A stretch of 50,935 nt of DNA from Sphingopyxis sp. LC363 (GTDB taxonomy: Bacteria; Pseudomonadota; Alphaproteobacteria; Sphingomonadales; Sphingomonadaceae), in assembly GCF_000756385.1 (NCBI RefSeq), contig NZ_JNFC01000025.1, positions 1-50,935 of the forward strand, read 5' to 3'. The notes under the pieces were generated by a model. It was not told where the DNA came from. It did no database searches and worked only from the letters and a program-made list of their open reading frames with translations. Of this stretch, positions 1-50,935 are shown piece after piece. How positions within the stretch are numbered: position 1 is the first letter of the stretch; every line of letters begins with the position of its first letter. Position numbers and translations under genes: made by a program.

Positions 1-440
1 CACCGACGAGCCCGTGCAGTGGCTCTGGGGCGGGCGGCCGCCGGGGCAACGCGGGGGGCGGGGGCGGGGGGGCGCGGGGGGGGTGCCGTGTCGACCGCTT
101 CGCCGGCCGGAGCTGCGGTCGCGGGGGGCGCCGGGGGGGGGGCCGCGGCCCCCGCGGCGGGGGCGGGGGGGGCCGCGGGGGGCGCGGGGGCCGGGGCAGC
201 CCCGCCCGCCTCAATCGTCGCAATCGCGGCGCCGACGTTCACCGTGTCGCCGACCGCGACGAGTTGCTGGCCCATCACGCCCGCGACCGGCGACGGCACT
301 TCGACCGCGACCTTGTCGGTTTCGAGGCTCGCGATCGGCTCGTCGAGCGCGACCGCCTCGCCGGGCTTCTTCAGCCATTCGCCGATCGTCGCTTCGGTGA
401 CGCTTTCGCCCAGCGTGGGGACTTTGACTTCGGTGCTCAT
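1..440 (-). CDS. odhB: dihydrolipoyl succinyltransferase (E2 of 2-oxoglutarate dehydrogenase), N-terminal part
   Basis: The gene runs off the left edge, so only the N-terminus is present. The ATG at 440 starts [20 protein letters not shown], a classic lipoyl domain, and [12 protein letters not shown] holds the lipoylated lysine. E2 carries succinyl groups from SucA to CoA. After about residue 75 the frame enters a Pro/Ala linker coded by long G tracts on the plus strand (76-83, 133-142, 165-172). The frame stays open to the edge. However, the expected subunit-binding domain (LSPAVRRLV-type) is only faintly recognisable and seems out of frame near base 1, so the first 200 bases may contain sequence errors. 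It starts 33 bp after sucA and is probably co-transcribed with it. Confidence 0.88.
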
Positions 441-473
441 AGGTGCAGTTCCTTGGGGACTTGGGCTTTGGGC

Positions 474-3296
474 TCAGGCTTTTTTCTTGGTGCGGCGGAT
501 TTCGGCGCGAACCGAAAGGCCGAGCGCGTCGGCGACGAGCGCGGACTGTTCGGTCTGGTGACGGCTCATCAGGCCGGTCGCGGGCGAAGCCGCGGCGGCG
601 CGGCCGGCGTAACGCGGGCGCATGCCCTTGTGGCCCGCCTCGATGAGCGATTCCTCGATCAGTTCGCCCACGAAGAACCACGCGCCGTTGTTGCGCGGCT
701 CTTCCTGCGCCCAGACGACCTCTTCGAGCTTCGGCATCCGCTTCAGGCGAACCGCCAGCGCCTCGCCCGGGAAGGGATAGAGCTGCTCGATGCGAATCAC
801 CGTCGTATCGGTCAGGCCCGCGGCGTCGCGCGCTTCCATCAGGTCGTAACCGACCTTGCCCGAACACAGGACGACACGTTTGATGTCGGCATCGGCGGGC
901 GGCGTGCGATCCGACATGATGCGGCGGAAATGCGCGTCGCCGATGAAGTCCGACCGCTGCGACACCGCCAGCTTGTGACGGAGCAGCGACTTGGGCGTCA
1001 TGATGATCAGCGGCTTGCGGAACGAGCGCAGCATCTGGCGGCGCAGGACGTGGAAATAGTTCGACGGGGTCGAAATATTACACACCTGGATATTGTCGCC
1101 CGCGCAAAGCTGGAGGAAGCGTTCGAGGCGCGCCGAGCTATGCTCGGGGCCCTGCCCCTCATAACCGTGCGGCAACAGCATCACGAGGCCGTTGGCGCGC
1201 AGCCACTTGGCCTCGCCCGCGGCGATGAACTGATCGATCATGATCTGCGCGCCGTTGGCGAAATCGCCGAACTGCGCTTCCCAGAGCACGAGGCTCTTCG
1301 GATCGGCCATCGCATAGCCATATTCGAAGCCGAGCACGCCATATTCGGAGAGCGGGCTGTCGAGCACCTCGAACCGGCCGTGCGGCACGGTCGTCAGCGG
1401 GACATATTTCCGCTCGCTCCTCTGATCGACCCAGACCGCGTGACGCTGGCTGAAGGTGCCGCGACCCGAATCCTGACCCGACAGGCGGACCTGATAGCCT
1501 TCGCTCAGCAACGTGCCGAAGGCGAGGCTTTCGGCGGTCGCCCAGTCGAACACTTCGCCGTCCTTCTTGTCGGCGAACATCGCACCGCGCGCGTCGATCA
1601 CGCGGCGCAGCGTCTTGTGAACCTCGACGTCGGCGGGGATCGTCGTCAGCGTGCGGCCGATCGAATCGAACAGCTTTTCCGACACCCCCGTCGCGATGTT
1701 GCGGCGCGCATGTTCGGAATCGGTCGGCGCATAGAGGCCCGACCAGCGGCCGGCGAACCAGTCGGCCTTGTTCGGTTTATAGGTCTTCGCCGCCTCGAAA
1801 TCGCCTTCGAGCCGCGCAGTGAATTCGGCGCGGCGCGCGTCGGCCCAACCCGCGTCGATCACGCCTTCGTCCTGCAGCTTCGCCGCGCAAAGCTGCGACA
1901 CCGGCGGATGCTTGCGGATGCGCTCGTACATCAGGGGCTGGGTGAACGACGGCTCGTCGCCCTCGTTATGGCCGAAGCGGCGATAGCACCACATGTCGAT
2001 CACGACGTCGCGCTTGAACTGCTGGCGGAAATCGATCGCGAGCTTGCACGCGAAGGTCACGGCTTCGGGATCGTCGCCGTTGACGTGCAGGATCGGCGCC
2101 TGAACGCCCTTGGCGACGTCCGACGGATAGGGCGACGAGCGCGCGAACTGCGGGCTGGTCGTGAAACCGATCTGGTTGTTGACGATGAAATGGATGCAGC
2201 CGCCCGTATTGTAACCGCGGATGCCCGAGAAGCCGAGGCATTCCCAGACGATCCCCTGCCCCGCAAAGGCCGCGTCGCCGTGGATCAGCACCGGCAGCAC
2301 CTGCGTATGTTCGGCGAGATCGTCGCGTACCACCTGCTGCGCGCGCACCTTGCCGAGAACGACCGGGTCGACCGCCTCGAGGTGCGAGGGGTTGGGGACG
2401 AGCGACATATGCACCGAAACCCCGTCGAACTCGCGGTCGGTCGAGGTGCCGAGGTGATATTTGACGTCGCCCGAACCGCCGATGTCGTCGGGGTTGGCGC
2501 TGCCGCCGGCGAATTCGTGGAAGATCACCTGATAGGGTTTGGCCATGACGTTCGCGAGCATGTTGAGCCGCCCGCGGTGCGCCATACCATAGACGATTTC
2601 CTTCACGCCATATTGGCCGCCATATTTGATGATCGATTCCATCGCGGGGATCATCGATTCGCCGCCGTCGAGGCCGAAGCGCTTGGTGCCGACATATTTG
2701 CGCGCGAGGAACTTTTCCCACTCCTCGGCTTCGATCACCTTGTTGAGAATCGCGCGCTTGCCTTCCTGGGTGAATTCGACGCTTTTGTCGGCACCCTCCA
2801 TCCGGTCCTGCAGGAAGCGCCGCTCCTCGACGTCGGAGATGTGCATATATTCGAGGCCGACATGGCCGCAATAATTGGCGCGCAGGATTGCAACGATCTC
2901 GCGGATCGTCGCCTTTTCGAGCCCCAACGTTCCGCCGATATACACCGGCCGGTCCTGATCGGCGCCGACGAAGCCGTGATATTCGGGCGTCAGATCCGCC
3001 GGCAGCTCACGCTGGCTGAGCCCCAGCGGATCGAGCGTGGCGGCGAGGTGGCCGCGCACGCGATAGGTGCGGATCAGCATCATCGCGCGGATCGAATCGT
3101 CGGCGGCGCGCTCGACCTCAGCGGCGGGCAGCGAGGCGCCCGCTTTGGCAGCGGCGGCCTTCACCGCGACCTGCATCTGCTGCGGGTCGAGCGCGGCGGT
3201 CAGGTCGTCGCTGTCGATCCGGGGCCAGTTCTTCGGCGCCCAGCTCGGGCCGGCCTGCGGCTCGTCGATGTCGAAGCTTTGTCGTTCGAGGTTCAT
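474..3296 (-). CDS. sucA: 2-oxoglutarate dehydrogenase E1 component
   Basis: A 940-residue thiamine-diphosphate decarboxylase that forms succinyl-lipoyl-E2 and CO2 from 2-oxoglutarate in the TCA cycle. The start MNLERQSFDIDEP is chosen because E1 proteins open this way; the open frame extends 38 codons further upstream into the intergenic hairpin. The ThDP/Mg region is visible as HGDAAFAGQG followed by NNQIGFTTS. The conserved EYMHISDVEERRFLQ lies in the N-terminal third, and the transketolase-like C-terminal half contains LMLLPHGYEGQGPEHSSARL. Length matches the family (about 930-980). It is the third gene of the mdh-sucD-sucA-odhB series. A weak GGAAAAG is the only SD-like sequence near the start. 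Confidence 0.97.
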   Translation of the reverse strand: MNLERQSFDIDEPQAGPSWAPKNWPRIDSDDLTAALDPQQMQVAVKAAAAKAGASLPAAEVERAADDSIRAMMLIRTYRVRGHLAATLDPLGLSQRELPADLTPEYHGFVGADQDRPVYIGGTLGLEKATIREIVAILRANYCGHVGLEYMHISDVEERRFLQDRMEGADKSVEFTQEGKRAILNKVIEAEEWEKFLARKYVGTKRFGLDGGESMIPAMESIIKYGGQYGVKEIVYGMAHRGRLNMLANVMAKPYQVIFHEFAGGSANPDDIGGSGDVKYHLGTSTDREFDGVSVHMSLVPNPSHLEAVDPVVLGKVRAQQVVRDDLAEHTQVLPVLIHGDAAFAGQGIVWECLGFSGIRGYNTGGCIHFIVNNQIGFTTSPQFARSSPYPSDVAKGVQAPILHVNGDDPEAVTFACKLAIDFRQQFKRDVVIDMWCYRRFGHNEGDEPSFTQPLMYERIRKHPPVSQLCAAKLQDEGVIDAGWADARRAEFTARLEGDFEAAKTYKPNKADWFAGRWSGLYAPTDSEHARRNIATGVSEKLFDSIGRTLTTIPADVEVHKTLRRVIDARGAMFADKKDGEVFDWATAESLAFGTLLSEGYQVRLSGQDSGRGTFSQRHAVWVDQRSERKYVPLTTVPHGRFEVLDSPLSEYGVLGFEYGYAMADPKSLVLWEAQFGDFANGAQIMIDQFIAAGEAKWLRANGLVMLLPHGYEGQGPEHSSARLERFLQLCAGDNIQVCNISTPSNYFHVLRRQMLRSFRKPLIIMTPKSLLRHKLAVSQRSDFIGDAHFRRIMSDRTPPADADIKRVVLCSGKVGYDLMEARDAAGLTDTTVIRIEQLYPFPGEALAVRLKRMPKLEEVVWAQEEPRNNGAWFFVGELIEESLIEAGHKGMRPRYAGRAAAASPATGLMSRHQTEQSALVADALGLSVRAEIRRTKKKA

Positions 3297-3346
3297 CTGC
3301 TTTTCCACGGGGAGGAAGGGGTGGGTATTCTCATATGGGGAGCGGA

Positions 3347-3374
3347 GGCCCGCCGGCAAAGGCGCCGGCGGGCC
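3347..3374 (-). other. intergenic stem-loop between sucD and sucA
   Basis: An 11-bp perfect GC stem (3347-3357 with 3364-3374) and a 6-nt loop lie in the 85-bp gap between the sucD stop and the sucA start. There is no U-tract on the minus strand, so it is not a canonical intrinsic terminator. It could slow read-through or act as an mRNA-processing or stability element that sets the sucD:sucA ratio. Confidence 0.6.
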
Positions 3375-3381
3375 GCTAGGC

Positions 3382-4272
3382 TCAGACGCGTTCCTTGAGC
3401 ACTTCGGCAAGCGTCGTGCCGAGTTCCGACGGGCTGGCCGACACCTTGATGCCGGCGGCTTCCATCGCCGCGATCTTGCTTTCGGCGTCGCCCTTGCCGC
3501 CCGACACGATCGCGCCGGCGTGGCCCATGCGGCGGCCCGGGGGCGCGGTGCGGCCCGCGATGAAGCCGGCCATCGGCTTCTTCCGGCCGCGCTTCGCTTC
3601 GTCGATCAGGAACTGCGCCGCCTGCTCCTCGGCGTCGCCGCCGATTTCGCCGATCATGATAATCGACTTGGTCGCCTCGTCGGCGAGGAAGAGTTCGAGC
3701 ACGTCGATGAAGTTGGTGCCGTTGACCGGGTCGCCGCCGATGCCGACCGCGGTCGTCTGACCCAGGCCGACGTTCGTGGTCTGGAACACCGCTTCATAGG
3801 TCAAAGTGCCCGAGCGCGAGACGACGCCGACGCTGCCCTTTTTGAAGATGTTGCCGGGCATGATGCCAATCTTGCATTCGTCGGGGGTCAGGACGCCGGG
3901 GCAGTTCGGGCCGATCAGGCGCGACTTCGAACCCGAGAGCGCGCGCTTCACCTTGACCATGTCGAGCACCGGAATGCCTTCGGTGATCGCGACGATCAGC
4001 TCGATCTCGGCATCGATCGCCTCGAGGATCGAGTCGGCCGCGAACGGCGGCGGCACATAGATGACCGACGCAGTCGCGCCGGTCGCATGCTTCGCTTCTT
4101 CGACGGTGTTGAAAATCGGCAGGCCGATGTGCGTCGTGCCGCCCTTGCCCGGCGTCACGCCGCCGACCATCTGCGTGCCATAGGCGAGCGCCTGTTCGGT
4201 GTGGAAAGTGCCGGTGGCACCGGTCATCCCTTGCGTGATGACCTTGGTATTCTTGTCGATAAGGATGGACAT
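3382..4272 (-). CDS. sucD: succinate-CoA ligase, alpha subunit
   Basis: A 296-residue alpha subunit of succinyl-CoA synthetase, which couples succinyl-CoA cleavage to nucleotide triphosphate formation. [18 protein letters not shown] is the standard N-terminus with the CoA-binding Rossmann start, IGPNCPGVL is the CoA-ligase signature, and [10 protein letters not shown] carries the phosphorylated active-site histidine. A GGGAGA ribosome site lies about 10 nt before the ATG. The partner gene sucC is absent: mdh is directly upstream (64 bp) and sucA directly downstream, so the beta subunit must be encoded elsewhere. Confidence 0.97.
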
Positions 4273-4303
4273 ATTCTAATTCTCCCGGGGAGAGCCGGCC
4301 CGC

Positions 4304-4320
4304 CCGGCGCGGAACGCCGG
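4304..4320 (-). other. short hairpin between mdh and sucD
   Basis: CCGGCG (4304-4309) pairs with CGCCGG (4315-4320) around a 5-nt loop in the 64-bp mdh-sucD gap, just upstream of the sucD ribosome site. No U-run follows, so it is a weak structural element at most. Confidence 0.35.
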
Positions 4321-4336
4321 ACGCGACCAAAAAGGG

Positions 4337-5633
<1,297 letters not shown>

Positions 5634-6680
5634 ATGGTGACGCGCGCGATCATCAGCTTCGACACCGAATTGTCGGCCGGCCTCTATCAACGGGGCCATG
5701 ACGCGCGCGCCAATTTCGAAAGCTCGATCCTCGGCCGCTGCCGCGACGGCGATTTCGGCATCCATTTCCAGATGGACATGCTGGAAAGATACGGCCTCAA
5801 GGGCGTGTTCTTCGTCGACCCGATGCCGGCGCTCGTCCACGGGCCGTCGATCGTCCGCGACATCGTCGACCCGATCGTCGCGCGCGGTCACGAAGTGCAA
5901 CTCCATATCCACACCGAATGGCTCGCCTTCGCACGCTTCAGTCCGGTCGGGCGGCTGACCGGGCGCAACATCAGCGACTTCCCGCTTGGGGCGCAGAAAA
6001 AGCTGATCGGGCTGGCGGCGGACATGCTGATGCGCGGGGGCGCGCCCGATCCGGTCGCCTTCCGCGCGGGCAATTTCGGCGCCAACGACGATACGCTCCG
6101 CGCGCTCGCCGCGCTGGGTTTCGACTACGACAGCAGCTTCAACGGCGCTTATGCGGGCCAGGGCTGCGACATCGCGCTCGACCGCCGCAATATCGGGATG
6201 CGCCTGCACCATGGCGTCTGCGAAGTGCCGGTCAGTGGGCTGATGGACGGCGCCGACAGCTTTCGCCCGGCGCAATTGTGCGCGATGTCCGAAGAGGAGA
6301 TGCGCGACGCGCTCGACCATGCGGCGGCGAGCGGAGCGATCCAGTTCTCGGCCTTCAGCCATAGCTTCGAACTCTTGAGCCGCGATCGCGCGGTGCCGAA
6401 CCGGTTGGCGATCGCCCGCATGGAAGCGATGTGCCAGGCGGTGGCGGCCGACCGCCGCGTGACAAACGGGGGCTTTACCGACCTGCCCTTGCCACCGGCG
6501 CGACCGGGGCCAATCAGGCCGCCCGAACCGCGCCCGCTTCGGACGATGCGCCGCACCGCCGAACAGGCGGCGGGACATCTCGCGCACGAAATGCGTTACG
6601 TCCGCAGCCTCACCTATGTCGCCGCCAACACGTCACGCTGGGGGAAGATCGCCGGCGGCATCCTGTTGGCCATGGCCTAG
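5634..6680 (+). CDS. polysaccharide deacetylase family protein
   Basis: A 348-residue protein of the NodB-homology carbohydrate esterase group, expected to remove N- or O-acetyl groups from a glycan. ISFDTELSAG near the N-terminus supplies the catalytic/metal aspartate. GHEVQLHIHTEW around residue 90 supplies the metal-binding histidine pair, and FRAGNFGAN resembles the substrate arginine motif. There is no signal peptide, so it is cytoplasmic or membrane-associated. No clear SD precedes the ATG; a GTG follows one codon later. Its last 48 bases overlap the 3' end of zapE on the other strand. The substrate is unknown, although surface-polysaccharide genes lie 3.5 kb away. Confidence 0.8.
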   Translation: MVTRAIISFDTELSAGLYQRGHDARANFESSILGRCRDGDFGIHFQMDMLERYGLKGVFFVDPMPALVHGPSIVRDIVDPIVARGHEVQLHIHTEWLAFARFSPVGRLTGRNISDFPLGAQKKLIGLAADMLMRGGAPDPVAFRAGNFGANDDTLRALAALGFDYDSSFNGAYAGQGCDIALDRRNIGMRLHHGVCEVPVSGLMDGADSFRPAQLCAMSEEEMRDALDHAAASGAIQFSAFSHSFELLSRDRAVPNRLAIARMEAMCQAVAADRRVTNGGFTDLPLPPARPGPIRPPEPRPLRTMRRTAEQAAGHLAHEMRYVRSLTYVAANTSRWGKIAGGILLAMA

Positions 6681-7772
6681 CGCGAGGTAATCGTCCGATT
6701 GCATTTCGGCGAGGCGGCTCGCCGTGCGCTCGAACTCGAAAGCCCCGTCGCCGGCGACATACAGCTGATCGGGCATCGCCGCCGCGCTGGCGAGCAGCTT
6801 GACCTTATATTCGTAAAGCGCATCGATCAGCGTGACGAAGCGCGCCGCCTCGTTGCGGTTCTCGGGGCCCATGCGCGGGATGCCGACGATGATCACGGCG
6901 TGAAAATGGCGCGCGACGGCAAGATAGTCGGCCGCCCCCCGCGCCTCGCCGCAGAGCCGCTTGAACGAAAAGACGGCGACGCCCTTCAGCGCCTTGGGAA
7001 CGTGCAGCGTTCGCCCGCCGCCGACATCGAGGTCGAGGCTCGGCACATGCGCGCGGTCCTCGGGCGGATAGTCGGTCAGGCGAAAGAAAGCGGCCGACAG
7101 CGCCGCGCTCGCGGCATCGCCCGCCGGAACGAACCAGCGCGCGCCGTCGCCGAGCCGGTCGCGGCGATAGTCGGTCGGGCCGTTCAGCCCCATGACGTCG
7201 AGCCGTTCCTCGACGAGCGCGATGAAGGGTAGGAAATGCTCGCGATTGAGCCCGTCCTTGTAGAGATCCTTCGGCGGCCGGTTCGACGTCGCCACCATCG
7301 TCACGCCATGATCGATCAGCGCGGTGAACAGGCGCGAGAGGATCATCGCGTCGGCGCTGTTGTTCACGACCATCTCGTCGAAGGCGAGGCAGCGGGTATT
7401 TTCGGCAAGCGCCTCGGCGACGATCGGAATCGGATCGCCGCTCTCGGTCTTCCTGACCTCGCGCATCCGCGCATGAACATCGAGCATGAAGGCGTGGAAA
7501 TGGACGCGCCGCTTCCGCTGGATGGCGAGCTGGTCGTAGAAGAGATCCATCAGCATCGATTTGCCGCGCCCGACCGCGCCCCACAGATAGACGCCGCGCA
7601 GCGCATCGGGCTTGCGCCCCGCGAGGCGCCAGAGCAGGCTGCCGCGCTTCGGTACCGCTTCGAGTTCGGCCTGGAGTTGATTAAGCCGCGTCGCAGCCGC
7701 GCGCTGCTCGGGATCGGGGCGGAGCTCGCCCGCCGCGACAAGCGCGTCATAAGCCGCAAGGACGGTGGTCAC
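6633..7772 (-). CDS. zapE: cell division protein ZapE / AFG1-family ATPase
   Basis: A 379-residue P-loop ATPase of the AFG1/ZapE family. Family members act at the Z-ring in bacteria and in respiratory-complex quality control in mitochondria. GVYLWGAVGRGKSMLMDLFY is the Walker A region, CLAFDEMVV is Walker B, and VATSNRPPKDLYKDGLNR is a family signature. The GTG at 7772 overlaps the preceding stop as GTGA, which favours it; the same frame stays open upstream without family similarity. It is last in the sdhB operon and overlaps tail-to-tail with the deacetylase gene. Confidence 0.92.
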   Translation of the reverse strand: MTTVLAAYDALVAAGELRPDPEQRAAATRLNQLQAELEAVPKRGSLLWRLAGRKPDALRGVYLWGAVGRGKSMLMDLFYDQLAIQRKRRVHFHAFMLDVHARMREVRKTESGDPIPIVAEALAENTRCLAFDEMVVNNSADAMILSRLFTALIDHGVTMVATSNRPPKDLYKDGLNREHFLPFIALVEERLDVMGLNGPTDYRRDRLGDGARWFVPAGDAASAALSAAFFRLTDYPPEDRAHVPSLDLDVGGGRTLHVPKALKGVAVFSFKRLCGEARGAADYLAVARHFHAVIIVGIPRMGPENRNEAARFVTLIDALYEYKVKLLASAAAMPDQLYVAGDGAFEFERTASRLAEMQSDDYLALGHGQQDAAGDLPPA

Positions 7773-8260
7773 TTGCGGCTCGCCTTGCGGATCGTTCCGG
7801 CGAAGCTCAGCACGATATGGCTGTCGCCCTCGCCCTGCACGACCAGCCCGCGCAGGAAGATCAGCCGGCCGGTTTCGCGCACCAACTCGACCACGGCATC
7901 GAGCGGCTCGCCGACGCGGCCCGCGCCGACGAACTGGGTCGACAGGTCGAGCGTCACCGAATGGCCGGCATCGAGCGATCCGAACTGGTGCGACGCGGCG
8001 AACAGCGCGATGTCGACGAGCGCGAGGCTGACCGCGCCGTGGACATTGTCGCCGAGGTTGCTGTGCTTGCGCTCGGGCAACATGCGAACCCGCGCGCGCG
8101 GGCGGCCGTCGTCGGTCGGGGGCTCGACCCGCACCGAAAGCGGCTCGATGAAGGCGTTGAACCGGCTCTGATCCTTGAGGTTCCAGCTGACCCAGCCGTC
8201 GGCCAATTGTTCGGCGCTGAAATTCTCGCGCCGTTTCGGCTCCTCGATCCCGTCGTTCAT
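7769..8260 (-). CDS. PaaI-like hotdog-fold thioesterase
   Basis: A 163-residue single hotdog domain, likely an acyl-CoA thioesterase. HSNLGDNVHGAVSLALVD fits the 4HBT/PaaI motif (G-x-x-HGG-like glycine-histidine turn, then the catalytic Asp). Downstream come TLDLSTQFVGAGRVGEPLDA and the beta strands ending LSFAGTIRKA. The ATG at 8260 overlaps the upstream stop (ATGA), and its own stop overlaps the zapE GTG. The substrate cannot be read from sequence. Confidence 0.82.
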   Translation of the reverse strand: MNDGIEEPKRRENFSAEQLADGWVSWNLKDQSRFNAFIEPLSVRVEPPTDDGRPRARVRMLPERKHSNLGDNVHGAVSLALVDIALFAASHQFGSLDAGHSVTLDLSTQFVGAGRVGEPLDAVVELVRETGRLIFLRGLVVQGEGDSHIVLSFAGTIRKASRK

Positions 8261-9234
8261 GCCCTGCAATATCCGTCCAGTTTTCCCGCGCGAACGCGTT
8301 CGCCATAATAATCGGCCATCGCCTTGGCGCGGATGCTGTCGCCGCCGATCCATTCGGCGGCGCCGGCAACCCATCCGGCCGAACAGGTCTCAAGCGCGCC
8401 CCGCCCGCGCGCGCAAGCGATAAAATCGCCAAAGGCGGCGCGCCAACGCGCAAAGGCGGGCATGTCCATGACCGGACCGTGGCCGGGTACGATCTGCCGG
8501 GCGCCCGACCGCGCGACGTCGCCAAGCGCCTCCAGCCAGCCTTCGGGACAGGCGGTATCGAGAAAGGGGGCGGGCAGCGCAACGAGGTCCCCGACGATCG
8601 CGCGTTCGGCATCGGCGTCGTATATCCATAGATCGCGTTCGGTCGCCGCACGGCGCGCGATCCGCAACGACAGCGGCCGGCCGGCGAAAACGGCATCGTG
8701 CGGCTCGTCGACGACGATGTCGGCGCGCAGTTTTCGCCCGCGCCCGATTGTCTTCAGATCGCCTTTCACGTCCGGAACCGCCGCGGCGGTAATCCGGCCC
8801 TCGGCGAGCGCCTTGCGCGACGCCGCCGCGCTGTCCGCGAGAAAGCCGGCGAGCGCGCCATCGATGGCGGAGGTTCCGTAGACGCGCACATCGCGCCGTC
8901 CCGCCTTGAGCGCCAGATTGCCGCTGACATGATCGAGATGCCAGTGCGTGTTGACGATCGCGGCGAGCGGTAGGCCAAGTTCGTCGAGAGCCTTTTCCAC
9001 CGTTTCGGCGTGGCTCGCGTGACGGCCCGTATCGACGAGGATGGCACCCGCCGCTCCCTTCAGGATCACGCTGTTGCCGTCGGGCGAACGCTCCGGATCG
9101 AAGCGGCCGGGAACAAGCCAGGTCGTATCGCCAAGCGCGATCGCGCCGGGCAGTTCGGCAACGTTTCGCGGTTCGGTCGTCGATGCACAGGAAGCGAGCG
9201 CCAGCGCAGCGAATGCCGCGAGCGCGCCACGCAT
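8257..9234 (-). CDS. metallo-beta-lactamase-fold lipoprotein
   Basis: A 325-residue hydrolase. The N-terminus [19 protein letters not shown] is a lipoprotein signal with lipobox LASC, so the mature protein should be membrane-anchored in the periplasm. NTHWHLDHVSGN is the HxHxDH zinc site near residue 105, and IVPGHGPVMDM provides a later metal histidine. It could be a beta-lactamase-like or other zinc hydrolase; nothing here shows antibiotic activity. The ATG overlaps the sdhB stop by one base (TGATG), so translation is probably coupled to sdhB. Confidence 0.83.
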   Translation of the reverse strand: MRGALAAFAALALASCASTTEPRNVAELPGAIALGDTTWLVPGRFDPERSPDGNSVILKGAAGAILVDTGRHASHAETVEKALDELGLPLAAIVNTHWHLDHVSGNLALKAGRRDVRVYGTSAIDGALAGFLADSAAASRKALAEGRITAAAVPDVKGDLKTIGRGRKLRADIVVDEPHDAVFAGRPLSLRIARRAATERDLWIYDADAERAIVGDLVALPAPFLDTACPEGWLEALGDVARSGARQIVPGHGPVMDMPAFARWRAAFGDFIACARGRGALETCSAGWVAGAAEWIGGDSIRAKAMADYYGERVRAGKLDGYCRA

Positions 9235-10016
9235 CAGACCTGCCGCTCGGCTTCCAGCTTCTTGATCTCGGCGATCGCGCGCGCCGGGCTCAGGCCTTTG
9301 GGGCAGGCGTTGGCGCAGTTCATGATCGTGTGGCAGCGATAAAGGCGGAAGGGATCCTCCAGCTCGTCGAGCCGTTCGCCGGTCAGCTCGTCGCGGCTGT
9401 CGGCGAGCCAGCGATAGGCCTGAAGCAGGATCGCCGGGCCGAGGAACTTGTCGCTGTTCCACCAATAGCTCGGGCAGCTCGTCGAACAGCAGGCGCAAAG
9501 GATGCACTCATACAGACCATCGAGCTTTTCGCGTTCCTCGGGCGACTGCAACCGCTCCTTGCCGCTCGGCGTCGTGGTCTTGGTCTTGAGCCAGGGCTCG
9601 ATCGACGCATATTGCGCATAGAAATGGGTGAAGTCGGGGACGAGATCCTTGATCACGTCCATCGCCGGCAGCGGGGTGATCGTGATGTCGCCCTTCAGAT
9701 CCTCGATCGCGGTCGTGCAGGCGAGGCCGTTCTTGCCGTTCATGTTCATCGAACAGCTGCCGCAGATGCCTTCGCGGCACGAGCGGCGGAAGGTCAGCGT
9801 CGAATCCTGCTCGCTCTTCATCTTGATCAGCGCGTCGAGCACCATCGGGCCGCATTTGTCGGTGTCGATCTCGAACGTGTCGAAATGCGGGTTCTGGCCC
9901 TTGTCGGGATCGTAGCGATAGACTTTGAATTTCTTGACGGCGGTCGCGCCCTCGGCCTTGTGGACCGTGCCCGTCTTTTGCGGGCGGCTGTTCTTGGGCA
10001 GGACAAATTGAGCCAT
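9234..10016 (-). CDS. sdhB: succinate dehydrogenase iron-sulfur subunit
   Basis: The 260-residue Fe-S subunit of complex II, carrying electrons from SdhA flavin to quinone. Three cluster motifs are intact: [13 protein letters not shown] for 2Fe-2[17 protein letters not shown] for 4Fe-4S and [15 protein letters not shown] for 3Fe-4S. The start [13 protein letters not shown] follows AGGGAAGA by about 8 nt; the frame stays open far upstream but without family similarity. sdhC, sdhD and sdhA are not adjacent: the upstream neighbour is a divergent flippase. It leads an operon with the lipoprotein, thioesterase and zapE. Confidence 0.97.
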
Positions 10017-10130
10017 ATCGCGGTCTTCCCTATGCAATCGCGCGCTGCCTAGACCCGATTGGCAGAGTCGACAAGGGGGTGAACGCGCGAAAGCCGCTGG
10101 CAGGCGCGCGGGCAAGGCGCTAGGGCGGCG

Positions 10131-11678
10131 ATGATGAGCGAAAGCGCCGCCCAGCCCGCCGTTACCAGCCGCAGCGTCGCGCGCGGGCTCGGCACGACCG
10201 TGCTGGCCCGGCTCGGCGCGGTGGTCGAAATCGTCGCGCAGCCACTCTACGTCCTGATGTTCGGGCTCGCAGGTTACGGCCTCTACGCCGTGCTGTGGGC
10301 GGCGGTGAACCTGCTCGAGAATATCTTCGATCTCGGTATGACCAGCGCGATGCAGCGCACCGTCCCGCAATCGGCGAGCGGCGCCGACGCCGCGGCGGCG
10401 CTGCGCACGGCGATGGTCTTCGGCGTCGGGCCGTGCATCCTCGTCGCGGCGCTCGTCGCCGTCTTCGCCGCCGACCTCGCGCCGTTGCTCAACGTCGCGG
10501 CGAAGGACCGGGAGCTTGTCACCCCCGCGATCCGCATTTTCGTCTGGGCGCTGCCGCTCTGGGCCTTTGTCGAGATCGCGACCTCGGCATTGCGCGCACG
10601 CATGCTATTCGGTGCCGAGATACGCCTGCGGATCGTGTGGGAACAGGTGATGCGGCTGGTGTTCGCGGGGCTGTTCTTCGCGGGCGGCCTCGGCCTCAAG
10701 GGGCTGTTCATTGCGCACCTCTGTTCGCTTGGCATCACCGCGGCGCTCAGCATCCGGCTGCTCGCGCGCCACTACAGCTTCGCCGACCTGTGGCGCGGGC
10801 CGTGGGCGGGAGAGACCGCGCGCAACACCTTTTTGGCGGGCCTCTCGATCCTGCCATCGAACATCATCGCACGGCTGTTCGGCGACGCCCCGGCGCTGAT
10901 CCTCAACATGCTGCTTCCCGGTGCGGCGGGCGCCGCGGCCGCGGGCCTGTTCACGATCGCGCGCAAACTGTCGAGCGTCGTCCAGCTCGTCCGCATCGCC
11001 TTCACCTATGTGATGGCGCCGCTCGCCGCCAGCGCCGAGCGCGAGGACCGGCGCCAGGTCGCCGAGATCTATGCCTATGCGACGCGGCTGATCCTCGCGA
11101 TCGCGCTGCCGCTCGCTGCCGTGCTCGCGGCGGGCAGCGCATCGCTGCTCGGTCTGTTCGGGCACGGCGCGCAGGCGGCGCAAGCGGCGCTGGTGGTCCT
11201 GCTCTTCGCCCGCGCCGCCGAAGCGGTGCTCGGCATTTCGGCACCGGTGCTGCAAGTCGTCGCCGCCTTTCGGCACCAGCTCACCGCCAGCATCTTCGGC
11301 GTCGCCGTCGCGATCGGCGCGGGCTGGCTGATCGTCGGCCATCTCGACCCGCTGACGGGGGTGACGCTCGCGACCGCCCTCGGCCTCGTCGTGATGGCGG
11401 CGATCCCGATGGTGCAGCTGGCAATCACCGAAAAGCTTCACCCCTTCGACGCCCAATTTCCGGCGGTGGCACTGCGCGGCCTTGCGATCACCCTCGCAGC
11501 CGGCACCGCCGCGGTGCTCGCCGACCTTTTGCCCGACGCGCTTTCGCTGCCGCTGCTCGGGCTGATCGCCGCTGCGTCGATATGGGCAGCGCTACGCTTC
11601 GCCCTGCCGCTCGCCGATCGCATGTCGCTGGGCAAGACCGGCCGCAAGCTCCGGCTGTTCGAACCGGAAGCCGCATGA
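10131..11678 (+). CDS. polysaccharide/lipid flippase, MOP superfamily (Wzx-like)
   Basis: A 515-residue integral membrane protein with roughly 12-14 hydrophobic helices, starting about residue 20. The pattern [19 protein letters not shown] followed by [20 protein letters not shown] fits oligosaccharide flippases that move lipid-linked sugars across the inner membrane. AGGG precedes tandem ATGs at 10131 and 10134. It opens a five-gene plus-strand operon in which each following gene overlaps its neighbour (ATGA or TGATG). Its role is probably to export the product made by the downstream CDP-linked enzymes. The exact cargo is unknown. Confidence 0.82.
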
Positions 11679-12385
11679 CCGGCACGCCATCCCTCCCCCG
11701 CGTCGCGATCTACGATCTCGACCGGACCGTGCTGCGCACGCCGACTTTCACGCTGTTCCTGCTGTGGGCGGCGTGGCGCGAGGCGCCTTGGCGCGTGCTG
11801 CTGCTGCCCGCGCTCGCCGCGCTGATGATCGGTCATGCGCTGCGCCTTTACGGGCGCGACCGGTTCAAGCCCGCCGCCATTCGCCTGATGCTGGGCAATA
11901 GCATCGCACCCGCGCGCGCCGAAACGCTCGCCGCCGCCTTCGCCGCGTGGCGCATTCCGCGCGACGTCCCGCCGGGCGCCGCCGCGTGCATCGCGCGCGA
12001 CCGGGCCGAGGGCTATCGGCTGCTGATGGCCACAGCCGCCCCCGAATTCTACGCCGGTGCGATCGCCGAGGCACTCGGCTTCGACGCCATCGTCGCCTCG
12101 CGCCACCGGCGCGACGATGCGGGCCACTGGCTGCCCCTGCTGGACGGGTCCAATTGTTACGGCCAAGAAAAGGCGCGGCGCGTCAGTGAATGGCTTGCCG
12201 CGAACGCCCCGGGCGGCACGGCGCATATTCGCGCCTATTCGGACCATCTCAGCGACGCCCCGACCTTTGCGCTGGCCGGTGAGGCGTGGCTGATCGGGCG
12301 CGGCGACAAATATGTCCGGCTGGCCGCGAAGCATGGCTGGCGCGCCGCCGATTTCGAGGACGCCGCGGTGGCCGAGCCCCATTGA
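11675..12385 (+). CDS. HAD-superfamily (subfamily IB) phosphatase
   Basis: 236 residues. VAIYDLDRTVLRTPTF gives the DxDxT nucleophile motif with D15-D17, and MATAAPEFYAGAIAEALGFD gives motif II. AYSDHLSDAPTF gives the SDxxxD acidic motif IV, and EKARRV may supply the lysine of motif III. HAD-IB enzymes include phosphoserine and phosphatidylglycerophosphate-type phosphatases. Its position between a flippase and two CDP-alcohol enzymes suggests removal of a phosphate from a phospho-intermediate of that pathway. The ATG overlaps the flippase stop (ATGA). Confidence 0.85.
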   Translation: MTGTPSLPRVAIYDLDRTVLRTPTFTLFLLWAAWREAPWRVLLLPALAALMIGHALRLYGRDRFKPAAIRLMLGNSIAPARAETLAAAFAAWRIPRDVPPGAAACIARDRAEGYRLLMATAAPEFYAGAIAEALGFDAIVASRHRRDDAGHWLPLLDGSNCYGQEKARRVSEWLAANAPGGTAHIRAYSDHLSDAPTFALAGEAWLIGRGDKYVRLAAKHGWRAADFEDAAVAEPH

Positions 12386-13524
12386 TGCGCATCCTGTTCC
12401 TCTTCATCGGCGAGCCGCATCATGTGTTCCATGCGCTGCCCATCGCGGCGGAGATGGCGGCCGCGGGGCAAGCCATCGACGTCGCCGTCGCGAGCGCGGA
12501 CCATCTGCGGATGGTCGAACAGGTCGCGCTTGCCTATCCGGGCTTCGCACCAAGCGTCACCCTGCTCGGCCAGAAGGGATTGGCCCGCTGGCTCCGCGAC
12601 AAGGGGTTCTTCCGCAATCCGCGCCTGCCCATGCTGCTCGATGCCCTGCCCTTTCTGCGGCAGTTCGATGCGATCGTCGTGCCCGAGCGCACGACCACGT
12701 CGATCCGGCATTTCCTGCGGCGGGGGACGCGGCTGATCTTTACGCCGCACGGGGCGGGCGACCGGGCGATTACCTTCGATCTGCGCGACCGATATTTCGA
12801 TTTTGCGCTCGTGGCCGGCGAAAAGAGCGAACGGCGGATGCTCGACGCCGGGACGATCCGGCCGGGTCGTTATGCGGTGAACGGCTATGTGAAGCTCGAT
12901 CTGATGCCGGGGTTGCAGGCGGCGCGCGAGCCATTGTTCGCCAATGGCCGGCAGACGGTCCTTTACGCCCCCCATTTCAAGCGCGAGCTGTCGTCGTGGG
13001 AGCGCTTCGGCCGTGACATCATCGCCTGGTTCGCGGGTCAGGATCGCTACAATCTCGTCGTCGCGCCGCATGTGCGCCTGTTCGCCGAAGCGAGCGACGC
13101 CGAGCGCGCGGCGGTAACGAAGCTGGCGGTGCCGGGCGAGATCCTGATCGACCTCGCGTCCGACCGCCTGTTCGACATGAGCTATACGAGCGGCACCGAC
13201 ATCTACCTCGGCGATGTCAGCAGCCAGGTTTACGAGTTTCTCGCCACGCCGCGCCCGTGCGTCTTCCTCAACGCGCATGAGGTCGATTGGACCGGCGATC
13301 CCGATTATCTCTTCTGGACGCTCGGCGACGTCGTGGACGATCTCGCTGACTTGCCCGGCGCGCTCGAACGGGCGCCCGCGCGCCATCCGCTTTATGCCGA
13401 TGCCCAGCGCGAAAGGCTGGCCGAATCGATCGGCGGCAATCCGGCGGGCGCGGCGCGGCGCGGCGCCGAAGCGATCCTCGGCTTTCTTGCAAAGAACGCC
13501 GGGCAGGATAAGAGCGGCGGATGA
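12385..13524 (+). CDS. CDP-glycerol glycerophosphotransferase-like protein
   Basis: A 379-residue cytosolic protein with a two-lobed GT-B look. FTPHGAGDRAITFD matches the PHG loop and DIYLGDVSSQVYEFL the D-SS-x-x-EF loop of TagB/TagF-type enzymes. Those enzymes transfer glycerol-phosphate or ribitol-phosphate from CDP-polyol to a lipid or polymer acceptor. It is shorter than TagF and lacks an obvious membrane helix. The start at 12385 shares a base with the HAD stop (TGATG). With the neighbouring CDP-alcohol phosphotransferase, it points to a phosphodiester-containing surface product; the donor is unknown. Confidence 0.72.
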   Translation: MRILFLFIGEPHHVFHALPIAAEMAAAGQAIDVAVASADHLRMVEQVALAYPGFAPSVTLLGQKGLARWLRDKGFFRNPRLPMLLDALPFLRQFDAIVVPERTTTSIRHFLRRGTRLIFTPHGAGDRAITFDLRDRYFDFALVAGEKSERRMLDAGTIRPGRYAVNGYVKLDLMPGLQAAREPLFANGRQTVLYAPHFKRELSSWERFGRDIIAWFAGQDRYNLVVAPHVRLFAEASDAERAAVTKLAVPGEILIDLASDRLFDMSYTSGTDIYLGDVSSQVYEFLATPRPCVFLNAHEVDWTGDPDYLFWTLGDVVDDLADLPGALERAPARHPLYADAQRERLAESIGGNPAGAARRGAEAILGFLAKNAGQDKSGG

Positions 13525-14618
13525 CCGACGCCAACCCTCTGCCCGCGCTGACCCCGATCGGCGAAAATTCGACGCCGCTGTGGGGCATGACCAATGCCGA
13601 ACGGCTGCGGCGGCTGGCGCGCGCGGAAGGCCTGCCCGAAACGTCGACGACGGCACGGCTTTACGTCAATCTCGACTATGTCTTCGATCCGGTGTGGCTC
13701 CGCCATATTCTGACGCTGCCCGGAACGGTGGTGATGGACGGCGGCGACCTCGTGATGGCGCATCTGACCGGCGGCATGACCCCGGCCGATATCGCGCAGC
13801 ATCGCGGCGCACTGACCGTCATCGACTATCGGGACAATCCGCAAATCTACAACCGTCAGCTCCGCAAGCTCGACTGCCCCTTCATCCAGCGGCTGACGCC
13901 CGAAACGCGGCGCGCGATCGAACGGAAAAGCTATTTCGGCGCATACAAGGGCGTCACCGACGCGCTGACCAAATATCTGTGGCCCGAGCTCGCTTTATGG
14001 CTGACGCGCGGCGCCGCGAGCATCGGCATGACCCCGAATATGGTCACCGCGATCGGCGCGGCGCTCTGTGTCTATGCGACATATCTCTTCGCTTACGGCC
14101 ATTATTGGGCGGGGATGCTCGCGGGCTTCATCTTCATGGTGCTCGACACCGTCGACGGAAAGCTCGCGCGCTGCACGATCACCTCGTCGAAATGGGGCAA
14201 TGTCGCCGATCACGGCGTCGACCTGATCCATCCGCCCTTCTGGTGGTATTTCTGGGGCGTAGGCCTCGGCACCTGGGGCCTCGCGCTTTCGACGCAGACC
14301 TTCACCTGGGTGATGATCGCGGTCGTCGCGGGCTATGTCCTCCAGCGCGTGATCGAGGGGTTGTTCATCAAGGACTTCGGCATGGACATCCATGTCTGGC
14401 AAAGGTTCGACAGCCAGTTCCGCCTGATCACCGCGCGGCGTAACCCCAATTTCGCGATCCTCTTTTTCGCAACGCTGGCCGGGCGCCCCGACATCGGCCT
14501 GATCGCACTGGCCTGGTGGACGGTGATCTCGCTGGTCGTCCATGCGGTGCGGCTGGCGCAGGCCTATGCCGTCAAGCGCTCGGGCCGCCCGATCGTCAGC
14601 TGGATGGAAGCAGCATGA
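13521..14618 (+). CDS. CDP-alcohol phosphotransferase with N-terminal extension
   Basis: 365 residues. The C-terminal ~210 residues form a membrane CDP-alcohol phosphatidyltransferase domain. Its signature D-x2-D-G-x2-A-R-x8-G-x3-D-x3-D is complete, from VLDTVDGKLAR through GNVADHGVD, with about six hydrophobic helices. The first ~150 residues (with LWGMTNAERLRRLA, YVFDPVWLRHIL and MDGGDLVMAHL) are soluble, resemble nothing I can name, and lack a nucleotidyltransferase GxGTRL motif. The fusion recalls bifunctional inositol-phosphate cytidylyltransferase/DIPP synthase, but here nucleotidyltransferases are encoded separately at 15031-16586. It overlaps the preceding stop by 4 bp. Confidence 0.85.
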   Translation: MTDANPLPALTPIGENSTPLWGMTNAERLRRLARAEGLPETSTTARLYVNLDYVFDPVWLRHILTLPGTVVMDGGDLVMAHLTGGMTPADIAQHRGALTVIDYRDNPQIYNRQLRKLDCPFIQRLTPETRRAIERKSYFGAYKGVTDALTKYLWPELALWLTRGAASIGMTPNMVTAIGAALCVYATYLFAYGHYWAGMLAGFIFMVLDTVDGKLARCTITSSKWGNVADHGVDLIHPPFWWYFWGVGLGTWGLALSTQTFTWVMIAVVAGYVLQRVIEGLFIKDFGMDIHVWQRFDSQFRLITARRNPNFAILFFATLAGRPDIGLIALAWWTVISLVVHAVRLAQAYAVKRSGRPIVSWMEAA

Positions 14619-15043
14619 ACGCAACGATCGAGAAATTCGGCCACCCCGCGACGCTGATCGCCGAATATGATCATTGGGTCGTGCTGCTCCGCCCCGCGCA
14701 GCCGACGCTTGGCGCATTGGTGCTGGCGGCAAAGTCCAACGCGACGGCGTTCGGCGACCTGCCTCCCGAAGCGCACGCCGAACTCAAGACCGCCACCGCC
14801 GCGATCGAGGCCGCGCTGAGCCACGCGGTCGGTTACGCGAAGATCAACTATCTGATGCTGATGATGGTCGACCCGCACGTCCATTTCCACGTCCTGCCGC
14901 GCTATGACGGCGAACGTTCGGGTGCGGGGCTGACGGTGGGGGACGCGGGCTGGCCCGGGCAACCCGACCTCGGACAAGCGATCAAGCTGGACGAAACGCA
15001 GATTGCCGCGCTCATCGGCTGGCTCAAACCCTATTTCGCGTAG
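14615..15043 (+). CDS. HIT-family hydrolase
   Basis: 142 residues. DPHVHFHVLPRYDGER contains the His-x-His-x-His histidine triad that gives nucleotidyl hydrolase or transferase activity. The N-terminal strand HWVVLLRPAQPTLGALVLAA is typical of the fold. Start ATG overlaps the phosphotransferase stop (ATGA). In an operon full of CDP-alcohol enzymes it may act on CDP-activated or dinucleotide intermediates, which is inference. Its final 13 bases overlap the 3' end of the minus-strand nucleotidyltransferase. Confidence 0.85.
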   Translation: MNATIEKFGHPATLIAEYDHWVVLLRPAQPTLGALVLAAKSNATAFGDLPPEAHAELKTATAAIEAALSHAVGYAKINYLMLMMVDPHVHFHVLPRYDGERSGAGLTVGDAGWPGQPDLGQAIKLDETQIAALIGWLKPYFA

Positions 15044-15795
15044 CGGCCTTCTTCGGCCCATTTCGCGGTGAGCGCGTCGGCGGCTTCGACGTCCTGCGGG
15101 AAGTCGACTTCCTGCCATTCGAGACCCTCGATCGACACGGTGCCGACTCGATTGCCCTTCGCGATGATGTCGATCGCACGCAGATACCAGCGTTCGACCC
15201 CGTCGGGGGTGCGCATCATCTGGTCGACCTGATTGCGAAAGATCGAGGGGCCGTCGCCGACGAAGGCGAGCATCCCGATCGACTCCGCATTGGTGTCGGG
15301 GGGCAGCAGCCTTTTGCCGATGTGGTGCAGGCGCCCCTCGGCGTCGCGATTCACCTTCATGTCGTCGTCGTCATAGTCGGGTTTGACGTCGACGGTGACG
15401 TTGATCGGCTCGTTCGCGCCTTCGATGAGCTTCGCGACGATCTGGTCCGAGACGATGGTGTCGCCGTTGAGGATGATGAAGTCGCGGTCCATCTCCTCGC
15501 GCGCGATCCAGCAGGTGCCGAGATTGTCGGCGACCTGAAAGAAGGGGTTGAACAGGGTACGGATGCGCGCACCGGTGTCGCGATAGAGCTGGAGCGCATG
15601 GTCCTCGACGCGCTCGGTGCGGAAGCCCGTCACGACGACGATGTCCTTGATCCCGTTCGCGACGAGCGCCGCGACCTGCCAGCTGATGAGGCTGCGGCCG
15701 TTGAACTCTATCAGGCATTTGGGAATGTCGCGCGTCAGCGGCAGCAGGCGCGAACCTTGCCCGGCCGACAGGATGATGGCTTTGTCGATGCTCAT
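15031..15795 (-). CDS. sugar/alcohol-phosphate nucleotidyltransferase
   Basis: 254 residues of the NTP-transferase fold. AIILSAGQGSRLLPLTRDIP followed by KCLIEFNGRSL is the GxGxRLxPLT...PK signature, and FIILNGDTIVSD gives the metal-binding aspartate. The size and the YDDDDMKVNRD region resemble small cytidylyltransferases for alcohol phosphates (LicC or inositol-1-phosphate type) more than glucose-1-phosphate enzymes. It may make the CDP-alcohol used by the convergent operon. The ATG overlaps the stop of the second nucleotidyltransferase (ATGA). Confidence 0.82.
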   Translation of the reverse strand: MSIDKAIILSAGQGSRLLPLTRDIPKCLIEFNGRSLISWQVAALVANGIKDIVVVTGFRTERVEDHALQLYRDTGARIRTLFNPFFQVADNLGTCWIAREEMDRDFIILNGDTIVSDQIVAKLIEGANEPINVTVDVKPDYDDDDMKVNRDAEGRLHHIGKRLLPPDTNAESIGMLAFVGDGPSIFRNQVDQMMRTPDGVERWYLRAIDIIAKGNRVGTVSIEGLEWQEVDFPQDVEAADALTAKWAEEGRYAK

Positions 15796-16586
15796 AGGGG
15801 CCGCCCTATAGCGTCTTGCCGCCGCGCGGCAAATATCGCTTCGATCAGTTCGATGTCGGCCGGCTTGTCCGCGTCGATGCACGCCTCGGGTTCGGACATC
15901 GGCACGACCCGTGCTTTGAGCCCAAAACGCAGCCCGGCGCGCGCGATCCCCTGCTGGATCGTGAACAGGCGAAGCAGCGCGCCGAGCAGCAGCCAGGGGC
16001 CGAAAGCGGCGACGATCTTGAGTCCCTTCTTGCGGTCGCGCTCGATCCGCCCCCAAAAATCGAGCAAGGGCAGCACGCGGCGACCACGCAGGCGGAACAT
16101 GTTCGCGCCCGACCACCAGCCGCCGCGGAATTTCAGCCAGGTGCGCTTCGACTGCGGATAGCGTGCGAGCAGCACCTCACGCTCGACCATCGCCACTGCA
16201 ACATCGCTTTCCTCGGCATCACGGAGAAACTCGGCGATCATCGTTGGCGTGAGCAAAACATTGTCGGCGGTGGTGACGAGCAGCGGATCATCGCCTGGCG
16301 GCAATGCGGCGGCAAGCGAGCTGCTGATCCCCTGCCCCGAATCGGCGAAATGCAGGTCGGCGAAATCCGCAAGGTCCGGCTCGGCGGCCAGTTCGGCGCT
16401 ATTCTGGGCCAAGATCGTGATCGGCCCGACGAACGGCGAGTTCCGGAGCGCGTCCACGACATGGACGAGCATCGGCCGGCCCGCGATCGACAGCAGCGCC
16501 TTGGTCGACACGCCGCTTCCCGAAAGCAACGGGTCGGGGCCGGGACGGCTGCCCGCGAGAACGATTGCGGGGATCGGCGCGCTCAC
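15792..16586 (-). CDS. MobA-like nucleotidyltransferase family protein
   Basis: 264 residues. It begins PAIVLAGSRPGPDPLL then STKALLSIAGRPMLVHVVDA, a nucleotidyltransferase nucleotide-binding start in which the usual GxG-R loop is altered. LLVTTADNVLLTP holds a DxN-like acidic metal site. It is probably an activating enzyme for a small phosphate, paired with the gene downstream. Residues ~195-215 (WLLLGALLRLFTIQQGIA) are hydrophobic, hinting at membrane contact. The start is GTG (16586), overlapping the hydrolase stop as GTGA. Confidence 0.72.
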   Translation of the reverse strand: MSAPIPAIVLAGSRPGPDPLLSGSGVSTKALLSIAGRPMLVHVVDALRNSPFVGPITILAQNSAELAAEPDLADFADLHFADSGQGISSSLAAALPPGDDPLLVTTADNVLLTPTMIAEFLRDAEESDVAVAMVEREVLLARYPQSKRTWLKFRGGWWSGANMFRLRGRRVLPLLDFWGRIERDRKKGLKIVAAFGPWLLLGALLRLFTIQQGIARAGLRFGLKARVVPMSEPEACIDADKPADIELIEAIFAARRQDAIGRPL

Positions 16587-17509
16587 TGCGCGGCCTCTGC
16601 CGCCGGCGCGATGCGGCGGCCCGTCACGCCGCGCAGGAAATCGGTGGCTTCGTCGAGCACCGGCCCGCGGCTCCTGAACGGCACGGCGAGCGCCATGACG
16701 ATGCCGGTATGCCCCATCCCGGGATAGATGCGCAAAGTCGCCGAACCGCCAGCGCGTTCGATCGCAGCGGCAAGGTTCTGGCTGTTGCGCGGGCGCACTA
16801 TATCATCCTCATCACCGGTCGCGAGCCACAAAGGCGGCGCGTCGCCGCGGGCGAAGTGAATCGGCTGCGTCTTCTCGATCGGCTTGACCTTTCCCATCGC
16901 CCTGTCACCGCGGCCGCCCTTTTCGAGCGGCAGGAAATCATAGGGCCCGGCAAGGCCCGCAACGCCGCGGATGATCGACGGGTCGCTCTTCGCGGCGCGC
17001 AGCCACGCCGGATCGAGCGCGAGCATCACGGCATTATAGGCCCCCGCCGAATGGCCCATCAGCGCGATCCGCTCGGGATCGCCGCCAAGCTTGGCGATAT
17101 GTTCATGCGTCCACGCGACCGCCGCCGCGCTGTCCTCGATAAAGTCGGGCCAATGCGCCTTGGGCACCAGCCGGTAATCGGGGGTCACCACGACAAAGCC
17201 CTGCCGCGCCAATGCCCGCCCGGCGAAGCCATAGCTGCCGCGCTCGCCGCTGTCCCAGCCGCCGCCGTAGAAGAAAACGACCACGGGGAACCGGTCGCCC
17301 TCCTTGAGGCTTTCGGGAGCCCAGATGTCGAGCGACTGGCGGGGTCCGCTGCCATAGGGTTGGTCGGCGAGCAAAAGCCGCGCGCCGTCGCCCTGTCCGA
17401 GCAGCCGGTCCGCCATGTTGAGCGACTTCGCGCCGCCCGCGACGATCATCTTGGCGCCGCCGCCGAACAGCAGCACGAGCAGCAGGACCACGAAGAGAAT
17501 CTTGATCAA
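16583..17509 (-). CDS. alpha/beta-hydrolase (carboxylesterase type) with N-terminal membrane anchor
   Basis: 308 residues. The N-terminus IKILFVVLLLVLLFGGGAK is a single hydrophobic anchor. VVFFYGGGWDSG is an oxyanion-hole HGGG-like motif, with Tyr replacing His. LMGHSAGAYNAV has the nucleophile serine, ATGDEDDIV the acid and YPGMGHTG the histidine. The start is TTG at 17509, supported by AGAGGA 7 nt upstream. It resembles BD-FAE/esterase-lipase proteins. It heads a three-gene operon with two nucleotidyltransferases, so it may hydrolyse an ester in the same pathway. Confidence 0.83.
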   Translation of the reverse strand: MIKILFVVLLLVLLFGGGAKMIVAGGAKSLNMADRLLGQGDGARLLLADQPYGSGPRQSLDIWAPESLKEGDRFPVVVFFYGGGWDSGERGSYGFAGRALARQGFVVVTPDYRLVPKAHWPDFIEDSAAAVAWTHEHIAKLGGDPERIALMGHSAGAYNAVMLALDPAWLRAAKSDPSIIRGVAGLAGPYDFLPLEKGGRGDRAMGKVKPIEKTQPIHFARGDAPPLWLATGDEDDIVRPRNSQNLAAAIERAGGSATLRIYPGMGHTGIVMALAVPFRSRGPVLDEATDFLRGVTGRRIAPAAEAAQ

Positions 17510-17629
17510 TCGCTGTCCTCTGGAAACCGGCGCGTCATCTTTGGCGCCCTACAGGGCAGCGGAGCGGCGAACAAGCCAGCGGCGCGATAGGCACGCGACC
17601 TTTTCCGCCCTCGCGCGTAGGAAAGTGCG

Positions 17630-18463
17630 ATGACGACAGGAAACTTCACCCGCCCGGCTCTTGTCTGCAACAGCCAGAGCGGCAGTCATGATGACGCCGT
17701 CCTGGCCGAGATCGTCGAAAGCTGCCGCGCTGCGGGCGCACCGCTCGTCGCCGTCTTTGCGCTGCCCGACGACGAGATTCCCGATGCGGGCGAACTCGTC
17801 CGGCAAGGCATCGACCTGCTGCTCGTCTGGACCGGCGACGGGACGATCAACGCTGCGGCGACCGGGGCCGCAGGCTGGGATGGCGCTATCCTGCCGCTTC
17901 CCGGCGGGACGCTCAACCTTCTGTCGAAGAAACTGCACGGCGACCGGCCAGTGACCGAAATCCTGACGGACGCACTGCAGGGCAAGGCGCGGCGGCAACC
18001 GGTCCCCATGATCCGGTCCGATGACGGCGACGCCTTTATCACGATCGTCGCCGGCCCCGCGACGCAATGGGCCGAAGTGCGCGAAACGATGCGGCAGGAC
18101 GGGTTGATCGAAGCAAGCCGGTCGGCGCCCGACGCGCTCGACGCGATGATCAACGCCCCGGGGGTTGCAGTGGCTGGACACGGCCGGACCTATCCGGCGA
18201 TCATCCTTACCCCGACAGCGCAGGGCATCCGCGCCGACGGCATATTGACCGAGGGCACCGCCGACGTGCTGCGTCATGGCTTGGCCTGGCTCGGCGGCGA
18301 TTTTCGCGACGGGCCGAGCGAGGCAATCATCAGCGGCGAAACGATCATCCTTGAAAGCGGTGTGCCGATCAGCCTCGAATATGACGGCGAGCTCGGCGAA
18401 ACGCCCTCTCCCGCGCGCTTCGGGCTCGCCGCGAGCGCGGTGGACTTCGTCGCGACGGCATGA
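17630..18463 (+). CDS. diacylglycerol kinase catalytic-domain (LCB5-type) protein
   Basis: 277 residues. LVCNSQSGSHDD at the N-terminus, LLLVWTGDGTINAAATGAAG (GGDGT-type nucleotide loop, here TGDGT) and LPLPGGTLNLLSKKL are the hallmarks of the lipid-kinase fold. It probably phosphorylates a lipid hydroxyl, such as diacylglycerol or a sphingoid base; sphingomonads make sphingolipids, so the latter is worth considering. It is soluble and slightly short for the family. The metallophosphoesterase ATG overlaps its stop, so the two are coupled. It is divergent from the hydrolase operon across a 120-bp promoter region. Confidence 0.82.
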   Translation: MTTGNFTRPALVCNSQSGSHDDAVLAEIVESCRAAGAPLVAVFALPDDEIPDAGELVRQGIDLLLVWTGDGTINAAATGAAGWDGAILPLPGGTLNLLSKKLHGDRPVTEILTDALQGKARRQPVPMIRSDDGDAFITIVAGPATQWAEVRETMRQDGLIEASRSAPDALDAMINAPGVAVAGHGRTYPAIILTPTAQGIRADGILTEGTADVLRHGLAWLGGDFRDGPSEAIISGETIILESGVPISLEYDGELGETPSPARFGLAASAVDFVATA

Positions 18464-19308
18464 CCCGGCTCTTCCATATCAGCGACCTGCATTTCGGGCT
18501 CGAAGACCAGGCCGCACTCGCCTGGTTCGCCGATTGCGTGCGGCACGAAGGCCCCGATGCGGTGTTGATCACCGGCGACCTCACGATGCGCGCGCGCAGC
18601 CGCGAATTCGCCGCGGCCTGCGACTGGATCGGCGCGCTCGACGTGCCGGTGACGGTCGAAGTCGGCAATCACGACCTGCCCTATTTCAACCCCGTCGAAC
18701 GCTTCTTCTTCCCATATCGCCGCATTCGCGGGATCGAGCGGCTGGTCGAGCGTGAACTCGACCTTCCCGGTGTCGCCGTGGTGCCGTTGAAGACGACCGC
18801 GCGCGCCCAATGGCGGCTCGACTGGTCGAAGGGATGGGTGACCGACAAGGCGCTCGAAAAGACGCTCGCTGCCATCGAGACGCTGCCGCGCGGCACGACG
18901 GTGCTGGTCACCGCCCATCACCCGCTGGTCGAGGCCGGCACGAAGGGCCGCGCACTGACCCGCGGCGGCGAGCGCGCGCTCGCGGCCCTGGCGAAGCGCG
19001 GCGTGGCGGCTGTGCTGACCGGGCATGTTCACGATGCCTTCGACCTGAAAAAGACGACCGCTGCGGGTCCGATCCGCATGATCGGAGCGGGCACGCTGTC
19101 GCGGCGGATCCGATCGACCCCTCCTAGTTTCAACGACCTGACCGTCGAAGGCGCTTCAATCGACGTCCGCGTGCGCAATCTCGAGCATGTCCCGACCTGT
19201 GACATGCAGATCGGCGACGTGCCGCCCGACGCGCTGCCGCCGCGCGAACCCGGCGAACCGGTAGCCCCCGTCGCGGCGGTGCCGCCGGTCGATCCGCCAG
19301 TGCATTGA
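18460..19308 (+). CDS. calcineurin-like metallophosphoesterase
   Basis: 282 residues. LFHISDLHFG (D-x-H), ITGDLTMRAR (GD), VEVGNHDLPYFN (GNHD), VTAHHPLVEAG (H) and LTGHVHDAFD (GHxH) give the complete dimetal phosphoesterase set. No signal peptide, so cytoplasmic. It is translationally coupled (ATGA) to the lipid-kinase-like gene, suggesting opposed or sequential phosphorylation steps on one substrate. The C-terminal ~40 residues (PPDALPPREPGEPVAPV) are proline-rich and probably disordered. Confidence 0.88.
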   Translation: MTRLFHISDLHFGLEDQAALAWFADCVRHEGPDAVLITGDLTMRARSREFAAACDWIGALDVPVTVEVGNHDLPYFNPVERFFFPYRRIRGIERLVERELDLPGVAVVPLKTTARAQWRLDWSKGWVTDKALEKTLAAIETLPRGTTVLVTAHHPLVEAGTKGRALTRGGERALAALAKRGVAAVLTGHVHDAFDLKKTTAAGPIRMIGAGTLSRRIRSTPPSFNDLTVEGASIDVRVRNLEHVPTCDMQIGDVPPDALPPREPGEPVAPVAAVPPVDPPVH

Positions 19309-19363
19309 CGCGACGCCCCATTGACGCACCCCGGCGGCCCGTTAAGTTGCAAGAAAAAACGGG

Positions 19364-20464
19364 ATGAGGATCATGCTGACAAAAGGCGACGATTATCCGT
19401 TGCATCAGACCAGCGAGCCGATTGCGTTCGCAGGGACCGACCGCAATTTTTACGACCGCTATTTCTTCAACGGCTATTCGCCCGACGGATCGATCTTCTT
19501 TGCTGCTGCAATGGGGTTTTATCCGCAGCTCGGTATCGTCGACGCGAGTTTCTGCGTCATCGCCGACGGGGTTCAGCATAATCTTCGCGCCAGCCGGCGA
19601 TCGGGCGGCGAGCGGCTCGAACTGTCGGTGGGGCCGATCGCGCTCAACATCGACGTGCCGCTCGAAATCGTCACGCTGCGGATCGCGCCTGGTGACTGGC
19701 CGCTCGCGGGCGAACTACGCTTCACCGGCCGCCATTTCCCGATCGAGGAACCGCGCTTCATCCGCCGCAACGGCACGCGGCTGTTCATGGATTATACGCG
19801 CATGACGCAGAACGGCCAGTGGTCGGGCTGGCTGTCGGTGAACGGGCAGCGCATCGATGCCGGCCCAGACTGGACCGGCACGCGCGATCGCAGCTGGGGC
19901 ATCCGCCCCGTCGGCGCGAGCGAACCGCAGCCGCCGCCCGAAGGCAATTTCAGTCAATTTTTCTGGTTGTGGACGCCGTGCAATTTCGAAAACAGCTCGC
20001 TTTTCTTCCACAGCAACGACGACGGTGCGGGCAATCCGTGGAACCGCCGTGCCGTGATCGTCAGCGATGGCGGGACCGAGCGGCATTTCGACGCCGCGAC
20101 CTTCAGCGCCGACTGGCAGCCGGGGTCGCGGCGGATCGCGCGGATGACCGCCGACCTGGGGTATGGGCAGTCGCTGACGCTAACCCCCATCGGACCCGTC
20201 TTCGCGATGAGCGGGCTCGGCTACACGCACCCCGTCTGGGGCCACGGCCTCGACCATGGCGCCGAACTCGCCGTCGCGCACGACAGTCTTTCGGAAGCCG
20301 ATCGCGGCTGGGGCAATCCGCTTGCAATGCACATTCAGGCGCTCGTCACCGCCGAGCTTGTCGATGGCGGCAACAATCATCGCGGCGCCGGCGTGCTCGA
20401 ACAATTGTTCGTCGGCCCGCACGAACCCACCGGTCTCTCCGGCGTGATGGACCCGGTGCGGTGA
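19364..20464 (+). CDS. uncharacterised 366-residue protein, lipocalin/CrtC-like region suspected
   Basis: I do not recognise a characterised family. The protein is soluble, without a signal peptide, rich in aromatic residues and beta-strand-like stretches. TGTRDRSWGIRPVG, FFWLWTPCNFENSS and SGLGYTHPVWGHG suggest a binding or isomerase fold like AttH/CrtC proteins (some such proteins carry DUF7064/7065 labels). Its stop overlaps the GTG of an APH-like kinase, so the two work together or are co-regulated. An ATG at 19373 is an alternative start; neither ATG has an ideally spaced SD. Confidence 0.7.
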   Translation: MRIMLTKGDDYPLHQTSEPIAFAGTDRNFYDRYFFNGYSPDGSIFFAAAMGFYPQLGIVDASFCVIADGVQHNLRASRRSGGERLELSVGPIALNIDVPLEIVTLRIAPGDWPLAGELRFTGRHFPIEEPRFIRRNGTRLFMDYTRMTQNGQWSGWLSVNGQRIDAGPDWTGTRDRSWGIRPVGASEPQPPPEGNFSQFFWLWTPCNFENSSLFFHSNDDGAGNPWNRRAVIVSDGGTERHFDAATFSADWQPGSRRIARMTADLGYGQSLTLTPIGPVFAMSGLGYTHPVWGHGLDHGAELAVAHDSLSEADRGWGNPLAMHIQALVTAELVDGGNNHRGAGVLEQLFVGPHEPTGLSGVMDPVR

Positions 20465-21504
20465 GCTTCCCTACCTGCCCCGAGGCGATGTCGCCCGCGT
20501 GGCTGGCCGGGACATTGGGACAGGACCCCGACACACTGCGCGGCTTCACCGTCGCCAAGGTCGGCACCGGTCAGATGTGCGACAGCTTTCGCCTGACGCT
20601 CGACTGGACGGGCGATGTCGGCACGCCGTCAACGGTCGTGGCCAAATGCCCGAGCCATGACGAGGCGAGCCGCCATATCGCAAAGCTGACCGGCACTTAC
20701 GTCAAGGAAGTCAACTGGTACCGCGAACTGGCAGCGGAGAGCGGTGTCGCCGCACCCTTTTGCCATCATGCCGAGATCGCGGATAACGATGTCGATTTCG
20801 TCCTGATCCTGTCGGACCTCGCACCCGCGCGACAGGGCGACCAGCTTGCGGGACTGGGGCTGGATGGGCTCGTCCCGTGCATCGACGCCGCGGCCGGGCT
20901 CCACGCCCTGCTGTGGAACGACCCGCGACTCGACACGCTTCCCTGGCTGGCGCGCGACAATGGTGAAGTGATCCGAGCGCTGTTTCCCCAGCTCTATGCC
21001 GGCTTTCGCGAACGCTATGCAGAGCGACTCGACCCGGAGGTGCTCGACCTTGGCGCCGGGATCGTCGAGCGGCTCGACGCCTATCTCGGGCGGCAGACCG
21101 CGGCGCGCACGATCGTCCATGGCGACCTGCGCATCGACAACATCCTCTTTGCGCCCGATGGCGAAAGTTGCTGGCTTGTGGACTGGCAGACGCTCGGGCG
21201 CGGCAGCGGTGCGGCTGATCTTGCCTATCTCATCGGAACAAGCATCGCCGACCCGCTCGATCGCGCAGCGGCCGACCGGCCGGGTTTCGACCGCTGGATA
21301 GCAGCACTCCAACAGCGCGGCATTGCGCCCGACGCGGTCGCGCTGTGGGACGATTACCGCGCTGGTGCGCTCAGCGGCTATTTCATGGCGGTTTTCGCGT
21401 CGATGAGCGTCGAACGCACGGCGCGCGGCGACGAGATGTTCGCCGTGATGGCCGAGCGCCCCGCGCGGCAGGCGCTGATGCTGGGAAGTCTCGATCTGCT
21501 CTGA
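20461..21504 (+). CDS. aminoglycoside-phosphotransferase-family kinase
   Basis: 347 residues with a protein-kinase-like fold. STVVAKCPSHDE carries the ATP-binding lysine, TIVHGDLRIDNILF is the catalytic HxDxxxxN loop and CWLVDWQTLGRG the metal-binding D. These enzymes phosphorylate small molecules; members next to acyl-CoA genes act on unusual substrates, so no antibiotic role is implied. The start is GTG at 20461, overlapping the previous stop (GTGA). The partner upstream is uncharacterised, so the substrate is unknown. A shared bidirectional terminator follows. Confidence 0.85.
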   Translation: MSFPTCPEAMSPAWLAGTLGQDPDTLRGFTVAKVGTGQMCDSFRLTLDWTGDVGTPSTVVAKCPSHDEASRHIAKLTGTYVKEVNWYRELAAESGVAAPFCHHAEIADNDVDFVLILSDLAPARQGDQLAGLGLDGLVPCIDAAAGLHALLWNDPRLDTLPWLARDNGEVIRALFPQLYAGFRERYAERLDPEVLDLGAGIVERLDAYLGRQTAARTIVHGDLRIDNILFAPDGESCWLVDWQTLGRGSGAADLAYLIGTSIADPLDRAAADRPGFDRWIAALQQRGIAPDAVALWDDYRAGALSGYFMAVFASMSVERTARGDEMFAVMAERPARQALMLGSLDLL

Positions 21505-21508
21505 CGAA

Positions 21509-21538
21509 AAAGGGCGGCCCGTTGCCGGACCGCCCTTT
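21509..21538. terminator. bidirectional intrinsic terminator (phosphotransferase / rpsI)
   Basis: AAAGGGCGG (21509-21517) pairs with CCGCCCTTT (21530-21538) around a 12-nt loop, with an A-run on the left and TTTCCTT on the right. It sits between convergent genes 61 bp apart and should stop transcription from both. Confidence 0.78.
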
Positions 21539-21565
21539 CCTTCTCCACCCGTCGGCGGAAAAAAC

Positions 21566-22063
21566 TTAGCGCTTCGAGAACTGGAAGCTGCGGCGGGCCT
21601 TCGCCTTACCGTACTTCTTGCGCTCGACGGCGCGGCTGTCGCGGGTCAGGAAGCCGGCCGCCTTCACCGGGCTGCGCAGCGCCGGTTCGAAGCGGGTCAG
21701 CGCCTGCGCGATGCCGTGAAGAACGGCGCCAGCCTGGCCCGACAAACCGCCGCCCTTGACGGTCGCGACAACGTCATACTGGCCAACGCGCTCGGTCAGG
21801 CCGAAGGGCTGGTTGATGACGAGGCGCAGCGTCGGACGTGCAAAATAGACTTCCTGGTCGCGGCCGTTGATCGTGATCTTGCCCGTGCCGGGCTTGACCC
21901 ACACGCGGGCGACTGCGTCCTTGCGGCGGCCGGTCGCATAGGCGCGGCCCTGCTTGTCGACGATCTTTTCGCGGAGCGGCGCGGTCGGCGTTGCCGGAGC
22001 GACGGTGCCTTCGACGGCGCCGCCGAGGTCCTTGAGATCGGTCATGGTCTGTTCCTCAGCCAT
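21566..22063 (-). CDS. rpsI: 30S ribosomal protein S9
   Basis: 165 residues from the outer start. [20 protein letters not shown] and [20 protein letters not shown] are S9 signatures, and the tail [13 protein letters not shown] reaches into the ribosomal P site. The first ~35 residues (Pro/Ala/Thr-rich) are a lineage extension. Two starts are possible. The ATG at 22063 shares its A with the rplM stop (TAATG) and has AAGGTGG upstream; the ATG at 22045 has GAGGA 8 nt upstream. Cotranscribed with rplM as in most bacteria. Confidence 0.97.
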
Positions 22064-22542
22064 TATGCACCCACCTTGTTCTTGCGGTTCATCGACGCGA
22101 CGTCGATCACTTCGGGATTCTGCCCTTCGTGCGGATGTTCGGTACCGGCGAAGATGCGCAGGTTGCGCATCTGCTGGCGACCGAGCGGACCGCGCGGGAT
22201 CATGCGTTCGACGGCCTTTTCGAGCACGCGCTCGGGGAAACGGCCTTCGAGGATCTTCGCCGGGCTCGTTTCCTTGATGCCGCCGGCATAGCCGGTGTGC
22301 TTGTAGTAACGCTTGTCCTGCAGCTTCTTGCCGGTGAACGCCACCTTCTCGGCATTGATGACGATGACATTGTCACCGCAATCGACGTGCGGGGTAAACG
22401 ACGGCTTGTGCTTGCCGCGCAGGATGTTGGCGATGATCGTCGCGACGCGGCCCACAACAAGGCCCTCGGCGTCGATCAGCACCCATTTCTTTTCGACCGT
22501 CGCGGCGTTCGCCGACTGGGTCGTCTTGGTCAGCGCCTTCAT
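22063..22542 (-). CDS. rplM: 50S ribosomal protein L13
   Basis: 159 residues. [48 protein letters not shown] and [17 protein letters not shown] are the classic L13 blocks. [20 protein letters not shown] matches alphaproteobacterial N-termini, and AAGGAG lies 7 nt upstream of the chosen ATG; the frame is open 41 codons further but without similarity. It binds 23S rRNA early in assembly. Confidence 0.97.
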
Positions 22543-22636
22543 GGCACGCTCCTTGACAGATATGGACCGGAGCAAGAGCGCCCCGAAACAAATGCGCCGC
22601 CTAATCCCATGGGACGATGCGGCGCTTCGGAGCGGG

Positions 22637-22665
22637 CCAATGGCGCCAGACAAGCGAAAAGTCAA
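22637..22665 (-). promoter_or_regulatory. possible rplM-rpsI promoter
   Basis: TTGACT (complement of 22660-22665) is a near-perfect -35 box 118 bp before the rplM ATG. The hexamer 17 nt downstream, CATTGG, is a poor -10 box, so the call is weak. Confidence 0.3.
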
Positions 22666-22686
22666 GCGTAGCGCGGCTTTGCTGAC

Positions 22687-22702
22687 GGGTATTATGATAC
22701 CC
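22687..22702 (-). terminator. weak hairpin downstream of the COX15-linked operon
   Basis: GGGTAT (22687-22692) pairs with ATACCC (22697-22702) around a 4-nt loop, 7 bp beyond the stop at 22709. No U-tract follows on the minus strand. It may be a terminator or an operator upstream of rplM. Confidence 0.35.
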
Positions 22703-22708
22703 CAAGCT

Positions 22709-23515
22709 TCAAGACACTGGTTCCAGCGCCCGCACGCGCTCTTCGATCAGCTTGCGGCCCTCGCCATCAGGCCCGGCAATCCAACTCTGGCGGTGCTCAC
22801 GCATGACCAGCCCCGTACCGGTATCGACGGTCCACAAATTGTCGATCTCGAGCGACTGCGCTTTCCCGGCGATCAAGGTTGAATCCCGTTCGATCCTGGC
22901 AATGGTGCGCCGGGCGCCGTCGGTGTGGATAGATACGTCCGTATCGTCGGATACTGCGGCGGCAGAAATGGCGGCGTTCGCGGGCGCGATCAGCGCACGG
23001 ATGTCGGCGGTCGCCAGCCGGTCGCGTTCGGCGGCGGGCAGCGCGGCGATCAGTTGCGCAAGTTGCCGGGCTTCGGCTCGCTCCGCTTCGGCACCCGCCC
23101 GCTCCACCCGTGTCGTCACCCGCTCCCATAATTGGTCAGGATCGACAAGATCGATGCGGCTGCCGTCAGACGGGACCAAATAGGCGATGTTTTCGCCGAC
23201 GAGCGGGTCAAGCATAACCGTCACCATGCGCGTCACGTCGGGTTGCGCGCCTGATTCGATTCGTTGCAGCACCGTGTCGAGCCGATAGCCCCGCCCGGTC
23301 CGCTGCCATTCGAGCACATAGACGAGCGCGAAATCGATCAGCTTTCCGTCACGGCCGATACGGCGCGTCGTTACCTGATAGCGCAGCGGCACACCCACCG
23401 GCGGCGCGAACCGGACTTGCGCGGCTGTGGCGGGCGAGGCGTCGCCCGGCGCAGCCACCGCCTGCGATGGGGGCGTCAGCAGCAGCAAGGCACCGAGAGC
23501 GCCTGCCAGCATCAT
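22709..23515 (-). CDS. periplasmic protein of unknown function, coupled to heme A synthase
   Basis: 268 residues. [20 protein letters not shown] then AAPGDA is a Sec signal with AxA-type cleavage. The mature part starts [20 protein letters not shown], a pattern of beta-rich exported proteins, with a helical middle ([20 protein letters not shown]). I cannot assign a function. Its ATG overlaps the heme A synthase stop (ATGA), so they are coupled; a role in cytochrome oxidase or envelope upkeep is possible but unproven. Confidence 0.75.
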
Positions 23516-24561
23516 GCGCCGTCGCGGCCCAGTCGGTGGAGCGATGCCGCCGCCGCGGCGACAAGGATGGCGCCGACGACTTGGTGCAGCACGGCCACCC
23601 ACATCGAAACCCCCGACACGACGGTCCAGATGCCAAGCAGCATCTGCGCCGCGACGGCCGCGACGAGCAGTCGGGCTTCGCGCCTCGCACCGCGCCGCGA
23701 CAGCGTCCGCGCGAGAAGCAACAGCGCAAGCGCGGCGACCCACGACCACCAGCGATGGAGGAAGTGAATGAGGAAGGGATCGTTGGTTAGCGCGAGCCAC
23801 GCGCCGCCCGTCCAGTCGATGCCTTCGGGCATGAAATGATCGTTCATCAGCGGCCAGCTGCTGGAAACATAGCCGGCGTTGAGTCCCGCGACCCATGCGC
23901 CGAGCAGCAGCTGGACGAAGAGGATGGTGATCACAGCCACCGCCGGGCGGGTCAGCCGCGCGGGGGGGCTGGCCGGATCGCGCGCCAGCCCGGTGAGGTC
24001 GCGCGCCGTCCAGACGAGCCCGGCGAGCAGGAACAGCGCGGTCAGCAGATGTGTCGCGAGACGAAAATGGCTGACGTCGGTGCGATATTCGAGGCCCGAA
24101 GCCACCATCCACCAGCCGATCGCGCCCTGCAGCCCGACGAGTGCCGCAAGCGCGAACAGGCGCCAGCCATAGCCCGCGGGAATGGCGCGACGCCAGGCGT
24201 ACCAGATCAGCGGTACGAGCAGCGCCATGCCGACCAGCCGCCCGAGGATGCGGTGCAGCCATTCCCAGAAGAAGATCGCCTTGAAGCCCTCAAGCGTCAT
24301 GCCGAGGTTGATCGCCTGATATTCGGGAATCCGCTTGTATTTTTCGAACTCCTCGACCCATCCGGCCTCGGTCAGCGGCGGGATCACACCCGAGACCGGC
24401 CGCCATTCGGTGATAGACAGTCCGGATTCGGTCAGCCGGGTGATGCCGCCGACGCCGACCACGATGATCACGAGCAGCGCGACGGCCCAGAGCCAGCGCG
24501 CCAGCGCCGCGGGGCGGGGTTGGCGCGCATCAGGCGCGGGTGAGGTGGAGATTTGCGTCAT
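23512..24561 (-). CDS. ctaA: heme A synthase (COX15/CtaA, type 2)
   Basis: A 349-residue inner-membrane enzyme with eight predicted helices. It oxidises the heme O C8 methyl to make heme A for aa3 oxidases. Histidine ligands are visible in FFWEWLHRILGRL, SHFRLATHLLTA, LIHFLHRWWSW and VAVLHQVVGA. GGITRLTESGLSITEWRPVS is the conserved first-loop block. The start MTQISTSPAPD is preferred because the 12 residues upstream (MPIVRQASIGRA) look non-conserved; AGGGCGGG is the nearest SD. ctaB and oxidase genes are not adjacent. Confidence 0.95.
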   Translation of the reverse strand: MTQISTSPAPDARQPRPAALARWLWAVALLVIIVVGVGGITRLTESGLSITEWRPVSGVIPPLTEAGWVEEFEKYKRIPEYQAINLGMTLEGFKAIFFWEWLHRILGRLVGMALLVPLIWYAWRRAIPAGYGWRLFALAALVGLQGAIGWWMVASGLEYRTDVSHFRLATHLLTALFLLAGLVWTARDLTGLARDPASPPARLTRPAVAVITILFVQLLLGAWVAGLNAGYVSSSWPLMNDHFMPEGIDWTGGAWLALTNDPFLIHFLHRWWSWVAALALLLLARTLSRRGARREARLLVAAVAAQMLLGIWTVVSGVSMWVAVLHQVVGAILVAAAAASLHRLGRDGA

Positions 24562-24666
24562 CGCCCGCCCTATCGACGCTTGCCGAACGATAGGCAAGAG
24601 GCCGGGAACACCGCCACAAGGTGAAATTCATGGTCGCGACAGGCGCGCCTTGATAGGGGAAGGCCG

Positions 24667-25656
24667 ATGCTGCGCCGCGCCCGACGAATCCTGACTGCCC
24701 TGATGCTGCCGATAACCGCGCCGTCGATGGCGGCGTCCGCCGAGCCATCGCCCTATGCCACGCTGGCGGCGGCGGAGGCGCGCGTGGCGGCGATCGGTTT
24801 TCGCCTGACGACTGAAAACGCCGCCTGGTGCCCGATGCGCCAGCCGCAGTTCGGCTGGATCTGGGGCGACCCGCGTCTTTACGACGAGGACCGGCGCGAC
24901 GAGGCGCTCGGCGTCTATGGCGCCGATGATCGGGCACATGCCTTCATCGCCGCGCTGGCGCCCGCGTCGCCGGCCGCATCGGCGGGGGTCGGCGTCGGTA
25001 CATCGGTGACCGGAATTGGCGAAGCGCCCGTCCCCGACGGTGGCGGCAATCACCCCTTTGCGCGGATCACCGCAATCGAAACTTACCTCGCGGCGCTGCC
25101 CGCCGATGCCGCGCTGGCGCTTCGCACCGGCGCGGGGCGCACGGTCAGCGTCATGCCCAAACCCGGATGCGCCAGCGACTTTCGCGTCGAGGCGAACGAG
25201 AAACCCGGCGCCGTCGCCGACGGACGCATGGTGCTCGTCAACCAGGGACTCATCGAATTTTCGCCCGACGACGAAGAACTCGCAGCGGCGATCGCGCACG
25301 AACTGGCGCACAATATCCTGCGCCACCGCGCACGGCTCGACGCGGCGGGGGTCGATCGCGGGCTGGCGAAGCAATTCGGGCGCAACGCGCGCATGTTCAA
25401 GCAGACCGAGATCGAGGCCGACCGTCTGTCGGTGTGGCTGCTCGCCGGCGCGGGCTACGACCCTGCCGCAGCGGCGCGCTTCTGGTCGCGTTTCGGCCAA
25501 CGCAAGGGCCGGCCGCTGTTCCAGGCGAGCACCCATCCCTCGTGGCGCGACCGCGTCGCCGCGCTCGAAGACGAAGCCGCCGCCATCGCCGCGGCGCGAA
25601 TGCTCGGCCGGTCACTGTACCCACCGTTGATCGACGCGCCGCCGCCCTTGGAATAG
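24667..25656 (+). CDS. M48-family metalloprotease, exported
   Basis: 329 residues. A signal peptide (LTALMLPITAPSMAASA) precedes a PDZ-like middle containing VGVGTSVTGIGEAPVP. AIAHELAHNILRH is the HExxH zinc site, and TEIEADRLSVWLL supplies the third ligand Glu. HPSWRDRVAALEDE near the end is typical of periplasmic Zn-proteases that act in outer-membrane quality control. SD GGGAAGG is near the ATG. Its TAG stop lies inside the 9-bp palindrome at 25652. Confidence 0.88.
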   Translation: MLRRARRILTALMLPITAPSMAASAEPSPYATLAAAEARVAAIGFRLTTENAAWCPMRQPQFGWIWGDPRLYDEDRRDEALGVYGADDRAHAFIAALAPASPAASAGVGVGTSVTGIGEAPVPDGGGNHPFARITAIETYLAALPADAALALRTGAGRTVSVMPKPGCASDFRVEANEKPGAVADGRMVLVNQGLIEFSPDDEELAAAIAHELAHNILRHRARLDAAGVDRGLAKQFGRNARMFKQTEIEADRLSVWLLAGAGYDPAAAARFWSRFGQRKGRPLFQASTHPSWRDRVAALEDEAAAIAAARMLGRSLYPPLIDAPPPLE

Positions 25657-25688
25657 GATGATCCACATCCTATTTGGGAAATATTCCC
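25652..25688. promoter_or_regulatory. two palindromes upstream of msrA
   Basis: AATAGGATG (25652-25660) and CATCCTATT (25666-25674) form a 9-bp hairpin across the protease stop. Directly after it, GGGAAATATTCCC (25676-25688) is a 13-bp near-perfect palindrome 24 bp before the msrA ATG. The first may terminate the protease mRNA and the second may be an operator; both could be regulatory. Confidence 0.45.
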
Positions 25689-25712
25689 GCCTCCCCGATA
25701 AGGATCGCCATC

Positions 25713-26249
25713 ATGACCCGTGAAACCGCCATTTTTGCCGGAGGCTGCTTCTGGTGCACCGAAGCCGTGTTCCAGTCGCTCGAAGGCGTCGATGGTGTCG
25801 AGAGCGGCTATATCGGAGGTCATGTCGCGAACCCGACCTACAAGCAGGTGTGCGGCGGCGACACCGGACACGCCGAAGCGATCCGCATCGGCTTCGACCC
25901 TTCGGTCATTTCCTATGCCGACCTGCTCGACGTCTTTTTCGCGACGCACGATCCGACGCAGCTCAACCGCCAAGGGGGCGACATCGGCACCCAGTATCGC
26001 AGCGCGATCTTCCCGCTCGACGCCGCGCAGGCCGACGCTGCGCGCGCCGGAATCGCGCGGGCCGCAGCCGACTGGCCCGCGCCGATCGTCACGACGGTCG
26101 AAAGCGCGTCCGACTGGTATCCGGCCGAGGATTATCATCAGGCCTATTGGGAAGGCGAAGGACAGCGCAACCCCTATTGCATGGCGGTCATTCCACCGAA
26201 ACTGGCCAAATTGCGCAAGGGATTCAGCGAGCGCTTGCGAACGGCGTAG
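25713..26249 (+). CDS. msrA: peptide-methionine (S)-S-oxide reductase
   Basis: 178 residues. [20 protein letters not shown] holds the catalytic cysteine in GCFWC. The blocks [37 protein letters not shown] and EDYHQAYW complete the family. It repairs oxidised methionine in proteins. AAGGA lies about 9 nt upstream of the chosen ATG; the in-frame ATG 13 codons earlier has no similarity. No resolving C-terminal cysteine motif is obvious beyond NPYC. Confidence 0.96.
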
Positions 26250-26263
26250 AAGCGCCCTGACAT

Positions 26264-26292
26264 ATGCGGCCATTGTTGCAATATGGCCGCAT
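26264..26292 (+). terminator. stem-loop after msrA
   Basis: ATGCGGCCAT (26264-26273) pairs perfectly with ATGGCCGCAT (26283-26292), a 10-bp stem with a 9-nt loop, 15 bp after the msrA stop. No U-run follows, so termination is likely but may need Rho; it could also be a palindromic operator for yfiR. Confidence 0.5.
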
Positions 26293-26355
26293 GACGTCAC
26301 TTTTCATTGACTTTCCAATTGTTTTGACTAGCGGACGCGCCTTCGCTGGGGCAGG

Positions 26356-26925
26356 ATGGCCCTGAAACACAGCTGGGGGCACAGCCAGGTGCTGGCATCA
26401 CTGTTATTGATCGGCGCGTTGGTGACGACGCCGCATATGTCGGTTCAGGCGGCAAGCCAATCGGTTGTCGAGGAAAGCGCCGGCGGGATGACGCGGGCGG
26501 TCAACCGGATGATCGGCGGCATCGCGAGCTACGCCCGCTGGCCCGACGGGTCGACTGCAGCCAACCGCCAGATGTGCGTCGTCGGGACGCCGCGCCTCGC
26601 GCCGCGCATGGCGCCGGATACGCCGGGCCGGGGTTCGATCTCGGTCCGTCTGACCCCTGCGGCCGGCGTCACCCCCGATTGCGACATATTGTTCCTCGGC
26701 CGGATGCCGGTTGCCGACCGGCGGCAATTGATCGCATGGGTTCGCGGCCGCCCGGTTCTGACGATCACCGACGATGACGCGGCGTGCATCTATGGCGCGA
26801 TGTTCTGCCTCAACAGCCGCGCCGCGAGCCTCAGCTTCTCGGTCAATCTCGACGCGATCGGCCGCGGCCCGCTGCGGATCGACCCGCGCGTGTTGCGCAT
26901 CGGTTCCGGGCAGGGAGGCGCGTGA
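26356..26925 (+). CDS. yfiR: YfiR-family periplasmic regulator of a diguanylate cyclase
   Basis: 189 residues. A signal peptide (VLASLLLIGALVTTPHMSVQ) is followed by the YfiR/DUF4154 core: FIxxIxxYxxWP-like IGGIASYARWPDG, MCVVGTPRLA and CDILFLGRM. The end pattern is FCLNSRAASLSFSVNLDAIG. In Pseudomonas YfiR binds and silences YfiN in the periplasm, and redox state affects it; cysteines are present here (MCVVG, DCDI, CIYGAMFC). The stop overlaps the yfiN ATG by one base. Confidence 0.85.
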   Translation: MALKHSWGHSQVLASLLLIGALVTTPHMSVQAASQSVVEESAGGMTRAVNRMIGGIASYARWPDGSTAANRQMCVVGTPRLAPRMAPDTPGRGSISVRLTPAAGVTPDCDILFLGRMPVADRRQLIAWVRGRPVLTITDDDAACIYGAMFCLNSRAASLSFSVNLDAIGRGPLRIDPRVLRIGSGQGGA

Positions 26926-28151
26926 TGAGCGGATCCGATCTGCCTCGCTCCGCCCCACGCATCGGTGCACGCACAACGCTGCAAAAACTGCTGTCGCGCT
27001 TCCATTTCGGCATCACGCTGTTCGCCGTCGCCTTGTCGGGGCTGACGATCCTGCTTGCGGGGGTGACGGCGCTGCGTGGTTATGCCGACCGCAACATGGA
27101 ACTGGCTGCGCAGCTCGGCGCCTATGGCGTCGAGCCGGCGCTGGTGTTCAACGATCCGGTCGCGGCGCGCGAAGGGCTCGAACCGCTGACCCACATTCCC
27201 GGAATAGCGCGGTTGCGGGTACTCAACGATGTCGGACGACCCGTGATCGAGTGGACGTCGCCTACCGCCGATCCGGCCCCCATGCTCAGCCGTATCTTCT
27301 TCCCCCGCCCCTTCGCGGTGACGGTCGAGCGCAACGGATCGGCGATCGGGACGATCGAGGTCTGGGGCGACAGTTCGACGCTGGTCGACTATGTCCGGCT
27401 CGGTCTGCTCGCCGGGCTGACCTGTCTGCTCATTACCGCATTCGGCACGATCTTTCTCGCGCGGCGGTTCGAATATGAGCTCGTCAAGCCGCTCAATGAA
27501 ATTGCCACCGTCGCGCACGACGTGCGGCTTCATCGCCGCTTCGACAAGCGGGTCCAGCCGCTTGGCATCGCCGAACTCGACCGGCTTGGCGGCGACATCA
27601 ATGCCCTGCTTGACGAACTGCAGGGTTGGCAGGGCCATATGGAAAGCGAACGCGCGCTGCTCGCTCACCGCGCGTCGCACGACCCGCTCACCGCCATGCC
27701 GAACCGCGCCGCCTTCGATGAACAGCTCGCACGGCGCATCGAGGCGGCCGAGGGTCGTGGCGGCCGCTTTGCGCTGCTGTTCATCGATGCCGATAATTTC
27801 AAGGCGGCCAACGACAATTTCGGCCACGCCGCGGGCGACGCCGTGCTCGTCGCGCTGTCGGCCTGTATCAAGGAAACGCTGCGCAAGGGTGATTTCGCCG
27901 CCCGCATCGGCGGCGACGAATTCGTCGTCATCATCGATCCCTTCGACGCCGACGCGGTCGCTGAAGAACTCGCCGGCCGGATCCGGGCCTGTGTGTCGCA
28001 ACCGATCGCCCTGCCCGAGGGACAGACCTATCGCGCATCGGTCAGCGTCGGCGTCGCCACCTTCCCGGACAGCGGCAATAACGCGACCGCGCTGCTTACC
28101 GCCGCCGACGCCGCAATGTATGCCGACAAATTGGCCAACCGTTCCCGATGA
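26925..28151 (+). CDS. yfiN: YfiN-like membrane diguanylate cyclase
   Basis: 408 residues. TM1 is near 27-50, followed by a ~105-residue periplasmic CHASE8-like sensor. TM2 is near 158-180, then HAMP and a GGDEF domain from about 245. GGDEF is intact (329-333), and RKGD five residues upstream (320-323) is an inhibitory I-site, so c-di-GMP feedback is expected. ADNFKAANDNFGHAAGD is the substrate region. The start at 26925 follows GGGAGG by 6 nt. It makes c-di-GMP and is held off by YfiR. Confidence 0.93.
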   Translation: MSGSDLPRSAPRIGARTTLQKLLSRFHFGITLFAVALSGLTILLAGVTALRGYADRNMELAAQLGAYGVEPALVFNDPVAAREGLEPLTHIPGIARLRVLNDVGRPVIEWTSPTADPAPMLSRIFFPRPFAVTVERNGSAIGTIEVWGDSSTLVDYVRLGLLAGLTCLLITAFGTIFLARRFEYELVKPLNEIATVAHDVRLHRRFDKRVQPLGIAELDRLGGDINALLDELQGWQGHMESERALLAHRASHDPLTAMPNRAAFDEQLARRIEAAEGRGGRFALLFIDADNFKAANDNFGHAAGDAVLVALSACIKETLRKGDFAARIGGDEFVVIIDPFDADAVAEELAGRIRACVSQPIALPEGQTYRASVSVGVATFPDSGNNATALLTAADAAMYADKLANRSR

Positions 28152-28167
28152 TTAGCGGAGAAACGCC

Positions 28168-28668
28168 GTGAGTTACGCCTTCCCCCACCCCATCCGCGTC
28201 TTCGCGATCGCTCTTTTGACGGCATTGCTGGCAGCATGCCAGACCACGCCGACCGCCAGCGACTTCAGCGCCGCGCAGATCGCGACGCTGCAATCGGAGG
28301 GATTCGTCGATACCGGGCTCGGCTGGGAATTGAACATGCCCGAACGGCTTCTCTTTCCCTCCGACCAGAGCAGCATCCCGGCCGATCAGCAAAAGCGGAT
28401 CACCGACATCGCCACCAAGCTCGTCTCGGTCGGGATCACGACCGCGCGGGTCGAAGGGCACACCGATTCGACCGGAGCTTCGGCCTATAATCTTTGGCTG
28501 TCGCAGGCGCGCGCCGAGGCGGTCGCGACACCGATGCAGGCGGGCGGGGTGCGGTTGACCGCCGATCAGGTCGTCGGCCGCGGCGAAACCCTGCCCTTGT
28601 CGAGCAACGCGACCCCCGAAGGGCGGCAGGACAACCGCCGCGTGGTCGTGATCGTCACGCCGCAATAG
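28168..28668 (+). CDS. yfiB: YfiB-like OmpA-family lipoprotein
   Basis: 166 residues. A GTG start (28168, SD GGAG) begins a lipoprotein signal with lipobox LLAACQ. The C-terminal OmpA-like peptidoglycan-binding domain has FPSDQSSIPADQQKRI and VEGHTDSTGASAYNLWLSQA. In the YfiBNR system the outer-membrane lipoprotein sequesters YfiR and so releases YfiN. Gene order yfiR-yfiN-yfiB and 16-bp spacing support one operon. Confidence 0.85.
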   Translation: MSYAFPHPIRVFAIALLTALLAACQTTPTASDFSAAQIATLQSEGFVDTGLGWELNMPERLLFPSDQSSIPADQQKRITDIATKLVSVGITTARVEGHTDSTGASAYNLWLSQARAEAVATPMQAGGVRLTADQVVGRGETLPLSSNATPEGRQDNRRVVVIVTPQ

Positions 28669-28725
28669 CGCGGCGAGCGACCTGCCGCCTTTCCTTGGCC
28701 GGCGTTCGCCGCTAGGCCTTCGTCC

Positions 28726-29589
28726 ATGAAACCGATCCGCAAAGCCGTCTTTCCCGTCGCCGGCCTCGGCACGCGCTTCCTGCCCGCGACCAAGGCGATC
28801 CCGAAGGAAATGCTGCCGATCGTCGACCGGCCGCTGATCCAATATGCGGTCGACGAGGCGCGCGAGGCGGGGATCGAGCAGATGATCTTCGTCACCGGCC
28901 GCGGCAAGAGCGCGATCGAGGATCATTTCGACGTCGCCTTCGAACTCGAAAAGACGATGTCCGAACGCGGCAAGGATCTTTCCGTCCTCGCACCCACCCG
29001 GCTCGGCCCCGGCAATTGCGCTTACGTACGTCAGCAGGAGCCGTTGGGGCTGGGGCACGCGATCTGGTGCGCGCGCGACATCGTCGGCGACGAGCCCTTC
29101 GCGATCTTTCTGCCCGACGAATTCATGCACGGGTCGCCTGGCTGTATGAGGCAGATGGTCGATGCCTATGCCAGGGTCGGTGGCAACCTGATCTCGGTGC
29201 TCGAAGTGCCGCGCGAGCAGGTCTCTTCCTATGGCGTGATCGCGCCCGGCGCGCGCGACGGGTCACTGACCGAGGTCAGCGGCCTCGTCGAGAAACCCGC
29301 GATCGACGCCGCTCCGTCGAACCTGATCATCTCGGGCCGCTATATCCTCCAGCCCGAAGTGATGCGCGTGCTCGAAGGACAGGAAAAAGGCGCCGGGGGC
29401 GAAATCCAGCTTACCGACGCGATGGCGACGATGATCGGCAACCAGCCCTTCCACGCCGTCACCTTCGACGGCGCGCGGTACGATTGCGGATCGAAGGCCG
29501 GTTATATCCAGGCCAATCTGGCCGTCGCGCTCGAACGCCCAGATATGGCCGACGAGGTCCGCGCCTTTGCGATCGACCTGCTGAAATAG
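28726..29589 (+). CDS. galU: UTP-glucose-1-phosphate uridylyltransferase
   Basis: 287 residues. FPVAGLGTRFLPATKAIPKE is the nucleotide-binding signature. FVTGRGKSAIEDHFD, QQEPLGLGHAIWCARD and the aspartate block FLPDEFMHG follow, and EKPAIDAAPSNLIISGRY completes the family pattern. It makes UDP-glucose for exopolysaccharide and glycolipids, fitting the surface-polymer genes around it. It sits 57 bp after yfiB and may share its transcript. Confidence 0.95.
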   Translation: MKPIRKAVFPVAGLGTRFLPATKAIPKEMLPIVDRPLIQYAVDEAREAGIEQMIFVTGRGKSAIEDHFDVAFELEKTMSERGKDLSVLAPTRLGPGNCAYVRQQEPLGLGHAIWCARDIVGDEPFAIFLPDEFMHGSPGCMRQMVDAYARVGGNLISVLEVPREQVSSYGVIAPGARDGSLTEVSGLVEKPAIDAAPSNLIISGRYILQPEVMRVLEGQEKGAGGEIQLTDAMATMIGNQPFHAVTFDGARYDCGSKAGYIQANLAVALERPDMADEVRAFAIDLLK

Positions 29590-29591
29590 GA

Positions 29592-29617
29592 CCGGCGGAG
29601 GCGGCCGCCCCCGCCGG
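29592..29617. terminator. GC-rich hairpin between galU and aqpZ
   Basis: CCGGCGG (29592-29598) pairs with CCGCCGG (29611-29617), with further GC pairing possible in the loop, in the 36-bp gap between convergent genes. There is no long U-tract on either strand. Confidence 0.45.
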
Positions 29618-29625
29618 AAAGATTG

Positions 29626-30351
29626 TTATTCGCCCTCGATATTCGGTTTCGGGAAGCTGTCGGCCCCGAGCAATTTGTAGAGCAAGCCCCCGATAGCGCC
29701 GCCGATCAGCGGCGCGACCCAAAAGAGCCAGAGCTGTTGGAGAGCAATGCCTCCGACGACGAGCGCGGGGCCGGTGCTGCGCGCCGGGTTGACCGAGGTG
29801 TTGGTCACCGGGATCGAGATGAGGTGGATCAGCGTCAGCGCAAGACCGATGGCGATCGGCGCGAAGCCCGCGGGCGCGCGGCCATCGGTCGACCCCATGA
29901 TGATCCACAGGAAGAAAGCGGTCAGCACGATCTCGATCAGCAGCCCCGACCAGATGTCATAGCCGCCCGGCGAGCCATCGCCGAAGCCGTTCGCGGCAAG
30001 GCCGTTTGTCGCGAGATCATAGGCGGGACTGCCGCTCGCGATATAGAATAGCAGGAACGCCGCGACGATCGCGCCGAGCACCTGCGCTACGACATAGAGC
30101 GGAATGTCGCGCGCGTCGAAACGCCCGCCTGCCCACAAGCCGACGGTGACTGCGGGGTTGAGGTGACAGCCCGAAATATGGCCGATCGCATAGGCCATGG
30201 TGACGACCGTCAAACCGAAAGCGAGAGCGACGCCGAGCAATCCGATGCCGACATCGGGAAAGGCGGCGGCCAGAACCGCGCTACCGCAGCCGCCGAACAC
30301 AAGCCAGAATGTGCCGATGAATTCGGCCAAACCCTTTTGGATATTCGTCAT
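29626..30351 (-). CDS. aqpZ: aquaporin Z
   Basis: A 241-residue MIP-family water channel with six helices and the two half-helix motifs HLNPAVTVG and [32 protein letters not shown] is the aquaporin N-terminal block. The selectivity-filter Arg follows the second NPA, and the His-containing TM5 pattern ([10 protein letters not shown]) supports the water-specific type. A strong GGGGAGGAGGG precedes the chosen ATG. It lies downstream of the chemoreceptor on the same strand, 99 bp apart. Confidence 0.95.
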
Positions 30352-30450
30352 GATGACCCTCCTCCCCGCCGGCGGCCGTAGACGCCTCCGGCGCAGGGTC
30401 ATCCTATCAATGTTGCGGAATCGGGCAAGCCCTTGTCCGAGCGCGCGGAA

Positions 30451-31737
30451 TCAGGCGGCAGCGACCGCTTCGACGAAGTGCTGGGCACGCTGGTGGAGCG
30501 ACTGCGCCGCCTCGGTCAGCCCCGCCGACAGCCGGCCGAGCGTCTGCGCGCCATCGCCCACCGCCGTGGCACCATGGCCGATCTCGCGAACGCGCGCGTC
30601 GATCTCGCGTCCCGCGAATACGGCTTGCTCTACATAGCTCGCGATCGTCAGCGTCGTCGCGCTCTGGCCGTCGACCGCGCGGTCGATCGCGTCGGAGAAG
30701 CCATTGTTCGCGTCGATCGCCTTCTCGACCTCGTCGAAGCCCGCGGCGACCTGCGCGACGATGTCGCGGATCCGGTCGATATATTGGGTAATGTCGCCCG
30801 CCGCGGCGCGCGTCTGGCTGGCGAGCGTCTTCACTTCGGAGGCGACCACGGCAAAGCCGCGGCCGGCGTCACCCGCCCGCGCCGCCTCAATCCCGGCATT
30901 GAGCGCAAGCATATTGGTGCGGCTCGCCATGTCGATGATCAGCGCGAGCATCTGCTCGATCGACTGGCTCGCCGCTTTCAGCGCCGCCGCGCGTTCGCTG
31001 GCCTGCTTGATCTTGCCATGTGCATCGCCGCGAACCGCCCGCGCCCGCGATCCATCATCGACGATTCTGGTCATGGTCGCGGCCAGCGCATGGCCGCGAT
31101 CGCCAAGATCCTGCAGCCCCGCCAGCGTCTGGGCCGTCGCTCCCGCCACGGTCACCGCGTCGCGGCCCGTCTGCTGCGCGCGTTCGGACAGCGCGCCGGC
31201 CACCGCCTCGACCTTTTTCGCCGTTTCGGAGAGCTTCGCGGTGAGCGCGGCGATATCGTGCCGGAACTGCCGTCCGGCGTCGCCGATATGGGCCGCGCGC
31301 GCGGCGCGCTCCTGCGCCAGTTCGACCTCGCGCAGCATCGCAAGCTTGGCGAGCTGACCGCCGTCGAGCGTCTCGACGAACCGGCCCGCATCGACAAGGA
31401 TCAGCTCCTGTTGCCCCGCCGACTGCGCGGCGATCCGCAGAAGGTCGGTCGTCGAGCGCGCGACGTCGGCGGTGGGGCAGGGCTCGATCATCGAGGCGAT
31501 CGAGCCGCCGATCGTCGGGTTCTGCATCAGCGAAAACCAGAAGGGGCAGAACAGCAATTCGCGCACGCGCTGTTCGCGAATGATGCCGACGGGACGATCG
31601 TCCGCATCGACCACCGCGAGCGCGCGCAATTGCGGGTTGCCGCGAAACAGGTCGATGACCGCGGACATATGCGCGTCGGCGCCGATCGCGGACGCGTGGC
31701 CCGACGCCGGCTCAAGAGCATGTCCGATGGCGTTCAT
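30451..31737 (-). CDS. soluble chemoreceptor with N-terminal CBS-like region
   Basis: 428 residues without transmembrane helices. Residues ~25-130 resemble a CBS-pair sensor (LRALAVVDADDRPVGIIREQ). From ~140 a long coiled coil leads to the methyl-accepting hairpin tip RTNMLALNAGIEAARAGDAG (273-292), followed by GFAVVASEVKTLASQT. The tip would contact CheA/CheW. The sensor probably reads a cytoplasmic nucleotide or metabolite. No chemotaxis genes are in the window, so it may signal to a remote array or act in c-di-GMP-linked behaviour. Confidence 0.85.
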   Translation of the reverse strand: MNAIGHALEPASGHASAIGADAHMSAVIDLFRGNPQLRALAVVDADDRPVGIIREQRVRELLFCPFWFSLMQNPTIGGSIASMIEPCPTADVARSTTDLLRIAAQSAGQQELILVDAGRFVETLDGGQLAKLAMLREVELAQERAARAAHIGDAGRQFRHDIAALTAKLSETAKKVEAVAGALSERAQQTGRDAVTVAGATAQTLAGLQDLGDRGHALAATMTRIVDDGSRARAVRGDAHGKIKQASERAAALKAASQSIEQMLALIIDMASRTNMLALNAGIEAARAGDAGRGFAVVASEVKTLASQTRAAAGDITQYIDRIRDIVAQVAAGFDEVEKAIDANNGFSDAIDRAVDGQSATTLTIASYVEQAVFAGREIDARVREIGHGATAVGDGAQTLGRLSAGLTEAAQSLHQRAQHFVEAVAAA

Positions 31738-31918
31738 TCGATCCTCTTCAAGTTGCGACGCGGTGCCCGCCTCGACTAAAGCGAGAGGGTAAATAGCAAA
31801 TTAACCATTTATTTCAGTGATGTGACACATGGACCGAACCGACCGTCGCTCCATCGCAATATCCTGTTCAGATCGCGGCGATTATGCGATGAGGCGCCCG
31901 ATCGGCGAGGAGAAGAAC

Positions 31919-32224
31919 ATGCGCATTTTGATCGTTGCCGTTTTGGCGGCGCCCTTGCTCGCTGGCTGCGTCAGCGCGGTCAAGACGGTCGTCACGGCGC
32001 CGGTGAAAGCCGTCGGCCAGGTCGCCGACTGGTCGACCACCAGCCAGGACGAATCCGACCGCAACCGCGGCCGCGAGTTGCGCAAGCGCGAGGAGCGTGT
32101 CGGCAAGCTGTCGCGCCAGCGCGACAAGGCTCTCGCAAAATGCCGCGACGGCAATGAGGAAGAATGCCGACGCGCCGAAATACTCGACCATGAGATCGAA
32201 GCCGAGATGGCGGCACCGCGCTAG
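31919..32224 (+). CDS. small lipoprotein
   Basis: 101 residues. MRILIVAVLAAPLLAGCVSA is a lipoprotein signal with lipobox LAGC. The rest is a charged helix (NRGRELRKREERVGKLSRQR) likely forming a coiled coil. GAGGAG 8 nt upstream fixes the start at 31919; the same frame extends 30 codons further upstream without similarity. Its function is unknown; it may be an envelope stress or peptidoglycan-associated protein. Confidence 0.75.
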   Translation: MRILIVAVLAAPLLAGCVSAVKTVVTAPVKAVGQVADWSTTSQDESDRNRGRELRKREERVGKLSRQRDKALAKCRDGNEEECRRAEILDHEIEAEMAAPR

Positions 32225-32227
32225 ACG

Positions 32228-32896
32228 CTACCGCACCCGCCGTCCGGTCCACACGACGCGGCCGACGAGCTGAACCGCCGCCATCGGCAGGTCGTCCCAG
32301 CTGCGATAATGCGGGTTGTCGCTGATCACCGAAATGCGGCCCTGTCCCGGTGCGCGCGCGATACGCTTCACCATCAGCACGTCGTCCATGCGCAGCACAT
32401 AGATGCCGTCGCGCAGCCGAGCCGCGGCGTCGCCGCCGTCGACCAATATGTCGTCGCCGTCGTCGAGCGTCGGCGCCATCGAATCGCCTTCGACGCGAAT
32501 GATGCTGAGCGCGCGCGGATCGGCGCCGAGGTCGCGCAGCCATTTGGGATCGAAGGCGACCTCGCCCTCGACCGGTTCGCCGTCGACGCTGGCCCCCGCG
32601 CCCGCCGACGCGCCGATCGCCAGTTTCGGCACGAGGATCATCCCGGGCCCGCGCACGCGTGCCGGTGTCGCGACGCGCTGCACCGGCCCGCCGAGCATCG
32701 CTTCCGGCACTCCCAGATAGGCCGCGATGCGGGCGCGGTCCTGCTCGGCGAGCCGCCGCGGCGAGCCGCGCTTGATATATTGCTGGATATAGGCGGGGTT
32801 GCGCCCGATCACCTGCGACAAGCGTGCATAGTCGATACCTTTTTCGGCCAAAAGGCGATCAAGCGAGGCGCGGGGATCCTGAACGAATTCGGCCAT
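32228..32896 (-). CDS. S24 (LexA-like) repressor with HTH N-terminus
   Basis: 222 residues. The N-terminal ~65 residues form an HTH (YARLSQVIGRNPAYIQQYIK). The C-terminal half is a peptidase S24 fold, with nucleophile S139 in VEGDSMAPTL and general-base K177 in VLMVKRIA. A clear Ala-Gly cleavage bond before the domain is not certain (IGASAGAGASV offers candidates), so self-cleavage is unproven. It is divergent from a small HTH-like gene across a 140-bp region with palindromic operators, as in a bistable or stress switch. Confidence 0.87.
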   Translation of the reverse strand: MAEFVQDPRASLDRLLAEKGIDYARLSQVIGRNPAYIQQYIKRGSPRRLAEQDRARIAAYLGVPEAMLGGPVQRVATPARVRGPGMILVPKLAIGASAGAGASVDGEPVEGEVAFDPKWLRDLGADPRALSIIRVEGDSMAPTLDDGDDILVDGGDAAARLRDGIYVLRMDDVLMVKRIARAPGQGRISVISDNPHYRSWDDLPMAAVQLVGRVVWTGRRVR

Positions 32897-32945
32897 AGGG
32901 TCGTACGGGGCTGGTCCTTCCTATTTCGTCTCTACCAAACGGAAT

Positions 32946-32993
32946 TTTCCTAGACAAGTAGGAAATCTAGTTTCAGATAGGAAATATCCTATC
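32946..32993. promoter_or_regulatory. paired palindromic operators between the S24 repressor and the divergent genes
   Basis: Two inverted repeats share the half-site TAGGA. TTTCCTA-N6-TAGGAAA lies at 32946-32965, and GATAGGA-AATA-TCCTATC at 32976-32993. An additional half-site, TTCCTATTTC, lies at 32918-32927. These AT-rich repeats stand between two divergent start codons, where a self-regulating repressor would bind. Confidence 0.7.
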
Positions 32994-33036
32994 GGGTGAG
33001 TCGCCCGATTTTGAAAGCGTGATCGAGGAGGACATG

Positions 33037-33300
33037 ATGGAGCGCAGCTTGTTGCAGAGGATCGAGGCCTTTCTGAAGGAATCCGCGATGCCGCCGAGCG
33101 TATTCGGTCGCTACGCGGTGCGCGATCCCCGCCTCGTCAGCGATCTGCGGAGCGGCCGTCAACCGGGATGCGCGATCAGAGGTCGCGTGGAACATTTCAT
33201 GAACAAATGGCGCGCCGACCACCGCGTCGGCCAAGTCGCTCCCTTGGGCGACCGCCGAACCCGTGCCTTCTGGCGCCTCGACGCGGGGAACGAAGCATGA
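33037..33300 (+). CDS. small HTH-like protein divergent from the repressor
   Basis: 87 residues. LLQRIEAFLKESAMPPSVFG followed by RYAVRDPRLVSDLRSGR is an HTH-like pattern seen in small sphingomonad regulators, and the C-terminus is basic. AGGAGG at 33026-33031 is 5 nt before the ATG at 33037, better than the ATG three bases earlier. Its stop overlaps the next ATG (ATGA). It may be an antagonist or co-regulator of the S24 repressor. No enzymatic motif is present. Confidence 0.65.
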   Translation: MERSLLQRIEAFLKESAMPPSVFGRYAVRDPRLVSDLRSGRQPGCAIRGRVEHFMNKWRADHRVGQVAPLGDRRTRAFWRLDAGNEA

Positions 33301-33623
33301 TGCGCTGGTCCCCCGCCCTGCCGCCGCGCCCCGGCTGCCCACATCGCCGGCTCCGTCATCTGCTGACGCGCGCATTGCCGCCCAGCCTCACTGCCGGAGC
33401 GTCGACCTTCCGCCCTTGGGCGAGCGCGAGCTTCGTCGGAGCACGCCACATCTTTCCCTGTGCGCTAGCGGCAGGAGAGGCAGACGCGACGGCGCGCGCG
33501 CTGCAGGACCAACTCGGCGCGGCCGAATGGATGCTGCCCGGACATATCGTTGCCGATGTCGTAGTCGAATGCGGAACAGACCCGCGCGCCTTGCGGATCG
33601 AGATCTTGACGGTCGAGGACTAG
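33297..33623 (+). CDS. small uncharacterised protein coupled to the HTH-like gene
   Basis: 108 residues, starting MMRWSPALPPRPG at the ATG that overlaps the preceding stop. The first half is Arg/Pro-rich; the second half is a compact domain: ARHIFPCALAAGEADATARA, then AEWMLPGHIVADVVVECG and IEILTVED. I recognise no function. Overlap with the preceding gene and the strong C-terminal patterning argue that it is real. Its TAG stop is formed by the duplicated TA and the first base of the MITE. Confidence 0.6.
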   Translation: MMRWSPALPPRPGCPHRRLRHLLTRALPPSLTAGASTFRPWASASFVGARHIFPCALAAGEADATARALQDQLGAAEWMLPGHIVADVVVECGTDPRALRIEILTVED

Positions 33624-33792
33624 GGTCAGGACCCATTAATTCCACGTTCGAGGTTTGAAGCGATTTTGCTCAGGGCGAGGAGGCAAGGCGGAGGAATATG
33701 AATATATTTCAAGGCTTTTCGACGAAGCCATGGGCAAAATCGGTCAAATCCCGCAGGGACGTCGAAATCGCGGAATTAATGGGTCCTGACCC
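33623..33792. mobile_element. 170-bp MITE flanked by TA duplication
   Basis: Perfect 21-bp terminal inverted repeats, left 33623-33643 (GGGTCAGGACCC...) and right 33772-33792, are each flanked by TA (33621-33622 and 33793-33794). An inner pair, CGATTTTGC (33661-33669) and GCAAAATCG (33734-33742), gives a second stem. There is no ORF of note. A TA target and TIRs with no transposase indicate a non-autonomous element mobilised in trans, of the IS630/Tc1-mariner kind by analogy. Confidence 0.8.
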
Positions 33793-34628
33793 TAACCGAC
33801 CGACTGGCGCGTCATCCGGTGCAAGGTGGAGAGCGCGGCTTCGAGCGCGAAGTCGACCTCGGGTTCTTCTTCGACTGCTACACCCGTCGCCGCCGGGGCC
33901 GTCGCCTGCGCGACCGCATCCTGACGCCGGCGCGCCAGCCCCGCTTCGAACCGCGCGACCATCGCGCCGAGCGATTTGTCGCCGGGATCGGACAATGGCG
34001 ACGGCGAGGTCATCTCCGCGGGCTGCAACCAGGGCGCGTCGTCGCCGAAATCCTCTTCGGAAGCAACATCGGCGAGGACGAGTTCGTCTTCGGCTTCTTC
34101 GCGCGTCTCGACCGTCACTCCGCCTAGCCAGGGATCGAATTCTGCAGGTTCATAGGCGCCCGTCGTGCCGACCGCGCCCAGCCCGCCCGCGGGCAGGTCG
34201 CGGCCTGCGCGGATCGGCGGCCGCGGGGGATCGTCGGGATGCAGATCGACGCGGCGGCGCGTCAGAACGGGTTCGTCATCGTCGTCCTCTTCGGACCTGC
34301 GGCGAAAAACATTGCGCAGCGAGGTAAGGCCGGCGGCGTCGGGGCGCGCGATCAGCAGCGCGGCGAGACCGGCGATCGCGGCGGCGACCGCCGACATGGC
34401 GAGCGCGAGCGCGAGCCGTCCGCCATTGCCGATCGGCGGGACGAACAGGTCCGAAAGGCGGTCGAGGTAGAGGTTCCAGCTGATCGCCGCGACCCATGAA
34501 AAGGGCATCAGCGCGGCGAACAGGAAGGTCAGCGCCGCGGCGCCGATCACCGCCGGGATCGCGGGCTGGAGCGCGCGCAGTAACGCGGTCGCTATAGCCC
34601 TGGCCCGATTCTCGCTGGTTTCTTCCAT
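33792..34628 (-). CDS. two-TM membrane protein with acidic C-terminal tail
   Basis: 278 residues. Two hydrophobic segments (LQPAIPAVIGAAALTFLFAA and ALAMSAVAAAIAGLAALLIA) are followed by a ~190-residue cytoplasmic tail rich in Asp/Glu (EEDDDDEP, DELVLADVASEEDFGDDAP) and likely disordered. No family is recognised. It lies 58 bp downstream of the exosortase-associated glycosyltransferase on the same strand. The stop TAG is supplied at the right edge of the MITE. GGGAC precedes the chosen ATG. Confidence 0.7.
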   Translation of the reverse strand: MEETSENRARAIATALLRALQPAIPAVIGAAALTFLFAALMPFSWVAAISWNLYLDRLSDLFVPPIGNGGRLALALAMSAVAAAIAGLAALLIARPDAAGLTSLRNVFRRRSEEDDDDEPVLTRRRVDLHPDDPPRPPIRAGRDLPAGGLGAVGTTGAYEPAEFDPWLGGVTVETREEAEDELVLADVASEEDFGDDAPWLQPAEMTSPSPLSDPGDKSLGAMVARFEAGLARRRQDAVAQATAPAATGVAVEEEPEVDFALEAALSTLHRMTRQSVG

Positions 34629-34686
34629 ATCGTCCCAAATCCGTCGGCCCGCGGGGCCACCTGTCCTGACATTAAACGCGTTACCC

Positions 34687-35892
34687 TCAGGCGCCGCGCA
34701 ACAATCGCTGGTAAACTGGCTCGTAACGTAAAATGTTTGATGACCAGTTACGATGGCTTTCGACAAAAATACGTGCGGTTCGCCGGCGTTCGGGCCACAT
34801 CGCGCGATTGCCCAGCATATCCGCAAGCGCTTCAGCGATCGCGGCCGGGTCATCGGGCGCGAACAGCGTTCCCGTCGCGCCGTCCTCGATCAGCTCGCGG
34901 TGCCCGCCGACGTCGGAGGCTGCGACCAGCTTGCCCTGCGCCATCGCCTCGAGCGGTTTGAGCGGTGTGACGAGATCGGTCAGCCGCATCTTCTTGCGCG
35001 GATAGGCGAGGATGTCGATCAGCGAATAATATCGCTCGACCTCGCCGTGCGGGACGCGGCCGACGAAATGGATTTGCGCCGCCACGGGTGACGCCGCCGC
35101 CTGCGCCGTCAGTGCCGCTTCCTTCGGCCCGCCGCCGACCAGCAGCAGCCGTGCCTTCGGCTGCGCGGCGACCAGCGCGGGCATCGCCGCTATCAGATCG
35201 TCGATGCCCTCATAGTCGTAGAAGCTGCCGATATAGCCGATCACGACATCGTCCGCGGCCAGGCCCAATGTTTCGGCGAGCGCATCGTCGCGCGGCGGGG
35301 GATCGCCGAACAGGTCGAGGTCGACGCCGTTCGGCGATACGATGATCTTGGCTGGATCGATGCCGCGCGCGATCAGGTCGCCGCGCAGGCCTTCGCAGAT
35401 CACCGCGACGGCATCGGCGGCTTTCACCGCATGGGTTTCGAGCCTTTTTGTCAGCCGGTAGCGCAAGCTGCCTTCGCGCCCCGTGCCGTTGCCGACCGCC
35501 GCATCCTCCCAAAAGGCGCGGATTTCATAAATGACGGGGATACCGAGCTTCTCGCCGACGCGCAGCGCGGCAAGACCGTCGAGCACGGGGGAATGGGCGT
35601 GGAGCACATCGGGCTTCCACTCTTTCGCCAGCACCTCGACCCGTTTCGCCAACGCACCGATTTCGCGCCATTCGCGGATCGGCGCGCGTGCCGGCGCGAT
35701 CGGCGCGGTGCGATAGAAAGTCAGCCCATCGACCGTCTCGCCGTCGGGCCCAGGCTCGGGATGGCGCACGCCGGTGACGCCCGCGACTTCCCATCCCTTG
35801 GCGAGCTGCGCCTTCATCAGCGCGCGGGTGCGAAAGGTGTAGCCGCTGTGCGCGGGCAGGCTATGGTCGAGGACGTGCAATATGCGTGTCAT
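34687..35892 (-). CDS. exosortase-A-associated glycosyltransferase (GT4)
   Basis: 401 residues with GT-B architecture. The N-terminus ILHVLDHSLPAHSGYTFRTR is characteristic of the TIGR04063-type glycosyltransferases tied to exosortase A. VSPNGVDLDLF and the acceptor/donor C-lobe motif DLVTPLKPLEAMAQGKLVAA are visible. It probably adds sugars to the lipid-linked glycan used by the O-glycosylation ligase. It starts at 35892, 65 bp from the divergent 54-residue gene; two in-frame codons upstream are less likely. Confidence 0.87.
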   Translation of the reverse strand: MTRILHVLDHSLPAHSGYTFRTRALMKAQLAKGWEVAGVTGVRHPEPGPDGETVDGLTFYRTAPIAPARAPIREWREIGALAKRVEVLAKEWKPDVLHAHSPVLDGLAALRVGEKLGIPVIYEIRAFWEDAAVGNGTGREGSLRYRLTKRLETHAVKAADAVAVICEGLRGDLIARGIDPAKIIVSPNGVDLDLFGDPPPRDDALAETLGLAADDVVIGYIGSFYDYEGIDDLIAAMPALVAAQPKARLLLVGGGPKEAALTAQAAASPVAAQIHFVGRVPHGEVERYYSLIDILAYPRKKMRLTDLVTPLKPLEAMAQGKLVAASDVGGHRELIEDGATGTLFAPDDPAAIAEALADMLGNRAMWPERRRTARIFVESHRNWSSNILRYEPVYQRLLRGA

Positions 35893-35957
35893 AGGCCAGC
35901 GCATTGACATACAAGCCTTAACGCGGCGTCAACCCAGATCGCGTAGCGGGAGCCAAC

Positions 35958-36122
35958 ATGGTCGACAATTTCTCCATTGGCCTGACGCACGTGCTGATGG
36001 CGATCGCGCTCTGGCGCCTGCTCTATCGCGACGATCTCGATCGCGAAGTGAGCCCGCGCATGCTGTGGCAACAGCGCCGCGACGCCGAGCGTGCCGAAGC
36101 GGACGCGCGCACCGATGCGTGA
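35958..36122 (+). CDS. small membrane protein of the exosortase/O-ligase locus (54 aa)
   Basis: The gene encodes MVDNFSIGLTHVLMAIALWR, then a charged helix (REVSPRMLWQQRRDAERAEA). GGGAG lies 7 nt before the ATG. A single amphipathic/TM helix at the N-terminus is expected. Its last 8 bases overlap the O-ligase ATG region, so it is translationally coupled to the ligase. Such short proteins occur next to exosortase-A ligases in sphingomonads, but their function is unknown. Confidence 0.65.
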   Translation: MVDNFSIGLTHVLMAIALWRLLYRDDLDREVSPRMLWQQRRDAERAEADARTDA

Positions 36123-37497
36123 CATCGCCTTCGTCGCCTTTCTCTTTGCCTTCATCGGGCTCGGCTTTCGCAAGCCGTTCCTGTTTGTGCTGTGCTTTTG
36201 CTATATCGACATCGTCGCGCCGCAACGCCTCAGCTATTTCCTCATCAACTCGATCCCGATCTCGCTGATCGTCTTCGGGCTGGCGATCGTCGGCTGGCTC
36301 GCAGTCGACGACAAGAAGGATGTGCGATGGTCGGGACGGCAACTCCTGCTGATCGCGCTGCTCCTCTATTGCTGGATGACGACGATCCAGGCCGATTTCC
36401 CGGTCGAGGCGGCCGAAAAATGGAGCTGGGTGTGGAAGGCGCTCGTCTGGGCGATCTTCCTGCCGCTCACGCTCCGGACCAAGCTGCGCATCGAATCGCT
36501 GGTTCTCGTCATGCTGCTGTCAGCGGCGGCGATCGCGATCGCGGGCGGGATCAAGACCGCGGCGGGCGGCGGCGGCTATGGCTCGCTGCAGTTGCTGCTC
36601 AACGAGAATTACGGCCTTTACGAAGGCTCGATCATGTCGGCGGTCGGCATTTCGATCATCCCGCTGATCCTCTGGTATCGGAGGTATGGCACGATCTTCC
36701 CGCCCGACTGGCGCGTGTCGATCTTCTGCTTCGCGCTCGTCTTCGCCTGCGCGCTGCTCCCGGTCGGTACGCAGGCGCGCACCGGGCTCGTCTGCCTCGT
36801 CATCCTCGCGATCCTGTCGCTGCGCGCGGTGAAGCATCGTTTCCTTTATATGGCGGGTGCGGGATTGCTTGCGCTCGCCGCTGTCCCCTTCCTGCCGCAA
36901 AGCTTTACCGAGCGGATGGAAACGATCCGCGACCACAAGTCCGACCAGTCGGCATCGACGCGCGTCGCGGTATGGGCGTGGACGTGGGAATATGCGAAGG
37001 AAAATCCCTTCGGCGGCGGCTTCAATGCCTATATCCAGAACCATGTCCGCGTCGAAAGAGCGGCGAGCGACTATGACCCCGACACTCCGCAAAATGACGA
37101 ACCGACGGTTTATGAGGAACATTCGCGCGCCTATCATTCGAGCTATTTCGAGATGCTCGGCGAACAGGGTTATCCGGGGCTCGCACTGTGGCTGTTCCTG
37201 CACGCGGTCGGGCTGCTGCGAATGGAGCAACTCCGTCGCCGCTATCTCAAGACGCGGCGCGCCGAGGAGCAATGGATCGCGCCGCTCGCGACCGCGCTCC
37301 AGCACGGCCATATCGTCTATATGATCGGGTCGCTGTTCGTCGGCATCGCCTTTCAGCCCTTCATCTACATGATGCTCGCGCTCGAAATGGGGCTGTCGAC
37401 CTATGTGCGCCGCCGCGAGCAGGAGGCGGGATGGCGCCCGCTGACGGCGCGCCCGGCGCAGGTTCCGGCGCGACATCCGGCGGCGCGCCCGGGCTGA
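36115..37497 (+). CDS. putative O-glycosylation ligase, exosortase A system-associated
   Basis: A 460-residue multi-pass membrane protein of the Wzy/WaaL-like O-ligase type. MRDIAFVAFLFAFIGLGFRK then PFLFVLCFCYIDIVAPQRLS matches the TIGR03097 family N-terminus. The periplasmic loop with YEEHSRAYHSSYFEMLGEQG and GYPGLALWL is the ligase core. It would transfer a lipid-linked glycan to exported PEP-CTERM-type proteins. The exosortase itself is not in the window. The start at 36115 follows the overlap with the 54-aa gene; a GTG 8 codons earlier is possible. Confidence 0.88.
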   Translation: MRDIAFVAFLFAFIGLGFRKPFLFVLCFCYIDIVAPQRLSYFLINSIPISLIVFGLAIVGWLAVDDKKDVRWSGRQLLLIALLLYCWMTTIQADFPVEAAEKWSWVWKALVWAIFLPLTLRTKLRIESLVLVMLLSAAAIAIAGGIKTAAGGGGYGSLQLLLNENYGLYEGSIMSAVGISIIPLILWYRRYGTIFPPDWRVSIFCFALVFACALLPVGTQARTGLVCLVILAILSLRAVKHRFLYMAGAGLLALAAVPFLPQSFTERMETIRDHKSDQSASTRVAVWAWTWEYAKENPFGGGFNAYIQNHVRVERAASDYDPDTPQNDEPTVYEEHSRAYHSSYFEMLGEQGYPGLALWLFLHAVGLLRMEQLRRRYLKTRRAEEQWIAPLATALQHGHIVYMIGSLFVGIAFQPFIYMMLALEMGLSTYVRRREQEAGWRPLTARPAQVPARHPAARPG

Positions 37498-37535
37498 TCC
37501 CGGAACCATATGGCGCAGCAAGGCGCTATGGACGC

Positions 37536-38546
37536 ATGGCCACAACCCGCCTTGTCCATGTCGACGACAGCCTGCCCGGCATCGGCCGCGAGCGTTCGGG
37601 GGTCGGCTGGCGCTACCGCGATGCCAAGGGCAAGATCATCCGCGACCGCGACGAAATCGACCGCCTCAACGCGATCGCACTGCCCCCGGCTTATGAGGAC
37701 GCTTGGTTCTGTCCCGCGCCGAACGGCCATATCCTCGCGACCGGCTATGACGCGCGCGGACGCAAGCAATATCGCTATCACCCCGACTTCCGGATGGCGC
37801 GCGAGGCCGACAAATATGACCGCTGCGCCGCCTTCGGCCACGCGCTGCCGCTGCTCCGCGCGCGCCTTGCCGACGATCTCGCCCGCCGGACGCTGTGTTC
37901 GGAACGCGTCGTCGCGGCGGTCGTGCGCCTGCTCGACCTCGCCGCGCTGCGCATCGGCAACGAGCAATATGTCACCGCGAACAAAAGCTTCGGTGCAACG
38001 ACGCTGCGCCAGCGCCATGCGAAGGCTTCAGGCAAGACGTTGCGCCTGCAATATGTGGCCAAGGGCGGCGCAAAACGCGACGTGACGATCAGCGACCGCA
38101 GCCTTTCGACGCTGGTGCGCCGGCTGCAGGACCTGCCGGGACAGAAGCTTTTTCAATATGAGGATGCGGACAGCCTCTGCGCGGTCGGATCGGACGATGT
38201 GAACGCCTATATCCGCGAGGCGATGGGCGATGAGTTCAGCGCCAAGCATTTCCGTACCTGGTCGGCCAGCGTGGAGGCCTTCGCCTTCCTTTACGACGCG
38301 CCCGAACCGCCGACGCTGAAGGCGATGCTCGAATATGTTGCAGACCGCCTCGGCAACACTCCCGCGATCGCGCGCAAGGCCTATGTTCATCCAGCGATGA
38401 TCGCGGCGGCGCAGGAGCGCGCGGACTTCCCGGCGGCCGTCGGAACGCTGCCGCGCGCGACACGCTATCTTTCGCGTTACGAACGCGGATTTTTGACCTA
38501 TCTGGAGCAGGCGCCCGCCGCCGCGGTGCTACTCCAATCCGCCTGA
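37536..38546 (+). CDS. bacterial DNA topoisomerase IB
   Basis: 336 residues of the poxvirus-like type IB topoisomerase family. HVDDSLPGIGRERSGVGWRY (N-terminal domain) and RIGNEQYVTANKSFGATTLR (catalytic Arg region) are visible. GGAKRDVTISDR, AKHFRTWSASV and NTPAIARKAYVHPAMI (with the active-site tyrosine) complete the set. It relaxes supercoils through a 3'-phosphotyrosine. It sits 38 bp after the O-ligase. The frame is open upstream inside the O-ligase gene; the ATG at 37536 is the conserved start. Confidence 0.9.
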   Translation: MATTRLVHVDDSLPGIGRERSGVGWRYRDAKGKIIRDRDEIDRLNAIALPPAYEDAWFCPAPNGHILATGYDARGRKQYRYHPDFRMAREADKYDRCAAFGHALPLLRARLADDLARRTLCSERVVAAVVRLLDLAALRIGNEQYVTANKSFGATTLRQRHAKASGKTLRLQYVAKGGAKRDVTISDRSLSTLVRRLQDLPGQKLFQYEDADSLCAVGSDDVNAYIREAMGDEFSAKHFRTWSASVEAFAFLYDAPEPPTLKAMLEYVADRLGNTPAIARKAYVHPAMIAAAQERADFPAAVGTLPRATRYLSRYERGFLTYLEQAPAAAVLLQSA

Positions 38547-38568
38547 TCCGATTTCAAGAGGACCTGAC

Positions 38569-39765
38569 GTGACTTTCTCCCTGCTCGCCGCCGCGACGAC
38601 TGCCGCTCCCAAAGCTGCGCCCGCAAAGACCGTGGCGACCAACCCGATCGAAGACCTGCAACGCTATTGGGACATGAGCGTCGCGTGGGTGAACGGCCAT
38701 TGGCTGCAGATCGGCATCGCGATCGGCGCCGGTCTCGCCATCTATTTCATCCTCTCGATGCTTCGCCGCTTTGCGCTCAAATACGCGCAGTCGGCCGAGG
38801 GCGACATGTCGCTGACCCACATCGCCGGGCGCGTAATCCACAAGACCAAATCGGCCGTGCTCGCGATCATCGCGATCCGCCTGGTCGCGGGCTATGCGCA
38901 GCCGCCCGCGGTGATCATGCAGATCATCCAGTTGGTATTCACCGTCGCAGTGGTGCTGCAGGTCGCGATCTGGGTACGCGAGATCGTGCTCGGGCTGATC
39001 CAGCGCCGCGCCGCCGAAGGCCACAACGAAACGCTGTCGAACGCGATGGGCATCATCCGTCTGCTGATCAGCGTCGCTTTGTTCGCGATCGCGGGCATCG
39101 TCATCCTCGACAATATGGGGGTCAACGTCACCGGGCTGGTCGCCGGCCTCGGCATCGGCGGCATCGCGATCGGCCTCGCCGCGCAGGGCATCTTCTCCGA
39201 CCTCTTCGCCTCGCTCTCGATCATTTTCGACCGGCCGTTCCGCGTCGGCGAGACGATCAAATATGACATGAGCACCGCGACGGTCGAGCGCATCGGGCTC
39301 AAGAGCACGCGGCTGCGCTCGGTCAACGGCGAGCTGCTCGTCATTTCGAACACCAATCTGCTCGCCAAGGAAATCACCAATTTCGCGCATCTCCATCGCC
39401 GCCGCGTGACCTTCATGATCGGCGTGGTCTATCAGACAACGCCCGCGATGCTGCGCGACCTGCCCGCGCTGCTCGAAGAACAGGTCAAGACGGCCGGACA
39501 GGAGTTCATCCGTTCGAGCTTCGTCACCTTCGGCCCGTCGAGTCTCGACTTCGAACTGCTCTTCGACGTGTTCAGCGACGATTATGACGTCGTCACCGCC
39601 GCGCGTACCGACGTCGCGATCCGGCTGTTCGAAGCGATGGCGGGCGCGGGCTATGAATTCGCCTATCCGACCCAGACCACCTTCACTGCGGCGCCCGACG
39701 GCACGATGATTCTTCCCTATGCCGAGAGCGTGACGATGAAGACGCCGAAGCCCGTCAAGACCTGA
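38569..39765 (+). CDS. MscS-family mechanosensitive channel
   Basis: 398 residues. The first ~45 are an exposed Ala/Pro/Lys segment. Four hydrophobic helices follow, then the pore helix GLGIGGIAIGLAAQGIFSDL and the beta domain SIIFDRPFRVGETIKY. The C-terminus has an alpha/beta cytoplasmic domain. It releases solutes on hypo-osmotic shock. Start GTG at 38569 with AGAGGA upstream. Confidence 0.93.
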   Translation: MTFSLLAAATTAAPKAAPAKTVATNPIEDLQRYWDMSVAWVNGHWLQIGIAIGAGLAIYFILSMLRRFALKYAQSAEGDMSLTHIAGRVIHKTKSAVLAIIAIRLVAGYAQPPAVIMQIIQLVFTVAVVLQVAIWVREIVLGLIQRRAAEGHNETLSNAMGIIRLLISVALFAIAGIVILDNMGVNVTGLVAGLGIGGIAIGLAAQGIFSDLFASLSIIFDRPFRVGETIKYDMSTATVERIGLKSTRLRSVNGELLVISNTNLLAKEITNFAHLHRRRVTFMIGVVYQTTPAMLRDLPALLEEQVKTAGQEFIRSSFVTFGPSSLDFELLFDVFSDDYDVVTAARTDVAIRLFEAMAGAGYEFAYPTQTTFTAAPDGTMILPYAESVTMKTPKPVKT

Positions 39766-39860
39766 CGCTACGGCGACGCGGCTGCGGGGCTTGGCCCTTG
39801 TGCAATGCGGCAAGAGAGGCCTAGAACGCGCCCCGAACCAGCAATTCGAGGGGATGAGAT

Positions 39861-40319
39861 ATGGCCACCATCACGCCGCAGGACCTGCAAGCCAGGGTCG
39901 GTGAGCATCTGGGCACATCCGAATGGGTGCTCGTCGATCAGGACATGATCAACAAGTTCGCCGATGCAACGGGCGATCATCAGTTCATCCATATCGACGA
40001 GGAAAAGGCGAAGCTCACGCCCTTCGGCGGCACGATCGCGCATGGCTTCCTGACGCTGTCGCTGATCCCGATGCTCGGCCAGAAGACCGACGGTCCGAAG
40101 ATCGCGGGCGTGAAAATGGGCGTCAACTATGGCGGCAACAAGGTGCGCTTCCTCGCCCCCGTCCGTTCGGGCAAGCGCGTGCGCAGCCATGTGAAGCTGC
40201 TCGAACTCGAAGAAAAGCGCCCCGGTCAGTGGCAGCAGACCAATGAAGTGACGATCGAGATCGAAGGCGAGGAGAAGCCCGCGCTGATCGCCGAATGGAT
40301 CAGCCAGTTCTTCGTTTAA
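39861..40319 (+). CDS. MaoC-like enoyl-CoA hydratase
   Basis: A 152-residue single hotdog domain. FADATGDHQFIHIDEEKAKL carries the catalytic Asp-His pair, and PFGGTIAHGFLTLSLIP is the hydratase-2 block. It probably hydrates 2-enoyl-CoA to (R)-3-hydroxyacyl-CoA, which could feed PHA. SD GAGGGGATGAG lies just upstream. The thiolase gene follows 65 bp later. Confidence 0.9.
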   Translation: MATITPQDLQARVGEHLGTSEWVLVDQDMINKFADATGDHQFIHIDEEKAKLTPFGGTIAHGFLTLSLIPMLGQKTDGPKIAGVKMGVNYGGNKVRFLAPVRSGKRVRSHVKLLELEEKRPGQWQQTNEVTIEIEGEEKPALIAEWISQFFV

Positions 40320-40384
40320 AGCATAGTTATACCGGCTGACCTCCCCCGTTAAGACAACCGGAATCAGAAAGAAGGACCCCTATC

Positions 40385-41566
<1,182 letters not shown>

Positions 41567-41582
41567 TTTGCGGCCGCGTTAA

Positions 41583-42179
41583 ATGAGACTAAACGCTCCG
41601 CGTATCGAGCCGGTCGATCTCGACCGGCTCGATGCCGACCAGCGCGCCGCGCTCGAACCCTTCCTTGCTTCCGGCCCCAATGGTCAGGGAGGCAAGGTCG
41701 GGGGCGGCAAGATTCTCAATATCTTCCGCACGCTGGCGCATGCGCCAAAGGCGCTCACCGCCTTCCTCGGCTGGGGCAATTATATCCTGTCGCGGCGCAA
41801 CGCGCTCACCCCGCGCGACCGCGAACTTGTCATCCTGCGCACCGGTTACAACTGCCGTTCGGGTTATGAGTGGACACAGCACAAGCGCATCGGCCTCGAC
41901 TGCGGCCTTTCCGAGGACGAGATCGCGCGCATCAAGGCCGGTCCCGATGCAGAGGGCTGGAACGACCTCGACCGCGCGATGCTCCACGCGACCGACGAAC
42001 TGACGGCCAATCATTTCGTGACCGACACGACCTGGGCCGCGCTCGCGCCGCTCGGCGACAAGGGACGCATGGACCTCGTCATGACCGTCGGTCAGTACAC
42101 ACAGGTATCGATGATATTGAACAGCTTTGGCATTCAAGTCGAGGACGGCTGGCATGTCGACCCCGATCTCAGAGCCTGA
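41583..42179 (+). CDS. carboxymuconolactone-decarboxylase/AhpD-like protein
   Basis: 198 residues of the AhpD-like helical fold. ELVILRTGYNCRSGYEWTQH holds the single Cys and the conserved YEWxxH of the CMD group; the thioredoxin-like CxxC pair is absent, so peroxidase activity is not implied. A substrate may be a small acid or lactone. It follows the thiolase after 16 bp and precedes an ABM-domain gene, forming a likely operon. Confidence 0.85.
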   Translation: MRLNAPRIEPVDLDRLDADQRAALEPFLASGPNGQGGKVGGGKILNIFRTLAHAPKALTAFLGWGNYILSRRNALTPRDRELVILRTGYNCRSGYEWTQHKRIGLDCGLSEDEIARIKAGPDAEGWNDLDRAMLHATDELTANHFVTDTTWAALAPLGDKGRMDLVMTVGQYTQVSMILNSFGIQVEDGWHVDPDLRA

Positions 42180-42197
42180 TTGCAAGAGGAGAGAGAT

Positions 42198-42488
42198 ATG
42201 AGCAGCATCGGCATCATCGCAACCCTGCGCGTGCAACCCGGCAAGGAAGAGGCGTTTGAAGGCGTATTCGCCGAACTCGCCGCCGCCGTTCGAGCGAACG
42301 AAGCCGGCAACAGCTATTACAAGCTGTTCCGCACCGCGGAGGCGGGCGCCTACAAGGTCATGGAATGCTATGACGACGAAGCCGCAGTGGAAGCGCATCG
42401 CGCCTCGGACCACTTCCGCACCCTCGGCGCCAAGCTCGGCCCCTGCCTTGCGGGCGCGCCCGAGATCGAGACGTTAAGCGCAGCCTGA
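42198..42488 (+). CDS. ABM-domain quinol monooxygenase-like protein
   Basis: A 96-residue dimeric ferredoxin-like fold. IIATLRVQPGKEEAFEGVFA and SYYKLFRTAEAGAYKVMECY are the ABM core. These proteins act on aromatic or quinol substrates, or bind intermediates in catabolic operons. SD AGAGGAGAG precedes the ATG at 42198; the six-codon earlier frame start is rejected. Confidence 0.85.
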   Translation: MSSIGIIATLRVQPGKEEAFEGVFAELAAAVRANEAGNSYYKLFRTAEAGAYKVMECYDDEAAVEAHRASDHFRTLGAKLGPCLAGAPEIETLSAA

Positions 42489-42520
42489 GGGGCGGTATCG
42501 ACCTGTAACGGCCGTTTGCT

Positions 42521-42653
42521 CCTCCCTGTCGCGTAGCGATGGGGAGGTGGCAGCGCGAAGCGCTGACGGAGGGGCTAATGGCGCGACGTCGCGACCCCTC
42601 CACCATCGCCTTCGCGGACGGTCCCCCTTCCCCATGGCTTCGCCACAGGGAGG
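42521..42653. repeat. 133-bp palindromic intergenic repeat
   Basis: CCTCCCTGT...ATGGGGAGG (42521-42547) is an inverted copy of the segment ending at 42653 (CTTCCCCATGGCTTCGCCAC). The arms match over about 27 bases with a few mismatches. The interior carries GGAGGGG/CCCCTCC, forming a second stem. It fills most of the 197-bp gap between the ABM gene and soxR. There is no coding potential; it resembles REP/BIME-like intergenic repeats. Confidence 0.7.
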
Positions 42654-42685
42654 ATCGGAAACCTCCCCTCCCCATCCCTATGCCG

Positions 42686-43156
42686 TCAGCCGATCTCGGC
42701 AATCTCCCCCGCCCGGTCGCCGATCACATAGCGCGGCCCCGCTCCGCGCTGCGCCGCCTTGTCCCCGCGGTTGTAGAGCCCGCATTTCTTGAGCGACAGG
42801 CAACCGCAGCCGATGCACTGGTCGAGCAGCCCGCGCGTTCGCGTCAGCGCCGCGATCTGCGCGTCGATCCGCGCGCGCAATCCGGTGCTGATCCGCGTCC
42901 AGTCGGCGCCGTTGGGCGTTCGCCCCGCAGGCAATCGAGCCAGCTCGTCGCCGACCTCCTCGAGGCTCAACCCCATCTGCTGCGCGATCAGGATGAAGGA
43001 GACGCGGCGGATATCGGCCCGCAGGAAGCGACGCTGTCCGCCGCCGGTGCGCAGCGCCTCGATCAGCCCCTTCGCCTCGTAAAATCGGATCGCCGACACC
43101 GCGACGCCGGTGCGCGCGGCGAGTTCGCCGATCGCGATCAGATCGGTTCGGTGCAT
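42686..43156 (-). CDS. soxR: SoxR-type redox-sensing MerR regulator
   Basis: 156 residues. IAIGELAARTGVAVSAIRFY and EAKGLIEALRTGGGQRRF are the MerR HTH-wing block. QCIGCGCLSLKKCGLYN is the Cx2CxCx5C cluster that binds 2Fe-2S in SoxR and switches on with redox-cycling compounds. GAGGAG 8 nt upstream supports the start at 43156. It is divergent from a VOC-fold gene whose promoter has the 19-bp spacer MerR proteins require. Confidence 0.9.
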   Translation of the reverse strand: MHRTDLIAIGELAARTGVAVSAIRFYEAKGLIEALRTGGGQRRFLRADIRRVSFILIAQQMGLSLEEVGDELARLPAGRTPNGADWTRISTGLRARIDAQIAALTRTRGLLDQCIGCGCLSLKKCGLYNRGDKAAQRGAGPRYVIGDRAGEIAEIG

Positions 43157-43179
43157 GATCCGCGCTCCTCGCTTTTCGC

Positions 43180-43210
43180 TTGATCTAAACCTCACTTGAG
43201 CTTTCATAAG
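43180..43210 (+). promoter_or_regulatory. MerR/SoxR-type promoter with 19-bp spacer
   Basis: TTGATC (-35, 43180-43185) and CATAAG (-10, 43205-43210) are separated by 19 bp. The spacer holds the palindrome CTCA-CT-TGAG (43191-43200). A 19-bp spacer is the hallmark of MerR-family target promoters, and the site sits between soxR and the VOC gene. Confidence 0.65.
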
Positions 43211-43241
43211 CCGCTGCGTCAACCCGAATCAGGAGTTCCCC

Positions 43242-43637
43242 GTGACGCATCCCTTCATCGAGCACGTCAATCTGACCGTCAGCGATCCCGACCGCACTGC
43301 GGGCATCCTGTCGGCGATCTTCGGCTGGCACGAACGCTGGCGCGGCCCCGCGCGCGACGGCGGGCGGACGATCCACCTCGGCAGCGACGCCGCCTATATC
43401 GCGCTCTACACCGGCCCCGACGGCCAGCACGCGGATGCGCGCTATCCCAAGGGCGAGCCGCTCAACCATATCGGGGTGCAGGTCGACGATCTCGACACGA
43501 TCGAGATGCGGGTGAAGGCGGTGGGGCTCACGCCGTTCAACCACGGCGATTACGAACCCGGCCGCCGCTTCTATTTCTTCGATCCCGACGGCATCGAATA
43601 TGAAGTCGTCAGCTATGCCGAGCCGCGGCGGCGCTGA
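43242..43637 (+). CDS. VOC-family (glyoxalase/bleomycin-resistance fold) protein
   Basis: 131 residues. FIEHVNLTVSDPDRTAGILS, NHIGVQVDDLDTI and FYFFDPDGIEYEVVSY give a VOC domain with metal-site His and Glu. GTG start at 43242, with AGGAG 6 nt upstream. Because it is driven by the SoxR-type promoter, its role is likely protection against redox-cycling or electrophilic compounds; the ligand is unknown. Confidence 0.87.
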   Translation: MTHPFIEHVNLTVSDPDRTAGILSAIFGWHERWRGPARDGGRTIHLGSDAAYIALYTGPDGQHADARYPKGEPLNHIGVQVDDLDTIEMRVKAVGLTPFNHGDYEPGRRFYFFDPDGIEYEVVSYAEPRRR

Positions 43638-43702
43638 ACCGGGCAACAAGTGCACCGCTGCCGCGTTGATCGGTCATCGGGGGACAGAAATGGAGCCTTT
43701 CG

Positions 43703-44167
43703 ATGAGCGACGATATCAAACAGCAGTTTTGGAAAGCCTTGGCCGACAGCCCCTACGTCATGCTCGGCGCGACCGGCGAACGCGAACATCATATCCCGAT
43801 GAACGCGCAGCTCGACAAGGACGCGAACAGCGCTTTCTGGTTCTTCACCGCGACCGACAATCGCTTGGCGGCCGGCGGACCGGCCATGGCGCAATTTGCG
43901 GCCAAGGGTCACGACCTGTTCGCCTGCATTTCGGGAACGCTGGTGCACGAAAATAATCGCGCGGTGCTCGACAAATTGTGGAACAACAGCATCGCGGCCT
44001 GGTATCCGGGCGGCAAGGACGATCCCAAGCTCGTCCTGCTGCGTTTCGATCTCGACGATGCCGAAATCTGGACCGCCGATCCCGGAATCAAGGGCATGTT
44101 CAAGCTCGCGACCGGAATGACGATGAGGGACGGCGACCTTGGCAAGCACGCCGAAGTCGCGCTCTAG
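43703..44167 (+). CDS. pyridoxamine 5'-phosphate oxidase-fold protein (general stress type)
   Basis: 154 residues of the split-barrel FMN-binding fold. FWKALADSPYVMLGATGERE and MNAQLDKDANSAFWFFTATD are typical of the general-stress-protein-26 group. WYPGGKDDPKLVLLRFDLDD follows, then DAEIWTADPGIKG. It probably binds FMN or F420-like cofactors rather than making PLP. SD GGAG lies before the ATG. Confidence 0.88.
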   Translation: MSDDIKQQFWKALADSPYVMLGATGEREHHIPMNAQLDKDANSAFWFFTATDNRLAAGGPAMAQFAAKGHDLFACISGTLVHENNRAVLDKLWNNSIAAWYPGGKDDPKLVLLRFDLDDAEIWTADPGIKGMFKLATGMTMRDGDLGKHAEVAL

Positions 44168-44169
44168 GG

Positions 44170-45162
44170 TCAGATCGCCGGCGGCCCGATCCGCCCCTCG
44201 CGAAATTCGAACCCCCCTTCGCGGTCCCGCGCCAGCAATGCGGGACCGTCGAGGTCGACCCATTTCGCGCGCTGCGCCAGCACGAAGGCCGGCGCGATCG
44301 CGAGACTGGTCGAGAGCATGCACCCGGCCATGATCGACAGTCCCGCCGCGTCGGCGGCGTCGGCGATCCTGAGCGCTTCGGTCAGCCCGCCCGCCTTGTC
44401 GAGCTTGATGTTCACCCCGTCATAGAAAGGCCCGATCCGCGCCACGTCGGCGGCGGTCTGGCAGCTTTCGTCGGCGATAAAGGGCAGCGGCGCATAAATC
44501 GGATCGAGCAGCGCATCGGCGCCCACCGGCACGGGCTGCTCGATCATTTCGACTCCCATGTCGGCGAGCGCCTCGGCCTCGCTCAAAATATCGATCTCGC
44601 CCCAGCTTTCGTTCGCATCGACGATCAGCCGCGCTTCGGGTGCGCCCTTGCGGACCCCCGCGACGCGCAGCCGGTCGCCTTCGCCGGTGAGCTTGATCTT
44701 GAGCAGCCGATAGCCGTCGGCGGCCGCCGTCGCCGCCTGTTCGGCCATCGCCCCCGGCGTGCCGAGCGAGATCGTATAGGCCGTGACGCGCGCAGTGGGC
44801 GCCCCGTCGCAGCCGGCAAGCTGCCAGAGCCGGAGCCCGCGTTGCCGCGCTTCCAGATCCCATAGCGCACAATCGAGCGCGTTGCGCGCCGCGCCCGGCG
44901 CCATCAGCTCCTGCACCGCTGCGCGCGCCTCGGCAGCGCCCATATCGCCGATATGCGGCGCAGCGAGCAATATCTGATCGCGGCAACCCGCCGCATCCTC
45001 ACCGAGATAATAGACGGGCGTGCCCTCGCCGCGCCCGATCTCGCCTCTTCCCTCGATTTCGGCGACGACGACGTCGACGTGCGTCTTGGCGCCGCGGCTG
45101 ATGACGAACTCGCCGGCGACGGCCCAGCGTTCGACGCGCGCGCTTTTCAGTTGGATAGCCAT
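44170..45162 (-). CDS. dipeptide epimerase (enolase superfamily)
   Basis: 330 residues. The KxK motif LLKIKLTGEG, metal ligands VDANESWG (D), IEQPV (E) and FIADESC (D), the base VNIKLDKAGG (K) and WVDLDGP (DxD) match L-Ala-D/L-Glu epimerases. These interconvert muropeptide dipeptides in cell-wall recycling. Its start is 24 bp from the divergent DUF1232 gene, so promoters overlap. Stop at 44170 almost abuts the PNPOx-like gene. Confidence 0.88.
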   Translation of the reverse strand: MAIQLKSARVERWAVAGEFVISRGAKTHVDVVVAEIEGRGEIGRGEGTPVYYLGEDAAGCRDQILLAAPHIGDMGAAEARAAVQELMAPGAARNALDCALWDLEARQRGLRLWQLAGCDGAPTARVTAYTISLGTPGAMAEQAATAAADGYRLLKIKLTGEGDRLRVAGVRKGAPEARLIVDANESWGEIDILSEAEALADMGVEMIEQPVPVGADALLDPIYAPLPFIADESCQTAADVARIGPFYDGVNIKLDKAGGLTEALRIADAADAAGLSIMAGCMLSTSLAIAPAFVLAQRAKWVDLDGPALLARDREGGFEFREGRIGPPAI

Positions 45163-45186
45163 ACAGGAAGGCTAGTGTAGATCGCT

Positions 45187-45582
45187 ATGACCGGCAAATC
45201 CCTTTCCCAGCGCATCGGCGATCTCGGCCACCGCCTCGCGATCGAGGGGCATGCCGCCTGGCTTGCTGCGCGCGACCCGCGGGTGCCTTTGATCGCGCGC
45301 GCCCTCGCAGTCGCGGTAGCCGCCTATGCGCTGTCGCCGATCGATCTCATTCCCGACTTCATCCCGCTACTCGGCTGGCTCGACGATCTCGTTATCGTCC
45401 CGCTCGGCCTGCTCGCGGTTCGGCGGCTGATCCCCGCACCGCTATGGACCGAACTGCACGCCGCCGCCGAGGCCGCAAGCGAGCGCCCGTCGAGCCGAGC
45501 CGGCATGGCGTTCATCCTGCTGCTATGGGCAGGGCTCCTCTATATCGTCTATTGGGCCGTGCGGACTTCGCCTTGGCATTGA
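45187..45582 (+). CDS. DUF1232 (YkvA-like) membrane protein
   Basis: 131 residues. YALSPIDLIPDFIPLLGWLD is the DUF1232 hallmark, and a C-terminal TM helix FILLLWAGLLYIVYWAV follows. Function is unknown for the family. The gene is divergent from the epimerase with a 24-bp gap, and a hairpin follows it. Confidence 0.9.
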   Translation: MTGKSLSQRIGDLGHRLAIEGHAAWLAARDPRVPLIARALAVAVAAYALSPIDLIPDFIPLLGWLDDLVIVPLGLLAVRRLIPAPLWTELHAAAEAASERPSSRAGMAFILLLWAGLLYIVYWAVRTSPWH

Positions 45583-45613
45583 CCGGGCATTTAACGGCGG
45601 CGACGGTCCTCCC

Positions 45614-45632
45614 CCTCCCCGTGCCGGGGAGG
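45614..45632. terminator. hairpin between convergent DUF1232 gene and phaZ
   Basis: CCTCCCC (45614-45620) pairs with GGGGAGG (45626-45632) around GTGCC. No U-run. A wider pairing between the flanking AACGGCGG and CCGTTAACCGCC segments is possible. The gap is only 68 bp. Confidence 0.5.
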
Positions 45633-45650
45633 AGCGGCCGCAACCGACCG

Positions 45651-46871
45651 TTAACCGCCGTGTGTCCGGATCCATTTCTCGACTACGGGCGCGATCTCCT
45701 CGCGCCATTTGCGGCCGTTGAAGATGCCGTAATGGCCGACGCCCTTCGCCATCAGATATTTCTTCCGGTTCGCGGGTAGTGCCTTCGCGAGCGTCAGCGC
45801 CGCTTTGGTCTGGCCGATCCCCGAAATATCGTCGCGCTCGCCCTCGATCGCGAGGATCGCAATGTCCTCGATCGCCCCGATATCGACCGTCTGGCCGCGA
45901 TGCGTCATCTCGCCCTTCGGTAGCAGGTGGCGCTGGAATACCATGTCGACCGTCTGGAGATAGAATTCGGCCGTCATGTCGCACACCGCGCGATATTCGT
46001 CGTAAAATTCCTTGGTCTTGTCGGCGCTCTCGCCGTCGCCATCGACCAGATGTTTGAACATCTCCCAATGGCTCATCATATGATTGCCGAGATTCATCGA
46101 CATGAAGCCGGCGAGTTGCAGAAAGCCCGGATAGACGCGGCGGCCCGCCCCCGGATAATAGGCCGGCACGGTCGCAATCACATTTTCCTGGAACCAGGCG
46201 TGCGGCCGAGTCATCGCATGGTCGTTCACCGCGGTCGGCGCCTTGCGCGTGTCGATCGGCCCGCCCATCATCGTCAGCGTCCTGGGCCGGCATTTATGCC
46301 CGTTCGCCGCCATGACCGCCGCGGCAGCCAGGCTCGGAACCGACGGCTGACACACCGCCAGCACGTGCGCGCCGGGGCCGATATGTTCGAGCCACGAGAT
46401 CAGATAATCGACATAATCGTCGAGATCGAACCGGCCCGCCTCCAGCGGTACGTTCCGCGCATCGCGCCAGTCGGTGATCCACACATCGTGCCCCGGCAGC
46501 ATCCGTTCGACCGTACCGCGCAGCAGCGTCGCATAATGGCCCGACATAGGGGCGACGATCAACAGCTTGGGCGCATCCTTCGTGCCCTTATGCTTGAAAT
46601 GCTTGAGCTGGCCGAAAGGCTTGCGTGCCTCGATCGCTTCGGCGACACGCACGGTCTCGCCGTTGACGACGGTGTCATAGAGTTCGAAACCCGGCTTGCC
46701 GCGCGGCGCCGCAGCGTGCGCGAACACCTCGAGCGCGGAGGCGAACATGGGGCTTCCGCCGAAATAGCCGAGCGGATTCGCAGGATGCTGCATCACCTGC
46801 GCCCCCGCGGTCGCGAGCGCACTCGCCCCGGCAAGCCAATTCTTCTGCATGTCAAACGCGTGATACAGCAT
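45651..46871 (-). CDS. phaZ: intracellular polyhydroxybutyrate depolymerase
   Basis: 406 residues. MLYHAFDMQKNWLAGASALA is the typical start. VLAVCQPSVPSLAAAAVMA carries the Cys nucleophile in a V-C-Q-P-S lipase-like box that characterises intracellular PHB depolymerases. Later blocks, FYLQTVDMVFQRHLLPKGEM and GVGHYGIFNGRKWREEI, complete the pattern. It mobilises PHB granules. A palindrome CATTGTGCAATG upstream may bind a PHA regulator. The frame is open 48 codons upstream, but the chosen ATG is conserved. Confidence 0.94.
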   Translation of the reverse strand: MLYHAFDMQKNWLAGASALATAGAQVMQHPANPLGYFGGSPMFASALEVFAHAAAPRGKPGFELYDTVVNGETVRVAEAIEARKPFGQLKHFKHKGTKDAPKLLIVAPMSGHYATLLRGTVERMLPGHDVWITDWRDARNVPLEAGRFDLDDYVDYLISWLEHIGPGAHVLAVCQPSVPSLAAAAVMAANGHKCRPRTLTMMGGPIDTRKAPTAVNDHAMTRPHAWFQENVIATVPAYYPGAGRRVYPGFLQLAGFMSMNLGNHMMSHWEMFKHLVDGDGESADKTKEFYDEYRAVCDMTAEFYLQTVDMVFQRHLLPKGEMTHRGQTVDIGAIEDIAILAIEGERDDISGIGQTKAALTLAKALPANRKKYLMAKGVGHYGIFNGRKWREEIAPVVEKWIRTHGG

Positions 46872-46948
46872 ATCCAGATCATTCCTTGCGTAGCCCGGCG
46901 GCGCTCTTCGGCGCCTGCTCTTTGATGAGCAGTCTAGGGGCTCCGTCT

Positions 46949-46960
46949 CATTGTGCAATG
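46949..46960. promoter_or_regulatory. CATTGTGCAATG palindrome upstream of phaZ
   Basis: A 12-bp palindrome, 78 bp upstream of the phaZ ATG, next to TTGACG on the minus strand (complement of 46962-46967, a -35-like box). It lies in the 273-bp divergent gap between phaZ and yjhX, which holds no other gene. It could be an operator for a PHA-responsive regulator; untested. Confidence 0.4.
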
Positions 46961-47144
46961 CGTCAAAGCCATTGCGACGGGCACCGATTGCGAATATCTG
47001 CATGGCAAGGCGCATGATGCGCCGGTGGAGTGATTATGTCTGAGATTGCGGGCAACCGCTAACATCCCGGCGAAAACGGGATGTGCGCTACGTGCCGACC
47101 AGCGTCGGCGCGCCGTTGTTGCATGCAATTTCCGGACATATCCC

Positions 47145-47402
47145 ATGAATATCTCGAAAGCGGAGCAGCGCGTGCTCCATGTGCTGGCGCAAGGCGGCAT
47201 GATCCGCCATCGGCGAAACGAAACCGGCCATATCGTCGAGGCGCTGTGCTTCACCCGCGACGGCTACGTCCTCGCGAACACCGGCCTGTCGCTGTTCAAC
47301 CGGCTACGGCGCCGCGGTTTCATCGCCTCGCACGGCGGCGCGCCGTATCGCATCACGCAGCCGGGACTTCGCGCCGTGCGTGCGCAGCTCGACAATCGCT
47401 GA
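47145..47402 (+). CDS. yjhX: YjhX-family (UPF0386) protein, toxin homologue
   Basis: 85 residues. MNISKAEQRVLHVLAQGGMI and IVEALCFTRDGYVLANTGLS then RRRGFIASHGGAPYRITQPG are the full YjhX signature. The E. coli member is listed as a toxin of a YjhX/YjhQ pair, but many genomes have only yjhX. No GNAT-type partner is next to it here, so toxin activity is uncertain; a transcription-factor-like winged helix is equally possible. The chosen ATG is conserved; the frame extends 33 codons upstream. Confidence 0.9.
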   Translation: MNISKAEQRVLHVLAQGGMIRHRRNETGHIVEALCFTRDGYVLANTGLSLFNRLRRRGFIASHGGAPYRITQPGLRAVRAQLDNR

Positions 47403-47408
47403 CAAAAG

Positions 47409-47442
47409 AGGAGGAGCGCGGCGCCATCGCCGCGCTCCTCCT
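47409..47442 (+). terminator. strong hairpin after yjhX
   Basis: A 15-bp perfect stem (47409-47423 with 47428-47442) and a 4-nt loop, CCAT, immediately follow the yjhX stop. Only a short TT follows, but an A-run precedes it. It separates yjhX from the ABC transporter gene. Confidence 0.7.
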
Positions 47443-47525
47443 TGCAGCGCGACTTCAAAGCATCTGAAGCGCAGCATCATTCTGTATCGTTGAGCCCGGT
47501 CCCCGCCGCTGCTAGGGCCGGTGCG

Positions 47526-49325
47526 ATGGCCAGCCAGTCCGACCTTTCCGCCGCGAACGCTTCCGCCGAACCCCGCCGCAAGCTCGGCAGTCTGCGCATG
47601 GTGTGGCAACACGCCAGTCGCTACCCGCTGCAACTGATCGTCGCCGCGATCGCGCTTGGGGTTGCTGCGCTAGCGACGCTCGCAATCCCTTATCAATTCA
47701 AGGAAATGATCGACAGCGGCTTTATCGCCGGCGGCGGTGACGTTGCGCCGCATTTCCGCCTCTTCTACGCGATCGTCGTTGCGCTCGCCGTGGCTACCGC
47801 GCTGCGCTTCTATTTCGTCAGCTGGCTCGGCGAGCGCACCGTCGCCGACATCCGCCAAGCGGTGCAGCGCAACTTGCTGCGCCTCGCGCCCGGCTTCTTC
47901 GAAGAAAACCGCCCGTCCGAAATTGCCTCGCGCATGACGTCGGATACCGCGATCATCGAGCAGGTGGTCGGGACAACTGTATCGGTCGCGTTGCGGAACA
48001 TGGTGATGGGCGTCGGCGGCATCGTCTATCTGTTCAGCCTCTCGCCGAAACTCACCGCGGGCATCCTTCTCGGCATCCCGGTGATCATCCTGCCGATCAT
48101 GCTGCTCGGCCGGCGGCTTCAGAAAGTCTCGCGGACCAGTCAGGATCGCGTCGCCGACATCGGCGCGACCACCGCCGAACAGATGGGGGCGATGAAAATC
48201 GTCCAGGCGTTCGGTCAGGAAGCGCGCGAGGCTGATCGTTTCTCTGCCGCGGTCGAAGCCAATTTCGCGACCGCGAAGCGCCGCATCCGTCTGCGCGCGA
48301 TCATCACCGCGACGGTCATCGGCCTGCTTTTCGGTGCGATCACGACCCTGCTCTGGTACGGCGCCGAAGGCGTGGCGCAAGGGACGATTACGGGCGGCAC
48401 CATCGCCGCCTTCGTCCTGACAGGCGGGCTCGTCGCGGGAGCGTTCGGCGCGCTTACCGAAGTCTATGGCGATCTGCTCCGCGCTGCCGGCGCCGCCGAG
48501 CGACTCAGCGAACTCCTAAACGCCGAAGCGACGATCGCGCCGCCCGCAAAGCCGCTCCCCTTCCCCGTGCCGGCACTGGGTACGCTCGAATTCGCGACGG
48601 TCGAATTTCACTATCCGACCCGTCCCGATGCGCCGGCGCTCCACGATTTCACGCTCGCGATCCGCCCGCGCGAGACGGTCGCGATCGTCGGCCCCTCGGG
48701 CGCCGGCAAGTCGACGCTCTTCCAGCTTGCCGAACGTTTCTATGATCCGCAGGCGGGGCAGATCCTGCTCGACGGCGTGCCGCTGACCGAGGCCGACCCC
48801 GCCGACATCCGCGCGCGCATAGCGATGGTGCCACAGGAAACGGTGATCTTCGCTGCCTCAGCGCGCGACAACCTGCGCTACGGCAACTGGACCGCACGCG
48901 ACGAGGAATTGTGGGACGCCGCGCGCGCCGCCAATGCCGAGGAATTCCTCCGCAAATTGCCGCAAGGACTCGACACCTTCATGGGCGAAGGCGGCGCGCG
49001 CCTTTCGGGCGGCCAGCGCCAGCGCATCGCAATCGCGCGTGCACTGCTGCGCCGAGCGCCGTTGCTGCTGCTCGATGAAGCGACCTCGGCGCTCGACGCC
49101 GAATCCGAGAAGCTCGTGCAGGACGCGCTCGAAACGCTGATGGCCGATCGCACCACAATCGTCATCGCCCACCGCCTCGCGACCGTGCGCGCCGCCGACC
49201 GCATCATCGTGATGGACGATGGCCGCATCGTCGAGGAAGGCCGCCATGATGAACTCGTCGCGGCCGACGGCCTCTACGCTCGCCTTGCGCGGCTTCAGTT
49301 CCAGGACAATCTCGCCGCGGCCTGA
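47526..49325 (+). CDS. ABC exporter, fused membrane and ATPase domains
   Basis: A 599-residue half-transporter. Six hydrophobic helices in residues ~25-330 precede the ATPase: GPSGAGKSTLF (Walker A), PQETVIFAASARDN (Q-loop), RLSGGQRQRIAIARAL (signature), LLLLDEATSALDAES (Walker B) and IVIAHRLATVRAADR (H-loop). It resembles MsbA/lipid or drug exporters and should dimerise. The start MASQSDLSAAN was chosen over the frame start 28 codons upstream inside the yjhX hairpin. Confidence 0.9.
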   Translation: MASQSDLSAANASAEPRRKLGSLRMVWQHASRYPLQLIVAAIALGVAALATLAIPYQFKEMIDSGFIAGGGDVAPHFRLFYAIVVALAVATALRFYFVSWLGERTVADIRQAVQRNLLRLAPGFFEENRPSEIASRMTSDTAIIEQVVGTTVSVALRNMVMGVGGIVYLFSLSPKLTAGILLGIPVIILPIMLLGRRLQKVSRTSQDRVADIGATTAEQMGAMKIVQAFGQEAREADRFSAAVEANFATAKRRIRLRAIITATVIGLLFGAITTLLWYGAEGVAQGTITGGTIAAFVLTGGLVAGAFGALTEVYGDLLRAAGAAERLSELLNAEATIAPPAKPLPFPVPALGTLEFATVEFHYPTRPDAPALHDFTLAIRPRETVAIVGPSGAGKSTLFQLAERFYDPQAGQILLDGVPLTEADPADIRARIAMVPQETVIFAASARDNLRYGNWTARDEELWDAARAANAEEFLRKLPQGLDTFMGEGGARLSGGQRQRIAIARALLRRAPLLLLDEATSALDAESEKLVQDALETLMADRTTIVIAHRLATVRAADRIIVMDDGRIVEEGRHDELVAADGLYARLARLQFQDNLAAA

Positions 49326-49344
49326 CAATCGGAGGAAAAGGACG

Positions 49345-49881
49345 ATGCTTTACGATTTGACCGTACCGGCCTACCAAAATGGCCTGAAGGCTCTGTCCGG
49401 AGAGCTGTCGAAAGCAAGCCTGTGGGGCACGGCTAACGGCATCGGCGAGCTGCAGTTCGCGGTCGCGCGGCTGGCGCCCGACATGTTCCCGCTCGCCTCG
49501 CAGATCCGCTTTACCTGCAGCCAGGCCTTGCAGCCCCTGAGCCGGCTTGGAGGCATTGCCGTGCCGGAGCTTCCCGACGATGCGACAGACTTCGCCGGAA
49601 TGCAGGAGCAGATCGCCGCGACGCTGGCGGTCCTCGATGGCGTCGATCGCACCGCACTCGGTGACGACATGGCGCGGGCGGTCAGCTTCGACCTGCCGAA
49701 CGGCATGGTCTTCGATCTCAGCGCCGCGGACTATGTCCGCGACTGGGCGCAGCCGCAATTCTACTTCCACCGCGTCGCCGCCTATGCCGTGCTGCGCCAC
49801 ATGGGCGCCCCGCTCGGCAAGGCCGATTATGTCGCCTATATGATGCGCCATCTCCGCCCCGGAACGGCGCCCGTCGCCTGA
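49345..49881 (+). CDS. DUF1993 family protein
   Basis: 178 residues. LYDLTVPAYQNGLKALSGEL and QLRFTCSQA-like FPLASQIRFTCSQALQPL are the DUF1993 pattern, an all-helical DinB-like fold. FYFHRVAAYAVLRHMGAPLG near the end is also conserved. SD GGAGGAAAAGG lies before the ATG. It is downstream of the ABC exporter by 19 bp and probably co-transcribed. Function unknown. Confidence 0.9.
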   Translation: MLYDLTVPAYQNGLKALSGELSKASLWGTANGIGELQFAVARLAPDMFPLASQIRFTCSQALQPLSRLGGIAVPELPDDATDFAGMQEQIAATLAVLDGVDRTALGDDMARAVSFDLPNGMVFDLSAADYVRDWAQPQFYFHRVAAYAVLRHMGAPLGKADYVAYMMRHLRPGTAPVA

Positions 49882-49899
49882 GCGAGGACGCGCCGGATC

Positions 49900-50334
49900 T
49901 CAGATCAGCCCGGCGTAACCCTCGATACCTGGAAAGGCGAGCTTGGTCCCGCCATTGCGCCGGATTGCTCCGATTGCTTCGTCAACGCGCAGATAACGCG
50001 CCCGTGCATCGGGTTCGAGCAGGATCGCCGCCGGCTCTGCACGCTCCGACGCCTGCCTTACCAGAACCCCCAGCTCGGCGAGGTCGATCGCTTCGTCGTT
50101 CCAGCGGATCACGTCGCTTGTATCGATCGTCACGCGATTTTGGTCGAGTATCTTGCCGGTGACCTCATCGGGCGACAACGTCACATCGATGCTGTGCGTC
50201 GGCGGCGGAATGGTAATGATGAACATCACCAGCATTACCAGCATCACATCGATCAGCGGCGTCGTGTTGATGTCGGGATCACCATTGGGGTCGGCGCGAA
50301 AAATGCTGCGATGGAACATGCTGCGTTTGCGCAT
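49900..50334 (-). CDS. exbD: ExbD/TolR-family biopolymer transport protein
   Basis: 144 residues. DINTTPLIDVMLVMLVMFII has the single TM helix with the proton-path aspartate of ExbD/TolR. The C-terminal periplasmic domain follows (LDQNRVTIDTSDVIRWND). ExbD works with ExbB and TonB to energise outer-membrane uptake. exbB is not adjacent in the window, so partners are encoded elsewhere. A 16-bp palindrome lies 93 bp upstream. Confidence 0.9.
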   Translation of the reverse strand: MRKRSMFHRSIFRADPNGDPDINTTPLIDVMLVMLVMFIITIPPPTHSIDVTLSPDEVTGKILDQNRVTIDTSDVIRWNDEAIDLAELGVLVRQASERAEPAAILLEPDARARYLRVDEAIGAIRRNGGTKLAFPGIEGYAGLI

Positions 50335-50426
50335 CGTCTCTCTCCCGCTTGGGAATGAGCGCCATAACCGGTGAGCGCTCCGCCCCGCTTCAAGGGCTTG
50401 AGATCATCCCGAGCCCATAACGTAAT

Positions 50427-50442
50427 GGTATATCATTATACC
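50427..50442. promoter_or_regulatory. GGTATA-TCAT-TATACC palindrome upstream of exbD
   Basis: A perfect 6-bp inverted repeat with a 4-bp centre in an AT-rich patch upstream of exbD. It looks like an operator for a metal-responsive regulator (Zur/Fur-like), which would suit ExbD. The 238-bp gap also holds the ompA terminator and nothing else. Confidence 0.45.
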
Positions 50443-50503
50443 TAATCGGCAAGAAGAATCGCAAACGGTCGTTCAAAACAACTCCCTCGCGCAAGTCGCG
50501 CAC

Positions 50504-50542
50504 AAAGAAAGGGCGGCACCTTTCGGTACCGCCCCTCTTTTT
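50504..50542. terminator. intrinsic terminator for the OmpA-family gene
   Basis: GGGCGGCACC (50511-50520) pairs, with one mismatch, with GGTACCGCCC (50525-50534) around TTTC. On the minus strand TTTCTTT follows, while on plus CTCTTTTTT follows, so it works in both directions. Confidence 0.85.
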
Positions 50543-50572
50543 TCCAATCCCCGTCGGGGATGGAAATCGGTC

Positions 50573-50935
50573 TTACATGCCCGAGTTCGGACCGTAAGTG
50601 ATTTCCACGCGACGGTTCTGGTCGTTGCGGACGCCGTCGGCGGTCGCAACGGCCGGGCGGGTTTCGCCGAAGCCCTGCGCGCTGATCGAGCCATCCGAGA
50701 TACCACGAGCGGTCAGATAGCTGCGAACCGCGTCGTTGCGGCGGTTCGACAGGCCGACGTTGTACGTGGCCGAACCCGAACGGTCGGCGTGACCGGCGAG
50801 CATGACCTGCGTACCCGTGCAACCACGGTTGTAGGCGCTGATCGCGTTGTCCAGCGTCGAAGCCGCTTCCGGCGTGATGTTCGACTGATCCCAGTCGAAA
50901 TACACGATGTACGGCCCAGGTGCGCATTCCACGAC
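50573..50935 (-). CDS. OmpA-family protein, C-terminal domain (partial)
   Basis: The gene enters from the right edge, so only the last ~120 residues are present. YIVYFDWDQSNITPEAASTL and MLAGHADRSGSATYNVGLSN are the OmpA-like peptidoglycan-binding fold, and RVEITYGPNSGM ends the protein. An N-terminal beta-barrel or lipoprotein signal is expected outside the window. No start codon is assigned. A strong terminator follows the stop. Confidence 0.88.
   Translation of the reverse strand, partial: VVECAPGPYIVYFDWDQSNITPEAASTLDNAISAYNRGCTGTQVMLAGHADRSGSATYNVGLSNRRNDAVRSYLTARGISDGSISAQGFGETRPAVATADGVRNDQNRRVEITYGPNSGM

Follow-up and report, generated by a model that had tools for sequence, protein, structure and literature searches.

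The pathway for phosphosphingolipids of the ceramide phosphoglycerate type (CPG and CPG2) has been described in Caulobacter (PMC11324152; PMC12275187; PMC13228409). CPG2, or ceramide diphosphoglycerate, helps Caulobacter to live without LPS and has been proposed as a polymyxin target (PMC12275187; PMC11324152). In vitro, Caulobacter CpgD forms CDP-glycerate from CTP and 2-phosphoglycerate. The nucleotidyltransferase CC_1153 is required for CPG2, and the metallophosphoesterase CC_1158 is non-essential. CC_1157 and CC_1167 are regarded there as probably unrelated. CPG orthologues are also reported for Sphingomonas wittichii, by name a member of the same order as Sphingopyxis; its genes reportedly lie in several regions and include no CC_1158 orthologue, and a HAD substitute does not appear to be mentioned (PMC11324152). 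For comparison, the locus of Caulobacter vibrioides DSM 9893 was located via the published cpgD primer, a 20-mer. It reads TagB-like, flippase, AasR, CerR, AcpR, serine palmitoyltransferase (SPT), CpgC, CpgB, CpgA, metallophosphoesterase, HIT, LptF2, LptG2, CerS, NT2 and CpgD, which corresponds by count to CC_1167 to CC_1152.

The window, i.e., the whole stretch of 50,935 nucleotides from Sphingopyxis sp. LC363 that was analysed, very probably holds the predicted head-group half of such a CPG/CPG2-type pathway, with the ceramide half likely on another contig. An earlier note on this DNA had proposed an undescribed pathway, and this idea was abandoned once the Caulobacter counterparts were found. 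The layout given in that note was confirmed: all eight genes are present between 10131 and 17509. The plus strand encodes a Wzx/MATE-like flippase predicted to flip the lipid (10131..11678; PF01943, 32.3 bits), a HAD-IB phosphatase (11675..12385; PF12710, 106.8 bits; TIGR01488 above cut-off), a TagB/TagF-like transferase (12385..13524), a CpgA-type CDP-alcohol phosphotransferase with an N-terminal domain (13521..14618; PF01066) and a HIT protein (14615..15043; PF01230, 24.3 bits). Neighbouring genes in this operon overlap by 1-4 bases. On the minus strand follow a CpgD-type CTP:phosphoglycerate cytidylyltransferase (NT1, LicC-like; 15031..15795), a MobA/CofC-like nucleotidyltransferase (NT2; 15792..16586; PF12804, 55.1 bits; TIGR03552 weakly, 8.7e-5) and an alpha/beta hydrolase (16583..17509; PF20434/PF07859). 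They overlap each other by 4 bases and converge on the HIT gene with an overlap of 13 bases. The catalytic signatures are intact, namely the CDP-alcohol motif DxxDGxxAR-x8-GxxxDxxxD from residue 209, the HIT motif HVHFHVL and the HAD motif DLDRT.

Compared with the cluster CC_1168-CC_1152 of Caulobacter crescentus, counterparts of CpgD, CpgA, CC_1153, the HIT protein and the TagB/F-like protein were found at 37-52% identity, and the Sphingopyxis genome also has SPT, CerS, CpgB, CpgC and LptF2/G2 types. Unlike in Caulobacter, the set is split over two loci, the nucleotidyltransferases converge on the operon from the minus strand, the flippase belongs to another family, and the loci carry a HAD-IB enzyme and no Caulobacter-type metallophosphoesterase.

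The CDP-alcohol transferase is 44.0% identical to Caulobacter CpgA, its only match in the Caulobacter genome at E<=0.001, and has a fold of the AF2299/PIP synthase type. NT1 is 50.8% identical to Caulobacter CpgD and retains 12 of its 13 published active-site positions (G12, R16, K26, N90, T93, N110, G111, D112, M147, K161, S170 and W201); only T88, a backbone contact, is changed, to Ala. The second nucleotidyltransferase matches CC_1153 both by profile and with 36.6% identity across 254 aligned residues. An inositol-type route, leading to di-myo-inositol phosphate or phosphatidylinositol, would have NT1 activate inositol phosphate and the transferase use the product. Profile, sequence and fold comparisons do place both enzymes near IPCT/DIPPS and PIP synthase, and they share superfamilies with the di-myo-inositol phosphate enzymes. 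However, N90, N110, M147, S170 and W201, which the window NT1 keeps, are lost in each of the five NT1-like proteins encoded beside an inositol-phosphate synthase (L068, L070-L073), and a single inositol-phosphate synthase query of the own genome, run with no positive control, gave no match. The inositol route was rejected on the NT1 residues, which follow CpgD, and is considered very improbable. The comparison with the di-myo-inositol-phosphate route drawn in the earlier note fits a different subfamily, which in other genomes sits beside inositol-phosphate synthase and does not have the CpgD residues.

The head group, for which that note had found no name, can be named: because of the CpgD orthology and the conserved contact residues, phosphoglycerate is the most likely reading. 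A ceramide phospholipid of the same kind, CPG-like rather than CPG, could instead bear a different CDP-activated acid or alcohol. The HAD, NT2 and TagB/F-like proteins depart from the steps characterised in Caulobacter or go beyond them, and CpgD varies at N90 and W201 in some related loci (L044-L046), both of which would suit such a lipid. The window CpgD nevertheless keeps the phosphoglycerate-contact residues named in PMC13228409, and a different head group is regarded as rather unlikely.

Ceramide, supplied by a second locus of the genome, is the most likely carrier of the phosphoglycerate. A region on contig C7 of the same genome (L076) encodes a serine palmitoyltransferase scoring above the NCBIfam cut-off. 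LptF and a CpgB-type kinase were identified there by family models, and CpgC, LptG2 and CerS by profiles built in this analysis. A profile search across the 20 kb of this region found neither CerR nor AasR. In four genomes of the same genus, CpgA and CpgC lie on one contig at a distance of 73-82 kb. Judging by its sequence, CpgC might have been a Tam41-like cytidylyltransferase; Pfam and a PDB sequence search both gave nothing, and the assignment was not adopted. A diacylglycerol-kinase-like lipid kinase in the window (17630..18463, plus strand; PF00781) was considered as CpgB and rejected, since the CpgB-type gene sits on C7.

The conservation of the set was followed in 63 regions by profile searches. 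They comprise the window, its C7 partner, 33 kb of Caulobacter and 60 regions of at most 20 kb from other genomes (40 from hits in the order, the other 20 from as many class genomes out of 34); a further 20 were fetched later, where HIT or TagB matched at a distance from CpgA. Gene counts rest on profile searches of the regions and on whole-genome searches; the simple gene caller split or missed genes. CpgA- and CpgD-type genes occur together in 21 of the 63 regions, accompanied by NT2 in 19, HIT in 16, the flippase in 14 and the TagB/F-like gene in 12. The 60 regions from other genomes were chosen for carrying a CDP-alcohol transferase or CpgC, and genome-wide gene profiles are a less circular test. 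Of 196 Sphingomonadales genomes, 48 matched the CDP-alcohol transferase at E<=1e-10. The 31 at E<=1e-60 were counted as CpgA, five intermediate matches (E 1e-33 to 1e-50) were kept apart, and the 12 weakest (E 1e-11 to 1e-23) formed a contrast set. CpgD matched in 36 genomes, of which three weak cases (E 1e-21 to 1e-24) were excluded. All 31 CpgA genomes contain both CpgD (n=33) and CpgC (n=132). When the intermediates are added, CpgA is found with CpgC in 34/36, with HIT in 28/36 and with TagB in 21/36 genomes. In the class sample, 20 of 289 genomes have CpgA and 34 have CpgC, which is present in all 20 CpgA genomes. Fisher tests on these gene profiles ignore relatedness. The earlier note had named orthologues scattered without shared order as evidence against its proposal. 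This holds in part: from genus to genus the genes change their order, but the set itself is largely retained.

Three neighbours do not share this distribution. Full-strength matches to the alpha/beta hydrolase (568-609 bits) are confined, among the 63 regions, to the window and the same-genus regions L035-L037; L058 gives 318 bits and L127 gives 25. Two further genes, the lipid kinase at 17630 and a phosphoesterase after it (18460-19308; only a distant CC_1158-type relative, 24%, tblastn), occur solely in the window and L035-L037. A core role for these three genes was rejected on this restricted distribution. The hydrolase, which the earlier note had counted as part of the set, is probably a genus-level neighbour.

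The flippase shares 33-36% identity (tblastn) with flippases of three sphingolipid loci (L109-L111) and only 27% with the one that occupies the CC_1166 place in Caulobacter. As for the HAD-IB phosphatase, it may replace the metallophosphoesterase CC_1158. HAD occurs in 22 of the 63 regions and the Caulobacter-type metallophosphoesterase in 16, with both in none and neither in 25. A profile search for the CC_1158 type gave no match in the window or the C7 region.

The genes of the TagB/F-like and HIT proteins match those at the CC_1167 and CC_1157 places, a new assignment based on sequence comparison, and HIT is 52.1% identical to the Caulobacter protein at the latter place. HIT behaves as a gene-profile partner of CpgA and CpgD within the Sphingomonadales sample, where all 28 HIT genomes have CpgD. 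The link is looser across the class (5/20 CpgA genomes without HIT, 8/23 HIT genomes without CpgA), and no other gene of the set lies nearby in 7 of the 8 fetched regions where HIT is away from CpgA. The TagB/F-like gene is found in 59 of the 196 genomes, always with CpgC. It is present in only 19 of the 31 CpgA genomes, and also turns up beside NT2, HAD or both where the genome has no CpgA (L142, L143, L145, L147, L148, L150). The Caulobacter paper lists cofitness values for CC_1167 of 0.57 (spt) and 0.54 (CC_1159).

The name TagB/TagF is based on relatives and on the fold. The window protein has no Pfam hit at E 0.01, PF04464 included, and a PDB sequence search with it gave nothing useful; PF04464 is found in 11 of the 120 relatives listed out of 1671. 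Structural alignment (VIA-align) gives a GT-B fold like that of TagF, but cannot tell TagF from UDP-GlcNAc 2-epimerases (Z within 1). The protein shares fold and CDP-polyol logic with TagF/TarL of wall teichoic acid. It differs in that the structurally aligned residues are about 13% identical to TagF, that a PF04464 hit is lacking and that the context is a Gram-negative, sphingolipid one. If it polymerised CDP-activated units on a lipid carrier for export by the flippase, the product would be a capsule or a teichoic-acid-like polyol-phosphate polymer. This is improbable, as the genomes with CpgA, CpgD, HIT or TagB in the order sample all have CpgC, and the same genes adjoin SPT, CerS and LptF2/G2 in Caulobacter. 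Furthermore, the flippase is the only polymer-export family found by Pfam among the ten window proteins scanned, and epimerases tie with TagF in Z.

For the CPG/CPG2-type pathway, we infer the lipid itself as well as the roles of the HIT, TagB/F-like and HAD proteins and of the second nucleotidyltransferase. Ceramide would be made by serine palmitoyltransferase and CerS encoded on C7. CpgB, also on C7, would phosphorylate it, as the Caulobacter enzyme has been shown to do, and CpgC from the same contig would carry the phosphorylated ceramide on to ceramide phosphoglycerate. The window CpgD would join CTP and 2-phosphoglycerate to CDP-glycerate, from which the window CpgA would pass phosphoglycerate to the lipid with release of CMP. 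NT2 would act in making CPG2, as its counterpart is required to do in Caulobacter. The TagB/F-like protein may be a further CDP-polyol-type transferase, the HIT protein may handle a nucleotide intermediate or by-product, and the HAD-IB enzyme may stand in for CC_1158. Outward movement of the lipid would fall to the flippase together with the copies of LptF and LptG encoded on C7. The earlier note is thus supported in part, namely on CTP-dependent activation, on CDP-alcohol transfer and on the export of a phosphodiester-linked lipid to the surface.

A bolder suggestion, tentative and rather doubtful, is that the TagF-fold protein (CC_1167 type) works beside CpgA as a CDP-glycerate transferase so far unrecognised, that the HIT protein (CC_1157 type) serves CDP-glycerate metabolism as a dedicated enzyme, and that the lipid may bear phosphoglycerate units in greater number, or in other linkages, than CPG2. 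Its likelihood was lowered because the TagB/F-like gene is absent from 12 of the 31 CpgA genomes and, according to the Caulobacter paper (PMC11324152), the CC_1167 orthologue is absent from Nitrosomonas, Azotobacter and Pseudomonas luteola, which are still expected to make CPG2.

Sphingomonadales keep the head-group genes apart from the ceramide genes, in islands of their own; this natural experiment sets them off from genes that are merely adjacent. The HIT and TagB/F-like proteins are nominated as pathway members and the HAD-IB enzyme as the replacement of CC_1158. Several steps of CPG2 synthesis have no assigned enzyme. If the suggestion is true, the head group would be finished by teichoic-acid-like chemistry, and two genes set aside in Caulobacter would be working parts of the pathway.

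All eight genes proposed by the earlier note at 10131..17509 were confirmed as real. Flippase, HAD-IB phosphatase, TagB/F-like, CDP-alcohol phosphotransferase and HIT genes form a plus-strand run in which neighbours overlap by 1-4 bases. Two nucleotidyltransferase genes and an alpha/beta hydrolase gene, also overlapping, converge on this run from the minus strand. Among the matches listed, the closest organism-named relatives of the TagB/F-like and CDP-alcohol proteins are from Sphingopyxis (91% identity), which fits a Sphingopyxis host. Directly after the cluster (17630-19308), a lipid kinase and a metallophosphoesterase gene overlap by 4 bases. Among the 63 regions searched by profile, this pair turned up in the window and in three from the same genus, and in no other.

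The CDP-alcohol transferase (CpgA) was matched in 48 of the 196 Sphingomonadales genomes at E<=1e-10 and in 31 at E<=1e-60. Across the order, the cluster is conserved in much of its content but not in arrangement: the LicC-like (NT1) and MobA/CofC-like (NT2) nucleotidyltransferases, HAD, HIT, TagB/F-like and a flippase recur around the transferase, in differing and new orders. Several genomes additionally place a lipid kinase gene and a member of the F43 (CpgC) family beside it. F43 had 34 matches in 289 alphaproteobacterial genomes, which pointed to loci that also hold serine palmitoyltransferase-, CerS- and LptF/LptG-like genes. CC_1168-CC_1152, the phosphosphingolipid cluster of Caulobacter, has this same composition (PMC11324152, available text). 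Hence, the pathway, which had been put forward as undescribed, is a known one.

The Caulobacter locus was located by the cpgD primer from the available text of PMC12275187, which matched two Caulobacter vibrioides records, and DSM 9893 was used. Its gene order is TagB-like, flippase, AasR, CerR, AcpR, SPT, CpgC (F43), CpgB, CpgA, metallophosphoesterase, HIT, LptF2, LptG2, CerS, NT2 and CpgD. CC numbers were assigned by gene order, counted back from CpgD (CC_1152), and are not locus tags; the TagB-like gene falls at the CC_1167 place and HIT at the CC_1157 place. For the remaining described places, the functions in the accessible part of PMC11324152 agree with the count. Family models were used to check SPT, acyl ligase, LptF, LptG, kinase, phosphoesterase and HIT, whereas the names CerR, AcpR and CerS are based on position and that same text. 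Identity between window and Caulobacter proteins is 52.1% for HIT, 50.8% for CpgD, 44.0% for CpgA, 41.7% for TagB/F-like and 36.6% for NT2. The window phosphoesterase (30%) and flippase (27%) were not accepted as orthologues.

The source genome (4.2 Mb, 73 contigs, the window being contig C25) has a single CpgC match, on contig C7. Its neighbours there include a serine palmitoyltransferase that passes its NCBIfam cut-off; family models also identify LptF and a CpgB-type kinase, and profiles built in this analysis identify CerS and LptG2. CerR and AasR were not found in the 20-kb C7 region. The window lipid kinase is thus a second kinase beside this CpgB-type gene. Four same-genus genomes have CpgA and CpgC on a single contig, 73-82 kb apart, so C7 and C25 may adjoin each other in the finished chromosome.

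Across the 196 order genomes, CpgC was found in 132, TagB/F-like in 59, CpgD in 33, CpgA in 31 (13 genera) and HIT in 28. All CpgA genomes carry CpgD and CpgC (31/31 each), and all HIT genomes carry CpgD (28/28; Fisher 4e-29, a test that ignores relatedness). CpgA at E<=1e-60 accompanies HIT in 27 of 28 genomes, the remaining one (G105) having a weaker match. In a contrast set with only weak CDP-alcohol matches, CpgC was absent from 7 of 12 genomes. In 17 of its 28 genomes, HIT is no more than 10 kb from CpgA; in the other 11 it is farther away or on another contig, including G023, where the 3.8-kb CpgA contig is too short to give the distance. Eight HIT regions away from CpgA were fetched; seven had no other genes of the set nearby and one had a partial CpgD-like piece. 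CpgD also sits elsewhere than CpgA in nine CpgA genomes of one genus. Because HIT and CpgD can sit apart from CpgA, the association goes beyond mere adjacency. In the class sample, CpgA occurs in 20 of 289 genomes, always with CpgC (20/20). HIT is present in 15 of these 20, and 8 of 23 HIT genomes lack CpgA; the HIT-CpgA link is looser in the class than in the order.

All 59 TagB/F-like genomes of the order carry CpgC (Fisher 2e-13, likewise ignoring relatedness), and only 19 of the 31 CpgA genomes have TagB/F-like, which is therefore tied to CpgC rather than CpgA. The available text of PMC11324152 gives CC_1167 a cofitness of 0.57 with spt and 0.54 with CC_1159, which speaks for its membership, but it finds no CC_1167 orthologue in three beta-/gamma-proteobacteria expected to make ceramide diphosphoglycerate (CPG2), which counts against it. 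The same text notes that Zymomonas lacks both CC_1159 and CC_1157, which speaks for the HIT link. No role for CC_1157 or CC_1167 was found in the accessible main text of the openly licensed literature. In genomes with no match to CpgA or CpgD, TagB/F-like also forms a module together with NT2, HAD or both, in some cases joined by a flippase (regions L142, L143, L145, L147, L148, L150). Separately, sphingolipid clusters L112-L114 and L125 contain two CpgA-like transferases, which suggests an extra head-group step.

As for the phosphatase, 63 regions comprised 22 with HAD, 16 with the Caulobacter-type metallophosphoesterase, none with both and 25 with neither, the distant metallophosphoesterase of the window (18460-19308) and three relatives being scored as a separate family; if pooled, four regions hold both. 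Replacement of the Caulobacter metallophosphoesterase by HAD is plausible only, as the division mostly tracks taxonomy and pooling yields these four regions. In the part of PMC11324152 available, another gene was proposed to substitute partly for CC_1158.

CpgD contacts with CTP and phosphoglycerate are named in the available text of a 2026 preprint (PMC13228409), and 13 positions were drawn from it and from PMC12275187. The window CpgD keeps 12 of these 13; the exception, T88, is described there as touching cytosine through its backbone. N90, N110, M147, S170 and W201 are all lost in five NT1 relatives from inositol-phosphate synthase loci (L068, L070-L073). Given contacts kept in the window and lost in these relatives, phosphoglycerate is the best-supported head group on sequence grounds. 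Regions L068-L073, from other Sphingomonadales, form a separate cluster with CDP-alcohol transferases, a recurring myo-inositol-1-phosphate synthase family member (confirmed by Pfam in L069) and, in five of six, an NT1-like gene; it probably represents an inositol phospholipid or DIP-type route. Twenty other aligned CpgD-type sequences keep most positions, with T93 replaced by Ser in many, and N90, S170 or W201 is changed in six (L044-L046, L060, L061, L066). L044-L046 are altered at N90 and W201 and lie in regions without HIT; a substrate change is possible there.

Three points are new here: the argument drawn from the split island, the plausible exchange involving HAD, and the proposal of HIT and TagB/F-like as members of the pathway.
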